Shown in pieces: positions 1-64,000 of a stretch of 64,000 nt of DNA. The stretch is from Krasilnikoviella flava (GTDB lineage: Bacteria > Actinomycetota > Actinomycetes > Actinomycetales > Cellulomonadaceae), in the NCBI RefSeq assembly GCF_900167525.1, contig NZ_FUZQ01000007.1, forward strand, positions 186,001 to 250,000. Direction: 5' to 3'. The notes under the pieces were generated by a model that was given only the letters and a program-made list of their open reading frames with translations, did not search any database and was not told the DNA's origin. Made by a program: the position numbers and the translations under genes. The number at the start of each line of letters is the position of its first letter. The stretch's first letter is position 1.

Positions 1-1
1 C

Positions 2-124
2 GGGGCGCTCGTCGAGGGCTCCAGCGCCGATCTCGTCGTCTACCCCGCCGACCCGCGCGAGGACGTCGAGGTCCTGCGGCACCCCACCGCCGTCGTCCTG
101 CGCGGGCAGGTCGTGCGCGGCTGA
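2..124 (+). CDS. Amidohydrolase family protein, C-terminal fragment
   Basis: Only the last 40 codons are in the window; the gene begins upstream. The fragment ends in the pattern GxxADLVVYxxDPxxDVxxLxxPxxVVLRGxVVxG, the usual closing beta-strands of metal-dependent amidohydrolases (imidazolonepropionase, dihydroorotase and cytosine deaminase-like enzymes). The catalytic barrel is not visible, so the substrate cannot be given. It reads toward rpsP, 214 bases away, and is probably a separate transcript because a promoter-like sequence precedes rpsP. Confidence 0.7.
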   Translation, partial: GALVEGSSADLVVYPADPREDVEVLRHPTAVVLRGQVVRG

Positions 125-182
125 CCGTGCTCGGTCGACCATGCACGGCGCCGCCCGCCGGCGAGAGGTGCGTCACCCGAGG

Positions 183-212
183 TTGGAGGGCGCCCGCCGG
201 GTCTGGCACAAT
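183..212 (+). promoter_or_regulatory. Candidate promoter of the rpsP operon
   Basis: TTGGAG at 183-188 and CACAAT at 207-212 are separated by 18 bases, a vegetative sigma-type arrangement. This would give rpsP a 5' leader of about 120 bases. Inferred from sequence only. Confidence 0.45.
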
Positions 213-338
213 GGCCGGGTACTCGGCGTGCCCAGGCCCCTCTCTCCTGCGCAAGTCGTGTCCTGACCTCATGCGCCGCCAGGACCCCACCCGGCAGCGC
301 GCAAGGTCACCCCACCAGAACCAGGAGACACCACCACA

Positions 339-758
339 GTGGCCGTCAAGATTCGTCTGAAGCGCCTCGGCAAGATCCGGGCCCCGTACTACCGCGTCGT
401 CGTGGCCGACTCGCGCTCCAAGCGCGACGGTCGCGTGATCGAGGAGATCGGGAAGTACCACCCGACCGAGGAGCCGTCGTTCATCGAGATCAAGTCCGAG
501 CGGGCGCAGTACTGGCTCGGCGTCGGCGCGCAGCCGACCGAGCAGGTCGCCGCGCTGCTCAAGGTCACCGGTGACTGGCAGAAGTTCAAGGGTCTGCCGG
601 GCGCCGAGGGCACCCTGCGGACCAAGACCGTGAAGGCCGACAGCGCCGCCGCGGTCGAGGCTGTCGCCGCCGAGGCCGAGAAGGCCAAGGCGAAGGCTGC
701 CGAGAAGAAGGCCAAGGAGCCGGCGGCCGAGGCCGCCGAGGCTGAGGCCGAGGCCTGA
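339..758 (+). CDS. rpsP: 30S ribosomal protein S16
   Basis: Component of the 30S body that binds 16S rRNA and helps assembly. Residues 1 to about 85 match the S16 fold (start [20 protein letters not shown]). The protein is 139 aa, longer than the roughly 80-90 aa of many bacteria, because of a low-complexity Ala/Glu/Lys tail from about residue 103; such tails are common in actinobacterial S16. GTG start, with AGGAG at 323-327. Its TGA shares one base with the next gene khpA, so the two are translationally coupled. Confidence 0.97.
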
Positions 759-997
759 TGCTCGCCGAGGCCCTCGAGCACCTGGTGCGCGGCATCGTGG
801 ACAACCCGGACGACGTCCGGGTGGCCTCGCGTGCGCAGCGCCGGGGCGACCTGCTCGAGGTGCGGGTGCACCCGGACGACCTGGGCCGAGTGATCGGCCG
901 GGGCGGACGGACGGCGAAGGCGCTGCGCACGGTGGTCGGCGCGCTCGCGACGGACGGCCCCGTGCGGGTCGACGTCGTGGACGTCGACCGCCGCTGA
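758..997 (+). CDS. khpA: KH-domain RNA-binding protein KhpA
   Basis: Small (79 aa) single KH-domain protein of the KhpA/YlqC family, usually encoded directly after rpsP. The GxxG RNA-binding loop is at residues 47-50 (VIGRGGRTAKALR). In Gram-positive bacteria KhpA pairs with KhpB/Jag and affects cell elongation and RNA binding; that role is family knowledge, not visible here. The start codon overlaps the rpsP stop (TGATG). A very strong terminator hairpin follows 28 bases later. Confidence 0.93.
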   Translation: MLAEALEHLVRGIVDNPDDVRVASRAQRRGDLLEVRVHPDDLGRVIGRGGRTAKALRTVVGALATDGPVRVDVVDVDRR

Positions 998-1025
998 CGC
1001 TCGCCGCACCCGCTGCCGCAGCACC

Positions 1026-1067
1026 GACGAGGCCCGGACCCACTGCACGGTGGGGCCGGGCCTCGTC
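1026..1067 (+). terminator. Terminator of rpsP-khpA
   Basis: A 12-bp perfect stem (1026-1037 with 1056-1067), one A/G mismatch, a further 5-bp stem and the loop TGCACG. There is no U-run, as is usual for high-GC actinobacteria. It separates rpsP-khpA from rimM. Confidence 0.75.
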
Positions 1068-1134
1068 GTCTGCGGCGGTGCATGCTGAGACCGACGGTCG
1101 AGGTACCGACGAGATTTCGTGGACAGGAGTGGTC

Positions 1135-1710
1135 ATGCAGCTGGTGGTGGCGCGCGTCGCGCGGGCGCACGGGCTCAAGGGTGAGGTCGTGCTCGACCTG
1201 CGCACCGACAACCCCGAGGACCGGCTGGGGGTCGGCTTCACGCTCGAGACGGAGCCCGCATCGGCGGGGCCGCTGACCGTGACCGCCGCGCGGGTGCACC
1301 AGGACCGGTGGCTCGTGTCGTTCGCGGAGGTGGCCGACCGCACGGCGGCCGAGGCGCTGCGTGGCGTCGAGCTCGTCGTCGAGGCCGAGGCCTCCGACGA
1401 GGAGGACGCCTGGTACCCGCACGAGCTGCGGGGCCTGCGCGCCGAGCTCGAGGACGGGACGGTCGTCGGCGAGGTGGCAGGCCTGGAGCATCTGCCCGCG
1501 CACGACGCGCTCGTCGTGCGAGAGGTGGGCGGCGAGCGCACGCTCGTCCCGTTCGTCCACGCGATCGTGCCGGTCGTCGACGTGGCCGGCGGGCGCGTCG
1601 TCCTGACGCCGCCGGGCGGGCTGCTCGCCCGCGACGCCGACGCCGCCGTCGTGGACCGTCCGGAGCACGACGAGGCGACGCAGGACGAGGCCGAGCGGGA
1701 CGAGGCCTGA
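1135..1710 (+). CDS. rimM: Ribosome maturation factor RimM
   Basis: 16S rRNA processing factor that binds S19 and assists 30S head maturation. The start is set at the ATG preceded by AGGAG (1125-1129), giving [18 protein letters not shown], the conserved RimM N-terminus; an in-frame ATG-less extension upstream to 1078 lacks family similarity. The N-terminal RimM barrel is followed by a PRC-barrel region from about residue 95 ([14 protein letters not shown]). 191 aa, with a charged D/E-rich tail. trmD starts one base after its stop. Confidence 0.94.
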
Positions 1711-1711
1711 C

Positions 1712-2521
1712 GTGCGCGTCGACGTCGTCTCGATCTTCCCCGACTACCTCACGGCCCTCGACCTGTCCCTGGTCGGCAAGGCGCGCCGGGCGGGGCTCCT
1801 CGACCTCCGGGTGCACGACCTGCGGGACTGGACCACCGACCGGCACCGCACGGTCGACGACACCCCGTTCGGCGGCGGTGCGGGCATGGTCATGCGGCCC
1901 GACGTGTGGGGCCACGCGCTCGACGACGTGCTGCCCGAGGGTGGCGGCGGGCACCTCGTGGTTCCGACCCCGTCGGGCGACGTCTTCACACAGCGGCACG
2001 CGGAGGCGCTGGCGCTCGAGGAGCACGTGGTCTTCGCGTGCGGGCGGTACGAGGGCATCGACGCTCGCGTGGCCGAGCGGACCCGCGCGGCCGGCCACCG
2101 GGTGAGCGAGCTGTCGATCGGCGACTACGTGCTCAACGGCGGCGAGGTCGCCGCGCTCGTGATGATCGAGGCGTTCGGCCGGCTGCTGCCCGGTGTCGTG
2201 GGCAACCCGCACTCGCTGGTGGAGGAGTCGCACGGCGCCGCCGGCCTGCTCGAGTACCCGGTGTACACGAAGCCGCCAGCATGGGAGGGGTTCGAGGTGC
2301 CCGAGGTGCTGCTGTCCGGTCACCACGGGCGGGTCGAGCGCTGGCGCCGCGACCGGGCGCTCGAACGGACCGCCGCCCGGCGTCCCGACATGGTGGCCGC
2401 GCTGGACCCGCAGGCGCTCGACAAGGTCGACCTCGCGGTGCTCGGCGAGCTGGGCTGGTCCGTGCGTGACGGGCGCCTCCGGCCGTCCGCCGAGGCCGCG
2501 CCGGGACCTGTGGCAGAATAG
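1712..2521 (+). CDS. trmD: tRNA (guanine-N1-)-methyltransferase TrmD
   Basis: SPOUT-class enzyme that uses SAM to make m1G37 next to the anticodon and so prevents +1 frameshifting. Typical motifs are visible: [10 protein letters not shown] near residue 55, [13 protein letters not shown] in the SAM-binding knot, and [20 protein letters not shown]. 269 aa, normal length. GTG start one base after rimM. The last codons of trmD overlap the -10-like and repeat sequences that belong to the rplS control region. Confidence 0.97.
2505..2519 (+). promoter_or_regulatory. Candidate internal promoter for rplS (extended -10)
   Basis: TGTGGCAGAAT places a TGTG extended -10 next to CAGAAT (2514-2519), at the very end of trmD. 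No convincing -35 is present. It would start transcription near 2526 and leave a leader of about 165 bases before rplS. Confidence 0.4.
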
Positions 2522-2677
2522 GTCGCTGGTGTGTTCGCCGACACGGCCTCTGCCACAGGGGAGGCCATGACGGGCTGCCAGTCAGCCCGCCTGGGTCGAG
2601 GAACCGACGCACCACCGAAACGTCAGACATCGCGCGTCCAGCGGACGCGCCACGATCTTGTTCCTGACCTGTGGCAG
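2505..2677 (+). promoter_or_regulatory. Candidate rplS leader RNA switch
   Basis: GACCTGTGGCAG occurs twice, at 2505-2516 and 2666-2677. Between them CTGCCACAGG (2550-2559) is exactly complementary to both and lies in the loop of a GGCCTC/GAGGCC hairpin (2545-2550 with 2561-2566). A second perfect 8-bp hairpin (GCGCGTCC/GGACGCGC) is at 2632-2650. The downstream copy ends 4 bases before the rplS Shine-Dalgarno region (GGGGAG, 2681-2686). This layout suits an autoregulatory pseudoknot; it is an inference without covariation support. Confidence 0.45.
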
Positions 2678-2692
2678 GGCGGGGAGAGAACC

Positions 2693-3052
2693 ATGCACAC
2701 GCTCGACTCCGTCGACGCAGCCTCGCTGCGCTCCGACGTCCCGGACTTCCGCGCCGGCGACACCGTCAAGGTCAACGTCAAGGTCGTCGAGGGCAACCGT
2801 TCCCGCGTCCAGGCGTTCCAGGGCATCGTCATCGCGCGCCAGGGCGGCGGCGTCCGCGAGACGTTCACCGTCCGCAAGATCAGCTTCGGCGTCGGCGTGG
2901 AGCGCACGTTCCCCCTGCACGCCCCGACGATCGACTCGATCGAGCTCGTCTCGCGCGGTGTCGTCCGCCGGGCCAAGCTGTACTACCTGCGCAACCTGCG
3001 CGGCAAGAAGGCGAAGATCCGCGAGAAGCGCGAGACGCCCACCGCGAAGTGA
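2693..3052 (+). CDS. rplS: 50S ribosomal protein L19
   Basis: Large-subunit protein at the 30S-50S interface. 119 aa starting [19 protein letters not shown], with the conserved core [19 protein letters not shown] and the basic C-terminus [21 protein letters not shown]. The ATG at 2693 is chosen because GGGGAG precedes it and it matches the family start; the open frame extends upstream only through the leader. The 171-base gap from trmD carries repeated complementary elements that suggest autogenous control. Confidence 0.97.
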
Positions 3053-3103
3053 GGCATCGCGATGTGACGCCCGGCGTCACGTCGCGAGGACGAGTACCGC
3101 ACC

Positions 3104-3139
3104 GGACGGGCGGCCCTGCCACGGCAGGGCCGCCCGTCC
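3104..3139 (+). terminator. Terminator of rplS operon
   Basis: A 17-bp perfect inverted repeat (3104-3120 and 3123-3139), folding as 16 bp closed by a CACG loop, followed by GTCGTCGTTCC. It lies between rplS and lepB. A shorter palindrome TGACGCC-C-GGCGTCA precedes it at 3065-3079. Confidence 0.8.
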
Positions 3140-3235
3140 GTCGTCGTTCCCCGGGCGTCTGCCAGGGTCCGCCGGGTCCTGCCGGGGCGTCGTTGCGGTT
3201 TCGCCGTGGACGGTGGCGAGTGAAAGAGTGAGGGC

Positions 3236-4057
3236 GTGGCAGACTCCGATCCCGTGACCGACCGGCCGAGCGCGCGCGAGCCCCGACCCCAGGACCCCGC
3301 GGGCGCGGGTTCCGGAGCCGGAGCAGGTGGCTTCGACGACGTCGTCGGGGCGGGCCGGCCCGCACCGGCCGAGGGCCGAGCCCCGAGCCGCGGCCTCGGT
3401 GTGCTGCGCGAGACCGCGATCATCGTGGTGAGCGCCCTGGTGCTGTCGTGGCTCATCAAGACGTTCCTGGTGCAGGCGTTCTACATCCCCAGCGGGTCCA
3501 TGGAGGACACGCTGGAGATCGGGGACCGGGTCATGGTCTCCCGCATGGTGCCGGACGTGTTCGACGTGCACCGCGGCGACATCGTGGTGTTCAAGGACCC
3601 GGGCGGCTGGCTGCCCCCCTACGAGCCGCCGGAGCGCACCCCGGCCGGGCAAGCGGTGACGAACGTGCTGACGTTCGTGGGTCTGCTGCCGCAGGAGACC
3701 GGCGACCACCTCATCAAGCGCGTCATCGGCACACCGGGCGACCACGTGACCTGCTGCGACGACCAGGGCCGCGTGAGCGTCAACGGGCAGCCGATCGACG
3801 AGGAGACGTACATCAAGCCGGGCTCGGTGCCGAGCCAGGACCCCTTCGACACCGTGGTGCCCGAGGACATGCTGTTCGTCATGGGCGACAACCGCCAGAA
3901 CTCGCAGGACTCGCGCTACAACACCGGCAAGCCCGGCGGCGGCTTCGTGCCGACGCAGAACGTCGTGGGCTCGGCGTTCGCCACGGTCTGGCCCCTGGGC
4001 GACGCCACGCTGCTGCGCAACCCCGGCGACGTCTTCGCAGGAGTGCCGGAGCCGTGA
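3236..4057 (+). CDS. lepB: Signal peptidase I
   Basis: Membrane-anchored serine protease that removes signal peptides on the outer face of the membrane. A 58-residue Pro/Gly/Ala-rich cytoplasmic N-terminus precedes one transmembrane segment (about 59-80). The catalytic Ser88 is in [10 protein letters not shown] and the general-base Lys161 in [11 protein letters not shown]; the box [12 protein letters not shown] is conserved. 273 aa. GTG start. Its TGA overlaps the rnhB start by GTGA, so lepB-rnhB-DUF2469 form a coupled trio. Confidence 0.95.
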
Positions 4058-4941
4058 CCTCGCTCGTCGAGCAGGACTCCGAGCAGCCCGTCCGCGCGGC
4101 CCCCGGCCCGGAGACGGTGCGCCGACCCACGCCGCCGCGCCGCCGCGCCGCGAACGGCGCCGCCAAGCAGCGCAGGAGCCCGACGCTGCGGCAGGAACGC
4201 TCGCTGCTCGCGGGCGGCGCACGCCTGGTGGCCGGCATGGACGAGGTGGGTCGCGGCGCGCTCGCCGGGCCCGTGAGCGTCGGCGTCGTCGTGGTGGACG
4301 CCGCGACGCGGACGGCGCCCCAAGGACTGACCGACTCCAAGCTCCTCACCCCGGCGGCGCGGGTCGCGATGGTGCCCCAGCTGCAGCGCTGGGGCGTCGC
4401 GTGGGCCGTCGGGCACGCCGGCCCTGCGGAGATCGACGCGCACGGCATCGTGGCCGCCCTGCGGCTGGCCGGGCGCCGGGCCCTGGCGCAGGTGCGCCGG
4501 ACGTGCGGCGACGTGGACGTGGTCCTGCTCGACGGTTCGCACGACTGGCTGAGCCGGGGCGACGTCGACCTGTTCGAGGCCGCCGCGCTCGACCCCATGG
4601 GGCCGGGTGCGCCCGAGCCGGGAGTGCGCACGCTCGTCAAGGCCGACCTGCAGTGTTCCTCGGTCGCGGCCGCGAGCGTGCTCGCCAAGGTCGAGCGCGA
4701 CGGCCTCCTGGTGCGGCTCGCGCGCCAGTACCCGGCGTTCGCGTGGGACCAGAACAAGGGCTACTCGGCGCCGGCCCACCTGGACGCGCTGCGCCGGCAC
4801 GGGCCGACGCCGCAGCACCGGCGGTCGTGGAACCTGCGGGCGCTCGCCGACGACGCCGGCTCCCCGGAGCAGGTCGCGCCCGCCGCCACGCTCGACGCCG
4901 ACCTGGCCGATACGACCCGCGATGGGATGATGGCCCCGTGA
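4054..4941 (+). CDS. rnhB: Ribonuclease HII
   Basis: Removes RNA, including single misincorporated ribonucleotides, from RNA-DNA hybrids. Catalytic Asp63-Glu64 lie in [15 protein letters not shown]; further acidic residues are in VVLLDGSHD and [18 protein letters not shown]. 295 aa, of which the first about 50 residues are a poorly conserved Arg/Pro-rich extension. GTG start overlaps the lepB stop, with AGGAG at 4039-4043. Its stop overlaps the next gene by four bases. Confidence 0.95.
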
Positions 4942-5237
4942 GCGCCGAAGACCTCGAGAACTACGAGACCGAGATGGAGCTCGCGCTCTACCGCGAGTAC
5001 CGCGACGTGGTGGGCCTCTTCTCGTACGTCGTGGAGACGGAACGGCGGTTCTATCTCGCCAACCAGGTGGACCTGCAGGTGCGGTCCGCGGCCGGCGAGG
5101 TCTACTTCGAGCTCCGGCTGGCCGACGCCTGGGTGTGGGACGTGTACCGCTCCGCGCGATTCGTGAAGTCCGTCCGCGTCGTGACGTTCAAGGACGTCAA
5201 CGTCGAGGAACTGGCCAAGGCGGAGCTTGCCCTGTAG
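4938..5237 (+). CDS. DUF2469 family protein
   Basis: Conserved 99-aa actinobacterial protein of unknown function, nearly always next to rnhB. It starts [20 protein letters not shown] and ends in a conserved [18 protein letters not shown] segment. No catalytic motif, signal peptide or membrane segment is visible; it is acidic and probably cytosolic. GTG start overlaps the rnhB stop (GTGA). Confidence 0.93.
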
Positions 5238-5252
5238 TCCCGCTCGTCCCGC

Positions 5253-5283
5253 TCGACAGGACGGATCGAGGCGCCCGTAGTCT
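5253..5283 (+). promoter_or_regulatory. Candidate promoter of yraN-yifB-dprA
   Basis: TCGACA (5253-5258) and TAGTCT (5278-5283) with a 19-base spacer in the 152-base gap after the DUF2469 gene. The -10 is good and the -35 only moderate. Confidence 0.35.
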
Positions 5284-5389
5284 CCGACGCTGTCCCCAGG
5301 GCCGGCCGGTACCGCACGATCCACAGGCGTCGCTCCGAGGCACCGACGTCACGGCCGCGCGGAGCGAGGCTTCCCGCGGAGGTGGTTCG

Positions 5390-5749
5390 ATGCGGGCGAA
5401 GGACGCCGTCGGGCAGTACGGGGAACGGGTGGCCGCGCGCCACGTCGAGGCGCAGGGCCTGGAGGTGCTCGAGCGCAACTGGCGCGGCACGGCCGGCGAG
5501 CTCGACCTGGTCGCGCGGGACGGCGACGTGCTGGTGGCGATCGAGGTCAAGACCCGGCGCGGCACCGCGTTCGGGCATCCGGCGGAGGCCGTCACGGCCG
5601 CCAAGCTGTCCCGCATCCGCCGGCTGACCGGCCAGTGGCTCGCCGAGCACCGCGAGGTGCGGTGCCGCGAGGTGCGGGTCGACGTCGTGGCGGTCGTGCT
5701 CCCTCGGGCAGGGGCCGCCCAGGTCGAGCACCTGGTGGGGGTGCTCTGA
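5390..5749 (+). CDS. YraN family (UPF0102) nuclease-fold protein
   Basis: 119-aa member of the UPF0102/YraN family with a restriction-endonuclease-like core. The motif GELDLVARDGDVLVAIEVKTR shows the D...ExK metal-binding arrangement (E and K in IEVK). Cellular role unproven. Start chosen at the ATG after GCGGAGGTGG. Its TGA shares one base with the yifB start. In many bacteria it sits near rnhB and dprA, as here. Confidence 0.9.
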   Translation: MRAKDAVGQYGERVAARHVEAQGLEVLERNWRGTAGELDLVARDGDVLVAIEVKTRRGTAFGHPAEAVTAAKLSRIRRLTGQWLAEHREVRCREVRVDVVAVVLPRAGAAQVEHLVGVL

Positions 5750-7284
5750 TGGCGCTCGGCACGACGGCGGCGGTCGCCCTGACCGGGCTGACCGGGCACG
5801 TCGTGGAGGTGCAGGCGCAGCTCGCGGCGTCCGTGCCCGGGTTCACCCTGGTGGGGCTGCCCGACACGGCCCTGCACGAGTCGCGGGAGCGCGTGAGGGC
5901 TGCGGTGCTGTCCACGGGCATCAAGTGGCCGCACCGAAAGATCACCGTCAACCTGTCCCCGGCCTCGCTGCGCAAGTCGGGCTCGTCGTTCGACGTCGCC
6001 ATCGCGATCGCCGTGCTGGCGGGGGACGGTGTGGTGCCCGCCGCCGGTCTTGACCGGGTGGTGCACCTGGCCGAGCTCGGGCTGGACGGTCGCCTGCAGC
6101 CGGTGCGGGGCGTGCTGCCCGCGGTCGCGGCGGCGGTCGAGGCGGGCTGCCGCGACGTCGTCGTGGCGACGGCTGACGGGGACGAGGCCCGCCTGGTCCC
6201 CGGGGCGCGCGTCCACGCGGCGTCCACCCTCGCCGAGGTGGTGCTGCTCCACGGCGGCGAGCTCGCCGAGCTGCCGGTGGCGGACCCCGTGCGCCCGTCG
6301 CGACAGCCGGTCGCGCGCAGAGCGCCCGGGGACCTCGCGGAGGTGGTGGGGCAGGCGCAGGCACGGGTGGCGCTGGAGGTGGCCGCCGCGGGCGGCCACC
6401 ACCTGCTGCTGGTCGGGCCCCCGGGCGCGGGCAAGACGATGCTCGCTGCCCGGCTCCCGGGTATCCTCCCGGACCTCACGCCCGCCGAGGCCGTCGAGGT
6501 GACCTCCGTGCACTCCGTGGCCGGGACGTTCGACCCCGGGAACGGCCTGCTCACCCGCCCGCCGTTCGAGGACCCGCACCATACGGCCACCCCGGCGGCG
6601 ATCGTCGGCGGGGGGAGCGGCCTGGCCCGTCCCGGGGCGGTCTCCCGGGCCCATCGTGGCGTGCTGCTCCTCGACGAAGCGCCCGAGTTCCCCTCCCGGG
6701 TGCTGGAGACGCTCCGGCAGCCGCTGGAGCAGGGTGAGCTGGTGCTGCACCGCTCCGGGGGAGCCGCGCGCTACCCCGCGCGCTTCCAGCTGGTGCTGGC
6801 GGCGAACCCCTGCCCGTGCGGCATGGCGACCGTGAACAAGGGGTTGGACTGCTCGTGCACGCCGATGGCGAAGCGTCGGTACTTCGGCAGGCTGTCGGGC
6901 CCGCTGCTGGACCGCGTGGACCTGCAGGTGGACGTGCTGCCCGTCACGCGGGCGGAGCGGACGGCGCGGTCGGCGGGGGAGTCGTCCGCACGGGTGGCGC
7001 ACCGGGTCGCCGAGGCGCGGGGCGCGGCGCGCGACCGGTTGGCGGGCACGCCCTGGACGACGAACGCCGAGGTGCCGGGCCGGTGGCTGCGCGAACGGTC
7101 GCTCGACCCGGGCGTGCTACGGCCGATCGAGCAGATGGTCGACCGGGGCGTGCTGAGCCTCCGCGGGGCGGACCGGGTGCTGCGGATCGCGTGGACCCAC
7201 GCAGACCTGGCCGGGCGTGCGGAACCGACGGCCGACGACGTCTCCGCGGCCGTGACGATGCGCACGAGGGGGAGCCATGGCTGA
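5749..7284 (+). CDS. YifB/ComM-family Mg chelatase-like AAA+ ATPase
   Basis: 511-aa helicase-like AAA+ protein related to ComM, which drives branch migration during natural transformation in some bacteria. An N-terminal ChlI/Lon-protease-like domain (residues 1 to about 190) is followed by the AAA+ module with Walker A GPPGAGKTML, Walker B LLLDEAPEF, and a C-terminal Mg-chelatase helical domain. It is sandwiched between yraN and dprA with overlapping stops and starts, so it likely works with DprA on incoming or recombining ssDNA. Confidence 0.93.
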   Translation: MALGTTAAVALTGLTGHVVEVQAQLAASVPGFTLVGLPDTALHESRERVRAAVLSTGIKWPHRKITVNLSPASLRKSGSSFDVAIAIAVLAGDGVVPAAGLDRVVHLAELGLDGRLQPVRGVLPAVAAAVEAGCRDVVVATADGDEARLVPGARVHAASTLAEVVLLHGGELAELPVADPVRPSRQPVARRAPGDLAEVVGQAQARVALEVAAAGGHHLLLVGPPGAGKTMLAARLPGILPDLTPAEAVEVTSVHSVAGTFDPGNGLLTRPPFEDPHHTATPAAIVGGGSGLARPGAVSRAHRGVLLLDEAPEFPSRVLETLRQPLEQGELVLHRSGGAARYPARFQLVLAANPCPCGMATVNKGLDCSCTPMAKRRYFGRLSGPLLDRVDLQVDVLPVTRAERTARSAGESSARVAHRVAEARGAARDRLAGTPWTTNAEVPGRWLRERSLDPGVLRPIEQMVDRGVLSLRGADRVLRIAWTHADLAGRAEPTADDVSAAVTMRTRGSHG

Positions 7285-8632
7285 GCCGGTCGTGGACGCG
7301 GTGCGTGCCCGAGTCGTCTCGGCGCTGCCCTTCGACACCGGAGACCCGGTGCTCGCCCGCGCGGCGTGGAGCAGGCTCGCGGAGCCGGCAGACGCGGTGG
7401 CCGGCGCCCTCGTCGCCCACCTCGGGGCGCAGGCGGCGCTCGAGTGGGTCGTCGACGCCGTCGGGGACCCGGCACGCGCACTGCGGGGATCGGCGCTCGA
7501 GCCGCTCGGCAGCGAGGTCGCGGCGGATCGGCTGATGGCGGCCGTGGCCCGGTGGGCGCCGCGGCTCGACCGGCTCGACCCGCGCCGCGAGCTGCGGGTG
7601 CTCGAGCGGTTCGGCGGCACGCTGCTGGTGCCGGGGGACCCGCGCTGGCCGACGCGGCTGCCGCAGCTTGGCCCGGAAGAGCCGTTCGCGCTGTGGGTGC
7701 GGGGCGACCCCGACCTGGCAGGGCTGACGGAGCAGTCGGTCGCGCTCGTGGGCGCCCGCGCGTCCAGCGCGTACGGGGACCACGTGGCCGCCGACCTCGC
7801 GGCAGGGCTCGCGGACCGCGGGTTCACCGTCGTGTCGGGCGTGGCCTACGGGATCGACGCCGCCGCGCACCGCGGCGCCCTCGCGGGTGGCGCGCCCACG
7901 GTCGCGGTGCTCGCCGGGGGTGTGGACCGCTTCTACCCGCCCGGCAACGAGGACCTGCTGCGGCGGCTGGCGGACGGGGCGGGAGCGGTGGTGAGCGAGG
8001 TGCCGCCCGGTTCCGCCCCGTTCAAGCAGCGGTTCCTCGCTCGCAACCGGGTCATCGCCGCCGTGTCGTGCGCGACGGTCGTGGTAGAGGCCGCGTGGCG
8101 GTCGGGGGCGCTGTCGACGGCGCGCCACGCGACCCGGCTGCTGCGGCCGCTCGGCGCGGTGCCCGGGCCCGTGACGTCCGGGACGTCGACCGGGTGTCAC
8201 GTGCTCCTCCGCGACGGGGCGGCGGTATGCGTCACCGACGCCGCCGAGGTGATCGAGCTCGCCGGACCATACGCCGGCGCACTCGAGCCCGACCGAGCCG
8301 CGCACGACGAGCAGCCCGTCGCGGGTCGCGCGGCCCGCACGGCGGCCCGCCGGCGGACTCCCGCAGAGGTGGAGGCGCTCGGCGAGCGCGCCCGGCGGGT
8401 GTGGGACGCGCTGCCGGTCCGTGCCGCCGCCGGTCTGGACGCGCTGGCCCGGACCGCCGGGCTGGCGCCGGGAGAGATGCTCGCCGGGCTCGGGGCGCTC
8501 GAGATGCATGGGCTCGCCGCGCAGGAAGGCGGCCGCTGGCGCAGGGTCCCGCGCGAGGGCACCCGGCCGGCCGGACGTCGAGCAGATGCGGAAGGGGGAG
8601 AACCGGACGTCGTGCACGCCGGCGCCGGGTAG
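7277..8632 (+). CDS. dprA: DNA-processing protein DprA
   Basis: Binds ssDNA and loads RecA. The Rossmann-like core carries the family signatures GARASSAYG, VVSGVAYGIDAAAHRGAL, VLAGGVDRFYPPGN, SEVPPGSAPFKQRFLARNR and the Ser-Gly motif in WRSGALSTARHA. A winged-helix DprA C-terminal domain lies at about 355-420, then a charged tail. 451 aa, longer than the usual 360-390 because of N- and C-terminal extensions. It starts 8 bases inside yifB. No comEC-type uptake gene is in the window. Confidence 0.94.
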   Translation: MAEPVVDAVRARVVSALPFDTGDPVLARAAWSRLAEPADAVAGALVAHLGAQAALEWVVDAVGDPARALRGSALEPLGSEVAADRLMAAVARWAPRLDRLDPRRELRVLERFGGTLLVPGDPRWPTRLPQLGPEEPFALWVRGDPDLAGLTEQSVALVGARASSAYGDHVAADLAAGLADRGFTVVSGVAYGIDAAAHRGALAGGAPTVAVLAGGVDRFYPPGNEDLLRRLADGAGAVVSEVPPGSAPFKQRFLARNRVIAAVSCATVVVEAAWRSGALSTARHATRLLRPLGAVPGPVTSGTSTGCHVLLRDGAAVCVTDAAEVIELAGPYAGALEPDRAAHDEQPVAGRAARTAARRRTPAEVEALGERARRVWDALPVRAAAGLDALARTAGLAPGEMLAGLGALEMHGLAAQEGGRWRRVPREGTRPAGRRADAEGGEPDVVHAGAG

Positions 8633-8795
8633 CCGGTGAGGTCCGGCGCGGCGAGCAGGTCGCGCAGGCGGGTGTCGGGCTGCGCGTCTGCCCCGGGAAC
8701 CGGCGACGTACGAAGGCACCGTCGACGACGGCGGCGGGCTCGACACGCGCCCCGCTTCACCCGTCCCCCGGCGCTACAGGGGCACACTGACCTGG

Positions 8796-9743
8796 ATGGA
8801 CACCGATCCGGACCTGCCGCCGCTGCCGGCGCCGCTCGCGGAGGCGCTGGCGCGTTTCGACGAGTACCTCGAGGTCCAACGCGGGCACTCGGTGCACACG
8901 CGCCGCGCCTACCGCGCGGACGTCGGGTCGCTGCTGCGGTACGCCGTGCGGCACGGTGTCGACGAGCTGCCCGGTATCGACGTCGGAGTGCTGCGCGGGT
9001 GGCTCGCCACCCAGGCGGAGCGAGGTCTGGCCCGCGCGACCATCGCTCGCCGGGGTGCTGCCGCACGCACCTTCCTCCGCTGGGCGTACCGGGTCGGACT
9101 GGTCCAGCTGGACCCGACGGCGCGCCTGGCCAGCCCGAAGGTGCCGCGCACGCTGCCTACGGTGCTGAGCGCCGGTGCCGCGGCGGAGCTGCTCGACACG
9201 GCCCGCGAGGCCGCGCACGACGCCGAGCCGGAAGCCCGGCCGGCCGCTCTGCGGGCCTGGGCGGCTGCGGAGCTCTTGTACGGCAGCGGCATCCGTGTGG
9301 GCGAGCTGGTGCAGGTCGACGTGCCCGCCGTCGACCTCACGGAGCGCCTCGTCCGGGTGCTCGGCAAGGGCGGCAAGGAGCGGGTGGTGCCGTTCGGGCT
9401 GCCGGCGGCGCGCGCGGTGTCCGAGTGGCTCGCGCGCGGGAGACCGGCTCTGGCCCAGCCGACGTCCGGGGCCGCGCTGCTGCTCGGCGCGCGGGGCGGG
9501 CGTTGGGGGCAGCGGCAGATCCGCGACGCGGTGCACGTGCTGGCGGCCGAGGCCGGTGTCGAGGACATCGCCCCGCACGCGCTGCGGCACTCCGCCGCGA
9601 CGCACCTGCTGCAGGGCGGATCCGACCTGCGGTCCGTCCAGGAGGTGCTGGGGCACTCCGACCTGGGGACCACCCAGCGGTACACGCACGTGGACGACGA
9701 GCGGCTGCGCAAGGTCTTCGTCCAGGCGTTCCCGCGTGCCTGA
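8796..9743 (+). CDS. xerC: Tyrosine recombinase XerC
   Basis: Site-specific recombinase that resolves chromosome dimers at dif with XerD. Core-binding SAM-like domain at residues 10-95, then the catalytic domain with the Arg in YGSGIRVGEL, Lys in GKGGKERVVP, HALRHSAATHLL, and the nucleophilic Tyr in LGTTQRYTH. 315 aa. The ATG is 7 bases after CACACT (8783-8788), suggesting a leaderless transcript. Housekeeping xer gene at a conserved site near dprA, not a phage integrase. Confidence 0.93.
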   Translation: MDTDPDLPPLPAPLAEALARFDEYLEVQRGHSVHTRRAYRADVGSLLRYAVRHGVDELPGIDVGVLRGWLATQAERGLARATIARRGAAARTFLRWAYRVGLVQLDPTARLASPKVPRTLPTVLSAGAAAELLDTAREAAHDAEPEARPAALRAWAAAELLYGSGIRVGELVQVDVPAVDLTERLVRVLGKGGKERVVPFGLPAARAVSEWLARGRPALAQPTSGAALLLGARGGRWGQRQIRDAVHVLAAEAGVEDIAPHALRHSAATHLLQGGSDLRSVQEVLGHSDLGTTQRYTHVDDERLRKVFVQAFPRA

Positions 9744-9881
9744 GCTCGCCGCCGCTCGCGCAGGCTCCCCGACACGGTCGCCGCCAGCCTGGAGTCGGAG
9801 CCAGGCGACGAACTCCGGGTCGAACCTACGAGTCAGCAGGCTCGGAGCCCTCGAGGTCGGGTGGCCTGCCGACCCTCCGCC

Positions 9882-10490
9882 TCAGGGGCCTCCGGGCAGC
9901 AGCACGATGGGCGTGGCCTCCCCGACCAGGGCGAGCGGGTCGAGGTAGACGTCGCCGCGCAACACCCCCCAGTGCAGGCAGCCTGCGGGTGCACAGTGAC
10001 CGGGCACGGCGGCGAGCGTGCCCACGACGTCGCCCGCGCCCACCGCGTCTCCGAGGCGCACGGCAGGGGAGACCGGCTCGAAGGTGGAACGCAGCCCGTC
10101 GGCGTGCGTGACCACCACGACCGGCTTGTCCGCGACCTGTCCGGCGAACGAGACCACGCCGGGCGCGGGCGACCGCACCGGCTCGCCCGTCCGTGCGGCG
10201 AGGTCGACGCCGCGATGGCCCGCTCCCCACTCCTCGGCGGGCGGGTCGAAGGCGTGTGCCACCGCGCCCGTGACGGGGCGCTGCCATCCGTCCATCGCCG
10301 GGCCGGCGGTGGCCACGGGCGGAGCGACGTCGTCGTCCGCGGCCGCTGCGGACCCCGTGCCGGCGAGCCCGGCGAGCAGTGCGGCGAGCACGAGCCCGGC
10401 AGCGAGCAGGCCCCTGGGTGGGCCGCCCGCCCGGACAACGGTGGTCCGCACGTCGGGAGTCGGGCGGAGTGTCGTCTCGGGAAGGTCCAT
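9882..10490 (-). CDS. Secreted M23-type peptidase (LytM domain)
   Basis: 202 aa. A cationic N-terminus and hydrophobic segment (about 27-50, ending GTGSAAAA) form a signal peptide. The M23 domain holds HRGVDLAA and HWGVLRG, the metal-binding HxxxD and HxH-type remnants of LytM; it probably cleaves peptidoglycan cross-bridges or acts as a non-catalytic activator. The start is 6 bases after CATCCT (complement of 10497-10502), so it may be leaderless. Divergent from rpsB. Confidence 0.88.
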
Positions 10491-10667
10491 GCGTGCAGGA
10501 TGGGGCAGGCGTGCGGGGCGAAGCGGCTCGCTGCCCCGCCCTGTGGACGGGCCCAGCCTGGGGGCAGCGTCGGACGCCGGGGGCTCGTCCGCTCGTCGTC
10601 GGTACCGGTCGGGGAACGGCTCCGGAGGGCCCTCGGCCCCGTGCGCGAGAGCCCCGCACAGGTCGGG

Positions 10668-11031
10668 TAGACTGGCTGCCGCGATCGGCTTGTGCCTCGC
10701 CTTCCCGAACCATCCCGGTGGATTCCCCGTGGACCGTCCTCGACGTCCCGCGGGCCCGCCAGGCCGGGGAGCGGCACAGCAGGTCGACTTCGCGCGTCAC
10801 GTACGCGCCTCGCGACCCGGTCCGCCGGGGTGCAGGGTGCGGCCGCGTCGGCAGCGGTCCGTCCCCGGGGAACCGGGAGCGGTGCCGGCCCGGCGTGACG
10901 CCAGGGGTGCCGGGTCAGATGCCCGTCACCGACGAACCGAGTACCGCGACCGGACACCTGCAGGTGCAGGACCGTTCGCCCGACGCGCGTGCAGCCCGGA
11001 GGATCCGGCGCACGCGGCGAAAGGACGTGTC
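10668..11031 (+). promoter_or_regulatory. rpsB promoter and long 5' leader
   Basis: The 541 bases between the M23 gene and rpsB contain no convincing coding frame. A good -10, TAGACT, is at 10668-10673 (no clear -35), which implies a leader of about 350 bases. Within it are the 12-bp palindrome CACCTGCAGGTG (10955-10966), the overlapping hairpin CCTGCA-GG-TGCAGG (10957-10970) and GTGACG...CGTCAC arms. Such a long structured leader would suit autogenous S2 control; inferred only. Confidence 0.4.
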
Positions 11032-11997
11032 ATGGCCGTCGTGACCATGCGCCAGCTCCTCGAGAGCGGTGTCCACTTCGGACACCAGACCCGCCGTTGG
11101 AACCCGAAGATGAAGCGGTTCATCTTCACGGAGCGCAACGGCATCTACATCGTCGACCTCCAGCAGTCGCTGTCGTACATCGACCGCGCCTACGAGTTCG
11201 TCAAGGAGACCGTCGCCCACGGCGGCAGCATCCTGTTCGTCGGCACCAAGAAGCAGGCGCAGGAGCCCGTGGCCGACCAGGCCGCCCGCGTCGGCATGCC
11301 GTACGTGAACCACCGCTGGCTCGGTGGCATGCTCACCAACTTCACCACCGTGCACAAGCGCCTCCAGCGCCTCAAGGAGCTCGAGGAGATCGACTTCGAC
11401 GACGTCGCCGGCTCCTCGCTGACGAAGAAGGAGCTCCTCGTCCTGCGTCGCGAGAAGGACAAGCTCGCGCGCACGCTCGGTGGCATCCGTGACATGGCCA
11501 AGACGCCGTCGGCGGTCTGGATCGTCGACACCAACAAGGAGCACCTGGCCGTCAACGAGGCGCGCAAGCTGGGTATCCCGGTCGTCGCGATCCTCGACAC
11601 CAACTGCGACCCCGACGACGTCGACTACGCCATCCCGGGCAACGACGACGCGATCCGCTCCGTCACCCTGCTGACCCGTGTGATCGCGGACGCGGCGGCC
11701 GAGGGCCTGCTGCAGCGTCACTCCGGCAAGAAGGGCGAGTCCGCGGAGACCACCGAGGCCGAGCCGCTGGCCGAGTGGGAGCGCGAGCTCCTGGCCGGCG
11801 CCGAGGCCGCGCAGGCCGAGGCCCCCGCCGACGCGGCTCCGGTCGCCGAGGAGGCTCCGGTCGCCGAGGAGGCTCCGGTCGCCGAGGAGGCCCCGGTCGC
11901 CGAGGAGACTCCCGCCGCCGAGGAGACCGAGGCGGCTCCGGCTGCCGAGGAGACGCCCGCCGCCGAGGGCGAGCAGGCCGCCGAGAAGTCCGAGTGA
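11032..11997 (+). CDS. rpsB: 30S ribosomal protein S2
   Basis: Late-assembling small-subunit protein. Residues 1 to about 255 are typical S2 ([44 protein letters not shown]). The 321-aa length reflects an acidic Ala/Glu tail built from repeated EEAPVA units encoded by an 18-base tandem repeat. ATG start with AAAGGA upstream. Cotranscribed with tsf through an intercistronic hairpin. Confidence 0.97.
11836..11925 (+). repeat. Tandem 18-base repeat in rpsB tail
   Basis: Three identical copies of GCTCCGGTCGCCGAGGAG (11836-11889), then one copy with a single change and one more diverged copy, all in frame and encoding APVAEE-type units. Copy number could vary by slippage without breaking the frame. 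Confidence 0.9.
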
Positions 11998-12003
11998 GTC
12001 CTC

Positions 12004-12035
12004 GCGGGCCGGTCACTCTCGGGTGACCGGCCCGC
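12004..12035 (+). terminator. Intercistronic hairpin between rpsB and tsf
   Basis: A 13-bp perfect stem (12004-12016 with 12023-12035) with a 6-base loop and no U-tract. It could attenuate read-through or protect rpsB mRNA, giving more S2 than EF-Ts. Confidence 0.65.
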
Positions 12036-12110
12036 GGACCGCCGCACGTCCCTCTCCGCCCGGCACCCCGACCGGGGCCGGGCGGACTCGAACCAGCACG
12101 GAGGACATCC

Positions 12111-12950
12111 ATGGCGAACTACACCGCCGCTGACATCAAGGCGCTGCGCGAGCGCACCGGTGCCGGCATGCTCGACGTCAAGAAGGCGCTCGACGAGGCC
12201 GACGGCAACACCGACCAGGCGATCGAGATCATCCGCAAGAAGGGCCTGGCGCGTGCCGCCAAGCGCGAGGGCAACGCGACCACCGAGGGCCTTGTGGCCG
12301 TCAAGGTCGAGGACTCGGCCGCCGGCCAGGTCGCCACGATGATCGAGCTCGACGCCGAGACGGACTTCGTCGTCAAGAACTCGACGTTCATCGCGCTCGC
12401 CGACGCCGTCCTCGACGCCGTCGCCGCCGCGGGTGCCACGGACGCCGAGTCCGGCCTTGCCGCCCCGGCCGCCGAGGGCACTGTCGCCGACACGATCGCC
12501 GCCCAGGGCGCCACGATGGGGGAGAAGGTCGTGCTGCGTCGCGTGGCCCGCCTCGAGGGCCCCAAGGTGACGACCTACCTGCACAAGACGGCCAAGGACC
12601 TGCCGCCGTCGATCGGCGTGCTCGTCGCGACCGACGACGCCGCCGAGCCGGTCGCCAAGGACGTCGCGCAGCACATCGCGGCCCTGTCGCCGAAGTACCT
12701 CTCCCGCGACGACGTCCCCGCGGACGTCGTCGCCAAGGAGCGGGAGATCGCGCGCGAGGTCTCGATCGCCGAGGGCAAGCCCGAGGCCGCGCTGCCGAAG
12801 ATCGTCGAGGGGCGCCTGAACGGCTTCTTCAAGGACGCCGTGCTCGTCGACCAGCCGCTGGCCAAGGACACGAAGACGACTGTCGCCAAGCACGTCGCCG
12901 CCACCGGCGGCAACCTGCTGGGCTTCGTCCGCTTCCGCGTCGGCAGCTGA
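12111..12950 (+). CDS. tsf: Elongation factor Ts
   Basis: Guanine-nucleotide exchange factor for EF-Tu. 279 aa. An N-terminal UBA-like domain carries [18 protein letters not shown] and EF-Ts signature 2 appears as [12 protein letters not shown]. Full-length and normal. ATG start with ACGGAGGAC upstream. Part of the conserved rpsB-tsf pair, ended by a strong hairpin. Confidence 0.97.
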
Positions 12951-12966
12951 CGCCCACCAGCGTCCA

Positions 12967-13000
12967 GGCCCGACCGCACCGTGCGCGGTGCGGTCGGGCC
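12967..13000 (+). terminator. Terminator of rpsB-tsf
   Basis: A 14-bp perfect stem (12967-12980 with 12987-13000), loop GTGCGC, followed by TTCGCG. It separates tsf from pyrH. Confidence 0.8.
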
Positions 13001-13183
13001 TTCGCGTACCCGCTCGGCCGTCCGGCTGACGGAGCGGGATCTGCCGTCCGGTGCCAGGATGCGCGGAGGGTGACCACAGAACCACCGGGCGCGGGCGCGC
13101 CCGGACCCGCCCGCGGCGCCGAGGCGCCGCGCGGCGGACGCGGAACATGCCGGCAGGCATGCGGAACAGACCAGAGAGCGACG

Positions 13184-13951
13184 GTGACGCACGTGACCGA
13201 GACCAAGCAGACCGAACCGACCTCCACGGCGGCGGAGCAGGCGCCCGCACGCCGGGTGCTCCTCAAGCTGTCCGGCGAGACCTTCGGCGGCGGCAGCGTG
13301 GGTCTCGCGACCGACGTCGTGCGACGGATCGCTCAGGAGATCGGTGACGCCGTACGCCAGGGCGTGCAGGTCGCGATCGTCTCCGGCGGCGGCAACTTCT
13401 TCCGCGGCGCCGAGCTCTCGCGCGCGGGCCTGGACCGGGCCCGCGCCGACTACATGGGCATGCTCGGCACGGTGATGAACTGTCTCGCCCTGCAGGACTT
13501 CCTCGAGCAGGACGGCGTGAAGACGCGCGTGCAGACCGCGATCACCATGGGGCAGGTCGCCGAGCCGTACATCCCGCTGCGCGCGATCCGCCACCTGGAG
13601 AAGGGCCGCGTCGTGATCTTCGGCGCCGGCGCCGGCATGCCGTACTTCTCCACCGACACGGTCTCGGTCCAGCGCGCGCTGGAGACGCACTGCGACGAGG
13701 TCCTCATGGGCAAGAACGGCGTGGACGCCGTCTACTCGGCCGACCCGCGCACGAATCCCGACGCCGAGCGCCTGGAGCACCTGACCTACACCGACGCGCT
13801 GGTGCGCGGGCTCAACGTGATGGACGCCACGGCACTGTCCCTGTGCCGGGACAACGACGTGCGCATGCGCGTCTTCGGCCTCGAGGAGACCGGTAACGTG
13901 ACGCGCGCACTGCTGGGCGAGAAGATTGGCACGCTGGTCACCACCCGCTGA
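13184..13951 (+). CDS. pyrH: Uridylate (UMP) kinase
   Basis: Converts UMP to UDP for pyrimidine nucleotide synthesis; amino-acid-kinase fold. [14 protein letters not shown] forms the ATP-binding start, with [13 protein letters not shown] and [14 protein letters not shown] later. 255 aa from the GTG at 13184, 7 bases after AGAGAG. The GTG at 13193 is an equally possible start, and the frame stays open to 13070 but that extension looks unlike PyrH. Followed by frr, cdsA, rlmN. Confidence 0.94.
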
Positions 13952-14048
13952 CGCCGCACCGGCTCCGGCCGGCACGGCGGCGAGCATGCACCGGCGAGCA
14001 CGACACCACCACGAGCACGACGAGCAGGACGACGAGAATGGAGCACCG

Positions 14049-14606
14049 GTGATCGACGACACCCTCCTCGAGGCCGAGGACAAGATGGACAGGGCGATCG
14101 AGGTCGCCAAGGAGGACTTCGCGGGGATCCGCACCGGCCGGGCGAACGCCGGCATGTTCTCGAAGATCACCGTGGACTACTACGGCGCCCCCACGCCGCT
14201 GCAGCAGCTCGCGTCGTTCAACATCCCGGACGCGCGCACGGTGCTCATCTCCCCGTTCGACAAGGGCTCGATGACGACCATCGAGAAGGCGCTGCGCGAG
14301 TCCGACCTCGGCGTCAACCCGTCGAACGACGGCAACGCGATCCGCATCGTCATGCCCGCCCTCACCGAGGAGCGGCGTCGTGACTACGTGAAGATGGCCA
14401 AGACGAAGGCGGAGGACGCCCGCATCTCCGTGCGCAACGTCCGCCGCAAGGCCAAGGAGGAGCTCGACCGCATCGTCAAGGACGGCGAGGCCGGCGAGGA
14501 CGAGGTGGCCCGTGCCGAGAAGGAGCTGGAGTCGCTGACGAAGAAGCACGTCGAGGCGGTCGACCAGCTGCTCGCCGGCAAGGAGAGCGAGCTGCTCGAG
14601 GTCTGA
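14049..14606 (+). CDS. frr: Ribosome recycling factor
   Basis: Splits post-termination ribosomes together with EF-G. 185 aa, the standard length, from the GTG at 14049 (GATGGAGC-like site upstream), beginning [20 protein letters not shown]. The conserved core [21 protein letters not shown] and the C-terminal coiled-coil arm [22 protein letters not shown] are intact. The stop shares one base with the cdsA start. Confidence 0.97.
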
Positions 14607-15502
14607 TGGTGGCCCATCCCTCCGAACCGGGCGAGGACGCGTCCCCGCTCGACCCGGCCACCGGCGGGGCGGCCGGCCCGACGTCGTCGCGCGCCGGCCG
14701 CAACCTGCCCGTGGCGATCGCCGTCGGCGTGCTGCTGCTCGTCGGCGTCGCGGCGTCCCTGTGGTTCCGGCCGGAGCCGTTCGTCGTGGTCGCGGCCGTC
14801 GCCGTGGGCGCCGCGCTCTGGGAGCTGCGACAGGCGTTCGCCCGCCGGGACATCCACCTGCCGATGCTCCCGCTCCAGGTGGGCGGGGCCGGGATGGTCG
14901 TCTCCGCGTACACGTCGGGGCCGGAGGCCCTCCTCGTCGCGTACGTGCTGACCGTCGGCGCCGTCGTCGTGTGGCGGGTGCTGGACGGCCCGGGCCCGCA
15001 GGCGCTGCGCGACTGCGCCGCCGCGGTCTTCGCGGCCACCTACGTGCCGTTCCTGGCGGGCTTCGTCCTCCTGCTGCTCGCGCAGCCGGACGGCGAGCTG
15101 CGGGTGGCCCTGTTCATCCTGCTGGCCGTCGCGAACGACACCGGCGGGTACATCGCCGGGGTGACGATGGGCCGCCACCCGTTGGCACCCACCGTGAGCC
15201 CGAAGAAGACCTGGGAGGGCCTGGCAGGCTCGCTCGTGCTCGCCACCGCCGTGGGCGTCGCGGGTGCGGTTCTGGCCCTCGATGCCAGCCCGGTGCTCGG
15301 CATCGTGCTGGGCGTGCTGACCGCGATCACGGCCACCGTGGGCGACCTCGCTGAGTCGCTCATCAAGAGGGACCTAGAATTGAAGGACATGGGTTCGCTG
15401 CTCCCGGGTCACGGGGGTGTGCTGGACCGTCTCGACTCGCTGGTCGTCACCGCCCCGTTCGTGTACCTCGTGCTCACCATGGCGCCGTCGACCGCCCTGT
15501 AA
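14606..15502 (+). CDS. cdsA: Phosphatidate cytidylyltransferase
   Basis: Integral membrane enzyme that makes CDP-diacylglycerol from CTP and phosphatidic acid for phospholipid synthesis. 298 aa; a polar N-terminus of about 35 residues, then about eight membrane segments. The CDP-alcohol signature is clear: SPKKTWEGLAGS and SLIKRDLELKDMGSLLPGHG with the catalytic Asp pair. ATG overlaps the frr stop, so translation is coupled. Confidence 0.95.
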   Translation: MVAHPSEPGEDASPLDPATGGAAGPTSSRAGRNLPVAIAVGVLLLVGVAASLWFRPEPFVVVAAVAVGAALWELRQAFARRDIHLPMLPLQVGGAGMVVSAYTSGPEALLVAYVLTVGAVVVWRVLDGPGPQALRDCAAAVFAATYVPFLAGFVLLLLAQPDGELRVALFILLAVANDTGGYIAGVTMGRHPLAPTVSPKKTWEGLAGSLVLATAVGVAGAVLALDASPVLGIVLGVLTAITATVGDLAESLIKRDLELKDMGSLLPGHGGVLDRLDSLVVTAPFVYLVLTMAPSTAL

Positions 15503-15511
15503 GGAATCCTC

Positions 15512-16699
15512 ATGCCCCCCACCTCCGCCCGTCCCGCGACGTCCGGCGCCGACCTCGGGATCCCCGCGATCCGGCCGGGCGACGAGACCGCGCCGATGCC
15601 CCTGCAGATGGCGCCGCGCCGCCGGGGCAAGCCGCCGAAGCACTTCGCCGACCTCACGCCGGCGGAGCGCGTCGCGTCGATGGAGGCGATGGGGGAGAAG
15701 CCGTTCCGGGCGAAGCAGCTCGCGACGCACTACTTCCAGCACTACACGTCCGACCCGGAGCAGATGACCGACCTGCCGGCGACGACGCGTGAGGCCATCG
15801 CGACGACGATGTTCCCGCAGCTCATCCGTCCGACCCGGCGCCTCGAGGCCGACGGCGGCACCACCGTCAAGACGCTCTGGCACCTGTTCGACGACGCCAA
15901 GGTCGAGTCCGTGCTCATGCGCTACCCGCAACGGACCACGCTGTGCGTGTCGTCCCAGGCGGGCTGCGGCATGGCGTGCCCGTTCTGCGCGACCGGTCAG
16001 CTGGGCCTCACGCGCAACCTGTCGACGGCGGAGATCCTGGAGCAGGTGCGCGCGGCGAACCGGTCGCTCGCCGCGGGCGAGATCCCCGGTGGGCCGACGC
16101 GGCTGAACAACCTGGTCTTCATGGGCATGGGCGAGCCGCTGGCGAACCCGAAGGCTGTCTTCGAGACGGTGCGTGCGCTCGTCGCGCCCCAGCCCGAGGG
16201 TTTCGGCATGTCGGCGCGCAACATCACGGTCTCCACGGTCGGCCTCGTGCCGGCGATCGAGAAGCTCACCAAGCTCGAGATCCCGGTGACGCTCGCGCTG
16301 AGCCTGCACGCTCCGGACGACGACCTGCGCAGCGAGCTCGTGCCGATCAACACCCGCTGGAGCGTGGACGAGGCCCTGGACGCCGCGCGGCGCTACTTCG
16401 AGGTGACCGGTCGGCGGGTGTCGATCGAGTACGCGCTCATCAAGGACATGAACGACCACGGCTGGCGGGCCGACCTTCTGGGGAAGAAGCTCAACGCGCG
16501 CGGGCGCGGCTGGGTGCACGTGAACCCCATCCCGCTCAACCCCACTCCCGGCTCGATCTGGACCGCGAGCGACCGTGCCGTCGAGGACGAGTTTGTGGCA
16601 CGCTTGCGCGGGCACGGCATCCCCACCACGATCCGTGACACCCGCGGGAGCGACATCGACGGCGCTTGCGGGCAGCTGGCGGCCGAGGAGGACGAGTGA
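15512..16699 (+). CDS. rlmN: Dual-specificity rRNA/tRNA methyltransferase RlmN
   Basis: Radical-SAM enzyme that methylates C2 of A2503 in 23S rRNA and A37 of some tRNAs. The CxxxCxxC iron-sulfur motif is [21 protein letters not shown] and the late ACGQL, holding the methyl-carrying Cys, are present. 395 aa with an extended N-terminus. GGAAT precedes the ATG. Its stop overlaps the next gene (GTGA). Confidence 0.96.
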
Positions 16700-17247
16700 G
16701 CGCACTGTTCAGCACGGTGTCCGGGATGCGCACCGGGTACGACCGGGACGAGGTCGAGGACTTCTTCGACCACGCCCGGCAGGCCTACGAGGGCCGCACC
16801 GCGGAGCCCCTGTCGCACGCGGACATCCAGGTGTCGACGTTCGACCTGGTGCGCGGCGGGTACGACACGCACGAGGTCGACGCGGCGCTGGACCGGCTCG
16901 AGGCCGCGTTCATCGCGCGGCAGCGCGCCGAGTACGTCGCGGCACACGGCCAGGAGGCCTGGATGGCGGCGTTGGCCGACCGTGCCCGCACGATGTACGG
17001 GCGCCTGGGGCGCCCCGACGGGGAGAAGTTCGCCCCGGCCGAGCGCGGCGAGCAGGGCTACGACACCGACGACGTCGACGCGCTGTGCGACCGGCTCGTC
17101 GCGTACTTCGACCGGCAGGAGCCGCTGACGTCCGGGGAGATCCGCTCGGCCACCTTCGGCCGGGCCAAGGGTTCGGACGGCTATGCCGAGGGTTCGGTCG
17201 ACCGGTTCTTCGCCCGCGCGATCGAGGTGCTGCTCGGGGTCGAGTGA
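16696..17247 (+). CDS. DivIVA-domain-like protein
   Basis: 183 aa, no membrane segment or signal peptide. Three imperfect copies of a short DivIVA-type module (F-x-x-GYDxDEVDxFFDR) occur: [15 protein letters not shown] near residue 13, [15 protein letters not shown] near 55, and [14 protein letters not shown] near 120, with a fourth weaker [12 protein letters not shown] at the end. Such proteins are coiled-coil, membrane-curvature or Wag31-associated factors; exact role unknown. Translationally coupled to rlmN and closed by a terminator. Confidence 0.8.
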
Positions 17248-17271
17248 CCCGACCGGGCGAGCACGTGCGCC

Positions 17272-17304
17272 GAGGGGCCGCCGACCACGGGTCGGCGGCC
17301 CCTC
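17272..17304 (+). terminator. Bidirectional terminator
   Basis: A 15-bp perfect stem (17272-17286 with 17290-17304) with an ACG loop, between the convergent DivIVA-like and merR genes, so it can serve both strands. Confidence 0.8.
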
Positions 17305-17314
17305 GCCGTGTCCG

Positions 17315-17719
17315 TCAGCGCCCGGCGGAGGGCGTCGCGCCTGCCGCGGCCTCCGAGAGCAGCGCGGCGTGCTCGGTCCGGGTGAGGACGTCGCGGATCG
17401 TGTCCCGGCTGCGCGTGAGGCAGGCGATCTTGTCCTCGATGCCGACCAGCTCGTCGGCGAGCATCTCCGCGACCGTGCGAGGGCACGCCGGCGCCTCGGA
17501 GGCGCTCGCGACCTCCAGGTCGAGCAGCACCTTGATCAGCCGCGTCGGGATTCCGGCGCGCACCATGCCCGCGACCCTGGACACCCGCTCGACGTCGACG
17601 TCGGAGTAGGTCCGGTACCCGTTCGCGGCGCGGTCCGCCACGAGCAGGCCCTGCTGCTCGTAGTACCGCACGAGGCGGGGAGCCACGCCCGTGCGCCGGG
17701 CCACGTCGCCGATCTTCAT
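17315..17719 (-). CDS. MerR family transcriptional regulator
   Basis: 134 aa. Winged HTH with MKIGDVARRTGVAPRLVRYYEQQGLL, YRTYSDVDVERV, then a dimerisation helix and a short C-terminus with a single Cys in APACPRTV and one in KIACLTR. The small-drug type (no metal-binding CxxC loop) fits a regulator of the divergent MFS exporter. The start is the ATG at the conserved MKIGDVA. A MerR-type spacer promoter lies in between. Confidence 0.93.
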   Translation of the reverse strand: MKIGDVARRTGVAPRLVRYYEQQGLLVADRAANGYRTYSDVDVERVSRVAGMVRAGIPTRLIKVLLDLEVASASEAPACPRTVAEMLADELVGIEDKIACLTRSRDTIRDVLTRTEHAALLSEAAAGATPSAGR

Positions 17720-17750
17720 GTCCGACCTCTCGTCGTGACCGGGGTCACAC

Positions 17751-17782
17751 TTGACATTGACATCAGTGTCAAACTCTAGCGT
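17751..17782 (+). promoter_or_regulatory. MerR-type promoter/operator of the MFS exporter
   Basis: TTGACA (17751-17756) and TAGCGT (17777-17782) are 20 bases apart, longer than the normal 17-18, as in MerR-activated promoters. The spacer holds the inverted repeat TTGACA-TCAG-TGTCAA (17757-17772). The ATG at 17790 is 7 bases after the -10, so the transcript is probably leaderless. The reverse strand has TTGACA facing merR. Confidence 0.7.
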
Positions 17783-17789
17783 CGTTGCC

Positions 17790-19064
17790 ATGACGACACG
17801 ACGATCCCCCGGAACCTCCTCGGACGGGCTGCCCTGGCCCTCGCTGGCCGTGCTCGGCGCCGCGACGTTCACCATGGTCACCGCCGAGATGCTGCCCACC
17901 GCGGTGCTGCCGCAGATGAGCTCGGGCCTCGGCGTCACCGAGGCCCGCACCGGGATGCTCGTCTCCGTGTGGGCGGCCGTCGTGGTCGTGGCGAGCTTCC
18001 CGCTCGTACGCCTCGTGGCCGGCCGTGACCGGCGGTCGGTGATCGCGGCCGCGCTGACGGTCCTCGCCGCCTCGTCGGTGGCCACCGCGCTCGCGCCCTC
18101 CTACGGGGTCGCGGTGGGCGCACGTCTCGCGGGCGCCGCCGCCGTGGGGCTCCTGTGGGCGACGGCCAACGCGCACGTCGCCGACCTGGTGCCCGACAGG
18201 CTCCTCGCGCGCTCCGTCGCCGTCGTGCTCGGCGGGGCCACGCTCGGCATGGTGCTCGGCACGCCGCTCGCGAGCCTCGTGACCCGGGTGGTGGGCTGGC
18301 GCGCGGCGTTCGCCGGGCTCGCCGTGCTGACGCTCGTGGTCGCCGTGCTGGTGCGGTCCGTCGTCGCGCGTGCGTCGGCGGCGCCGGCCGGAAGGGGTGG
18401 CGCCGGGAGCGACGGCGCCGACGGAGCCGGCGGTGCGGTCCGCCCGGCGGGGGCCCGCGGGCCGGGCGCGATGATCGCGGTGACGGCGACGGTGGGCGTG
18501 CTCCTCGTCGGCCACTACGGCGCGTACACGTACGTGACGCGGATCGTCGAGACCCCGGCCTCCGCCGTCCCCGGCGGGGTCAGCACGCTGCTGTTGGTGT
18601 TCGGTCTCGCGTCGGCGCTGGGCGTGGTGCTCGCGGGGCGTTTCGGCGCACGGACCGCACCCGCGCTCGCGCTGGCCTCGGCCGGGACAGCATTGGCGCT
18701 GCTGGCGCTGACCGCCGTGGGCGCGCGCCCCGCCCTCGGGGTGGCGGTCCTCGTCCTGTGGGGCGTGGCCTCGGGCGCCCTCCCTCCGCTGGCGCAGACG
18801 CTGATCCTGCGGCTGGGAGGCCCGGAGCGGCGGGCCACGGCGGGCGCGCTCATCCCCGTCGTCTTCAACGGGGGGATCGCGGTGGGGGCGGCGCTGGCGT
18901 CCGTGGTCGTCGCGCGGGGCGGGGCGCTCGCCCTCCCCGTCCCTGCGGCCGTCGTGGTGGCCGCGACGACGGTCGCGCTCGTCGCCGGCGCCCGCGCCTG
19001 GTCGCGCCCGGCCGGCGTCGACCCGGACCCCGCCCGCCGGCTCGAGGAGCCCGTGCGCCGGTGA
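17790..19064 (+). CDS. MFS transporter (drug:H+ antiporter type)
   Basis: 424 aa with about 12 membrane segments. It resembles DHA1 sugar/drug efflux permeases: TAEMLPTAVLPQMSSGLGV in TM1, and a RDRRS-type loop between TM2 and TM3. A Gly/Ala-rich central loop (about residues 195-225) joins the two halves. Divergent MerR gene and its operator suggest induction by the exported compound. The start is the ATG at 17790, consistent with the promoter spacing. Confidence 0.9.
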   Translation: MTTRRSPGTSSDGLPWPSLAVLGAATFTMVTAEMLPTAVLPQMSSGLGVTEARTGMLVSVWAAVVVVASFPLVRLVAGRDRRSVIAAALTVLAASSVATALAPSYGVAVGARLAGAAAVGLLWATANAHVADLVPDRLLARSVAVVLGGATLGMVLGTPLASLVTRVVGWRAAFAGLAVLTLVVAVLVRSVVARASAAPAGRGGAGSDGADGAGGAVRPAGARGPGAMIAVTATVGVLLVGHYGAYTYVTRIVETPASAVPGGVSTLLLVFGLASALGVVLAGRFGARTAPALALASAGTALALLALTAVGARPALGVAVLVLWGVASGALPPLAQTLILRLGGPERRATAGALIPVVFNGGIAVGAALASVVVARGGALALPVPAAVVVAATTVALVAGARAWSRPAGVDPDPARRLEEPVRR

Positions 19065-19117
19065 GCGCCCCCGTCGGCAGGCGCCCGGTCCGGCAGAGCG
19101 GGTCGGCGGACCGGTGG

Positions 19118-19924
19118 TCAACAGGCCGGCGCGAGGGCCTCGCCGCTGCCGGTGTCGAGGTACGCGTCGGACACCCAGTTGTCGGCACCGATCCGGTACC
19201 AGAGGTTCGTGGTGCCTCGGGTGCCCGTGACGGTCTCGCCGCGTGCGTGGCACAGCAGCGGCACACGGGCGGTGTCGGCGGCAGCGCCGACCCATCCGTG
19301 GCCCGTGCCGGGCCCCGTGCGGACGTTGAGGGTGCCGCCGTCGGCCGCGACGATCCCCGACCGGGCGGAACCCTGCCACAGGAAGGTCACGTCCACCCAC
19401 GCGTTGGAGCGCAGGCCCAGGCCGTCCCAGTAGGTGCCGTCGGCCAGGTCGATGCCCGCGGGGTTGGTCACCGTGCGACCGAAGAGGTCCTTGCCGCCGT
19501 GGTGCCCGAGCCGAGAGGCCGCGGACGCCTGCGGCGTGCCCTTCGGCAGGTCGGGGGCGGCGTGCCGGGTGGCGCTCCAGTAGTCGTCGGTCGTGTTCCA
19601 CGGGCCCACGTCCCACACCGGCGCGTACTCGCACCGCGCGCTGTCCGCCCGGCAGACCCGGACGCTGAACGCCCCGTCGCCGTCCGCGGACAGCGCCCGC
19701 CGCGACGGCAGGGCGACGAAATGGTCCCGTTCGGAGATCTTGTGGCCGTTGGCCGTGTGCTTGCCCACCAGGCCCTCGCGCGTCGCGAAGATGCGGTGGG
19801 TCTCGCCGTCGCCGTCCGCGGCGGCCGGTGCCGCCAGGCCGACGACCGCCCCGGTGACGAGGGCGGCGACCCCGGCGAAGGCGGCCAGAACGCGCTTGCC
19901 GACTATCCCGCGATAAGTACGCAT
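19118..19924 (-). CDS. Secreted protein with C-terminal SH3b domain
   Basis: 268 aa. An N-terminal signal peptide (about 1-34, ending GLAAPAAAD) is followed by a domain with FATREGLVGKHTANGHKI, VWDVGPWNTTDDYW and NPAGIDLADGTYWDGL, which recalls the double-psi beta-barrel (RlpA/expansin-like) proteins of Streptomyces. A C-terminal bacterial SH3 domain (about 195-262, TLNVRTGPGTGHGWVG) probably binds the cell wall. Start ATG lies 7 bases after TACGTT, so leaderless. Exact function unknown. Confidence 0.85.
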   Translation of the reverse strand: MRTYRGIVGKRVLAAFAGVAALVTGAVVGLAAPAAADGDGETHRIFATREGLVGKHTANGHKISERDHFVALPSRRALSADGDGAFSVRVCRADSARCEYAPVWDVGPWNTTDDYWSATRHAAPDLPKGTPQASAASRLGHHGGKDLFGRTVTNPAGIDLADGTYWDGLGLRSNAWVDVTFLWQGSARSGIVAADGGTLNVRTGPGTGHGWVGAAADTARVPLLCHARGETVTGTRGTTNLWYRIGADNWVSDAYLDTGSGEALAPAC

Positions 19925-20089
19925 GTATGCGAACGTAACCGGCGTCACACCGCGGCGCGACCGGGAGGATCAACTGCTCGCGCGGAAGTCAAGCACCGGG
20001 ACGGGTGAATTCCACGCTCCTGCGCGGGCGTGTCGTCGAGGTCCGGCAACCGGCACGGACGGCTCGCGAAGGCCTGGGATGATGGCGCC

Positions 20090-21280
20090 ATGCCCGACCT
20101 CACGACGCCCCGCACCGTCACCCTCCTCGGCTCCACCGGCTCGATCGGCACCCAGGCGATCGACGTCGTGCTGGCCCACCCCGGGCGGTTCCGGGTCGAG
20201 GCGCTGAGTGCGGGCGGGGCGGACGTCGGGCTCCTCGCGGAGCAGGTCGCGACCGTGGGCGCGCGTGCGGTGGCCGTCGCCGACGCCGGTCGTGCGGGCG
20301 ACCTGCGGGACGCGCTGGAGACGCGGCTGGGCGCGGCGGGGGGCGACGTCGAGGTGCTGGCGGGGCCCGAGGCGGCGACCGAGCTCGCGGGGCGTGGCAG
20401 CGACGTCGTGCTCAACGGCATCACCGGCTCGGTGGGCCTGCGGCCCACGCTCGCGGTGCTCGCGGGCGGCTCCACGCTGGCGCTGGCCAACAAGGAGTCG
20501 CTCGTCGTGGGCGGCTCGCTGGTCAAGGCTGCGGCCGCCCCCGGGCAGATCGTCCCGGTGGACTCCGAGCACTCGGCGATCGCGCAGGCGCTGCGCGGCG
20601 GCGCGCGCGAGGAGGTGCGGCGCCTCGTGCTCACGGCGTCGGGCGGACCGTTCCGCGGTCGCAGCCGCGACGACATCAAGAAGGTCACGGCCGACGAGGC
20701 GCTCGCGCACCCGACGTGGTCGATGGGGCCGGTGGTGACGGTGAACTCGGCCTCGCTGATGAACAAGGGGCTCGAGCTCATCGAGGCGCACCTGCTGTTC
20801 GACGTGCCGGTCGACGATATCGCCGTCGTCGTGCACCCCCAGTCGGTGGTGCACAGCATGGTCGAGTTCCACGACGGGTCGACGATCGCCCAGGCGTCCC
20901 CGCCGGACATGCGGCTGCCCATCGCGCTCGGCCTGTCGTGGCCCGAGCGGCTCGACGTCGTCTCGCCGCCGTGCGACTGGACGCGCGCCGCGTCGTGGAC
21001 GTTCGAGCCCCTCGACGAGGCCACGTTCCCGGCCGTCGGTCTGGCGCGGGCCGCCGCCGCGGCGTCGGCCACGCACCCCGCGGTGTACAACGCGGCGAAC
21101 GAGCAGGGCGTGGCGGCCTTCCTGGCCGGGCGGATCGGCTTCCTCGACATCGTCGAGACGGTGGAGCGGGTGCTCGCCGAGCACGACGGCACGACCGCCG
21201 CCGACGTCACGCTGGACGCCGTCGAGGGCGCCGAGCACTGGGCGCGGGCGCGGGCCGACGAGATCCTCGCGCGGTCCTGA
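20090..21280 (+). CDS. dxr: 1-deoxy-D-xylulose-5-phosphate reductoisomerase
   Basis: Second step of the MEP isoprenoid pathway: DXP to MEP with [21 protein letters not shown] is the NADPH-binding start; [11 protein letters not shown] and [12 protein letters not shown] hold metal and substrate residues. 396 aa. The ATG is 6 bases after GATGAT (20078-20083), suggesting a leaderless mRNA. ispG, another MEP gene, is 4 kb downstream in the same direction. Confidence 0.96.
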
Positions 21281-21348
21281 CGAACCCTCCACGCCCGCCC
21301 GCCGCCGGCCGTGCCGCGAGCGCGCCCCGGTGACCTAGGCTCGACGCC

Positions 21349-22668
21349 GTGGACGTTCTCTCCTGGGTGGTCGGCATCGCCGTGATGCTGGTGGGCCTCG
21401 CTGTCTCCATCGGCCTGCACGAGGTGGGCCACATGGTGCCCGCGAAGAAGTTCGGCGTGCGGGTGAGCCAGTACATGGTGGGCTTCGGGCCCACGCTCTG
21501 GTCGCGCGCCAAGGGCGAGACGGAGTACGGGGTCAAGGCGATCCCGCTGGGCGGCTACGTGCGGATGGTCGGCATGATGCCGCCCGCGCCCGAGGGCACG
21601 CCCCGTCGGGGCGGCTTCTTCGGCCAGGCGATCGCCGACGCCCGCGACGCGTCGGTGAGCGAGATCCTGCCCGGCGAGGAGCACCGCGCCTTCTACCACC
21701 TGTCCACGCCCAAGAAGCTCGTCGTGATGCTCGGCGGCCCGGTGATGAACCTGCTCATCGCCGTCGTGCTGACGTTCGTCGTGCTCGTCGGCATCGGGGC
21801 GCCCACCGTGACCACCACCGTGGGCGCGGTGAGCGAGTGCACCCCCACGTCGACGACGGCGGACGGCGCGCCCGTCTGCGGCGACGCGGCCGCGCCGTCG
21901 CCCGCGGCGGCGGCCGGCCTGCAGCCCGGCGACGAGATCGTCGAGTGGGACGGCGCGGCCGTCTCGTCGTGGGACCAGCTCTCCGGCGCGATCGCGGACA
22001 CCCCCGACCAGCAGGTCCCGGTGGTGGTGCTGCGCGAGGGCGCCGAGGTGCCCCTGACGGTCACCACGACCGACCGGCAGGTCCCCGTCGTCGAGGCGGA
22101 CGGCACGGCGAAGGTCGACGCCGACGGTCAGCCGGTCACGGAGACGGCCGGGTTCCTGGGCGTTACGCCGACCCAGGAGCACGAGCCGATGCCGCTCTCC
22201 ACCGTCCCGGAGGCGGTCTGGCAACAGGTCTCGGGCACCGCGGGAATGATCCTCACGCTGCCGGTGCGGATCGGTGACGCGGCGGTGCAGGCGTTCACGG
22301 ACGAGCCGCGCTCGCAGGACTCCGTGGTCTCCGTGGTCGGCGTCGGCCGGATGGCCGTGGACGCGGTCGCGGCGGACGCCCCGGTGATCAGCACCCTGCA
22401 GTTCCTGCTGAGCCTGCTCGCCGCGCTCAACGTCGCGCTGTTCGTCTTCAACCTCATCCCGCTGCTGCCGCTGGACGGCGGCCACGTGCTGAACGCCCTG
22501 TACGAGGGCGCGAAGCGCCAGCTCGCACGGCTGCGGGGTCTCCCGCGGCCCGGCCCCGCCGACGTCGCGCGGATGATGCCGGTGGCCTACGTGATGTTCG
22601 TCGTGCTGGTGGGCACGGGCGCGATCCTCATCGTCGCCGACGTGGTGGACCCGGTCCGCCTGGGCTGA
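21349..22668 (+). CDS. M50 site-2 metalloprotease (RseP/Rip1-like)
   Basis: 439-aa intramembrane zinc protease. HEVGH in TM1 and the distal NLIPLLPLDGGHVLNALYEG supply zinc ligands. A single PDZ domain (about 170-245) sits between TM segments. Mycobacterial Rip1 cleaves anti-sigma factors and divisome proteins; the substrate here is unknown. GTG start 7 bases after TAGGCT (21336-21341), so probably leaderless. The dxr-M50-ispG order is conserved in actinobacteria. Confidence 0.93.
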   Translation: MDVLSWVVGIAVMLVGLAVSIGLHEVGHMVPAKKFGVRVSQYMVGFGPTLWSRAKGETEYGVKAIPLGGYVRMVGMMPPAPEGTPRRGGFFGQAIADARDASVSEILPGEEHRAFYHLSTPKKLVVMLGGPVMNLLIAVVLTFVVLVGIGAPTVTTTVGAVSECTPTSTTADGAPVCGDAAAPSPAAAAGLQPGDEIVEWDGAAVSSWDQLSGAIADTPDQQVPVVVLREGAEVPLTVTTTDRQVPVVEADGTAKVDADGQPVTETAGFLGVTPTQEHEPMPLSTVPEAVWQQVSGTAGMILTLPVRIGDAAVQAFTDEPRSQDSVVSVVGVGRMAVDAVAADAPVISTLQFLLSLLAALNVALFVFNLIPLLPLDGGHVLNALYEGAKRQLARLRGLPRPGPADVARMMPVAYVMFVVLVGTGAILIVADVVDPVRLG

Positions 22669-22690
22669 GCCTCGCCGCCCGGTCCCGCCG

Positions 22691-25045
22691 TCAGGCCCCC
22701 TTGCCGGGGGGCGCCGTCGGCTTGGCCGACGGCGTGTCTCGCGAGTCCTGTGGGTCGGTCGGCCGGTTCGACGGGGTCGGCTGCGAGGCCCGCGTGGGCT
22801 CGGGTGCCTGGGCGGGTTGCGTGGTCGGCGTCGTGCTGTTCCCGGGCCCGTCGGTGGCGGTGGGGGACGGCGTCGGGGTGGGCTCGTCGGACGGCGTGGG
22901 CGTGTCCGTGGGTCCGGTCGTCCCGCCGTCCGACGCCGGGACGACGTCGTCGCCGGTGCCCCCGTCGTCAGGGGTGCTCGCCGGGTCGTCGGTCGGATCG
23001 GGGTCGTGGGGCTCCGTCGTCTCGGTGTGAGGCAGGCTCTGGTCGTCGGGCACCCGGGCCGCCTCGAGGGCGGACGGGACGGACGGGCGCTCGGGCAGGC
23101 TCGTCGGCCACACCGTGACCACGATGACGGCGGCCATCGCGGCCCCGACCGCCACCGCACCGCCCCACCATGCGGTCTCCCAGCTGGCCAGGCCCCGGCG
23201 CCGGCGGCGGGCGAGGTCCTCGGGCAGGTGGCTGCGCAGCGCGGCGATGCTGTTGTACGGCGCCAGGAGGAACCCCACCCCCTGGAGGGCGAGCAGCACG
23301 CCGACGGCCACGGCCGACGTCGTGCCCTGCGCGATCGCCACCGCGCCGACCGCGAGCGCGACCGTGCCGATCAGGAGCTCGGTCAGGTTCGCGCGCAGCG
23401 CGTACTCGGTGCTCAGGTCGCCCCGCTGCTTCGGGGTGCGCAGGAAGACGCCCTCCCGGGCGAACAGGCCGCGTACCGACGCGGAGGCGACGACCCAGCC
23501 GAGCGCGACCCACAGGCCGAAGGCCCCGAGCGCGTCGCGCCACCGGGCGCCGGAGCTCCGGCGTGCGAGCACGACGGCGCGGCTGAGGCCCAGGAGGACG
23601 AGGACCACCGTGCACAGCACCAGCAGGTCGGACAGCCGGCGCACGACCGTGCCGGTGCCCAGGACGGCGTCGGCGGCGCCGAGGAGCAGGAAGCCCGTGA
23701 AGATCACCGAGGCCACGTCACCGAACCACTGGAGGCCGCCGACGAGGTAGGCCCAGCGCTGGGCGAGGGTGAGCTGGTTGCGGGCGGTGGACCGTCCGGG
23801 CAGCAAGGAGCGCCAGTGCATGCGCAGGATCTGGATACCGCCGAAGCACCAGCGGAAGCGCTGGCGCTTGAGCGCCTCGAACGTCAGCGGCATGACGCCG
23901 CGGCCGTACGACCGGTCGATGTGCACGCCGCGCCCGCCGGCGCGCAGCAGCCGGAGCGAGAGCTCGGCGTCCTCGGTGATGCACCACTCGTCCCAGCCGC
24001 CCTGGCCCTCCAGCGCCGCGCGACGGATGAGCCCCATGGTGCCGCCGAAGATCGCGCCGTTGCGCTCGTTGCGGGAGGCCTGCGAGACGTCGAAGAAGTA
24101 GCTGTACGAGTAGTACAGGCGGCGGAAGTACGCGGACACGTCCCAGTCGCGGTAGTCCTGCGGCGTCTGCAGGAAGCTCAGGCCGGGATCGGCGAACATC
24201 GGGGCGCAGTCGGCGAGGAAGTCCGGCTCGACGAGGTAGTCGGCGTCGATGATGCCGATGAGGTCGGCCCGCGGGTCGGTGTGCCGCAGGGCGAGGTTCA
24301 GCGCCCCGCTCTTGAACCCCTCGAGGTTCTCCACGTGCAGGAACGTGATGCGGTCGTGGGCGGCGCAGAACTCCTCGACCGGCCGCCACAGAGCCGGGTC
24401 GGTGGTGTTGTTGTCGATCACGAGGATCTCGTAGGCGTCGTACCGCTGGCGCAGCAGCTGCCGCAGGGTGGCGATCACCATGTCCGGCGGTTCGTCGTGG
24501 GTCGGGACGTGCAGGCTGACGAACGGGCGCGCGGTCCCCGGAGCCACGTGCCGCGGGTCGACCGACGCCGGCCACTGGCGACGCGTGAGCACGTCGACGA
24601 ACTCCCACAGGTGTCCCAGCCCGATGAGCACGACGAACGCCTCGACCAGCCACAGCACGCCGCTGGCGACCACGGACGCCGGCGAGATCTCCGCGGTGAG
24701 CGTCCAGGTCGCGGTGTAGACGAGGAAGGAGACGGAGGCGAGCACGCTCATGGACCAGGCGGCGATCCCGCGCACGGCCCAGGACCGGCCCACCGGCCAC
24801 CACACGAGGAGCGATCCGCCGACGACGGCGGCGGCCAGCGCCGCGCGGGCGAGCGGCGCGCCGAGGAGCAGCGCCAGGGCACATCCCGCGAGCGCGAGCC
24901 CCGCGGCGACGCCGACGACTGTCGCCGCGGGACGTGGCTCGGCATGCCGGCGGCGTCGCCGCCGGCCGGTGACGAGCACCAGTCCGGTGGTGGGCAGGAG
25001 GAGGGCGACCGAGACCACCAGGATCAGGCCCGTGAGGGAGAGCAC
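22691..25045 (-). CDS. Membrane glycosyltransferase, GT2 family
   Basis: 784 aa. Several N-terminal TM segments, then a GT2 domain with VPTHDEPPDMV, IIDADYLVEPDF (DxD), ITEDAELSLRLL (TED) and KRQRFRW (QxxRW), the processive cellulose/glucan synthase signature. Further TM helices and a Pro/Thr/Ser-rich C-terminal tail of about 110 residues follow. Probably makes an extracellular beta-glucan. Start set at the GTG 6 bases after TACCCT; the GTG at 25051 lies too close to that hexamer. It interrupts the dxr-M50-ispG series on the opposite strand. Confidence 0.88.
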   Translation of the reverse strand: MLSLTGLILVVSVALLLPTTGLVLVTGRRRRRRHAEPRPAATVVGVAAGLALAGCALALLLGAPLARAALAAAVVGGSLLVWWPVGRSWAVRGIAAWSMSVLASVSFLVYTATWTLTAEISPASVVASGVLWLVEAFVVLIGLGHLWEFVDVLTRRQWPASVDPRHVAPGTARPFVSLHVPTHDEPPDMVIATLRQLLRQRYDAYEILVIDNNTTDPALWRPVEEFCAAHDRITFLHVENLEGFKSGALNLALRHTDPRADLIGIIDADYLVEPDFLADCAPMFADPGLSFLQTPQDYRDWDVSAYFRRLYYSYSYFFDVSQASRNERNGAIFGGTMGLIRRAALEGQGGWDEWCITEDAELSLRLLRAGGRGVHIDRSYGRGVMPLTFEALKRQRFRWCFGGIQILRMHWRSLLPGRSTARNQLTLAQRWAYLVGGLQWFGDVASVIFTGFLLLGAADAVLGTGTVVRRLSDLLVLCTVVLVLLGLSRAVVLARRSSGARWRDALGAFGLWVALGWVVASASVRGLFAREGVFLRTPKQRGDLSTEYALRANLTELLIGTVALAVGAVAIAQGTTSAVAVGVLLALQGVGFLLAPYNSIAALRSHLPEDLARRRRRGLASWETAWWGGAVAVGAAMAAVIVVTVWPTSLPERPSVPSALEAARVPDDQSLPHTETTEPHDPDPTDDPASTPDDGGTGDDVVPASDGGTTGPTDTPTPSDEPTPTPSPTATDGPGNSTTPTTQPAQAPEPTRASQPTPSNRPTDPQDSRDTPSAKPTAPPGKGA

Positions 25046-25208
25046 CGGCACAGGGTAGGGGACCCGCGGCGCGGTCCGGTCATCGGTGCAGGCGCCCGGG
25101 CGGCCCGGCGTGAAGAACGTGCGTCGAGACTGCTGCCGTGCGGTGGACGGCGGCCCTCGGCGCCGGTCCGTGTGCGTGCGCGGCCGGCAGAAGCGCGATA
25201 CTGGCACC

Positions 25209-26372
25209 GTGACTGCGATCAATCTCGGCATGCCGACCCCGCCCGCACCCACGCTGGCCCCCCGCCGCAAGTCCCGCAAGATCCAGGTGGGCAAGGTGGC
25301 CGTCGGCGGCGACGCGCCGATCAGCATCCAGTCCATGACGACGACCCCGACCACGGACATCAACGCGACGCTGCAGCAGATCGCCGAGCTGACCGCCGCG
25401 GGCTGCGACATCGTCCGGGTCGCCGTACCGACCATCGACGACGCGGACGCGCTGCCCGCCATCGCGAAGAAGTCGCAGATCCCGGTCATCGCGGACATCC
25501 ACTTCCAGCCCAAGTACGTGTTCGCGGCGATCGACGCGGGCTGCGCGGCGGTGCGCGTCAACCCCGGCAACATCCGCAAGTTCGACGACCAGGTCAAGGA
25601 GATCGCGAGGGCGGCCTCCGACGCCGGGGTCTCGCTGCGGATCGGCGTCAATGCCGGCTCGCTCGACAAGCGCCTGCTCGAGAAGTACGGCAAGCCCACG
25701 GCCGAGGCCCTCGTGGAGTCCGCCGTGTGGGAGGCGAGCCTGTTCGAGGAGCACGGCTTCCACGACTTCAAGATCTCCGTGAAGCACAACGACCCCGTGG
25801 TCATGGTGCGCGCGTACGAGCTGCTCGCCCAGCGCGGCGACTGGCCGCTGCACCTCGGCGTCACCGAGGCGGGCCCGGCGTTCCAGGGCACGATCAAGTC
25901 GGCGACCGCGTTCGGTGCCCTGCTCAGCCAGGGCATCGGCGACACGATCCGCGTCTCCTTGTCGGCGCCGCCGGTCGAGGAGGTCAAGGTCGGCACGCAG
26001 ATCCTGCAGGCGCTCAACCTGCGCCCCCGCAAGCTCGAGATCGTCTCGTGCCCGTCGTGCGGGCGCGCGCAGGTGGACGTGTACACGCTCGCCGAGAAGG
26101 TCACCGCGGGGCTCGAGGGCATGACGGTCCCGCTGCGCGTCGCGGTCATGGGCTGCGTCGTCAACGGCCCGGGCGAGGCTCGCGAGGCGGACCTCGGCGT
26201 CGCGTCCGGCAACGGCAAGGGCCAGATCTTCGTCAAGGGCGAGGTCGTCAAGACCGTTCCCGAGGCGATGATCGTCGAGACCCTCATCGAGGAGGCGATG
26301 CGCATCGCCGAGACGATGCCCGCCCCCGAGAACGACGGGCAGGCCGGGGCCCCGGTGGTCTCGGTCGGCTGA
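25209..26372 (+). CDS. ispG: 4-hydroxy-3-methylbut-2-enyl diphosphate synthase
   Basis: Penultimate MEP-pathway enzyme converting MEcPP to HMBPP with a [4Fe-4S] cluster. The cluster Cys residues are seen in [11 protein letters not shown] and [11 protein letters not shown]; the TIM barrel starts at [19 protein letters not shown]. 387 aa. GTG start lies 6 bases after GATACT (25197-25202). GNAT gene follows after 55 bases. Confidence 0.96.
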
Positions 26373-26427
26373 CGCCCCCCGCATCGGGGACGATGGCGGT
26401 GGGGCCCACGGCGGCGAAGGGGGCGTG

Positions 26428-27363
26428 ATGGGCGGCTGGCGACCGGCGGTGCGGGCGCGCGGCGACGCGCGCGGCCTCGACGCGCGCCGCCCCCGTGCCC
26501 GCGTCCTCGGGCAGGAGGACCTCGACGAGGCGCGCGCCCTGTGCGCCCGCGACCCGGTGACGTCGGTGCTCGCGGCCGCACGCCTGGAGGTCGCGGCCGC
26601 CGCGGGCCTGGCCGCCGCCGGCGGCCAGGCATGGGGCTTCCCGGCGGCCGGGCCGCTCGTCGCGGTCTGCTGGTCGGGGGCAAACCTCGTCCCGATCCTC
26701 GCCCCGGACCTCGTGGGCCGCGACGCCGACGACGCCGTCGCCGCCTTCGCCGCGGCGGCCCGCGCCCAGGGACGCCGCTCGTCGTCGATCGTGGGGGACC
26801 GGACCGCCGCGCTCGCGCTCTGGGACCTGCTCGCGCCGCGCTGGCCCCCGGCGCGGGAGGTGCGCGCCGACCAGCCGTCCCTCGCGATCGCCCGTGACCC
26901 CGACGTGGAGCCGGACCCCCTCGTGCGGCGCTCCACCCTCGACGAGGTGGACGCCGTGCTGCCCGCCTGCGTGCGCATGTTCGCGGAGGAGGTCGGGTAC
27001 GCCCCCGCCGCGTCCCCGGGCAGCGCGTATGCGCTCCGCGTGCGTTCCCTCGTGGCCGAGGGGCGCTCGTTCGTGCGCACCGAGCCGCCCGCGGACCCGG
27101 GTTCCGAGCCGTTCGTGGCCTTCAAGGCGGAGCTGGGGGCGGTGGCCGGCGGGGTCGCGCAGGTGCAGGGCGTGTGGGTCGACCCGCTGCGCCGCGGGCG
27201 CGGCCTGGCCGCGCCCGGCATGGCCGCCGTCGTCGTCGCGACCCGGCGGGAGGTGGCGCCCGTCGTCTCCCTGTACGTCAACGCGTTCAACGCGCCCGCG
27301 CTCGCCACCTACCGGCGGGTCGGGTTCGAGCAGGTCGGCACGTTCACGACGGTGCTGTTCTGA
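26428..27363 (+). CDS. GNAT acetyltransferase with DUF4081 domain
   Basis: 311 aa. The N-terminal half is the actinobacterial DUF4081 domain (RVLGQEDLDEARALCARDPV), the C-terminal half a GNAT fold with the acetyl-CoA loop near VWVDPLRRGRGLAAPGMAA and the closing YVNAFNAPALATYRRVGFEQVGTF. Acceptor unknown. It is regularly found right after ispG in actinobacteria. ATG with GAAGGGG upstream; a GTG three bases earlier is also possible. Confidence 0.92.
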   Translation: MGGWRPAVRARGDARGLDARRPRARVLGQEDLDEARALCARDPVTSVLAAARLEVAAAAGLAAAGGQAWGFPAAGPLVAVCWSGANLVPILAPDLVGRDADDAVAAFAAAARAQGRRSSSIVGDRTAALALWDLLAPRWPPAREVRADQPSLAIARDPDVEPDPLVRRSTLDEVDAVLPACVRMFAEEVGYAPAASPGSAYALRVRSLVAEGRSFVRTEPPADPGSEPFVAFKAELGAVAGGVAQVQGVWVDPLRRGRGLAAPGMAAVVVATRREVAPVVSLYVNAFNAPALATYRRVGFEQVGTFTTVLF

Positions 27364-27478
27364 CCGTGCCGCCCGGTTCCCGGATCCGTCCGGATCGTGA
27401 GATGGTACGGCGCGTGACGACGCGTGCGACGGCGGCTGCCGGGGTGAGGTCCGTGAGGGGTCGACGGGCGGGACGACG

Positions 27479-28528
27479 ATGAAGGCGCTGTTCAAGCCGG
27501 GGCCCGGGGCAGGGCTGGAGCTCGTGGAGCGGCCCGAGCCCGAGGCCGGCATCGGCGACGTGAAGATCCGTGTGCTGCGCACCGGGATCTGCGGCACCGA
27601 CCTGCACATCGAGCGGTGGGACGACTGGGCGGCCTCGACGATCAAGGCCCCGCTGGTGCCGGGCCACGAGTTCGTCGGGGAGGTCGTGGAGGTCGGCGAG
27701 CTGGTGCACGACGTCGGCGTGGGCGACATCGTCTCGGGCGAGGGCCACATCGTGTGCGGCACGTGCCGCAACTGCCGCGCCGGGCGCCGACAGATGTGCA
27801 TCCGCACCCAGGGCCTGGGCCTGCACCGCGACGGAGCGTTCGCCGAGTACGTCGTGCTGCCGGCCACCAACGTGTGGGTGCACCACGCCGAGGTCGACCT
27901 GGACGTCGCGGCGATCTTCGACCCGCTCGGCAACGCGGTGCACACGGCGCTCGCGTTCCCGGTGATCGGCGAGGACGTGCTCGTGTCCGGCTGCGGGCCG
28001 ATCGGGCTGATGGCGATCGCCGTCGCCCGGCACGCTGGCGCACACCTGGTGGTGGGCACAGACGTGAGCCCGGCGCGGCTGGAGATGGCGAAGGCCATGG
28101 GCGCGGACGCGGCCCTCGACGTGCGCACGGCGCGCGTCGCGGACGCCCAGCGCGACCTGGGGCTGCGCGAGGGGTTCGACGTCGGGTTCGAGATGAGCGG
28201 CGCCCCGAGCGCGCTGCCGGAGATGATCGCCAACATGAACCATGGCGGCCGGATCGCGATGCTCGGCCTGCCGTCGGGGCCGATCGCCGTCGACTGGGGC
28301 ACCGTCGTGACCCACATGCTCACGCTCAAGGGCATCTACGGGCGCGAGATGTTCGAGACGTGGCAGGCGATGGACGCGATGCTGCGCACCAGCGCGGCGC
28401 TGCGCGCGGCGATCGCCTCGGTCGTCACGGACCGGCTCCCCGCGTGCCGGTGGCGCGAGGGCTTCGAGGCGGCGGCCTCGGCGCACGGCGGCAAGGTGGT
28501 CCTCGACTGGACGAGCTGGGAGGCATGA
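27479..28528 (+). CDS. tdh: L-threonine 3-dehydrogenase
   Basis: NAD-dependent oxidation of threonine to 2-amino-3-ketobutyrate. 349-aa zinc alcohol-dehydrogenase-type protein: catalytic zinc site [10 protein letters not shown] and PGHEFVGEV, structural zinc Cys quartet in [15 protein letters not shown], Rossmann motif [14 protein letters not shown]. Stop overlaps kbl (ATGA), so the two enzymes of the threonine-to-glycine route are coupled. No clear SD; the 115-base gap upstream shows nothing striking. Confidence 0.96.
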
Positions 28529-29718
28529 CGATGTACGGGACGTTCCGAGAGCACCTGGCGGGCGAGCTCGCCGAGATCGAGCGCGCGGGCCTGACCAAGC
28601 ACGAACGCGGCATCGCGGGACCGCAGGGCGCGCGCATCCGCGCCGACGGCGCGGAGCTGCTGAACTTCTGCGCCAACAACTACCTGGGCCTCGCGGACGA
28701 CCCGCGCATCGTCGCCGCGGCCCGTGACGCGCTCGACACCTGGGGCTACGGCCTGGCCAGCGTGCGGTTCATCTGCGGCACGCAGGACCAGCACCGCGCC
28801 CTCGAGGAGCGGGTGGCCGGCTTCCTGGGGACGGACGACTCCATCCTCTTCTCGTCGTGCTTCGACGCGAACGGCGGCGTCTTCGAGACGCTCTTCGGCG
28901 CCGAGGACGCGATCGTGTCGGACGCGCTCAACCATGCGTCGCTCATCGACGGCATCCGGCTGTCGAAGGCCGCCCGGTTCCGCTACCGCAACCGGGACAT
29001 GGGCGACCTCGAGGACCAGCTGCGCGCCGCCCGCGACGGTGGGTCGCGGCACGTCGTGATCGTCACCGACGGCGTCTTCTCGATGGACGGCTACCTCGCC
29101 CCGCTGCGGGAGATCTGCGACCTCGCCGACCGGTACTCCGCGCTCGTGCTGGTGGACGACTCGCACGCCGTCGGCTTCATGGGCGACCACGGCCGGGGCA
29201 CGCCCGAGCTGTGCGGCGTCGCGGACCGGGTCGACATCCTCACGGGCACTTTCGGCAAGGCGCTGGGCGGCGCGTCGGGCGGGTACGTCGCGGCGCACCA
29301 GGAGATCGTCGACCTGCTGCGCCAGCGCGCCCGCCCCTACCTGTTCTCCAACACGCTCGCGCCGACGATCGTGGCGGGCACGCTCACGGCGCTCGACCTC
29401 GTGGAGGGCTCGGGGGACCTGCGTGCGCGCCTGGTCGAGAACGCCGCCCTGTTCCGCCGCCTCATGACCGAGGCCGGCTTCGACCTGCTGCCCGGCGAGC
29501 ACCCCATCGTGCCGGTGATGTTCGGTGACGCCGTCCTCGCCGCCAAGGTCGCCGAGGCGATGGGGGAGCGCGGCGTGTACGTCACCGCGTTCAGCTTCCC
29601 CGTGGTGCCGCGCGGCGAGGCCCGCATCCGGGTGCAGCTGTCCGCCGCGCACACGCCCGAGCAGGTCCGCGCGTGCGTGGACGCGTTCGTCGCGTCGCGG
29701 GAGGCGGTCGCGGCCTGA
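28525..29718 (+). CDS. kbl: Glycine C-acetyltransferase (2-amino-3-ketobutyrate CoA ligase)
   Basis: PLP enzyme splitting 2-amino-3-ketobutyrate with CoA into glycine and acetyl-CoA. 397 aa, alpha-oxoamine synthase family. PLP lysine in [27 protein letters not shown] and [11 protein letters not shown] are conserved. Overlaps tdh by four bases. Its stop lies 6 bases from the stop of the convergent glycosylase gene. Confidence 0.96.
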
Positions 29719-29724
29719 CCGGGG

Positions 29725-30633
29725 CTACTTCAGCAGCCGCGACATCCGCCGGTCGGCGAGCACCTGCCCGCCGGTCTGGCAGGTGGCGCAGTACTGCAGC
29801 GACCGGTCGGCGAAGCTCACCTCCCGGACGACGTCGCCGCACACGGGGCAGGTCTCGCCCGTGCGCCCGTGCACACGCATGCCGGCCCGCTTGGCGTCCT
29901 TGAGCTCCTTGGCGGGCTTGCCCGACGACGTCGCGACCGCGTCGCGCAGGGTGGTCACGACGGCGTCGTGCAGGGCGGCGACCTCGGCGTCCGTGAACGA
30001 CCGGGTCAGCTTGAACGGCGACGTGCGCGCCACGTGCAGGATCTCGTCGGAGTAGGCGTTGCCGATCCCCGCGATCGCGCGCTGGTCGCGCAGCAGGCCT
30101 TTGACCTGCTGGTTCTTGGCCTGCATCAGCGCGGCGAGCGACTGCGGCGTGAAGTCGTCGGAGAGCGGGTCGACGCCGAGCGTGGCGACCTGCTCCACCT
30201 CCTGCGGGTCGCGGACCACGTGCACCGCCAGCCGTTTGCGGGTACCGGCCTCGGTGAGGTCGAAGCCCGCGCCGTCGTCGAGGCGCACCCGCAGCGCCAG
30301 CGCGGACCCGCGGGAGGAGCCGCCCATGCGCGGGCGGACGGGAGTCGTCGGCGCCTGGTCCGACCAGCGCACCCAGCCGCCGCGCGAGAGGTGGAACAGC
30401 AGGTGCAGGTGCGCGGTCTCCTCGCCGGCGTCCCCGGTCCCCGACAACCGCACGTCCAACCACTTGCCGTGGCGCGAGACGCCCGCGACCTCGCGCCCGA
30501 GGAGGGCGCTCACAGGCGGGTCGAACGTCTTGAGCGCGGCGATGGCCGCGACGTCGGCGGCGACCACCCGGCGGCCGGTCGCCCGCTCGTCGAGGAACTC
30601 CGCCAGTGCCTGCACCTCGGGAAGCTCGGGCAT
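29725..30633 (-). CDS. Fpg/Nei family DNA glycosylase/AP lyase
   Basis: 302 aa. Begins [10 protein letters not shown] with catalytic Pro2 and Glu3; the conserved Lys is in [10 protein letters not shown]2TH region [12 protein letters not shown] and a C-terminal zinc finger with CPVC and CATC separated by 16 residues are complete, with an Arg in the finger loop. Excises oxidised bases. It looks closer to actinobacterial Nei-type enzymes than to canonical MutM. Start 6 bases after CAGCAT, so likely leaderless. Confidence 0.93.
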
Positions 30634-30742
30634 GCCGCCATGCTGCCAGCAGGAGGCGACGGCGACCAGGCGTGCGGCCGGGCGCGGACGGGGACGGCCG
30701 GGGCGGCGGGGAGGGCCGCCGGGCGCCGCTAGGCTTGCCCCC

Positions 30743-32548
30743 ATGTCGATCGTGTCCGCCCGCCAGCCCCAGGGCGACCTGCTCCGCCTGTCCCAGCTCT
30801 TCGTCCGCACCCTGCGCGAGGACCCGGCCGACGCCGAGGTCGCGAGCCACCGGCTCCTGGTCCGTGCCGGCTACATCCGCCGCGCCGCCCCCGGCATCTA
30901 CACCTGGTTGCCGCTGGGCCTGCGCGTCCTCGCCAAGGTCGAGGCCGTGGTGCGTGAGGAGATGCAGGCGATCGGTGCGCAGGAGGTGCACTTCCCGGCG
31001 CTGCTGCCGCGCGAGCCGTACGAGGTCTCCGGGCGCTGGACCGAGTACGGCCCCAACCTCTTCCGCCTGCAGGACCGCAAGCAGGCCGACTACCTCCTCG
31101 CGCCGACGCACGAGGAGATGTTCACCCTGCTGGTCAAGGACCTGTACTCGTCGTACAAGGACCTGCCCCTGGCGCTGTTCCAGATCCAGACCAAGTACCG
31201 CGACGAGGCGCGCCCCCGCGCGGGCCTCATCCGCGGGCGCGAGTTCATCATGAAGGACTCGTACTCCTTCGACGTCGACGACGCGGGCCTGGACGAGAGC
31301 TACGCCAAGCACCGCGCCGCCTACCAGCGGATCTTCGACCGCTTCGGCTTCGAGTACGTGATCGTCTCCGCGCACGCCGGCGCGATGGGCGGCTCCAAGT
31401 CGGAAGAGTTCCTCGCCAAGTCGCCGATCGGCGAGGACACCTACGTCGAGTGCAGGGCCTGCGGCTACGCGGCGAACGTCGAGGCCGCGCGGGCGCCCGT
31501 GCCCGACCCGGTCCCGTTCGAGGGCACCACCGAGGCGCACGCCGAGGACACCCCGGGCACCCCCACGATCGACTCGCTGGTCGACCACCTCAACGAGCGC
31601 TTCCCGCGTGACGACCGGCCGTGGGCGGCGGGGGACACGCTCAAGAACGTCCTGTTCCGGCTGGACCACCCCGACGGCACCACAGAGGCCGTCGCGATCG
31701 GCGTCCCCGGCAACCGTGAGGTGGACGTCAAGCGTATGGAGGCCGCCTTCTACCCGGCCGAGTTCACGCCGTTCGGCGACGCCGACTTCGCCGCCCGCCC
31801 CGCCCTGGCCAAGGGGTATATCGGGCCCGGCGCGCTGGGTGAGGAGAAGCCTTCGAAGGTCCGCTACCTGCTCGACCCCCGTGTCGTCGAGGGCACCCGC
31901 TGGGTGACCGGCGCCGACCGCCCGGGCCAGCACGTGCTCGACCTCGTCGCAGGCCGTGACTTCACCGCGGACGGAACCATCGAGGTGGCCGAGGTGTGGC
32001 CGGGCGACCCGTGCCCGAACGGCGACGGCATCCTCGAGACCGCCCGCGGCATCGAGATGGGGCACGTGTTCCAGCTCGGCCGCAAGTTCGCGGAGGCGCT
32101 CGACCTCAAGGTGCTGGACGTGAACGGCAAGGCTGTCACGGTCACCATGGGGTCCTACGGCGTGGGCGTCACGCGTGCGGTCGCCGCGATCGCGGAGGGC
32201 AACCACGACGAGAAGGGGCTCGCCTGGCCCGTCCAGGTGGCGCCCGCGCACGTGCACGTCGTCGCGACGGGGAAGGGCGCGGAGGTCTTCGAGGCCGCCG
32301 AGAAGCTCGCCACGGAGCTGGTCGACGCGGGGGTGGAGGTCATCTACGACGACCGCCCCAAGGTGTCGCCCGGCGTGAAGTTCGCCGACGCGGAGCTGTT
32401 CGGCGTGCCCCTGATCGTCGTCGTCGGCCGCGGCCTCGCGGACGGCGTCGTCGAGGTCCGCCCGCGTGCCGGCGCGTCCGAGCAGGTCCCGGTGGCCGAC
32501 GCCGCACACGTCGTGACCGAGCGCGTCGCGGCCCTGCTGGCGGGCTGA
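30743..32548 (+). CDS. proS: Prolyl-tRNA synthetase
   Basis: 601-aa bacterial-type class II synthetase. Motif 2 region [20 protein letters not shown], the editing insertion domain (about 225-405), motif 3 [14 protein letters not shown], and the C-terminal anticodon-binding domain (about 495-600) are all present. ATG lies 7 bases after TAGGCT (30730-30735): a probable leaderless mRNA. Confidence 0.97.
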
Positions 32549-32560
32549 CCCGCCGCGAGG

Positions 32561-33706
32561 CTAGGCGCCCACCTCGTCCCCGGCCTGTTCCGGCAGGCCG
32601 GGGAACGGCTCGGGCTCGGCACCCCAGTCGTCGAGCGTCACGGCGGCGTCGACGAGCAGGTCGACGAGCACCCCGCGGGTGCCGGCCGTCGTCGTGCCGA
32701 CGAGGCTCGCGTAGTCGGTGGCGAGGTCGTTCTCGAGGTCGATCACCAGCGCCTTGTCGCCCTGGTCCGCGAGCCGGGGCACGGCGTAGGCGGCACGGCG
32801 CGGGTCCTGGGCCGTGGCCTGCGTGCCCGCGACGGCGGCCCAGGCGTCCGCCCGCTGCGCGTGCGCCTCGACCCGGTCGAGCAGCCGGTCGCGCTTCGTG
32901 CCCGAGGTGATCGCCGCGCGCAGCTGCTGGGCGAACCTGGTCGCATCCTCGGACACGACGAGGGTGCTCAGGTCGTGCGCGGTGAGCCCCTCGGGGACTG
33001 TCCCGCCCTCGTCCCGCACGTCGTCCTGGCCGTCGTCCTGGTCGGTGCCGGCGGCGTCTTCCGTCGGCTCGGTGGGGGCGGGCGTGCCCTCCTCCGCGGC
33101 CCGACCCGAGCCGGTCGGTGTCGGGACCCGTGGGGCGGCGACGCCGGGGCCGGGGACGTCGGCGATGGCGGCGAGGCGTTCGCCCGAGACCGTCTGCGCC
33201 GCGCCGATCGAGGCCAGCAGGCGCGCCAGCGGTCCGTCGGTCGTGGTGCCGGCCGCGGTCCGCGAGCGGGCGGCCGCGTCGTCGAGCGCCTGCACGACGT
33301 CGGCGGGGGTGGCCCTGTCCCACGCGGACGACTGCGTGCCGCTCGGCTCGTCCGTCGCGAGCCCCGAGTCGTACTCCCCGCCCAGCGCCTCGGCCTGCGC
33401 GCGGGAGGCCGCGGCGATGCGGGTGAGCTCGGTGACGAGGCGCTCCCGCTCGGTGGGCGCCTCCTCCAGGGCCGCCTCGGCGCCGTCGGCCACGAGGAGG
33501 GCGTCCGACACGGCGGTGCGGCGCACCACCTCGAGGCTGTCGGGCACCGGCTCGTCCGCGGGCGGCGCCTCCAGCCGGACGCCGCACCCGGCCAGCAGCG
33601 CGACGCCGAGCAGCGCCGCGCCCGCGGCCGCCCTCGGGCGACGCCGGACACCGGGCGCGGGCACGGCGGGCGTGACGGTCCGGACGGGAGCGGGCTGCTG
33701 TTCCAT
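32561..33706 (-). CDS. DUF4439-containing lipoprotein
   Basis: 381 aa. The N-terminus has a cationic stretch and a lipobox LLGVALLAGCG, so the mature protein is probably a lipid-anchored Cys. It contains a ferritin-like DUF4439 region at the C-terminus (RFAQQLRAAITSGTKRDRL ... DKALVIDLENDLATDYASL), joined by a Pro/Asp/Glu-rich linker. Function unknown; DUF4439 folds like a four-helix bundle. Convergent with proS, divergent from rimP. Confidence 0.85.
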   Translation of the reverse strand: MEQQPAPVRTVTPAVPAPGVRRRPRAAAGAALLGVALLAGCGVRLEAPPADEPVPDSLEVVRRTAVSDALLVADGAEAALEEAPTERERLVTELTRIAAASRAQAEALGGEYDSGLATDEPSGTQSSAWDRATPADVVQALDDAAARSRTAAGTTTDGPLARLLASIGAAQTVSGERLAAIADVPGPGVAAPRVPTPTGSGRAAEEGTPAPTEPTEDAAGTDQDDGQDDVRDEGGTVPEGLTAHDLSTLVVSEDATRFAQQLRAAITSGTKRDRLLDRVEAHAQRADAWAAVAGTQATAQDPRRAAYAVPRLADQGDKALVIDLENDLATDYASLVGTTTAGTRGVLVDLLVDAAVTLDDWGAEPEPFPGLPEQAGDEVGA

Positions 33707-33894
33707 CGTGGCCGATGATGCCACGCGGGTGGGCCCGCCCGTGTGACGTTCCTCCGCCCGTCCGGGGCGCCGCGCGGCGCGAGCCGGGCCCGTCGTTCGT
33801 TACGCTGGACGCTGCACACAACGACACACCGGCCGCGGGACGTCCCGGCGCGGGAGCACACGGCAGTCCACGACGTGACCCACGGGAGGCAGCG

Positions 33895-34485
33895 ATGGCA
33901 GCGCAGCACGGCCGCACGGCGGCGGACGACGCGAAGGCCGAGGCGGTGCGGCGGGTCGTGACCCCGGCGGTCGACGCGGCGGGTCTGTTCCTGGAGGACG
34001 TCGTCCTCACGCGGGCCGGCGCGAAGTCGGTCGTGCGCATCACCGTGGACCTCCCCGAGGACGCGCGAGGCAGCCTCGACTCGGACACCCTCGGCGACGT
34101 CTCGCGCGCGATCTCCGCGGCGCTGGACGCCGACGACGTGGTCCCCGGTGCCTACACGCTCGAGACCTCGACGCCCGGCACCTCCCGGCCGCTGACGGAG
34201 CCGCGCCACTTCCGGCGCGCCCGCGGCCGCCTCGTGGTGCTCCAGCTGCGCGACGGCGGCACGGCGTCCGGCCGCCTGGTCGAGGTCGACGGCGGCGCGG
34301 ACACCACCGACGACGACGCGCACCTCGTGCTGGAGGACGGCACCCGCGTGCCCCTCGCCGACGTGCGCCGGGGCAAGATCGAGGTCGAGCTGAAGCGCCT
34401 GGACGAGGCGCCGGACGAGACCGACACGGACACGGGCGACGCCCGGGACGACACCACGGGCTCCGCCCGTCACGAGGAGGGCTGA
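33895..34485 (+). CDS. rimP: Ribosome maturation factor RimP
   Basis: 30S assembly factor. 196 aa, starting [11 protein letters not shown], with the conserved [22 protein letters not shown] and [18 protein letters not shown]. The tail is Asp/Thr-rich. ATG with GGGAGGC upstream. A TACGCT -10-like hexamer at 33801-33806 lies in the 188-base divergent gap. nusA starts two bases after its stop, the classic rimP-nusA operon. Confidence 0.95.
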
Positions 34486-34487
34486 CG

Positions 34488-35555
34488 ATGGACATCGACA
34501 TGAGCACGCTTCGGCTGCTGGAGCGGGAGCGGGACATCAGCCTCGACGTCCTGGTGGCCGCGATCGAGCAGGCGCTGCTGTCGGCCTACCACCGCACGCC
34601 CGACGCCTACTCGCACGCCCGCGTCGAGGTGGACCGCAAGTCGGGTCACGTGGCCGTGTGGGCCCGCGAGGAGATCCGCACGCCGGACCCCGCCGACCCG
34701 GAAGCGCGGCCCACCGTCGAGCTGGGACCGGAGTTCGACCACACCCCGGCCGACTTCGGCCGGATCGCCACCGCCACGGCCCGCCAGGTCATCGTGCAGC
34801 GGCTGCGCGACGCCGAGGACGACCAGGTGCTCGGCATGTTCCGCGGCAAGGAGGGTGAGGTCCTCGCGGGCGTCATCCAGCAGGGGCGCGACCCGCGCGT
34901 CGTGCTCGTGGACGTGGGCGGCACGGAGGCCGTGCTGCCCCCGCACGAGCAGGTGCCCACCGAGGAGTACGTGCACGGCGAGCGGCTGCGCGCCTACGTC
35001 GTCGAGGTCTCCCGCGGCATGAAGGGCGCCCAGGTGGTGCTGAGCCGCACGCACCCGGGCCTCGTGCGCAAGCTCTTCGAGCTGGAGGTCCCGGAGATCG
35101 CCGACGGCGCCGTCGAGATCACGGCGATCGCCCGCGAGGCGGGACATCGCTCCAAGGTCGCCGTCCGGTCCAAGGTGGCCGGGCTCAACGCCAAGGGCGC
35201 CTGCATCGGGCCGATGGGCGCGCGCGTGCGCGCCGTCATGGCGGAGCTGCACGGGGAGAAGATCGACATCGTCGACCACAGCGACGACCCGGCCCGCTTC
35301 GTGGCCAACGCGCTCTCGCCCGCGCGTGTGACCTCGGTCACGGTGGTCGACGCCGATGCCAAGGCTGCGCGGGTCGTCGTGCCCGACTACCAGCTGTCCC
35401 TCGCGATCGGCAAGGAAGGGCAGAACGCCCGGCTCGCCGCGAAGCTGACGGGGTGGCGGATCGACATCCGGTCCGACGAGGCGGCCCCCGCCGGGGACGG
35501 TGCGACGGGCGACGACGCAGGTGGCGCCGCGGTGAGCCGCGGGGCCGAGGGCTGA
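34488..35555 (+). CDS. nusA: Transcription termination/antitermination factor NusA
   Basis: RNA polymerase-binding elongation factor. 355 aa: N-terminal RNAP-binding domain (1 to about 130), S1 domain ([20 protein letters not shown]), then two KH domains with [14 protein letters not shown] and [18 protein letters not shown]. No C-terminal acidic repeats, as usual outside proteobacteria. Followed by a promoter for ylxR-infB. Confidence 0.97.
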
Positions 35556-35584
35556 GGCCGGTCACGGCACGTGGGTCGTCGCGC

Positions 35585-35590
35585 TAGACT
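35585..35590 (+). promoter_or_regulatory. Candidate promoter of ylxR-infB
   Basis: TAGACT -10 in the nusA-ylxR gap; no good -35 (GTCACG is 18 bases upstream). It gives infB transcription independent of nusA read-through and argues against a ylxR start as far upstream as 35571. Confidence 0.45.
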
Positions 35591-35657
35591 GTCGGGGACC
35601 GGGCCACGCGCCCAGCCCTCGACCTCCCCACGGATCGCGCCGGAAACCTCCGGACCG

Positions 35658-35915
35658 ATGCGGACGTGTGTCGGGTGCAGGGAGCGTGACCAGCGGTCCG
35701 CTCTCCTGCGGCTGGTGCTCGAGCCGTCGGGACGCGAGGAAGTCCTCGCGGTCGACGTGCGAGGGTGTCTGCCGGGGCGTGGCGCCTGGATCCATCCGAC
35801 GTCCGCCTGCCTGGCGCTCGCGGAGCGTCGTCGGGCCGTGCCGCGCGCGCTGCGCGTCACGGGTCCGCTCGACCTCTCCGAGGTCCGGGACTATCTGGAG
35901 CAGCGAGACCGTTGA
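35658..35915 (+). CDS. YlxR (DUF448) RNA-binding protein
   Basis: 85-aa YlxR-family protein, encoded between nusA and infB as in most Gram-positives. MRTCVGCRERDQRSALLRLV and GRGAWIHPTSACL are the family motifs. Structural work on homologues suggests nucleic acid binding; it is a nucleoid-associated regulator in Bacillus. Start at the ATG at 35658. Confidence 0.92.
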   Translation: MRTCVGCRERDQRSALLRLVLEPSGREEVLAVDVRGCLPGRGAWIHPTSACLALAERRRAVPRALRVTGPLDLSEVRDYLEQRDR

Positions 35916-36063
35916 GTCCCTCCGGTCCGCGCCGCCACCCGGCGGACGGACCTTCGCGACCGAGCATGCTCGGCCGCACCCACTGAAGTCGACAAGGAAG
36001 CGGGTCAGAAGCCGATGGGCACCCGATGAGTTCCGTGCGATGAGTACTCGGTACTAACGACGG

Positions 36064-36099
36064 TCCTCCCTGTCTCGCAGGAGGGCCGAGACAGGAGAG
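36064..36099 (+). promoter_or_regulatory. Alternative hairpins over the infB ribosome binding site
   Basis: CCTGTCTCG (36069-36077) pairs with CGAGACAGG (36087-36095) and covers the AGGAG Shine-Dalgarno (36093-36097). Alternatively TCCTCC (36064-36069) pairs with GGAGGG (36080-36085) in the loop. The two folds compete at base 36069. A GAGTACTCGGTACT element lies 17 bases upstream. Confidence 0.45.
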
Positions 36100-36101
36100 T
36101 T

Positions 36102-38963
36102 GTGGCGAAGATCCGCGTTCACGAGCTGGCCAAGCAGCTCGGGGTGGAGAGCAAGACCCTGCTCGCCGACCTGAAGTCGGCGGGCGAATTCGTCCGGTCG
36201 GCGTCCTCGACGCTCGAGGCACCGGTCGAGCGAGTCATGCGCGACAAGTACAAGGACGCGGCCCCCGCGTCCTCGGGGGCCAAGGCTGCCGCGCCCCAGG
36301 CTGCGGCGCCGCGCGCCGAGCAGAAGGCCGCTCCGGCGAAGCCCGCCCCCAAGCCCGCCCCGCAGAAGCCCGAGCCCGAGTCGCCCGTCGCCCCGGTGGC
36401 GGACGCGACACCGGCCGCACCCGTGCAGGAAGCCCCGGCGAAGCCGGCGGCTGCCCGTCCCGGGGCCCCGACGCCCGGCCCGCGCCCCGCGGCGCCGAAG
36501 CCGGCTCCTGCCGCGCGCGAGCAGCGCGACGGCGGTCGTGACGGTGGCCGCGACGGCGGCCGTGACGGTGGCAAGGGTGGCCGTTCCCCGCGTCCGGGCA
36601 ACAACCCGTTCGCGTCCAGCCAGGGCATGCCGCGCCAGGGGCAGCGCCCCGGCGCCCCGCGCCCCGGCAACAACCCGTTCGCGTCCAGCCAGGGCATGCC
36701 GCGCCCCGGCCAGCGCCCGGACCGCGGCGAGGCCGCGCCCGAGCGCTCCGGCGAGCGTCCCGGCGGTCCTCGTCCGGGCGGCCCCCGCCCCGGTGGCCCG
36801 CGCCCCGCGGCTCCCCGTCCCGGCGGCCCGCGCCCGAACCCCGGCATGATGCCGGGCAAGACCTCGATGCCGCGTCCCGGCGAGCGTCCGGCGCCCGCGG
36901 GCGGTGGCCGTGGTGGCCGCGGTGGCGGTCCTGGTGGCGGCCCGGGTGGTGGCGGTGGCTTCCGTCCCGGTGGTGGCGGCGGCTTCGCCGGCCGTCCTGG
37001 AGGCCGTGGTGGCGCCGGTCGTGGCTCCACGCAGGGTGCGTTCGGTCGCGCCGGTGGCCGTCCCGTCCGTGGGCGGAAGTCGAAGCGCGCGAAGCGCCAG
37101 GAGTTCGAGCAGATGCAGGCGCCGTCGCTCGGCGGCGTGCAGGTGCCCCGCGGCAACGGCTCGACCGTCGTCCGCCTGCGCCACGGCTCGTCGCTGAACG
37201 ACTTCGCGGACAAGATCGACGCGAACCCCGCGAGCCTGGTCACGGTGCTGTTCCACCTCGGTGAGATGGCCACCGCGACGCAGTCGCTCGACGAGGACAC
37301 GTTCGGCACGCTGGCGAACGAGCTCGGCTACGTCATCGAGATGGTGTCGGCCGAGGAGGAGGACCGCGAGCTGCTCGGGGCCTTCGACATCGACCTCGAC
37401 GCCGAGCTCGAGGGCGAGTCGGACGAGGACCTCATGCCCCGTCCGCCCGTGGTCACCGTCATGGGTCACGTCGACCACGGCAAGACGCGTCTTCTCGACG
37501 CGATCCGCCAGACCGACGTCATCTCCGGCGAGGCCGGTGGCATCACCCAGCACATCGGTGCCTACCAGGTGAGCCACGAGCACGAGGGCAACGACCGCGC
37601 CATCACCTTCATCGACACCCCGGGTCACGAGGCGTTCACCGCCATGCGTGCCCGTGGTGCCCAGGTGACGGACATCGCGATCCTCGTGGTCGCCGCCGAC
37701 GACGGCGTCATGCCGCAGACGGTGGAGGCCCTGAACCACGCCCAGGCGGCCAACGTGCCGATCGTGGTCGCGGTGAACAAGGTGGACAAGGAGGGGGCCA
37801 ACCCCGACAAGATCCGCCAGCAGCTCACCGAGTACAACCTGGTGGCTGAGGAGTACGGCGGCGACACCATGTTCGTCGACGTGTCGGCCAAGCAGAACCA
37901 GGGGATCGACCAGCTGCTCGAGGCCGTGCTCCTCACGGCGGACGCCTCGCTGGACCTGCGGGCCAACCCCGACAAGGACGCGCGCGGTGTGGCCATCGAG
38001 GCCAACCTCGACAAGGGCCGCGGCGCCGTCGCGACCGTCCTGGTCCAGTCGGGCACGCTGCAGGTCGGCGACGCGATCGTCGCGGGCACGGCCCACGGCC
38101 GCGTGCGCGCCATGTTCGACGAGCACGGCAACGCCGTGACCGAGGCGGGCCCCGCCCGTCCGGTCCTCGTGCTCGGTCTCGCGTCGGTGCCGAGCGCCGG
38201 CGACACCTTCCTGGTGGCGCCCGACGAGCGCACCGCCCGGCAGATCGCCGAGAAGCGCGAGGCGGCCGAGCGTGCCGCCCTCCTGGCCAAGCGTCGCAAG
38301 CGCATCAGCCTGGAGGACTTCACGCAGGCCCTCCAGCAGGGCAAGGTCGAGACGCTCAACCTCGTCCTCAAGGGCGACGTGTCCGGTGCGGTCGAGGCCC
38401 TGGAGGACGCGCTGCTCAAGATCGACGTCGGCGACGAGGTCGAGCTGCGTGTCATCCACCGCGGTGTCGGTGCGATCACGCAGAACGACGTCAACCTGGC
38501 CACGGTCGACAACGCGATCATCATCGGCTTCAACGTGAAGTTCGGTGAGCGTGTCGAGGACCTCGCGGAGCGCGAGGGCGTCGAGGTCAAGTTCTACTCG
38601 GTCATCTACCAGGCGATCGACGACGTCGAGGCAGCCCTGAAGGGCATGCTCAAGCCGGAGTACGAGGAGGCCCAGCTGGGCACCGCGGAGATCCGCCAGG
38701 TCTTCCGTTCCTCGAAGTTCGGCAACATCGCGGGCTCGATCATCCGGTCGGGCACCATCCGCCGCAACACCAAGGCGCGTGTCCTGCGCGACGGCAAGAT
38801 CGTCGGGAACGACCTGACGATCGAGTCGCTGCGCCGCGAGAAGGACGACGTCACCGAGGTCCGCGAGGGCTTCGAGTGCGGTATCGGCCTCGGGTCGTTC
38901 AACGACGTCACCGAGGGTGACATCATCGAGACCTTCGAGATGCGCGAGAAGCCGCGCGCCTGA
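36102..38963 (+). CDS. infB: Translation initiation factor IF-2
   Basis: GTPase that brings fMet-tRNA to the 30S subunit. 953 aa. N-terminal IF2-N domain (1-52), a long Ala/Pro/Arg/Gly-rich linker (about 55-325) with duplicated segments, a second IF2-N region, then the G domain with [13 protein letters not shown] (G1), DTPGH (G3), NKVDKEG (G4), and the beta-barrel and C-terminal domains. GTG start; SD partly buried in a hairpin. The length is typical for high-GC actinobacteria. Confidence 0.97.
36591..36728 (+). repeat. Duplicated 69-base unit in infB linker
   Basis: Two adjacent in-frame units (36591-36659 and 36660-36728), each beginning [15 protein letters not shown]. Further RPGGP repeats follow to 36840. 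Low-complexity linker, likely disordered. Confidence 0.8.
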
Positions 38964-38986
38964 CGGTCGCGCCGCTAGTACAGTCT

Positions 38987-39042
38987 GACGGCGCCCCGGC
39001 CCGACCCGCTTCGACAGGAGCGGGTCGGGCCGGGGCGCCGTC
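38987..39042 (+). terminator. 24-bp hairpin between infB and rbfA
   Basis: A perfect 24-bp stem (38987-39010 with 39019-39042) with the loop TCGACAGG, no U-run. A -10-like TACAGT (38979-38984) just before it would start transcription inside the left arm, so an rbfA transcript made from it would not form the complete hairpin. Confidence 0.75.
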
Positions 39043-39065
39043 GGCGTCGAGAGAGGGAGACACAC

Positions 39066-39527
39066 ATGCCCGGCCCCAAGGGCGACAGGCCCGAGAACCC
39101 GCGCGCCCGCAAGCTCGCGGACCGCATCAAGGAGATCGTCGCGCAGCTGCTCGACACGCGGATCAAGGACCCGCGTCTCGGCTTCGTCACCGTGACGGAC
39201 GTCCGCGTCACGGGCGACCTGCAGAACGCCTCGGTGTTCTACACGGTGTTCGGCACGGACGAGGAGCGGGCCGGCACCGCCGCGGCGCTGGAGAGCGCCA
39301 AGGGCATGATCCGCTCGGAGGTCGGCAAGCAGACCGGCGTGCGGCTCACCCCGACCATCGAGTTCTTCCTGGACTCGATGCCGGAGAACGCTGCCCACCT
39401 GGACGCGGCGCTCCTCGAGGCACGACGCCGCGACGCCGAGCTCGCCGCCCTGCGCGAGGGCAAGGGTTTCGCCGGCGACGAGGACCCGTACCGCAAGCCT
39501 TCGGAGGACGACGAGCCCGAGGCTTGA
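39066..39527 (+). CDS. rbfA: 30S ribosome-binding factor RbfA
   Basis: Late 30S assembly and cold-shock factor. 153 aa: type II KH-like fold with [32 protein letters not shown] and [22 protein letters not shown]. The acidic C-terminal tail is of variable kind. GAGAGGGAG precedes the ATG. Follows infB as usual. Confidence 0.96.
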
Positions 39528-39570
39528 GCGGAGCCGACGCCCGGCCGACACCGTGCGCCAGGATGTGGTC

Positions 39571-40110
39571 ATGACCCTTCACGGCGACGACCCCGACCTG
39601 GCTCGCGACGTCGACCGGGCCTGCTGGCTCACCGGCACGTTCACGCTGCGCAGCGGGCAGGTGACGTCCGAGTACTTCGACAAGTACCTGTTCGAGACGG
39701 ACCCGGCGCTCCTGGCCCGCGTCGCGGCGCGCATGGTGCCGCTGGTCCCCGACGGTACGGATCTGCTCGGCGGCCTGGAGCTCGGCGGCGTGCCCCTGGT
39801 GACCGTGCTCAGCTCCCTGACGGGGCGGCCCGCACTGTTCGTGCGCAAAGAGGCCAAGCGGTACGGGACGGCGAAGCTCGTCGAAGGCCCTCCGGTCGCC
39901 GGCCGTCGCGTCACCCTCGTCGAGGACGTCGTGACGACGGGCGGCGCGGTCCGCGACGCGACGCTCGCGCTGCGCGCAGAAGGCGCCGTCGTCGAGACGG
40001 TGCTGTGTGCCATCGACCGCAGCCCGGCGGACGCTGCGCCGCTCGCGGACCTGGGGCTCGAGGTCCGCGCGGTGCTCACCAAGGCGCAACTGGACGCCAC
40101 CCGCGTCTGA
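39571..40110 (+). CDS. pyrE: Orotate phosphoribosyltransferase
   Basis: Makes OMP from orotate and PRPP. 179 aa: RSGQVTSEYFDKYLFE, LGGLELGGVPLVTVLSSL and the PRPP-binding loop VTLVEDVVTTGGAVRDA. The start is the ATG 6 bases after CAGGAT (39559-39564), which suggests a leaderless mRNA and excludes the GTG at 39553. An unusual neighbour for rbfA and truB, but adjacent genes are on the same strand. Confidence 0.9.
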   Translation: MTLHGDDPDLARDVDRACWLTGTFTLRSGQVTSEYFDKYLFETDPALLARVAARMVPLVPDGTDLLGGLELGGVPLVTVLSSLTGRPALFVRKEAKRYGTAKLVEGPPVAGRRVTLVEDVVTTGGAVRDATLALRAEGAVVETVLCAIDRSPADAAPLADLGLEVRAVLTKAQLDATRV

Positions 40111-40141
40111 CCCACGACCCGCGACGAACCACGGAGAACCT

Positions 40142-41110
40142 ATGACCGCACCGGCGCGTCCCGCGCAGCCGCCCCGCCGCCCGACCGCGCCCGACGGCCT
40201 CCTCGTCGTGGACAAGCCGGCGGGCTGGACGAGTCACGACGTGGTCGGGCGCTGCCGGCGGCTGGCCGGCACGCGCAAGGTCGGCCACGCGGGCACCCTC
40301 GACCCCATGGCGACGGGCGTGCTCGTCGTCGGGGTGGGGCGCGCCACGAAGCTCCTGACCTACGTGGTCGGCGCCGACAAGGCGTACCAGGCCACGATGC
40401 GCCTCGGCGTCGCCACCACGACGGACGACGCCGAGGGCGAGGTCGTCGAGACGCTCGGGGCCGGCGGGGGCGTGGACGGCGCGGCGCTGGCGCGGGAGGT
40501 CGCGGTGCTGACCGGAGACATCCGGCAGGTGCCCACCACCGTGAGCGCGATCAAGGTGGACGGCAAGCGGGCCTACGCGCGCGCCCGGGCGGGGGAGGAC
40601 GTCGTCCTCGAGGCCCGCCCGGTCACCGTGAGCCGCTTCGACGTGCTCGGCACGCGGGCCTCGACGACGCCCGAAGGTGTCCCTGTGCTCGACGTCGACG
40701 TCGAGGTCGTCGTCTCGTCGGGCACGTACGTCCGCGCCCTGGCCCGCGACCTCGGCGCCGCGCTCGGGACCGGTGGCCATCTCACGGCGCTGCGCCGCAC
40801 CCGGGTGGGCGGCTACGAGCTGGCGGGCGCCCGGACGCTCGAGGAGCTGGAGGCGCAGGCCGACGCCGACGGCGTGCTCGCCACGCTGCCCCTCGCCGAC
40901 GCGGCGCGCGCGACGTTCCCGGTGCGGGAGCTCTCCGCGGACGAGGCGCGCGCCCTCGGTTACGGCCAGTGGGTGCCCGCCAGCGGCGAGCGGGGCACGG
41001 TCGCCGCGATCGGCCCCGACGGCACGCTCGTGGCGCTCCTGGAGGACACCCGCCGGCGGGGGGAGTCGCTGGCCAAGCCCGTTCTCGTCCTCGCCCCGGC
41101 CGGCGGCTGA
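40142..41110 (+). CDS. truB: tRNA pseudouridine(55) synthase TruB
   Basis: Isomerises U55 in the T-loop of tRNAs. 322 aa. DGLLVVDKPAGWTSHDVV and the catalytic-Asp motif GHAGTLDPMATGVL are clear; the C-terminal PUA-like region (about 255-320) is of the actinobacterial type. AACCT/GGAGAA upstream. A hairpin spans the stop codon. Confidence 0.96.
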   Translation: MTAPARPAQPPRRPTAPDGLLVVDKPAGWTSHDVVGRCRRLAGTRKVGHAGTLDPMATGVLVVGVGRATKLLTYVVGADKAYQATMRLGVATTTDDAEGEVVETLGAGGGVDGAALAREVAVLTGDIRQVPTTVSAIKVDGKRAYARARAGEDVVLEARPVTVSRFDVLGTRASTTPEGVPVLDVDVEVVVSSGTYVRALARDLGAALGTGGHLTALRRTRVGGYELAGARTLEELEAQADADGVLATLPLADAARATFPVRELSADEARALGYGQWVPASGERGTVAAIGPDGTLVALLEDTRRRGESLAKPVLVLAPAGG

Positions 41111-41121
41111 CCGGCCGGGGC
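41093..41121 (+). terminator. Hairpin over the truB stop
   Basis: An 11-bp perfect stem, GCCCCGGCCGG with CCGGCCGGGGC, whose 7-base loop contains the TGA of truB. Acts between the convergent truB and membrane-protein genes. Confidence 0.6.
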
Positions 41122-41136
41122 GGCCCTCGGCGCCAC

Positions 41137-42288
41137 TCAGCCGCGAAGCGCAGGCTCGCCGCGGTGCGTCGGCTCGCCGCGGTGCGCGGGCTCGCCGCGG
41201 TGGGCGGCGCGCTCGAGCGCCTCGTCGCGCGCGGCCTCGGCGTCGGGCTCGGCGCCGCCGGCGGTGCGCAGATGCCCGACGAGCGACAGCGCGACGCCCA
41301 CCGTGGCCCAGGCCCCGAGGGCGAGCCAGGCCTGTGCGGCGTCGGCGGCCGGGAAGTAGGAGAGGTCGCGCAGCAGGGTGGCGCCCGCGCCGGGCGGGAA
41401 CCACTGGCCGATCGCGCCCCAGTGCCACGGGAGGAACTCCGGCGGCACGGTGGCGCCCGAGATCGGGTTGGCGACCAGCATCATCGTCACCGCGCCGAGC
41501 GCGATCCCGGCGCGGCCCAGCAGGGCCACCAGACCGGTGATGGGGGCGGCGACGGCGGCGAGCGCGAGCGCGGCGCCCCCGGCGTTGGTCCACCAGTCGC
41601 CCTGCAGCGCCCCGAACCATGACTGCAGCACGGCGACGAGGACGACGCCGCCCGCGGCGGCGTAGACGGTGACGGCCAGCACGCGGCGCAGTGCCCCCAC
41701 CACGAGGAGTGAGATGCCGACGCCGCCGACGATCCCGCCGAGGACCAGGGGGAACAGGGCGGCCGCGAGGCCGGTGCCGCGCGGGTCGTCGGCGGACAGA
41801 GGGACGACGTCGGTCACCGTGACGGTGGGCGGCTCCGCCGGGTCGCCCGCGGCCTGCGCCTGCTGGGCGAGCCCGGCCTGCAGCTGCCCTGCGGCCGCGG
41901 TGAGGAGCTGGTGCGTGGCGCTGTTCGCGGCCGAGGCGGTGAGCACCTCGGGCGCTTCGCCGAGCACGATCGCGCCGTAGGCGTCGCGGGCCTCGATCGC
42001 GCCGACCGCGGCGTCTCGGGAGTCGACGGGGACGAGGTCCACGACGCCGGGTTGCGCCGCTTCGAGCGACGTCTCGAGGCCGGCCACCGCCTGGTCCGGG
42101 CCGACGACCGCGACGGGGACGTCCTTCGGCTCGGCCGTGACGGCGGGCCAGGAGAAGGCGAGCACGAGGACACCGACGACGGCGGCGACGCCGAGGGCCA
42201 GGGCGACGACGCGGCCCCACGGCGTGTGCGGTGCGGGGCGCTCGACGGGGCGGGGGACGGGGTCGGTGGTCTCCGTGGGGGAGGGCAT
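41137..42288 (-). CDS. ABC-2/YhgE-Pip-like membrane protein
   Basis: 383 aa: cytoplasmic N-terminus, one TM (about 28-50), a large extracytoplasmic domain to about residue 205, then five to six TM segments, a topology shared with YhgE/Pip and ABC-2 permeases of export systems. The C-terminus carries HRGEP repeats. No ATPase is encoded next to it. Divergent TetR gene shares a palindromic operator, so it is probably a regulated efflux or envelope component. Confidence 0.8.
   Translation of the reverse strand: MPSPTETTDPVPRPVERPAPHTPWGRVVALALGVAAVVGVLVLAFSWPAVTAEPKDVPVAVVGPDQAVAGLETSLEAAQPGVVDLVPVDSRDAAVGAIEARDAYGAIVLGEAPEVLTASAANSATHQLLTAAAGQLQAGLAQQAQAAGDPAEPPTVTVTDVVPLSADDPRGTGLAAALFPLVLGGIVGGVGISLLVVGALRRVLAVTVYAAAGGVVLVAVLQSWFGALQGDWWTNAGGAALALAAVAAPITGLVALLGRAGIALGAVTMMLVANPISGATVPPEFLPWHWGAIGQWFPPGAGATLLRDLSYFPAADAAQAWLALGAWATVGVALSLVGHLRTAGGAEPDAEAARDEALERAAHRGEPAHRGEPTHRGEPALRG
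41153..41206 (-). repeat. Tandem 18-base repeat at the C-terminus
   Basis: Three copies of an 18-base unit (41153-41170, 41171-41188, 41189-41206) on the coding strand of the membrane protein, encoding HRGEP-containing hexapeptides. In frame, so copy number can vary. Confidence 0.85.
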
Positions 42289-42313
42289 GGCATGCTCCGA
42301 GGTCGAATCAAAA

Positions 42314-42327
42314 AACGAATGTTCGTT
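42314..42327. promoter_or_regulatory. Candidate TetR operator
   Basis: AACGAA-TG-TTCGTT sits between the divergent TetR gene and the membrane-protein gene, in an AT-rich patch unusual for this genome. On the reverse strand TATATA (42330-42335) and on the forward strand TAGACT (42354-42359) are the likely -10 elements flanking it. Confidence 0.65.
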
Positions 42328-42396
42328 CTTTATATAGAGTCCTCTCGGGTCCCTAGACTTGTCAACCGTCCGTCCGTGCCCTCGGGAAGGGGTCTC

Positions 42397-42990
42397 ATGC
42401 CGCGAGTGACCGAGGCGCACCGCGAGGCGCGCCGCGCACAGATCCGGGCGGCCGCCCTGCGGGCGTTCTCCGCCAAGGGCTACCAGCGGGCCTCCATCTC
42501 CGACGTCGTCGCCGAGTCGGGGCTGTCCGCGGGCGCGATCTACGGCCACTACGACGGCAAGCAGGCGCTCTTCGCCGCGGTCGCCGAGGAGGTGCTCTCC
42601 CGGCGCAGCACGGAGATCGACGCCGCCGGCGGAGACGGCGTCCCGCCGTCGCCGATCGAGGTCCTCACGATCCTCACAGGCGGCATGACCCGAGACCTCG
42701 AGGACGGCAAGGTGCTCGTGCAGCTCTGGGCGGAGTCCACGGTGGACCCGGTGATCCACGACGTCGTCCAACACGTCGTCGTGGACCTGAGGAACGTCCT
42801 GACCGCTGCGCTGCAGGCGTGGTTCGGGGCGCGACCCGACGTGGCGCCCGACGGGCCCGACGCTGCGGCGCGGTTGCTGCTCCCCGTGATGCTGGGGCTC
42901 GGCCAGGGCTTCCTCGTGCAGCGGGCCCTGCTCGACGACTTCGACGGCGCGCGCTACCTCGAGGCCGCCGCGGCGGTGCTGCCCTCCTGA
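42397..42990 (+). CDS. TetR family transcriptional regulator
   Basis: 197 aa. N-terminal HTH: IRAAALRAFSAKGYQRASIS, VVAESGLSAGAIYGHYDGKQALF. Ligand-binding C-terminus without a specific signature. GGGAAGGGG precedes the ATG. Likely represses itself and the divergent exporter-like gene through the shared palindrome. Confidence 0.92.
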   Translation: MPRVTEAHREARRAQIRAAALRAFSAKGYQRASISDVVAESGLSAGAIYGHYDGKQALFAAVAEEVLSRRSTEIDAAGGDGVPPSPIEVLTILTGGMTRDLEDGKVLVQLWAESTVDPVIHDVVQHVVVDLRNVLTAALQAWFGARPDVAPDGPDAAARLLLPVMLGLGQGFLVQRALLDDFDGARYLEAAAAVLPS

Positions 42991-43096
42991 CGGCGGCCAG
43001 GCGCGGCGTCCGTCCCGCGGCAGCGGTCTATCCTTGACGGTCGGCGGCCGGTACGGGCGCCGACCAGCCGACCATCGACGAGACGGAGCGCGACGC

Positions 43097-44071
43097 GTGC
43101 AGGTGTTCACGGACCTGGACCAGGTCCCGGGTGGGTTCGGCCCGTCTGTCGTCACGATCGGAAACTTCGACGGCGTCCACCGCGGCCACCAGGCCGTCCT
43201 CCGTCGCCTCGTGGGCCTGGCCCACGCCGACGACCGCTCGGCGGTGGCGCTCACCTTCGACCCGCACCCGGCCCAGGTGCACCGACCTGAGACGGCCCCC
43301 GAGCTGCTGACGGGCCTGCGCGACCGGCTCGACCTGATGGGCCGGGCCGGGCTGGACGCCGTGCTGGTGGTCCCGTACACGCTCGACCTCGCCGCGCAGA
43401 CGCCGGAGGAGTTCGTCACGCGCTACCTGGTCGACGGGCTCGGTGCCCGGACGGTCGTGGTGGGTCACGACGTGCGGTTCGGCAAGGGGAACGCCGGCAC
43501 GCTCGCCACGATGGTGGAGCTCGGCGGCACGCACGGTTTCGAGGTCGTGGCCGTGGACGACGTCGGCGAGTGCGCCGCCGGCAGCGCGGGCGCGCGCGAG
43601 CGCTGGTCGTCGTCGGCCGCCCGGGCGCTGCTCGCCGAGGGCGACGTCGCCCAGGCTGCCGAGGTGCTCGGCCGGCCCCACCGGGTGCGCGGCACCGTGG
43701 TGCACGGTGACGCCCGCGGCCGCGAGCTCGGGTTCCCGACGGCGAACCTCGGGCACGCCGAGGGCATGGTCCCGGCGGACGGCGTGTACGCCGGGCGGCT
43801 GCTGCGGCCCCGGCTCGCGGAGACCCGCCCCGGCGACCCCGACGCCGACCTGCCCGCCGCGATCTCGGTGGGTACCAACCCGACGTTCGACGGCGTGGAA
43901 CGCCGAGTCGAGGCCTACGTGCTCGACCGCGACGACCTGGACCTGTACGGCGAGACCGTCGTGCTGGAGCTGGTCGAGCGGCTGCGCCCGACGCTGCGCT
44001 TCGACGGCATCGAGCCGCTCGTCGAGCAGATGCACGCCGACGTCGCGCGGGCGCGCGACATCCTGCGCTGA
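43097..44071 (+). CDS. ribF: Bifunctional riboflavin kinase/FAD synthetase
   Basis: Phosphorylates riboflavin to FMN and adenylates it to FAD. 324 aa. N-terminal nucleotidyltransferase domain with GNFDGVHRGHQAVLR and VVGHDVRFGKGNAGT; C-terminal riboflavin kinase with RGRELGFPTANLG and GVYAGRLLRP. GTG start. Normally followed directly by rpsO in actinobacteria; here a peroxidase gene is in between. Confidence 0.96.
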   Translation: MQVFTDLDQVPGGFGPSVVTIGNFDGVHRGHQAVLRRLVGLAHADDRSAVALTFDPHPAQVHRPETAPELLTGLRDRLDLMGRAGLDAVLVVPYTLDLAAQTPEEFVTRYLVDGLGARTVVVGHDVRFGKGNAGTLATMVELGGTHGFEVVAVDDVGECAAGSAGARERWSSSAARALLAEGDVAQAAEVLGRPHRVRGTVVHGDARGRELGFPTANLGHAEGMVPADGVYAGRLLRPRLAETRPGDPDADLPAAISVGTNPTFDGVERRVEAYVLDRDDLDLYGETVVLELVERLRPTLRFDGIEPLVEQMHADVARARDILR

Positions 44072-44189
44072 CGTCCGTCCTGTCCGGCCCGGCGCCGTGG
44101 AGCGGGTGAAAGTGCGCGCGGTCGGTCACAGGGAACCTCGGGGCCCCTCCTTCCTGGCGTGACGGACCGGGCTGCGCCCGGCCCGTGGG

Positions 44190-44259
44190 CCGCGGTGGTA
44201 CCGCGGACCCGTCGCGACGCGCCACCGCCCTCCCTGCTCCACGGCGGTGGTCGCGTCGC
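44190..44259 (+). promoter_or_regulatory. T-box-like motif and hairpin upstream of the peroxidase
   Basis: GGTGGTACCGCG (44194-44205) matches 12 bases of the T-box antiterminator consensus and sits in the hairpin CCGCGG-TGGTA-CCGCGG. A second, 16-bp stem with one bulged T follows (44214-44229 with 44243-44259). No Stem I or specifier loop is recognisable, so this is weak. Confidence 0.3.
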
Positions 44260-44353
44260 AGCGCGCCGTCCCGGGCCGCCTCCCTCGGTGGCCCGGGACC
44301 CGCTCCGCGCCGGGTCGCGCGCCCGGCGCCCGCACCTCCCGAGAGGCGGAGCC

Positions 44354-46318
44354 ATGACGGCTCAGGAGACCACCGAGAACGCAGCCCCCGCACCGGAGCC
44401 GGATCTCAACGCCACGCCCGTCGGCCGCACCGTGCGCAGCGTCAGGCACGGGGGAAGCGTGCGACCGCGACCGCGGCCGCGACCCGACCCGCACCCGCCG
44501 ACGTCGCCGGCCCCGCTCCTGCACGACACGGAGATGGCGGTGCTGCGGGACATCATCGACGGCCGGTTCAACGCGACGACGTCGTTCGACTACCTCTTCC
44601 GTGACCTGCGGGGCCGGTTCCCCGCCGCGCACCTGCCGGTCGACGACGAGGGCACGCCGCCCGAAGGGCCGATCTCGAACGCACGGGTGACGGCCGTGGT
44701 GGCGGCGCTGAAGAAGCTCGGCGCCGCGATGGTGGAGCCCGGGGGTCCGCCGAACCCCGACCTGGACTCGACGATCCCCGCGGTCTACACGTACTGGGGG
44801 CAGTTCATCGACCATGACATCACGCTCAACACGAACGGCCCCGACAACCCGCCCTCCGCCGACGACCCGCCACGGGCCGGTGACCTGGTCCTGGGCGACA
44901 TCGTGAGCGACCCCTTCACGGCGTTCCCGCCGGAGACCGTCGTCGCGAGCCTGCACAACGGGCGCCACCCCTTCCTCAACCTCGACAGCCTGTACGGCAG
45001 CGGTCCACGGTTCCCGGGCGAGCCGGGCCGCAGGACGACGCGCAGCGAGGCGGCGTACGCGAGCGACGACCCCGCGAAGCTGGCGGTCGGTCGCGTCGCC
45101 ACCGACGCGGTCCCCGGGTTCGACCTGGTCGCGCCGGGCCACGACGCGCAGCGCGACCTGCCGCGGTTCACCGTGGCGGAGGTCGATGCGCTGACGGTCG
45201 ACCCGGCCGAGCGGCCGGTCCCCGGCACCGCGAAGATCCCGGATGGCCGCAACGACGAGAACCTCGTCGTCGCCCAGCTCCACCTCGGCCACATCCGGTT
45301 CCATAACGCCGTCGTCGACCGGGTCCGCGACATCGAGCCGTGGCTCACGGTGGACGACCGCGCCGTCTTCGACCGCGCGCAGCAGCTGGTGCGCTGGCAC
45401 TACCAGTGGCTGGTCGTCAACGACTACCTGCGGACGCTCACCAAGCCGGGGGTGCTCGACGAGGTCCTCGTGGAGCCGTCCCTGCTGTTCCGGCCACGGC
45501 GGCCGGTCGCGATGCCGCTCGAGTTCGCGGTGGCGGCGTTCCGGTTCGGGCACTCGATGGTGCGCAACGGGTACGACTTCAACCTCAACTTCGGGGCCGG
45601 CGGCCAGCCTCCGACGCCCCCGAAGGCGGCCTTCGCGAGCCTCGTCCAGCTCTTCGAGTTCACCGGTGGGGGCTCGCTGAACCCTGACGGCTTCGGCGAC
45701 GCCCTGCCGTCGAACTGGCCGATCGACTGGGCGCGGTTCGTCGACAAGGGCGACCCGGACCGCAGGCGCTCGGCGACAAAGATCGACCCGTTCCTCGCCA
45801 ACGGCCTGTCCACCATGCTCAAGGAGGGCAACGACGCGGGCTTGGACCCCGGCGTCAAGGCGCTGCTGAAGCAGCTCGCGCAGCGCAACCTGCTGCGGGG
45901 CTACTGGCTCTCCCTGCCGACGGGGGAGGCCGTGGCGAGGGCGCTGCAGGTCACGCCGCTGACCGTCGAGCAGCTCACGCGCGGCGCGGGCCAGGACGTC
46001 AAGGACGCGCTCGCGGAGCTCGGCGGCACCCCGCTGTGGTACTACGTCCTCAAGGAGGCCGAGGTCCAGGGGAACGGGAACTTCCTGGGCGACGTCGGGA
46101 GCCGGATCCTCTGCGAGACGTTCGTCTATCTGCTCACGAAGGACGAGGACTCCTACCTCAACCACCACTGGACGCCGGCGGACGGCGTCCGCGTGGACGG
46201 CGGGAAGATGATCACGACGATCACCGACCTGCTCCGGTTCGCAGGAGTGCTCGCCATGGACGACGGCACCTTCCGGCAGGTCGACGGCGGCCCGGCCGGG
46301 CACGACGGCGACGACTGA
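44354..46318 (+). CDS. Animal-type heme peroxidase family protein
   Basis: 654-aa protein of the peroxidase-cyclooxygenase (animal heme peroxidase) superfamily, bacterial branch. Distal His154 lies in [13 protein letters not shown], the catalytic Arg299 in DGRNDEN, and proximal His400 in [17 protein letters not shown]. No signal peptide or TM segment is visible; residues 35-55 are Arg/Pro-rich. Probably oxidises halides or phenolics with H2O2, but the substrate is unknown. GAGAGGCGGAG precedes the ATG. It occupies the ribF-rpsO interval. Confidence 0.9.
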
Positions 46319-46350
46319 CGCCGAGCCGCCGTCGAGCGTGTCGAGGAGCA

Positions 46351-46385
46351 CGTCGCCCCCGCCCCGGCCCGGGGCGGGGGCGACG
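46351..46385 (+). terminator. Terminator after the peroxidase gene
   Basis: A 15-bp perfect stem (46351-46365 with 46371-46385) with the loop GGCCC. It separates the peroxidase from rpsO, so rpsO uses its own promoter. Confidence 0.8.
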
Positions 46386-46396
46386 CCGCGCGCTGG

Positions 46397-46402
46397 TAGC
46401 AT
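46397..46402 (+). promoter_or_regulatory. Candidate rpsO promoter (-10)
   Basis: TAGCAT 11 bases after the terminator. The -35 region would overlap the 3' arm of that hairpin. Leader length about 80 bases. Confidence 0.45.
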
Positions 46403-46487
46403 GGTGGGGCCGTACGAACGGCCGCGGATCCAGAGCGCCCCGGTGAACGAGTCCCGGAGCACCGCGCAACGACACCGAAGGAGAGCC

Positions 46488-46757
46488 ATGCCGCTCGACG
46501 CTGCCACCAAGCAGTCCATCATCACCGAGTACGCCACTCACGAGGGTGACACCGGTTCGCCGGAGGTGCAGATCGCGCTGCTCACCCAGCGCATCAACGA
46601 CCTGAACGAGCACCTCAAGGCGCACAAGCACGACCACCACTCGCGTCGTGGCCTGCTTCTCCTCGTCGGCCAGCGCCGCCGCCTGCAGGGCTACCTGCAG
46701 AAGGTCGACATCGAGCGCTACCGCGCGCTGATCCAGCGCCTCGGCCTGCGCCGCTGA
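46488..46757 (+). CDS. rpsO: 30S ribosomal protein S15
   Basis: Primary 16S rRNA-binding protein of the platform. 89 aa, standard length, with [42 protein letters not shown] and [24 protein letters not shown] precedes the ATG. Followed by a terminator-like hairpin and pnp, which is often cotranscribed. Confidence 0.97.
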
Positions 46758-46766
46758 CTCCGCCCG

Positions 46767-46799
46767 CCAGCCCGGTCACCCTCGCGGGGGCCGGGCTGG
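46767..46799 (+). terminator. Terminator of rpsO
   Basis: CCAGCCCGG with CCGGGCTGG (9 bp) plus an inner CCC/GGG pairing, followed by TCTGGTGTGATG. The 289-base rpsO-pnp gap also has a 9-base direct repeat CAGACCCGA at 46846-46863 and no open frame. Confidence 0.6.
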
Positions 46800-47046
46800 T
46801 CTGGTGTGATGTCCCTGTCGGCACGACGCCGCCCCCCGGCGCCGGCAGACCCGACAGACCCGACAGACACTGACCGCACGACGACGGGTGACCGCCCGTC
46901 GGACCACCATCGCGCCGCCGGATCCTCGTCCGGTCCTCGGTAGTGGCCCCCCGAACCGTCCGGCCCGCGGGCCGGGCCCGGCTCCGTGGGCCTCGATCGA
47001 AGACCGCCGAGCCGCGGCGGCGCCCTCGAGATCAAGGAGGGCACCC

Positions 47047-49281
47047 GTGGAGGGTCCCGAGATCCAGTTCGCCGAGGCCGTCATCGACAACGGCCGCTTC
47101 GGCACCCGCACCGTCCGCTTCGAGACGGGCCGCCTGGCCCGCCAGGCCGCCGGCTCCGTCGCCGCGTACCTGGACGGCGAGACGATGCTGCTGTCGGCCA
47201 CGACGGCCGGCAAGCACCCCAAGGAGCAGTTCGACTTCTTCCCCCTGACGGTGGACGTCGAGGAGCGCATGTACGCCGCGGGCCGCATCCCCGGCTCGTT
47301 CTTCCGCCGCGAGGGCCGCCCCTCGACCGAGGCGATCCTGGCTTGCCGCCTCATCGACCGCCCGCTGCGCCCGCTGTTCGTCAAGGGCCTGCGCAACGAG
47401 GTCCAGGTCGTCATCGACGTCCTGGCCATCCACCCGGACGACGCCTACGACGTGCTGGCGATCAACGCCGCGTCGGCGTCCACGCAGATCTCCGGCCTGC
47501 CGTTCTCCGGCCCGGTCGCGGGTGTGCGCGTCGCGCTCATCGACGGCCAGTGGGTCGCGTTCCCGAAGTACTCGGACCTCGAGCGCGCCGTGTTCAACAT
47601 GGTCGTGGCCGGCCGCGTCGTCGGCGACGACGTCGCGATCGCGATGATCGAGGCCGAGGCGACCGACGACGCCTGGAAGCTCATCAAGACCGAGGGTGTC
47701 GCCGCGCCGACCGAGGAGGTCGTCGCCCAGGGCATCGAGGCGTCCAAGCCGTTCCTCAAGGCGCTGTGCGAGGCGCAGGCCTCGCTCGCCGCCCAGGCGG
47801 CCAAGGAGGTCAAGGAGTACCCGGTCTTCCTCGACTACCAGGACGACGCGTTCGCCGCCGTCGAGGCCGAGGTCGCCCCGACCCTGCGCGACGCGCTCGC
47901 GATCGCGGACAAGCAGGACCGCGAGAACCGCCTGGACGAGCTCAAGACGGGCCTGCTCGGCGCGCTCGGCGAGCGCTTCGAGGGTCGCGAGAAGGAGCTG
48001 TCGGCCGCGTACCGCGCGCTGCAGAAGAAGCTCATCCGCCAGCGGGTGCTCACCGACGGCGTGCGCATCGACGGTCGTGGGCTTGCGGACATCCGCACCC
48101 TGTCGGCCGAGGTCGAGGTCATCCCGCGCGTGCACGGCTCCGCCCTGTTCGAGCGCGGCGAGACCCAGATCCTGGGCGTCACCACGCTGAACATGCTGCG
48201 CATGGAGCAGCAGATCGACTCGCTCGGGCCGGTCACGCGCAAGCGCTACATGCACAACTACAACTTCCCGCCGTTCTCCACGGGCGAGACGGGCCGCGTC
48301 GGCAGCCCGAAGCGCCGCGAGATCGGTCACGGCGCGCTGGCCGAGCGGGCGCTCGTGCCCGTGCTGCCCAGCCGCGAGGACTTCCCCTACGCGATCCGCC
48401 AGGTCTCGGAGGCGCTGGGCTCGAACGGCTCGACGTCGATGGGCTCGGTCTGTGCCTCGACGCTGTCGCTGCTCAACGCGGGCGTCCCGCTGAGGGCGCC
48501 GGTCGCGGGCATCGCCATGGGCCTCATCTCCGACACGGTCGACGGTGAGACCCGCTACGCCGCCCTCACCGACATCCTGGGCGCGGAGGACGCGTTCGGC
48601 GACATGGACTTCAAGGTCGCCGGTACCAGCGAGTTCGTCACGGCCATCCAGCTCGACACCAAGCTCGACGGCATCCCCGCGTCGGTCCTGGCCGGCGCGC
48701 TGACCCAGGCCCGCGACGCGCGCCTGACCATCCTCGAGGTGCTCGCCGAGGCGATCGACGTGCCCGACGAGATGTCCCCGAACGCCCCGCGCGTCATCTC
48801 CGTGAAGGTGCCGGTCGACAAGATCGGCGAGGTCATCGGGCCCAAGGGCAAGATGATCAACCAGATCCAGGAGGAGACGGGCGCGGACATCTCCATCGAG
48901 GACGACGGCACCGTCTACATCGGCGCCACCGACGGCCCCTCGGCCGAGGCCGCCCGCGCGGCGATCAACGCGATCGCCAACCCGCACGTCCCCGAGGTGG
49001 GCGAGCGCTTCGTCGGCACCGTCGTCAAGACGACGTCGTTCGGCGCGTTCATCTCCCTCTCGCCGGGCAAGGACGGTCTGCTGCACATCAGCCAGATCCG
49101 CAAGCTCGTGGGCGGCAAGCGCGTCGAGAACGTCGACGACGTGCTGTCCGTGGGCCAGAAGGTCCAGGTCGAGATCGGTGAGATCGACCCGCGCGGCAAG
49201 CTCTCCCTGGTCGCGGTGACCGAGGACGAGAAGGCCGACGAGTCCGCCGAGCCCGCCGCCGACGCACCCGCGGAGGCCTGA
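47047..49281 (+). CDS. pnp: Polyribonucleotide nucleotidyltransferase (PNPase)
   Basis: 3'-5' phosphorolytic exoribonuclease and mRNA degradosome component; in actinobacteria also a source of poly(A) tails. 744 aa: two RNase PH domains joined by an alpha-helical domain, catalytic region [22 protein letters not shown] domain with [15 protein letters not shown] near 600, S1 domain [15 protein letters not shown] near 660. GTG start with a perfect AAGGAGG (47034-47040). Short Glu/Ala tail. Confidence 0.97.
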
Positions 49282-49288
49282 CGCTCCG

Positions 49289-50617
49289 ATGACCTGGCAC
49301 CTCCCGCTCGTCCCCGCGGGCGAGCCCGGTGCCGACCTGACCGCCGGGCAGGACGGTGCGACCATCCGTCGCACCGTCCTGCCCGGCGGTGTTCGTGTGC
49401 TCACCGAGTCGATGCCGGGCCTGCGCTCGGCGACGGTGGGCGCCTGGGTCGGCGTGGGTTCGCGCGACGAGACCGACGGGCACTTCGGCTCGACCCACTT
49501 CCTCGAGCACCTGCTGTTCAAGGGCACGCCCCGGCGCTCGGCGATGGACATCGCCGAGGCGTTCGACGCCGTCGGCGGCGAGGCGAACGCCGCCACCGGC
49601 AAGGAGCACACCTGCTACTACGCGCGCGTGCTCGACGCCGACCTGCCGATGGCGGTCGACGTGATCGCCGACATGGTCACCTCGGCGCGCCTCGACGAGG
49701 GCGAGCTCGAGACCGAGCGCGGCGTCATCCTCGAAGAGCTCGCGATGAACGACGACGACCCGGGCGACGTCGTGCACGAGGAGTTCTCGGCTGCCGTGCT
49801 GGGGACGCACCCGCTCGGCCGACCGATCGGCGGCACCCCGGACACGATCCGCGCCGTGCCCCGCGACGCCGTGTGGGAGCACTACCGCTGGCACTACCGG
49901 CCCGAGACCCTCGTGGTCTCCGCCGCTGGTGGTGTCGACCACGACGCGCTCGTCGGGCAGGTCGCGGACGTGCTCGGGACCGGTGGCTGGGACCTGGGCG
50001 CGGGCGCGACCCCGCGCGACCGGCGCCCCACCGCGGCGGAGACGTCGGGCGTGCCCGACGACGGCGTGGAGCTCACGGTGCGCCGCCAGGTGGAGCAGGC
50101 GAACGTCATCGTCGGGTCCACGGGCCTCGCGGCCACCGACGACCGCCGCTTCACGCTGTCCGTGCTCAACGCCGTCCTGGGCGGCGGGATGTCGTCGCGC
50201 CTGTTCCAGGAGGTGCGCGAGCGCCGCGGCCTGGCCTACACCACCTACTCGTTCGCCTCCGGTCACGGCGGGCTCGGGACCTTCGGGCTGTACGCGGGCT
50301 GCTCGCCCGCCAAGGTCGACCAGGTCACCGAGCTCCTGGTCGTCGAGCTGGAGCGCATGGCGGCCGAGAACATCACCGACGCCGAGCTGTCCCGCAGCAT
50401 CGGCCAGCTCTCGGGCGGGCTCGTCCTGGGCCTCGAGGACTCCGGGTCGCGGATGAGCCGGCTGGGCAAGGCCGAGCTCGTGTACGGCGAGCTGCTGAGC
50501 CTCGAGGAGTCGCTGGAGCGGGTCCGCGCCGTGACGGCCGACGACGTGCGCGAGCTCGCCGCCGACCTGGCGTCGCGGCCGCGGTCCGTCGTCCGCGTCG
50601 GCCCGTTCGGCGACTGA
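49289..50617 (+). CDS. M16 family zinc peptidase
   Basis: 442-aa pitrilysin-type protease with the inverted motif HFLEHLLFKGT and the third ligand Glu about 77 residues on (ETERGVILEELAMN). Related to the processing peptidases and Bacillus MlpA/YmxG; always downstream of pnp in actinobacteria, and likely a cytosolic peptide hydrolase. It begins 8 bases after the pnp stop. Confidence 0.94.
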   Translation: MTWHLPLVPAGEPGADLTAGQDGATIRRTVLPGGVRVLTESMPGLRSATVGAWVGVGSRDETDGHFGSTHFLEHLLFKGTPRRSAMDIAEAFDAVGGEANAATGKEHTCYYARVLDADLPMAVDVIADMVTSARLDEGELETERGVILEELAMNDDDPGDVVHEEFSAAVLGTHPLGRPIGGTPDTIRAVPRDAVWEHYRWHYRPETLVVSAAGGVDHDALVGQVADVLGTGGWDLGAGATPRDRRPTAAETSGVPDDGVELTVRRQVEQANVIVGSTGLAATDDRRFTLSVLNAVLGGGMSSRLFQEVRERRGLAYTTYSFASGHGGLGTFGLYAGCSPAKVDQVTELLVVELERMAAENITDAELSRSIGQLSGGLVLGLEDSGSRMSRLGKAELVYGELLSLEESLERVRAVTADDVRELAADLASRPRSVVRVGPFGD

Positions 50618-50629
50618 CGCCGGTCCGTG

Positions 50630-50675
50630 GGTCGAGCCTGTCGAGACCACGGACCGGGTCTCGACAGGCTCGACC
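50630..50675. repeat. Perfect 19-bp inverted repeat, terminator-like
   Basis: GGTCGAGCCTGTCGAGACC and its complement (50630-50648 and 50657-50675) with an 8-base loop, after the M16 gene. A degenerate relative is at 57862-57910. This motif type (GGTCTCGACAGGCTCGACC) is a dispersed repeat of high-GC actinobacteria. Confidence 0.7.
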
Positions 50676-50708
50676 GACGACATGAAGAACGAGATCGGAG
50701 ACTCATCC

Positions 50709-51476
50709 ATGACCGAGACCATCAAGGTGGCCGTGCTCGGCGCGGCCGGGCGGATGGGCGCCACGGTGTGCCGGGCCGTCGACGACGCGGACGGCCTCGA
50801 GCTGGTCGCCCGGCTCGACGCGGGCGACACGGTGGACGCGAGCAGCCTGGCCGGCGCCGACGTCGCGGTCGACTTCACCGTCCCGGCGGCCACGGAGGCC
50901 AACGTGCACGCGGCGCTGGACGCCGGCGCGCACGTCGTCGTCGGCACCACCGGCTGGGACGACGCCTCGCGCGGGCGCGTCACCGAGCACCTCGAGCGCG
51001 TCAACGCGGGACGCGAGGACGGGCTCGGCGTGCTCATCGCCCCGAACTTCGGCCTGTCCGCCGTGCTCGCGATGACGTTCGCCGCAAAGGCGGCGCGGTA
51101 CTTCGAGTCGGCCGAGGTGATCGAGCTGCACCACCCCGACAAGGTGGACGCCCCGTCGGGCACCGCCCGGCACACCGCTGCGGCGATCGCCCGCGCGCGT
51201 GCCGAGGCCGGCCTGCAGGCGATGCCCGATGCGACCGAGTCGGGCGTCGAGGCGCGCGGGGCCGACGTCGACGGCGTGCGCGTGCACGCCGTGCGGCTGC
51301 GCGGGCTGGTGGCGCACGAGGAGATCCTCTTCGGGAACGTGGGCGAGCAGCTGGTGATCCGGCAGGACTCGTTCGACCGGGCGTCGTTCATGCCTGGCGT
51401 CCTGCTGGCCGTGCGCGAGGTCGTCTCGCGCCCCGGGCTGACGGTGGGCCTCGAGAACGTGCTGGACCTGTCGTGA
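50709..51476 (+). CDS. dapB: 4-hydroxy-tetrahydrodipicolinate reductase
   Basis: NAD(P)H-dependent step of lysine/diaminopimelate synthesis. 255 aa. KVAVLGAAGRMGATV binds the cofactor, and ELHHPDKVDAPSGTA holds the catalytic His and Lys. Start at the ATG after CGGAG; an in-frame ATG 27 bases upstream has no SD. Its TGA overlaps the next gene. Confidence 0.96.
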   Translation: MTETIKVAVLGAAGRMGATVCRAVDDADGLELVARLDAGDTVDASSLAGADVAVDFTVPAATEANVHAALDAGAHVVVGTTGWDDASRGRVTEHLERVNAGREDGLGVLIAPNFGLSAVLAMTFAAKAARYFESAEVIELHHPDKVDAPSGTARHTAAAIARARAEAGLQAMPDATESGVEARGADVDGVRVHAVRLRGLVAHEEILFGNVGEQLVIRQDSFDRASFMPGVLLAVREVVSRPGLTVGLENVLDLS

Positions 51477-51949
51477 GCGAGGCGCCGCGCCGGCGGCTGC
51501 CGCGCGGCCTCGCGGGGGCGGCCGCCGTCACCGCGCTGCTCGCGTTGTACGTCTGGCAGATCGCCGGGCGCGGCGTCTCGATGATCCGTACGGGCGAGCC
51601 GGTGCTGATCGCCATCGGCGTCGCCGTGCTGGTCATCCCGCTGCTCGTGATCGTCCTCATCGTCCGCGAGTACCGGCTCGCGGCCAGGGTGCAGCAGATG
51701 GCCGACACCCTGGCCGCCACGGGGGAGCTGCCCGTGGACGACCTGCCGCGCTCGCCCGGCGGGCGGATCGACCGGGCCGCGGCCGACGAGGCCTTCGAGG
51801 AGCGCCGCGCCGCGGCGGAGCAGGCCCCGAACGACTGGAGGTCCTGGTACCACCTGGCGTTCGCCTACGACGCGGCGGGCGACCGTCGCCGGGCGCGCGA
51901 GACGCTGCGCAAGGCGTCGTCGATGTTCACGCCGGGCGCGACGTCCTGA
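51473..51949 (+). CDS. Small two-TM membrane protein with TPR-like C-terminus
   Basis: 158 aa. Two predicted TM segments (about 12-30 and 42-63) with the GRGVSMIRTGEPVLI loop between; a basic patch (REYRLAARVQQ) then an alpha-helical C-terminus with a single TPR-like repeat: DWRSWYHLAFAYDAAGDRRRARETLRKA. Unknown role, commonly located after dapB in actinobacteria. GTG start overlaps dapB. Its end overlaps the convergent gene by 23 bases. Confidence 0.82.
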   Translation: MSEAPRRRLPRGLAGAAAVTALLALYVWQIAGRGVSMIRTGEPVLIAIGVAVLVIPLLVIVLIVREYRLAARVQQMADTLAATGELPVDDLPRSPGGRIDRAAADEAFEERRAAAEQAPNDWRSWYHLAFAYDAAGDRRRARETLRKASSMFTPGATS

Positions 51950-52490
51950 CCCTGCCGCCGCTCGGCGGTCCCGCCGCGACGGCGGCGGGACCCAGCGGCG
52001 TGAGGCGCGTCCAGCAGTAGAGGGCGTGCCGGACCTGGCCCGCGCGGCCGGCGAGCTCGCCGAGCGCGACGAACGCGGGCGCGAGCCGGTCGGGGGCGGC
52101 GGCCGTGCCCGTCGTCGCCCAGTCGCGGGCGACGGCGGCCAGCCGCTCGGGCGCCGCGGCGGCCAGCGCGCTCGCGAGCTCGTCCGAGACGGTCACCACC
52201 CAGGGTCCCTCGTCGGCCCCGTCCACGAGGGCACCGTGGCGGGGGTGCGCCGTGACCTCGGCGTAGGGGCGCGCGCAGAGCGCCTCCGCGAGACGGCCGA
52301 GCATGACGAAGGGCTCCACGGCGGGGAGCCGCACCGTGTCGAAGAGGGGGCGGCCGGAGCCGCGGGCCAGCACGGACGGCCCGGCCTCCTGGTGGACGAC
52401 CGTCGCGGCGACGGCGTCCGTGGGCGCCGCGAAGTAGTCGGTCACGAGCGGTGCGGCCAGATCGTCGCGCGATGCCCCCGGAAGGTCCAT
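51927..52490 (-). CDS. Conserved hypothetical protein
   Basis: About 187 aa from the ATG at 52490 (a GTG at 52499 is also possible). No signal peptide or TM. Pattern DYFAAPTDAVAATVV ... VEPFVMLGRLAEAL ... WVVTVSDELASALAAA ... RHALYCWTRL is characteristic of a conserved actinobacterial family without known function. Its 3' end contains the hairpin used by the opposite gene and overlaps that gene's tail. Confidence 0.7.
   Translation of the reverse strand: MDLPGASRDDLAAPLVTDYFAAPTDAVAATVVHQEAGPSVLARGSGRPLFDTVRLPAVEPFVMLGRLAEALCARPYAEVTAHPRHGALVDGADEGPWVVTVSDELASALAAAAPERLAAVARDWATTGTAAAPDRLAPAFVALGELAGRAGQVRHALYCWTRLTPLGPAAVAAGPPSGGRVRTSRPA
51967..51992 (+). terminator. Terminator of the dapB operon
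   Basis: An 11-bp perfect stem (51967-51977 with 51982-51992) with a GACG loop, 17 bases after the membrane-protein stop, lying inside the 3' end of the convergent gene. Confidence 0.5.
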
Positions 52491-52523
52491 GGGAACCACG
52501 GTCGCACCGGGGTGCTACGGGCA

Positions 52524-52541
52524 CGTCACGGCGTCGTGACG
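52524..52541. promoter_or_regulatory. Palindrome in the 52500-52593 gap
   Basis: CGTCACG-GCGT-CGTGACG, 7-bp arms with a 4-base loop, between the MFS gene and the hypothetical gene on the minus strand. It could be a terminator of the MFS or an operator of the downstream gene. Confidence 0.35.
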
Positions 52542-52593
52542 CCGCGGGAACGACTCGTGCGAGCGGCGTCCCTGCTACGGCCTGGCGAGCGTG

Positions 52594-53772
52594 CTAGGAC
52601 GCGTCGCGGGGGAACGCCTGGCGCGCGACCAGCACGACGACGAGCGAGACGGCGACGATCGCGGCGCCGGTCAGCGCCAGCGCCTGCGCGCCGGGTCCGG
52701 CGACCACCGCCGCGCCGACGGCCGCGCCGAGCCCGATCCCGAAGTTCGACGTCGCGTTGACGAACGCTCCGGCCACGTCCGGGGTGGCCCCCTGGGTGCG
52801 CAGCGCCGCGGCCTGGAACGTGGCGGGGATGGCGCCGAACGCCGCCAGCCACACGCCCGCAGCCAGGAACACGCCGACCGTGCCCGGCAGCGCGAGGGCG
52901 ACCCCGACCAGAGCCACGGCGATCGCGGCCATCGCGACGAGGGTGAGGGCGCGCGGGCTGCGGTCGAGGTAGCGGGCGGCGCCCCACAGGCCGACCAGCC
53001 CCAGCGCCCCGAACACCAGCAGCACGGGGCCGACGGCCGTCTCGGACAGCCCGGCGGCCAGCAGCAGCACCGAGATGTAGGTGTAGACGGTGTACTGCCC
53101 GCCGAAGAGCACCGTGTTGGTGCCGACCACGAGCCCGAGGCGGGCTCGGCCCTGCCGGGCGGCCGCGGCGTCGCGCGGAGCGGCCGCCTCCACCGCGAGC
53201 GAGGGGAGCAGCCGCGCCACGAGCAGCGCGGTCACCGCGCACACGGCGGCGAGCACGCCGAACGACCAGCGCCAGCCCACGGCGGCGCCCAGCGAGGTGG
53301 ACAGCGGCACGCCGAGCACGAAGCCGAGCGTGCCGCCCGCGGTCACCAGGGTGAGGGCCCGCCCCGTGTACAGGGGGCTCACGAGCCGCGCCGCGTACGC
53401 GATCGACACGGAGAAGAAGACCGCGTGGCCGAGCCCGCCCAGCACCCGGGCCCCCGCCACGACCGCGTACGACGGCGCGACGGCGACCAGCAGGTTGCTG
53501 GCCGCGTACGTGGCCAGCGTGGCGAGCAGCAGCGGCTTGCGGGCCACGGACCGGGTGGCGATCGTCAACGGCACCGCGAAGGCCGCCACGACGAACGCGT
53601 AGACGGTGACCAGCAGGCCCGCGGTCGACTCCGAGACTCCGACGCCGCGGGCGACCTGCGGCAGCAGCCCCACCGGCAGCACCTCGGTGGTGATCGCGAC
53701 GAAGTTCGCGACGCCGAGGACGGCGATCCCCGCCGCGGCGTCCCGGACGGTGCGGGTGGGGGGATGGGTCAC
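52594..53772 (-). CDS. MFS transporter (DHA1 type)
   Basis: 392 aa with about 12 TM segments. TTEVLPVGLLPQVARGVGV in TM1 and RVLGGLGHAVFFSVSIAYAARL mirror the MerR-linked MFS at 17.8 kb, so it is the same drug/sugar efflux family. GTG start 6 bases after GAGGAT; probable leaderless mRNA. Downstream of the GH3 gene on the same strand but likely independent. Confidence 0.87.
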   Translation of the reverse strand: MTHPPTRTVRDAAAGIAVLGVANFVAITTEVLPVGLLPQVARGVGVSESTAGLLVTVYAFVVAAFAVPLTIATRSVARKPLLLATLATYAASNLLVAVAPSYAVVAGARVLGGLGHAVFFSVSIAYAARLVSPLYTGRALTLVTAGGTLGFVLGVPLSTSLGAAVGWRWSFGVLAAVCAVTALLVARLLPSLAVEAAAPRDAAAARQGRARLGLVVGTNTVLFGGQYTVYTYISVLLLAAGLSETAVGPVLLVFGALGLVGLWGAARYLDRSPRALTLVAMAAIAVALVGVALALPGTVGVFLAAGVWLAAFGAIPATFQAAALRTQGATPDVAGAFVNATSNFGIGLGAAVGAAVVAGPGAQALALTGAAIVAVSLVVVLVARQAFPRDAS

Positions 53773-53824
53773 CGCCTCATCCTCGCACCGGCGCCGTCCG
53801 GGCCGCCCCGTCGCCCACGACCGT

Positions 53825-55711
53825 TCAGAGGGCGATGCCGTGGCCGAACCTGAACAGCGGGGCGGCAGTGTCGAACGGGACGTCCTCGCGGGACGCCTCC
53901 ACGGCGGCCGTCGACCGCGGCAGGTCGAACGGCAGCCTGCCCTCGGGCGGCACGGAGCCGGTGAGCGCGTCGAGCAGCGCCGGCGTGGAGGCGCCGAAGT
54001 TCACGACCAGCGAACCGCGCTCGCCCAGCGCCTCGAGCACCGGGGCGAGGATCGCCGGCCGGTCGAGGTAGACGTCGACCACGGTCGGCACCTGCGCCGC
54101 GACCTCCGCCACGTGCGCGACGACGTCCGCCGGGAAGTCGAGCGAGCCGGCGTGGAAGAAGCCCTCGAAGCCGGGGCCACGCTCCTCGTACGGCGCCTTG
54201 AGACGCAGCAGCGCGACGTCGGCCTCGGCGGGAGAGGCGACGACGGTGGTGCCCGCCGGGCCGGAGGCGCCGTCGTCGATGTCCCCCGCGCCCTCGACGT
54301 AGACCCGCGTGCCGGCGGCCAGGGGGAGGCGCGCCGCGCCGGCGGCGGCCGCGGCGAGGAGCGTCACGGACCGGGACTGGGCCCGGCGCCCGGCCGCGAC
54401 GAGCTCGGCCTGCCCGACGACCGACTCCGCGGTGTCGGCGTCGACGTAGCGGGCGTCGTCGAACAGGCCGAGCTCGAACTTCTCGGCCAGCAGGCGGGCG
54501 ACGGACTCGTCGACCCGGGCCTCGGTGACGCGCCCCGCGCGCACCAGCTCCACCACGAGCTCGGGGCACGCCTCACCGCCGAGCTGGTCGGCTCCGGCCG
54601 CGAGGATCTTCTCCAGGCGGTCGGCCGGCGCGAGGTGCTCGACGCCCCAGGCGCGGGCCGGGAACGGCTGTCCCAGGATCTCGGCGTCCGACACCAGGCC
54701 CCAGTCGGTGCACACGATCCCGTCGAAGCCGAGCTCCCCTCGCAGCAGGCGGGTGAGGATCTGCCGGTTGAACCCGAAGCCGACCTGCTCCACCTGCTCG
54801 GGGCCGTCGCCGAGGTCGGTCTCGAGCCCCACGGGCATGCCGTAGTACGGCATCATCTGCCGGGTGCCGGCGGCCAGCAGCGCCTTGAACGGCTCCAGGT
54901 GCTCGGCGAAGCGGCCGCCCGGGTACACCTGCTCGCGGCCGTAGGCGAAGTGGGGGTCCTCCCCGTCGGCCTGTGGTCCGCCGCCCGGGAAATGCTTGGT
55001 CATGGTCGACACGGAGCGCTCGCCGAACGTGCCGGGCAGCCCTGCCTCGCGGGCGACGTCGCCCGTGGCCTGGAAGCCGCGCACGTACGCGGCGCCCATC
55101 CGGCCGGTGAGCTCCGCGTCCTCGCCGAAGGTGCCGTTGGCGCGCGCCCAGCGCGGCTCGGTCGCCAGGTCGACCTGCGGGTGCAGCGCGGTGCGGATGC
55201 CGACCGCGAGGTACTCGCGCCGCGCGGCGTCGGCGTGCTCCTCGACCAGGCGCTCGTCGCGCGTAGCGGCGAGGCCGAGCGTCTCCGGCCACTGCGAGAA
55301 CGGTCCCGACAGCAGGGCGGTGCCGGGGTTGTCGGTGAACGCGTGCCGCGGGTCGGTGGACACCGTGACCGGGATGCCGAGCCGGGTGGACGCCGCGAGC
55401 TCCTGCAACCGGTTGTGCCAGAGCGCGAGCTCCCGGGCGGTGGGCGGTGCCGTGAGGACGTTGACGTGCGTCATCTGCCGCTTCACGACCAGGTCGGTGG
55501 TGGCGGGCACGCCCATCGCGGACGGGCCCTCGGACAGCGCGCCGCCGTCGCCCACCTCGATCATGGTCTGGAAGAGCTGGCCGGCCTTCTCCTCGAGGGT
55601 CATGCGTCCGAGCAGGTCGGCGACGCGCTCGGCGACGGGGCGCGACGCGTCCCGGTACGGGGCGTCGACGGGCACAGGGGGCGCGTCGGTCGGGGTGGTC
55701 GCGTGGCTCAT
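53825..55711 (-). CDS. Beta-glucosidase-type glycoside hydrolase, family GH3
   Basis: 628 aa, cytosolic (no signal peptide). GH3 N-terminal domain with KHFPGGGPQADGEDPHFAY and the nucleophile Asp336 in GFDGIVCTDWG, then a C-terminal alpha/beta domain; no fibronectin-III module. Substrate probably short beta-glucosides. Start ATG at 55711 shares one base with the MFS stop (TGATG), so it is translated with the sugar-type MFS under the TetR operator. Confidence 0.93.
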   Translation of the reverse strand: MSHATTPTDAPPVPVDAPYRDASRPVAERVADLLGRMTLEEKAGQLFQTMIEVGDGGALSEGPSAMGVPATTDLVVKRQMTHVNVLTAPPTARELALWHNRLQELAASTRLGIPVTVSTDPRHAFTDNPGTALLSGPFSQWPETLGLAATRDERLVEEHADAARREYLAVGIRTALHPQVDLATEPRWARANGTFGEDAELTGRMGAAYVRGFQATGDVAREAGLPGTFGERSVSTMTKHFPGGGPQADGEDPHFAYGREQVYPGGRFAEHLEPFKALLAAGTRQMMPYYGMPVGLETDLGDGPEQVEQVGFGFNRQILTRLLRGELGFDGIVCTDWGLVSDAEILGQPFPARAWGVEHLAPADRLEKILAAGADQLGGEACPELVVELVRAGRVTEARVDESVARLLAEKFELGLFDDARYVDADTAESVVGQAELVAAGRRAQSRSVTLLAAAAAGAARLPLAAGTRVYVEGAGDIDDGASGPAGTTVVASPAEADVALLRLKAPYEERGPGFEGFFHAGSLDFPADVVAHVAEVAAQVPTVVDVYLDRPAILAPVLEALGERGSLVVNFGASTPALLDALTGSVPPEGRLPFDLPRSTAAVEASREDVPFDTAAPLFRFGHGIAL

Positions 55712-57021
55712 CAGCGGGCTCCTCGGATGAACAGGGTGGCCACGGCGCCGAGGGCGACGACGACCGCGGAGACGGCGAACAGCGCGGTGTAGTTGTTGCC
55801 GCCGGCGCCGACGGCGAGGAACACCGGGGCGAGGGCCGGGGCCACGGACTGCGGCAGGGCGTTGGCGATGTTGAACACGCCCATGTTCTTGGCCGCCTCG
55901 GTCTCCGCGTTCGGCAGCACGTCGGTGACGAGCGCGAGGTCGACGGCGAAGTAGGCGCCGAGTCCGGCGCCGAACAGCAACGCACCGAGGTAGAGCATCC
56001 CCGGGCCCTGGACGAGGGCGAACGTCAGCAGGCCGGCGCCGGCGAGCAGGGTGGCGACGACGACGAAGATCTTGCGGCGCCCCGTGCGGTCGGACAGCAC
56101 GCCGCCGATGAGGGACGCGACGACCATGACCGCGGCCTGCACGACCATGAGCCGCAGCTGCCAGCTCAGCGCGGTGGCGTCGTCGAAGCCGAACCGGTCG
56201 ATGAGGAAGTACAGCTGGTAGGTGTTGTAGAGCGCGAAGCCGAACAGCATGAGGAAGCGGCCCAGGAAGGTCCACGCGAAGTCGGGGTGCCGGCGGGGCG
56301 AGACCCAGAAGCCCTTGAGGAAGGCGCCGAGGTGGAACGGGGCGACGTCGGCGGGGTCGAGCCGGCGGTCCTTGAGGACGGCGACGAGGGCGAGCACGCC
56401 GACGACGGCGAGCAACGTGGGGACCACGAAGATCCAGATCTCGTTCGCGCCCGCGGCGGTGAACCCGAAGGCGAGCGCGATGCCGACCAGGGGCGCGAGC
56501 TGCTGGGCCATGCCGAGAAGGCTGGAGACGCGGGCGCGCTGGGACTCGGCGACCTGGTCGGGCAGCAGCGCCTGGAGCGCGGCCTGGGTGCCGTTCATCG
56601 CGGCCTGCGTGACGGCCCACCCGATCACGACGACCCAGATCGACGGGGCGAACGCGATGAGCAGCAGGCCCACGGCGCCGAGGAGCACGCCCCACAGCAG
56701 CCAGGGCCGCCGCATGCCGAGCCGGGAGGTGGTGCGGTCGGACAGGGCGCCCGCGACCGGGTTGGCCACGAACGCGAAGAACGCGCCGACGCCGGTCACG
56801 ACCGCGAGGTTGGCGGCTCGCGTCTCCGGGGTGGACAGGGCGTCGACCTTGAGCGCCAGCGTGCTGACCACGGGCGTGAGCACCGCGATGTACAGCGCGA
56901 AGAACGCGAGGACGTAGGCGACGACCGTCCCCGTGCCGGCGGGCGCCCGGCCGGCGTCGGGCGGGTGGTGCGGGGACGCGGGGGACCGGTCGGCCGTTGC
57001 GAGGGCCTGAACGTCTGCCAT
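55711..57021 (-). CDS. MFS sugar transporter (GPH/SLC45-like)
   Basis: 436 aa, 12 TM segments. The TM2-3 motif NPVAGALSDRTTSRLGMRRPWLLWG is characteristic of GPH and sucrose-type cation symporters rather than drug exporters; it probably imports a beta-glucoside cleaved by the coupled GH3 enzyme. AGGAG precedes the ATG. Divergent TetR, with two tandem operator candidates in the gap. Confidence 0.9.
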   Translation of the reverse strand: MADVQALATADRSPASPHHPPDAGRAPAGTGTVVAYVLAFFALYIAVLTPVVSTLALKVDALSTPETRAANLAVVTGVGAFFAFVANPVAGALSDRTTSRLGMRRPWLLWGVLLGAVGLLLIAFAPSIWVVVIGWAVTQAAMNGTQAALQALLPDQVAESQRARVSSLLGMAQQLAPLVGIALAFGFTAAGANEIWIFVVPTLLAVVGVLALVAVLKDRRLDPADVAPFHLGAFLKGFWVSPRRHPDFAWTFLGRFLMLFGFALYNTYQLYFLIDRFGFDDATALSWQLRLMVVQAAVMVVASLIGGVLSDRTGRRKIFVVVATLLAGAGLLTFALVQGPGMLYLGALLFGAGLGAYFAVDLALVTDVLPNAETEAAKNMGVFNIANALPQSVAPALAPVFLAVGAGGNNYTALFAVSAVVVALGAVATLFIRGAR

Positions 57022-57075
57022 GACGACTCCTGATTCTCTGCCGGGACCACCGTCGGACCCGTGCGGCGACCAATG

Positions 57076-57091
57076 CTTACCAGCCGGTCGG
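57076..57091. promoter_or_regulatory. Weaker TetR operator copy
   Basis: CTTACCAGCCGGTCGG matches nine of the eleven positions shared by the two better sites and is offset by 24 bases from the one at 57100. It could allow cooperative binding at the divergent promoter. Confidence 0.4.
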
Positions 57092-57099
57092 AAATGAAG

Positions 57100-57115
57100 G
57101 TTACCGCATGGTAGG
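57100..57115. promoter_or_regulatory. TetR operator, MFS-GH3 / tetR divergent promoter
   Basis: GTTACCGCATGGTAGG: TACC and GGTA arms around GCAT, in the 178-base gap between tetR and the MFS gene. It shares TACCG-N3-GGTAGG with the palindrome upstream of the second GH3 gene. Confidence 0.65.
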
Positions 57116-57199
57116 TATTGGAGCCAAGGGGCCTGCTGAGCGGCGCGCGGGTGAGCCGTCCCGTCGGACGAAGGGGAGGAACGAGGGGAGAATGGCGGC

Positions 57200-57841
57200 G
57201 TGAGCGACGCGACGATCGAGGACGAGGCCCCGCCCCGGCGGGGGTATGCCAAGGGGCGGGCCAAGCGCGAGGAGATCCTGCAGGCGGCGATCGTCACGTT
57301 CGCCGAGGTCGGCTATCACGGCGCGTCGTTGCGCGAGATCGCGGCGCGCGTCGGTATCTCGCACCCCGGGCTGCTGCACCACTTCCCGACGAAGGCGGCG
57401 CTGCTCGAGGCGGTGCTGGAGCACCGGGACGCCGTCGACTTCGCCGACGTCGACACCGACCTCGCGCAGGGGCGCTCGCTGTTCGAGGCGATCGTGCGGC
57501 TCGTGGAGCGCAACGCGCTGCGGCGGCCCGTCGTCGAGGTCTTCGCGGGCCTCGCGGCTGAGGCGACGTCGGTCGAGCACCCGGCGCACGACTTCTTCGC
57601 GGCCCGGTACCGGGACACGGTGTCCCGCATGCGCACCGAGCTGGCGCGGCTCGACGGCGCCGGTCGGCTCCGGCCGGGGGTCGATGCCGCCGTGGCAGCG
57701 CGCACGCTCGTCGCGCTCATGGACGGCCTGCAGGTCCAGTGGCTCTACTCGCTCGAGCTCCCGCGAGCCGACCGCGTCGACATGGCCGCGGACCTCCGGG
57801 CGTACCTCGGCCTGATCCTCGTGGACCCCGACGCCGGCTGA
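57200..57841 (+). CDS. TetR family regulator of the GH3 locus
   Basis: 213 aa. HTH: EILQAAIVTFAEVGYHGASLREIAARVGISHPGLLHHF. C-terminal all-helical ligand-binding domain (FFAARYRDTVSRMRTELARL; LMDGLQVQWLYSLELPR). Lies between two GH3 genes and divergent from MFS-GH3, so it is the likely repressor responding to a glucoside. GTG start; GAGAAT is 6 bases upstream, and GGGGAG also fits an SD, so leaderless status is unclear. Confidence 0.92.
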   Translation: MSDATIEDEAPPRRGYAKGRAKREEILQAAIVTFAEVGYHGASLREIAARVGISHPGLLHHFPTKAALLEAVLEHRDAVDFADVDTDLAQGRSLFEAIVRLVERNALRRPVVEVFAGLAAEATSVEHPAHDFFAARYRDTVSRMRTELARLDGAGRLRPGVDAAVAARTLVALMDGLQVQWLYSLELPRADRVDMAADLRAYLGLILVDPDAG

Positions 57842-57861
57842 GCCTGGTGTCCCCGCCCGCC

Positions 57862-57910
57862 GGTCGAGCCCGTCGAGACCCGGATCGACCGGGTCCCGGC
57901 CGGCTCGACC
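57862..57910. terminator. Imperfect inverted repeat between convergent genes
   Basis: Two 22-base arms (57862-57883, 57889-57910) with three mismatches and a 5-base loop, between tetR and the second GH3 gene. Same family as the perfect repeat at 50630-50675; bidirectional terminator likely. Confidence 0.6.
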
Positions 57911-57925
57911 GGTCGGACAACGAGG

Positions 57926-60238
57926 TCAGCCGTTCGCGGCCTCGACGAGCTCGGCCAGGGCGCTCCGGTCGAAGCCGGCCAGGCCGAAGTCGGCGATGAC
58001 CGCGAGCGGCATGTCGGTGGCCATGGCCAGCATGCCCGGGTCGATCGGGGCGCCGTCGAGGGCGCTGCGGACGACCGGCCCCGCGACCGGGTGCTCCAGC
58101 GCCTCGCCGAGCGTCGACAGCTCGTGCAGGGGCAGGGTGACGTCCTCGCCGGTGACGTCGACGGTCAGCTCGGCGCGCAGGTCGCGGGACGACGCGCCGA
58201 CGGCGACGCGGAACTCGCCGCCCTCGAGCACCCAGCGGCGCAGCACGGGGTGCCAGTACGACAGGTCGCGGGCATCGAGGTCCACCGTGACGACCTGCGA
58301 CGCGCCGGGCTCGAGGTGCACCTTGGCGAACGCCTTGAGCTCGCGCTCCGGCCGCTGCACCTGGGCCTGCGGGTCGCCGACGTACACCTGGACGACCTCG
58401 GCGCCCGCCACGGCACCGGTGTTCGTCACGCGCACTGCGACGTGCACCCGGGCGTCGGCCCCCGCTCCGGAGACCTCGGCCGTGGCGTCGTCGTACGCGA
58501 AGGTGGTGTACGACAGCCCGTGCCCGAACGGGTACGCGACGTCGACCCGGCGCGCGTCGTACCAGCGGTAGCCCACCAGCACGCCCTCGCCGTAGCGGAC
58601 GTGCCCGAGCTCGCCGGGGAAGTTCCCGTAGGCCGGGGTGTCCTCGAGGCGCAGCGGCAGCGTCTCGGTGAGCTTGCCCGACGGCGTGACGACGCCCGTG
58701 AGGACGTCGGCGACGGCGGAGCCGCCGGCCTGGCCGCCGAGCCAGCCGGTGAGCAGCGCGGGCGCCGCGTCCTGCCACGCCGACACGGAGATCGCGGAGC
58801 CGCCGGCGAGCACCACGACGAGGCGCGGGTTCACCGCCGCGAGGGCGTGCAGCAGGGCGACCTGGTCGGCCGGCAGGTCGAGGTGCTCGCGGTCGTAGCC
58901 CTCCGACTCGTACGCCGCGGGCAGCCCGAGGAACACCAGCACGGTCCCGGCGCCGCGCGCGGTCTCGACGGCCTCGGCCGCCAGGGCCTCGGCGGGGCGG
59001 TCGTCGGCCGGGCCCTCGGCGAGGCCGTAGCCGGGGGCGAAGGGGACATCGGTGCCGGCGGCCGCGCGCAGCGCGGTGAGCGCGTCGTCGAGCCGGGTCG
59101 GGTTGACCTGCGACGACCCGGCCCCCTGGTAGCGCGGCGTGCGGGCGAGCTCGCCGATCACGACGACGTCGGCCGTGTCGGCCAGGGGCAGCAGCGGCGC
59201 GCCGTCGAGGGGGGCGTTCTTCAGCAGGACGGTGCCCGCGGCGGCGGCCTCGCGGGCCAGCGCGTGGTGGGCATCGACGTCGAACGTGCCCGGGGCGCCC
59301 AGCGCCGGGAGGGACCGCGCCACGAGGTGCAGCACGCGCCGGGCGGCGGCGTCGACCACCGCGTCGTCGAGCGCGCCGGCGCGGACCGCGGCGACGACCT
59401 CGGCGTCCGTGCGGCCGCCGGAGGACGGCATCTCGAGGTCCAGCCCCGCCGCCACGCCGGCGACGCGGTCGCGCACCGCGCCCCAGTCGGAGACGACGAG
59501 GCCCTCGAAGCCCCACTCGTCGCGCAGCACGGTGGTCAGGAGCCAGTCGTGCTGCGAGGCGTAGACCCCGTTGATCTTGTTGTACGCGCACATCACGGTC
59601 CAGGGCTGCGCCTTCGTGACGACGCGCTCGAAGGCCGGCAGGTAGATCTCCCGCAGCGTGCGCTCGTCGACGTCGGCCGACACGCGCATCCGGTCCGCCT
59701 CCTGGTTGTTCGCGGCGAAGTGCTTGAGCGACGTGCCGACACCGAGGGACTGGATGCCCTCGACGAGCGCCGTGGCCAGCTCGCCGGCGACCACCGGATC
59801 CTCGGAGAAGTACTCGAAGTTGCGCCCGCACAACGGCGACCGCTTGATGTTCACGCCCGGGCCGAGCAGGACGGCCACGTCGTTCGCGCGGGTCTCGCGC
59901 CCCAGGGCCGCGCCGACCCGGCGCAGCAGGTCGGTGTCCCAGCTGGACCCGAGCGCGGCGGCCGTGGGGAAGCAGGTGGCGGGCACGCTGTTGCCGATCC
60001 CCAGGTGGTCGGCGCTCTCGGCCTGCTTGCGCAGGCCGTGCGGCCCGTCGGTGACCATGACCGAGGGGACGACGGTCTCGCCGTCGCGCTCGACCGGCTG
60101 GGTGTGCCAGAAGTCGAGGCCGGAGAGCAGGGAGGCCTTCTCCTCGAGGGTGAGCGAGGCGAGCACCCGTTCGACGTCGAACGGCTGCTCGGGGGTGCTG
60201 TCCGCGACGGCGGCGGGCAGGGTCTGGTCGAGGGTCAC
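57926..60238 (-). CDS. Beta-glucosidase, family GH3
   Basis: 770 aa, no signal peptide. Classic GH3: MVTDGPHGLR, KHFAANNQE, nucleophile Asp251 in GLVVSDWGAV, then the alpha/beta sandwich and a C-terminal fibronectin-III-like domain (about 585-690, DLSYWHPVLRRWVLEGGEF). Resembles broad beta-glucosidases/xylosidases. GTG start with GGAGCG. A perfect 7-bp-arm palindrome of the TetR type lies 52 bases upstream of the start, overlapping the -35 position of a TACGCT -10 (complement of 60276-60281). Confidence 0.95.
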   Translation of the reverse strand: MTLDQTLPAAVADSTPEQPFDVERVLASLTLEEKASLLSGLDFWHTQPVERDGETVVPSVMVTDGPHGLRKQAESADHLGIGNSVPATCFPTAAALGSSWDTDLLRRVGAALGRETRANDVAVLLGPGVNIKRSPLCGRNFEYFSEDPVVAGELATALVEGIQSLGVGTSLKHFAANNQEADRMRVSADVDERTLREIYLPAFERVVTKAQPWTVMCAYNKINGVYASQHDWLLTTVLRDEWGFEGLVVSDWGAVRDRVAGVAAGLDLEMPSSGGRTDAEVVAAVRAGALDDAVVDAAARRVLHLVARSLPALGAPGTFDVDAHHALAREAAAAGTVLLKNAPLDGAPLLPLADTADVVVIGELARTPRYQGAGSSQVNPTRLDDALTALRAAAGTDVPFAPGYGLAEGPADDRPAEALAAEAVETARGAGTVLVFLGLPAAYESEGYDREHLDLPADQVALLHALAAVNPRLVVVLAGGSAISVSAWQDAAPALLTGWLGGQAGGSAVADVLTGVVTPSGKLTETLPLRLEDTPAYGNFPGELGHVRYGEGVLVGYRWYDARRVDVAYPFGHGLSYTTFAYDDATAEVSGAGADARVHVAVRVTNTGAVAGAEVVQVYVGDPQAQVQRPERELKAFAKVHLEPGASQVVTVDLDARDLSYWHPVLRRWVLEGGEFRVAVGASSRDLRAELTVDVTGEDVTLPLHELSTLGEALEHPVAGPVVRSALDGAPIDPGMLAMATDMPLAVIADFGLAGFDRSALAELVEAANG

Positions 60239-60289
60239 GGGGCGCTCCAGGGGTCGGCGACGGTGCAACCCGAGCAGCGTAGCAAGAAA

Positions 60290-60305
60290 CCTACCGTGCG
60301 GTAGG
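60290..60305. promoter_or_regulatory. TetR operator upstream of the second GH3 gene
   Basis: CCTACCG-TG-CGGTAGG, perfect 7-bp arms, nine bases upstream of the -10 TACGCT. Shares its core with the operator at 57100-57115, so the TetR at 57.2 kb probably controls this gene too. Confidence 0.7.
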
Positions 60306-60357
60306 GAAAATCGCCGCGAACGACGGCGGGCGGGCGCCCTCGGCCGGCGTGCGCCCG

Positions 60358-60867
60358 TCAGATGGCGGCAGACCAGCGCCGCTCGACGACGTCGCGCACG
60401 CCCGTCGCGAGCGTGCGCGACGTGCCGTCCGGGCCGAGGCCCGACGAGGAGAGGAACCGCTCGCGCGCCGCGTCGTCGTCGAGCACCCACGTGACGACCT
60501 GCTCGGCGCCGTCCGTGCGGAGCCGGTCGACCGCGGCGGACAGCAGCCGGGAACCGTGACCGCCGCGCTGGTGCCGCGGCTCGACCTCGAGCGCCACCAG
60601 TTGGCCCGGGCCCACCGCGGCGAAGCCGACCACCTCGGCGCCGTCGAGCGCGACGAGCACGGCGAAGCCAGGGCCCGGCGGGGTGCTGATCGCGCGGGAC
60701 CAGCGCTCACGCATCGCGGCGGTGTCGAGGGCGTCGACGACGCCGTCGCCGAGCGCCACCTCGTGGGTCGCCCGCCAGGCGGACACCTGGACGCGGGTGA
60801 CGGCGTCCTCGTCACCGGGGACCGCCGGGCGTACCGAGACGTCTGCGGTCTCGCGGAAGAGTGCCAT
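60358..60867 (-). CDS. GNAT family N-acetyltransferase
   Basis: 169 aa. Acetyl-CoA loop near VEPRHQRGGHGSRLLSAAVDRL (R/Q-x-x-G-x-G/A type) and closing SSGLGPDGTSRTL strand. Substrate unknown. Start ATG 6 bases after TAGGGT (complement of 60874-60879): leaderless. Same strand as the GH3 gene downstream, but the operator between them suggests separate control. Confidence 0.88.
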   Translation of the reverse strand: MALFRETADVSVRPAVPGDEDAVTRVQVSAWRATHEVALGDGVVDALDTAAMRERWSRAISTPPGPGFAVLVALDGAEVVGFAAVGPGQLVALEVEPRHQRGGHGSRLLSAAVDRLRTDGAEQVVTWVLDDDAARERFLSSSGLGPDGTSRTLATGVRDVVERRWSAAI

Positions 60868-60983
60868 CGGGCCACCCTAGTGACGATCGGGAGGACCCCG
60901 GGACCTCGTCGTGACGCGGTTCGCCTCGCGGGGCGCGCGGAGCTCGCGGAGGAGTCCGTCCGCACCCCGCGACGCGGCGGGCG

Positions 60984-61304
60984 TCAGCCCCAGCCGAGCG
61001 CGCGCAGGCCCGCCGCGGTGGCAGCCGCGAGCACCACCACGAGGATGAACGGCGCCCGCAGCGCGAGAGCGACCGCGGCGACGGCGAGCGCGGGCACGCG
61101 CGCGTCGACGACGAGCGCCTGCCCGTCCGCGAACGTCTGCACCACGACGAGCGACACCAGGAGCGCCACCGTGACCAGGGTCGACGTCCGCTGCACGCGG
61201 TCGGTCGCGAGCCAGTGCTCGGGGATGAGGTGCCCCGCGAGCTTGAGCCCGAAGCTGAGCAGGGACGCGGCGATCACGGTGACCCACAGCACGGTGGTGG
61301 TCAT
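60984..61304 (-). CDS. AzlD family branched-chain amino acid permease subunit
   Basis: 106 aa with three to four TM segments (LWVTVIAASLLSFGLKLAGHLIP). The small partner of AzlC. In Bacillus and others the pair exports branched-chain amino acids. Overlaps azlC by four bases. Confidence 0.9.
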   Translation of the reverse strand: MTTTVLWVTVIAASLLSFGLKLAGHLIPEHWLATDRVQRTSTLVTVALLVSLVVVQTFADGQALVVDARVPALAVAAVALALRAPFILVVVLAAATAAGLRALGWG

Positions 61305-62011
61305 GCGCCCTCCGCCCTCTCGCTCGGGGTGCGCGGGGTCGCGAGCACCCCGACGGCGATGGCGACGGCGGCCGCCGCGAGCACGGGGATCCCGGCCGGG
61401 GCGACGGGGATCAAGGCTGCCGTGACGGCCACGGCGAGGGCCGCGACGACCTGCGCGCGCCGCGCGGCGAGGCGCGGCCACACGAGTGCGAGGAACGCGG
61501 CCCCGGCGGCGGCGTCGAGCCCCCAGGCGCGGGGGTCGCCGAGGGCGTCGCCGGCGAGCGCGCCGAGCAGCGTGAACGCGTTCCACAGCACGAAGACGCC
61601 GATCCCGGTGACCCAGAACCCGGCCCGCGTGGCGGCAGGCTCCCGCTGTCCGACGGCCACCGCCGTGGACTCGTCGATCGTCAACTGCGCGGCGGCGAGC
61701 CGTCGCCAGCCCCGCACCCCGAGCAGTGGTGCGACGACGGCGCCGTACAGCGTGTTGCGCGCGCCCAGCAACGTGGAGGTCGCCACGGCCGCGACGGGAG
61801 AGCCGCCCGCGGCGACGACGCCGATGAGGGCGAACTGCGACCCGCCGGAGAAGAGCAGGAGGCTCAGCGCCATGGTCTGCGGGACGCTCACGCCGGCCAC
61901 GACCGAGAGGGCGCCGAAGGAGATGCCGTACAGGCCGGTGGCGAGCGCCACGCTCGCCCCCTGGCGGACGGCGGACCGCACCAACGGGTCGCGCCCCTCG
62001 CCACGTGTCAC
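61301..62011 (-). CDS. AzlC family branched-chain amino acid exporter
   Basis: 236 aa, about seven TM segments, with the family pattern FSGGSQFALIGV, GARNTLYGAVVAPLL and QLTIDESTAVAVGQ. Works with the overlapping AzlD to export branched-chain amino acids (BrnFE-type in Corynebacterium). GTG start. The upstream CCTACCG is only a half-site of the TetR operator. Confidence 0.9.
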   Translation of the reverse strand: MTRGEGRDPLVRSAVRQGASVALATGLYGISFGALSVVAGVSVPQTMALSLLLFSGGSQFALIGVVAAGGSPVAAVATSTLLGARNTLYGAVVAPLLGVRGWRRLAAAQLTIDESTAVAVGQREPAATRAGFWVTGIGVFVLWNAFTLLGALAGDALGDPRAWGLDAAAGAAFLALVWPRLAARRAQVVAALAVAVTAALIPVAPAGIPVLAAAAVAIAVGVLATPRTPSERAEGA

Positions 62012-62085
62012 GCCGGTAGGAAATCACGGCGCGCCGTCCGGCGGGAAACCTGACCGGATTCGATCGAGGGCATCCGCCGCCCGGC

Positions 62086-63552
62086 TCAGAGCGCCACGTA
62101 CACCGTCTCGAGGTACTCCTCGAGGCCCGCCTCGCCGCCCTCGCGACCCAGCCCCGACTGCTTCATGCCGCCGAACGGGGCGCTCGCGTCCGACACCATC
62201 CCGCGGTTGATCCCGATCATCCCGGCGTCGATCTCGGCCCCGACGCGTAGCGCCCGCTCCAGCGAGGTGGTGTAGGCGTAGGCGGCGAGCCCGTACTCGG
62301 TGTCGTTGGCGAGGGCGAACGCCTCGTCGTCGTCCGCGAACGCGACGACGGGCGCCACGGGGCCGAAGATCTCTTCGCGCACGACCCGTGCGTCGGTGTC
62401 GACGCCGGCGAGCACGGTGGGCTGGAAGAACGTGCCGGGGCCGTCGGGCCGCCCGCCGCCCGTGAGTACCTGCGCGCCGCGGTCCGTGGCGTCGTCGACG
62501 AGCTCGGCGACCTTCTCGACGGCCTCGGCGTCGATGAGCGGCCCGACGTCGACGCCGTCCACGTCGCCGCGCCCGACGCGGAGCCCCGCGAACCGGTCGG
62601 CGAGCCGCTGGGCGAACTCGCGAGCCACGGAGTCGTGCACGAGGAAGCGGTTGGCCGCGACGCACGACTGGCCGGCGTTGCGGAGCTTGGCCACGGTGGC
62701 GCCGTCCAGGGCGGCGTCGAGATCGGCGTCGGCGAAGACGACGAACGGCGCGTTGCCGCCCAGCTCCATCGACGTGCGCAGCACCTGGTCGGCGGCCTGC
62801 TGCAGCAACGTGCGCCCGACGGCCGTGGAGCCGGTGAAGGACAGCTTGCGCAGCCGGTCGTCGGTGAGCAGGGGCGCTACGAGGTCGCCGGAGCTCGCCG
62901 TCGGCACGACGTTCACGATGCCCGGCGGGAGCCCGCGCTCCGCCGCCTCGGAGCGGATCACCTCGGCGACCAGCATGGTGGTGAGCGGGGTCTGGTGGGC
63001 CGGCTTGATCACGACGGGGCACCCGGCGGCGAGCGCCGGGCCGATCTTGCGGGTCGCCATCGCGATAGGGAAGTTCCACGGTGTGATCAGCAGCGCCGGA
63101 CCGACGGGGCGCCGGTGCACGATCTGCCGGTTCGCCCCGGCGGGGGCGGTGCGTACGAGTCCCTCGACCCGGACGGCCTGCTCGGCGTACCAGCGCAGGA
63201 AGTCGGCGCCGTACGTCACCTCGGCCCGCGCCTCGGCGAGGGGCTTGCCGCACTCGGCGGTGATGAGGGAGGCGAAGGCGCCGCTGCGCGCGACGATCCG
63301 CTCGTAGACGGCGCGCAGCAGCTCGGAGCGCTCGCGCGGCGCGACGCCGCGCCACGCGGACGCGACGTCCGCCGCGGAGGCGAGCGCCCGTCGCCCGTCC
63401 TCGGGGGAGGCGTCGGCGACGTCGAACAGGACCTCGCCGGTGGCGGGGTCGACGACCTCGAAGGTGCGGCCGCCCGAGGCCGCGGTCCACTGGCCGTCGG
63501 CGAGCATGCCGGTCGGCAGATGGGCCGCGAGCGCGGGGGACAGCGAGCTCAT
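62086..63552 (-). CDS. NAD(P)-dependent aldehyde dehydrogenase (succinate-semialdehyde type)
   Basis: 488 aa. Catalytic Cys297 in NAGQSCVAANRF and general base Glu263 in MELGGNAPF; cofactor-binding ITPWNFPIAMATRKIGPALAAGC and SFTGSTAVGR. This pattern resembles succinate-semialdehyde dehydrogenase (GabD) more than betaine-aldehyde types; exact substrate uncertain, and no gabT lies nearby. Start ATG 6 bases after CATACT. Confidence 0.92.
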   Translation of the reverse strand: MSSLSPALAAHLPTGMLADGQWTAASGGRTFEVVDPATGEVLFDVADASPEDGRRALASAADVASAWRGVAPRERSELLRAVYERIVARSGAFASLITAECGKPLAEARAEVTYGADFLRWYAEQAVRVEGLVRTAPAGANRQIVHRRPVGPALLITPWNFPIAMATRKIGPALAAGCPVVIKPAHQTPLTTMLVAEVIRSEAAERGLPPGIVNVVPTASSGDLVAPLLTDDRLRKLSFTGSTAVGRTLLQQAADQVLRTSMELGGNAPFVVFADADLDAALDGATVAKLRNAGQSCVAANRFLVHDSVAREFAQRLADRFAGLRVGRGDVDGVDVGPLIDAEAVEKVAELVDDATDRGAQVLTGGGRPDGPGTFFQPTVLAGVDTDARVVREEIFGPVAPVVAFADDDEAFALANDTEYGLAAYAYTTSLERALRVGAEIDAGMIGINRGMVSDASAPFGGMKQSGLGREGGEAGLEEYLETVYVAL

Positions 63553-63623
63553 GCCCCGAGTATGCACAGCGTGCCGTCCGCTCGACACGCGAGGCGGTCG
63601 TGGTCGCGGCCGCCTCGTCTCCC

Positions 63624-63629
63624 TACGAT
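63624..63629 (+). promoter_or_regulatory. -10 element of the terminal kinase gene
   Basis: TACGAT, six bases before the ATG at 63636, the arrangement expected for a leaderless mRNA. Confidence 0.5.
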
Positions 63630-63635
63630 CGTCGG

Positions 63636-64000
63636 ATGGGTGACGGTCGGGCCGGGGGCCCCACGACGCTGCTGCTCCTGAACGGGCCGCCGGGCGTCGG
63701 CAAGTCGACCGTCGCGGCGGCGCTCGCGGCGGGCCGGCCCGGCACGCTCGTCCTCGACGTGGACGTGGTCCGCGCGCTGATCTCCGGCGAGCATGCCGGG
63801 ACCGCGGAGCCGGCGAGGCGCCTCGCCCTGGACATGGCACGCTCGCACCTGGGCGCCGGCTCCGACGTCGTGGTCCCGCAGCTCGTGGCGCGCCCCGACC
63901 AGGTGGCGCGCTTCGAGCGTGCCGCCGCGGACGGCGGGGCGCGGTTCGCGCACGTGCTGCTGCAGGCCGTGTCGGACACCGTCGCGCGACGGGTCGCGGC
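63636..64000 (+). CDS. P-loop kinase/ATPase, N-terminal fragment
   Basis: Runs off the window after about 121 codons. Walker A GPPGVGKST (residues 17-25), then RPGTLVLDVDVVRALISGE, where Asp residues would bind Mg-ATP/substrate. Resembles small AAA-family or shikimate-kinase-like nucleotide kinases of the chloramphenicol phosphotransferase/adenylate kinase type. Substrate unknown. Divergent from the aldehyde dehydrogenase. Confidence 0.82.
   Translation, partial: MGDGRAGGPTTLLLLNGPPGVGKSTVAAALAAGRPGTLVLDVDVVRALISGEHAGTAEPARRLALDMARSHLGAGSDVVVPQLVARPDQVARFERAAADGGARFAHVLLQAVSDTVARRVA

Follow-up and report, generated by a model that had tools for sequence, protein, structure and literature searches.

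A likely beta-glucoside regulon of Krasilnikoviella flava with a BgrT-type TetR gene and conserved palindromes at two promoters

The 64,000-nucleotide stretch of Krasilnikoviella flava DNA analyzed here, referred to as the window, contains one contiguous gene cluster ordered GH3b-MFS / tetR / GH3a, where an earlier note had described a two-locus system. The cluster gives its host, a soil actinobacterium, one importer, two GH3 enzymes and one TetR-type regulator. The tetR gene (57200 to 57841, forward strand) encodes a BgrT-type TetR-family regulator of 213 residues (TetR_N, 58.4 bits), the structure model of which (pLDDT 92) presents an ordinary TetR fold when compared to the PDB. A further TetR is encoded elsewhere in the window, in an ORF around 41713 to 42987. 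Divergent from tetR, on the reverse strand, are the genes for an MFS importer of 436 residues (55711 to 57021) and for GH3b, a compact GH3 glycosidase of 628 residues assigned from its ORF and Pfam matches (53825 to 55711); GH3b is the second gene of this operon, its start overlapping the stop codon of the MFS gene. GH3a, encoding a 770-residue beta-glucosidase-like GH3 protein (57926 to 60238, reverse strand; PF00933, PF01915, and PF14310), is convergent to tetR and has a promoter region of its own. Both GH3 proteins score above the Pfam cutoffs for the GH3 N and C domains (for GH3b, 125.5 bits with PF00933 and 34.9 bits with PF01915), and on inspection by eye a signal peptide was not evident in either. 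The nearest solved chains are 5wab, BaBgl3 of Bifidobacterium adolescentis, for GH3a (E 2e-227) and 9ul7, named a beta-glucosidase, for GH3b (E 2e-189). The importer had been proposed to be of the GPH type, a label that is weak: Pfam MFS_1 (124.3 bits) outscores MFS_2 (50.5 bits), the score with the GPH model TIGR00792 is 39 bits against a curated cutoff of 231, and the protein appears GPH-like only at a distance.

A motif scan located putative operators of a general form resembling CCTACC-N4-GGTAGG at the two promoters of the cluster. The strong site between tetR and the MFS gene, GTTACCGCATGGTAGG, is a 16-mer at 57100 to 57115; the pattern TACCG-N3-GGTAGG, which the earlier note had assigned to the whole of that interval, is indeed present but matches 57102 to 57115. 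With 0 mismatches, this pattern occurs in the window only there and at 60290 to 60305, where the best site, CCTACCGTGCGGTAGG, sits 51 bp before GH3a and, as had been claimed, is palindromic, with two perfect 7-bp arms around a 2-bp center that is not self-complementary. We also recovered the weaker tandem copy reported at 57076, CTTACCAGCCGGTCGG (57076 to 57091), 24 bp from the strong site. Such a tandem pair, with the sites 23 to 25 bp apart, is found in 7 of the 8 loci, the window included, in which a tetR of at least 50% identity is divergent to an MFS gene. At the GH3a promoter, a candidate −10 hexamer noted by eye, TACGCT (of the type TAnnnT; 60276 to 60281, reverse strand), lies 8 bases after the operator, and a spacer of the usual 17 bp would place the operator over both the spacer and the −35 region. 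Promoter scans found no sigma-70 consensus match. Judged by eye, a TAnnnT word lies 7 to 10 bases past the site in 17 of the 18 loci listed that do not belong to the bifidobacterial family and is missing from the four rows of that family and from genome G020.

To assess conservation we used a criterion set before the named loci were retrieved, namely, that a site fall in the 300 bp before tetR. From the 30 top-ranked loci, with TetR identities of 50 to 71%, three near copies and one locus that is genome G017 were excluded, and 15 of the remaining 26 carry the site, compared to a mean of 0.43 and a maximum of 3 in shuffles. When the half-site letters were rearranged, any other order was found in at most 4 of the top-ranked loci, and the same limit of 4 held for any other spacer length between 0 and 10 bp. 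Across all ranks (80 named loci minus L112 and near copies) the site is present in 21 of 76 loci, with 1.04 in shuffles, and in ranks 31 to 80 alone it is present in 6 of 50 (shuffles 0.80, maximum 4). The 11 top-ranked loci with no site upstream of tetR include L108 and L109, the closest at 71% identity, L111 and L115, neither of which showed a GH3 or MFS relative in its vicinity, and L114 and L125, where the site lies before GH3a instead. Genome G027 has the cluster and lacks the site, while G052 has a subthreshold site only. Counting exact 4-mer palindromes upstream of tetR in an unbiased way was also tried and rejected, as TACC did not stand out (2 exact loci versus 0.04) and G/C-rich words prevailed; TACC was missed because of variation in the half-sites (CCTACC/CCGACC). 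A degenerate pattern, CKACC-N4-GGTMRG, is present in 13 of 27 loci versus 0.07, but it was picked after some loci had been inspected and we therefore rely on the preset criterion.

The site also accompanies GH3a and the regulator. Of 14 genomes with a close TetR, 12 have it ahead of a GH3a relative, versus 3 of the 15 that lack such a TetR (Fisher P of 5.5e-4, uncorrected for phylogeny), and across genomes the sites tend to go with this TetR. A natural loss case is provided by G004, which has kept GH3a (75 to 78% identical, with the same GNAT neighbor) and has neither a close TetR nor the site. G002 and G017 carry the site at a GH3a relative (63%) located elsewhere in the genome; the tetR contig of G002 stops ∼1 kb past the gene, with only one flank readable. 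All 19 readable Bifidobacterium promoters of the BaBgl3 type carry the site, where shuffling gives 0.375, and a GH3a-type gene lies within 6 kb of 26 of the 45 TetR homologs scoring at least 100 bits in 58 genomes, at a chance of ∼0.007 each. The proposal that one operator is common to tetR/MFS-GH3b and GH3a is supported in silico.

For the family placement we built a tree in which the window TetR and six B. adolescentis TetRs, taken as sugar linked by position and similarity, fall together with 34 chosen relatives in one branch of 41 rows (support 100/99). The 33 TetRs outside comprise 4 from B. adolescentis and 29 from K. flava, the latter drawn from the 69 other TetR_N matches in its genome. 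Within the branch, the six B. adolescentis proteins fall in a sub-branch (support 90) that does not include the window TetR, which therefore looks like a separate ortholog group. On this evidence it groups with the BgrT regulators predicted in 2016. In the accessible part of that study, BgrT1 to BgrT8 are TetR-family beta-glucoside/galactoside regulators of Bifidobacterium, predicted from ten bifidobacterial genomes, the genes of which, both in bifidobacteria and elsewhere in the Actinobacteria, lie next to those of beta-glucosidases and MFS transporters; that they bind DNA and are released by glycosides is a prediction there as well (Khoroshkin et al. 2016, PMC4746261). A neighboring beta-glucosidase or beta-galactosidase gene together with MFS/ABC transporter genes is characteristic of BgrT, and the window tetR keeps this company, adjoining GH3 and MFS genes; the sites upstream of the Bifidobacterium BaBgl3-type genes fit the window motif. 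BgrT operators are given as palindromes of 18 to 22 nucleotides; the conserved palindrome of the window was tested as a 16-bp core. The window cluster differs in having a tandem pair of sites in front of the importer gene and a second, compact enzyme, GH3b. No DNA-binding data were found in the accessible BgrT literature on bifidobacteria, and no title describing an experimental TetR-GH3 study was found in a literature search that was thin on subscription papers.

The cluster is likely, judging from its sequence, to be a beta-glucoside regulon under a shared putative operator, and we put the probability of the following model as a whole at roughly 0.8. A BgrT-type TetR would bind the palindromes at both promoters. 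On the tandem pair of the divergent promoter it would repress the importer operon and probably also tetR itself, while at the GH3a promoter it would occupy a single, nearly perfect site covering the presumed −35 and spacer stretch. When a beta-glucoside, or a compound formed from it by cleavage or transglycosylation, enters the cell, it would occupy the ligand domain, whereupon TetR would leave the DNA and the importer and both GH3 enzymes would be produced. The computation shows the sites, how they are conserved, that they occur together with this TetR and where the protein falls in its family; that the TetR binds them, that it represses rather than activates, that it controls its own gene and which compound is the inducer are inferences.

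What is new is the reach of the operator, from Bifidobacterium to the relatives of Isoptericola and to Streptomyces, over swapped transporters. In a broader reading, BgrT-type TetRs would be an old and widespread alternative to CelR/CebR for intracellular beta-glucoside use in Actinobacteria, with an operator nearly constant from Bifidobacterium through the Isoptericola relatives and Actinoplanes to Streptomyces and with transporters and target loci exchanged. We hold this broader reading tentatively, at a little under even odds, and it is weakened by the more distant loci, which mostly lack the site. If it is true, one DNA pattern would locate regulons in a large part of the family, and the more distant members would have an altered operator. 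The window cluster is an independent test of the BgrT prediction in cellulose-degrading actinobacteria, offering a concrete operator, its geometry relative to the presumed promoter and the loss in G004, and with it the idea that TetR proteins sense sugars in these bacteria can be tested directly.

The same TetR and sites could also respond to another imported and cleaved effector: an alpha-L-arabinopyranoside, a beta-galactoside or a plant aglycone-glycoside such as a saponin or flavonoid. The top NCBIfam model for GH3a is the exo-alpha-(1->6)-L-arabinopyranosidase NF041610 (934 bits, below its curated cutoff of 1300), and, in the part of the 2016 paper available, beta-galactosides are predicted for three of the eight BgrT groups, whereas for the commonest bifidobacterial groups, which adjoin the beta-glucosidase gene bglX, the predicted effectors are beta-glucosides (PMC4746261). 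Both enzymes also have proteins named beta-glucosidases as their nearest solved relatives, and we consider such an effector possible but doubtful.

Less probable still, and in our view improbable, is that the palindromes are also bound by other TetRs of K. flava as part of a wider network. TACC-N4-GGTA palindromes occur 65 bp (C10:85194) and 43 bp (C7:300029) before the HTH-coding stretches of two TetR genes, and another precedes an MFS-like ORF by 15 bp (C6:441097); the motif is therefore not exclusive. In a tree that included the C10 and C7 proteins, and not the C6 one, however, both fall outside the 41-row branch, and the GH3a sites tend to accompany the window TetR across genomes. Half of the 12 one-mismatch sites in the genome lie inside ORFs of at least 300 residues with a GC3 of at least 0.94, although this ORF test discriminates poorly: spurious ORFs overlap even the 60290 site.

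Control of cellulases by CelR/CebR, of the LacI family, is established in related groups, and these regulons resemble the window cluster in governing beta-glucosidase genes in actinobacteria, but they use another operator. Taking the CelR box as TGGGAGCGCTCCCA, we found it at neither promoter; the window holds four matches, each with 3 mismatches, where 7.6 are expected, and one of them (55137) lies inside GH3b. Together with the joint conservation of sites and TetR, this makes it very unlikely that CelR controls the GH3 genes with the palindrome as a by-product, and it corrects the expectation that beta-glucosidase genes in these actinobacteria are plain CelR targets.

The proposed genome scan for the palindrome was uninformative as a count. 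The 4.85-Mb genome holds the exact core TACCG-N3-GGTA at 7 places (10 strand hits, versus 8 for the reversed control pattern), and two of these places fall within 3.2 kb in the cluster, against an expectation of ∼0.09 per 64 kb; near-perfect sites (CCTACC-N4-GGTAGG with up to 2 mismatches) are at background (177 versus 165 in the control), so that significance rests on position and conservation and not on number. Chance palindromes in a GC-rich genome, which these counts would allow, are practically dismissed by the position and conservation tests against shuffles.

In the E. coli gus system the substrates are glucuronides and the enzyme belongs to GH2. The regulon proposed for K. flava shares its design, and the unit is less unusual than the earlier note had it: BgrT regulators were already described (PMC4746261) and, in the accessible part of its description, the older GusR/UidR-gusABC unit likewise combines a TetR-type repressor, GusR, with two operators and a glycoside inducer, the importer GusB and a glycosidase, beta-glucuronidase (PMC9881133). 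The enzymes of the window cluster differ in being GH3. We considered and rejected the window TetR as a GusR ortholog with a GH2 operon, given those GH3 enzymes and a sequence match to GusR of Salmonella (6ayh) of 41.8 bits only (E 9.9e-10). A UidR structure is available as 6ayi. Among the 50 fold matches listed, GusR, at rank 20 with 25% identity over 191 columns, is the sole one named for a sugar-linked regulator.

A single contiguous cluster spans positions 53825-60305 of the window. Its MFS importer gene (55711..57021) and GH3b (53825..55711) run leftward, the stop codon of the first overlapping the start codon of the second, tetR (57200..57841) runs rightward from the same intergenic region as the MFS gene, and GH3a (57926..60238) runs leftward, convergent to tetR, with a separate upstream region after a same-strand GNAT gene. 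An earlier note had claimed one TetR operator common to the tetR/MFS-GH3 promoter and a second GH3 gene, and our pattern search of the window confirmed all three of its sites, palindromes resembling CCTACC-N4-GGTAGG: a weak one at 57076-57091, a strong one at 57100-57115, and the best, with both 7-bp arms perfect, at 60290-60305. Between the end of the GNAT gene and the GH3a operator lies a stem-loop with a T-rich tail (60312-60328), a candidate terminator parting these two same-strand genes.

The stretch around the usual GH3 nucleophile aligns without a break in both GH3a and GH3b, as does that around the acid/base motif in GH3a, and inspection of both N-termini by eye revealed no evident signal peptide. 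Among solved chains, GH3a is nearest to BaBgl3, the Bifidobacterium adolescentis GH3 β-glucosidase (chain 5wab), and GH3b to the β-glucosidase 9ul7, attributed to Clavibacter michiganensis in PMC13021860. The importer is an MFS protein with weak GPH likeness. In four genomes (G012, G008, G017, and G028) an importer 41-43% identical occupies the MFS position while GH3b is still 71-80% identical, and a search of the 20 kb around tetR in G010 and G013 revealed no MFS gene and no GH3b ortholog; this pattern indicates that the operator outlives its targets.

Genome-wide site counts by themselves were little informative. The 16-bp form with up to two mismatches occurs 177 times in the K. flava genome versus 165 for a reversed control, and sites with at most one mismatch, summed over six relatives, number 40 versus 48 for the control. 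Position says more, since the orthologous cluster holds at least one site of at most one mismatch in all six of those relatives. A site had to match at 7 or more of 8 core positions and at 9 or more of 12 positions. This criterion was set before the named loci were retrieved and was applied to the best 30 of 80 ranked loci (TetR identity 50-71%) minus three near copies and one that was G017. In 15 of these 26 loci a site lay no more than 300 bp upstream of tetR, compared to a mean of 0.43 and a maximum of 3 in shuffles, and alternative half-site arrangements matched at most 4, as did alternative spacers. Sites were present in 21 of 76 loci (1.04 by shuffling) when all 80 minus L112 and near copies were taken, in 17 of 35 with TetR identity of at least 50% at any rank (0.56 by shuffling), and in only 6 of 50 at ranks 31-80 (0.80 by shuffling, maximum 4), so the operator is a trait of the family's closer members that fades with distance. 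Four loci (L108, L109, L111, and L115) encode TetRs 58-71% identical to the window TetR with no site upstream, and GH3 or MFS relatives sought in their neighborhood were not found; these may be orphan regulators with targets elsewhere, or their operator may have altered.

A GH3a relative was present in 53 of the 58 genomes compared, and 29 of the 30 loci obtained were taken for the upstream test, leaving out G005, whose locus stops at a contig edge. With a close TetR defined as at least 160 bits, a site lay within 300 bp of the GH3a relative in 12 of 14 genomes with a close TetR versus 3 of 15 without (p = 5.5e-4 for co-occurrence, a generous value since the genomes are kin). Where a close TetR was present and the site missed, G052 had a site below threshold only, and a search of the GH3a upstream region of G027 gave none. 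As for the three sites without a close TetR, in G029 a same-branch TetR (L280) adjoins the GH3a relative and in G054 the gene is a Bifidobacterium one of BaBgl3 type (93% to BaBgl3); the third is in G056. GH3a is kept next to the same GNAT gene in G004, with close TetR and site both absent. G033 and G043 have a close TetR and a site near tetR, with no GH3a locus among those obtained, while in G002 and G017 the site is at a GH3a relative elsewhere in the genome, the neighborhood of the close tetR having yielded no GH3a (the G002 contig stops ~1 kb past tetR).

We compared the regulator with BgrT, the TetR-family β-glucoside/galactoside regulators predicted in Bifidobacterium. G153 was identified as B. 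adolescentis from a 212-residue stretch of chain 5wab, which is BaBgl3 of strain ATCC 15703 according to PMC6657685 and matches this genome at 100%. This genome has ten TetR_N genes, and Table 1 of the 2016 BgrT paper links six of the ten TetRs of the species to sugars (PMC4746261). We presumed these to be five at 1486-1511 kb and one at 551 kb, a choice of our own by position and similarity. In a tree also containing 29 of the 69 other K. flava TetRs and the remaining four of B. adolescentis, the window TetR, these six, and 34 hand-chosen relatives, mostly adjoining GH3 genes, form one branch (support 100/99). Among the best 20 BaBgl3 matches in Bifidobacterium, one at a locus too short to read, the operator is upstream of 19 of 19 readable genes compared to 0.375 by shuffling, in genomes that are close kin. 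Its branch and its genomic neighbors make the window protein a BgrT, and the operator fits; it falls outside the sub-branch of the six and is best viewed as a putative further ortholog group. A second K. flava TetR (L061, C5:118653-119183), 36% identical to the window TetR, is also in the BgrT branch, and relatives of GH3a, GH3b, and the MFS gene were not found in the surrounding 14 kb.

Paired sites 23-25 bp apart were observed in 7 of 8 divergent tetR/MFS loci with tetR identity of at least 50%, the window included, the sole exception being G027, whose divergent region has no site. In a listing of 22 hand-picked sites, read by eye, 17 of the 18 rows from outside the bifidobacterial family (all but G020) show a TAnnnT word 7-10 bases past the site, compared to 0 of the 4 rows from within it. 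The window has TACGCT at 60281-60276, 8 bases past the site at 60290-60305, a word that a consensus promoter scan did not recognize. From this position the site would cover the -35 region and the spacer, where a steric repressor would be expected to bind. We consider the shared operator and the regulon well supported as sequence-based predictions. This kind of system is already known; new here are its reach and the constancy of the operator among nearer relatives.

Similar TACC-N4-GGTA palindromes occur elsewhere in the K. flava genome. Two precede TetR genes whose products lie outside the BgrT branch, at 65 bp (C10:85194-85205, L058) and 43 bp (C7:300029-300044, L059) from the HTH-coding stretch, and a third is 15 bp ahead of an MFS-like ORF with another TetR downstream (C6:441097-441112, L057). 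Operator cross-talk with such TetR genes is possible. At C34:67100-74000 (L290), G020 harbors another TetR (33%), which one tree placed among bifidobacterial TetRs, and a second MFS gene. This locus has the sites CTTACCGGGCGGTAGG (69373) and CCTACCGATCGGTAGA (73809), which points to a parallel regulon using the same operator letters. By eye, the window itself appears to hold a second TetR-type promoter, where an inverted repeat, AACGAA-TG-TTCGTT (42314-42327), separates a TetR gene (ATG at 42397) from an opposite-strand ORF that is large and membrane-protein-like.
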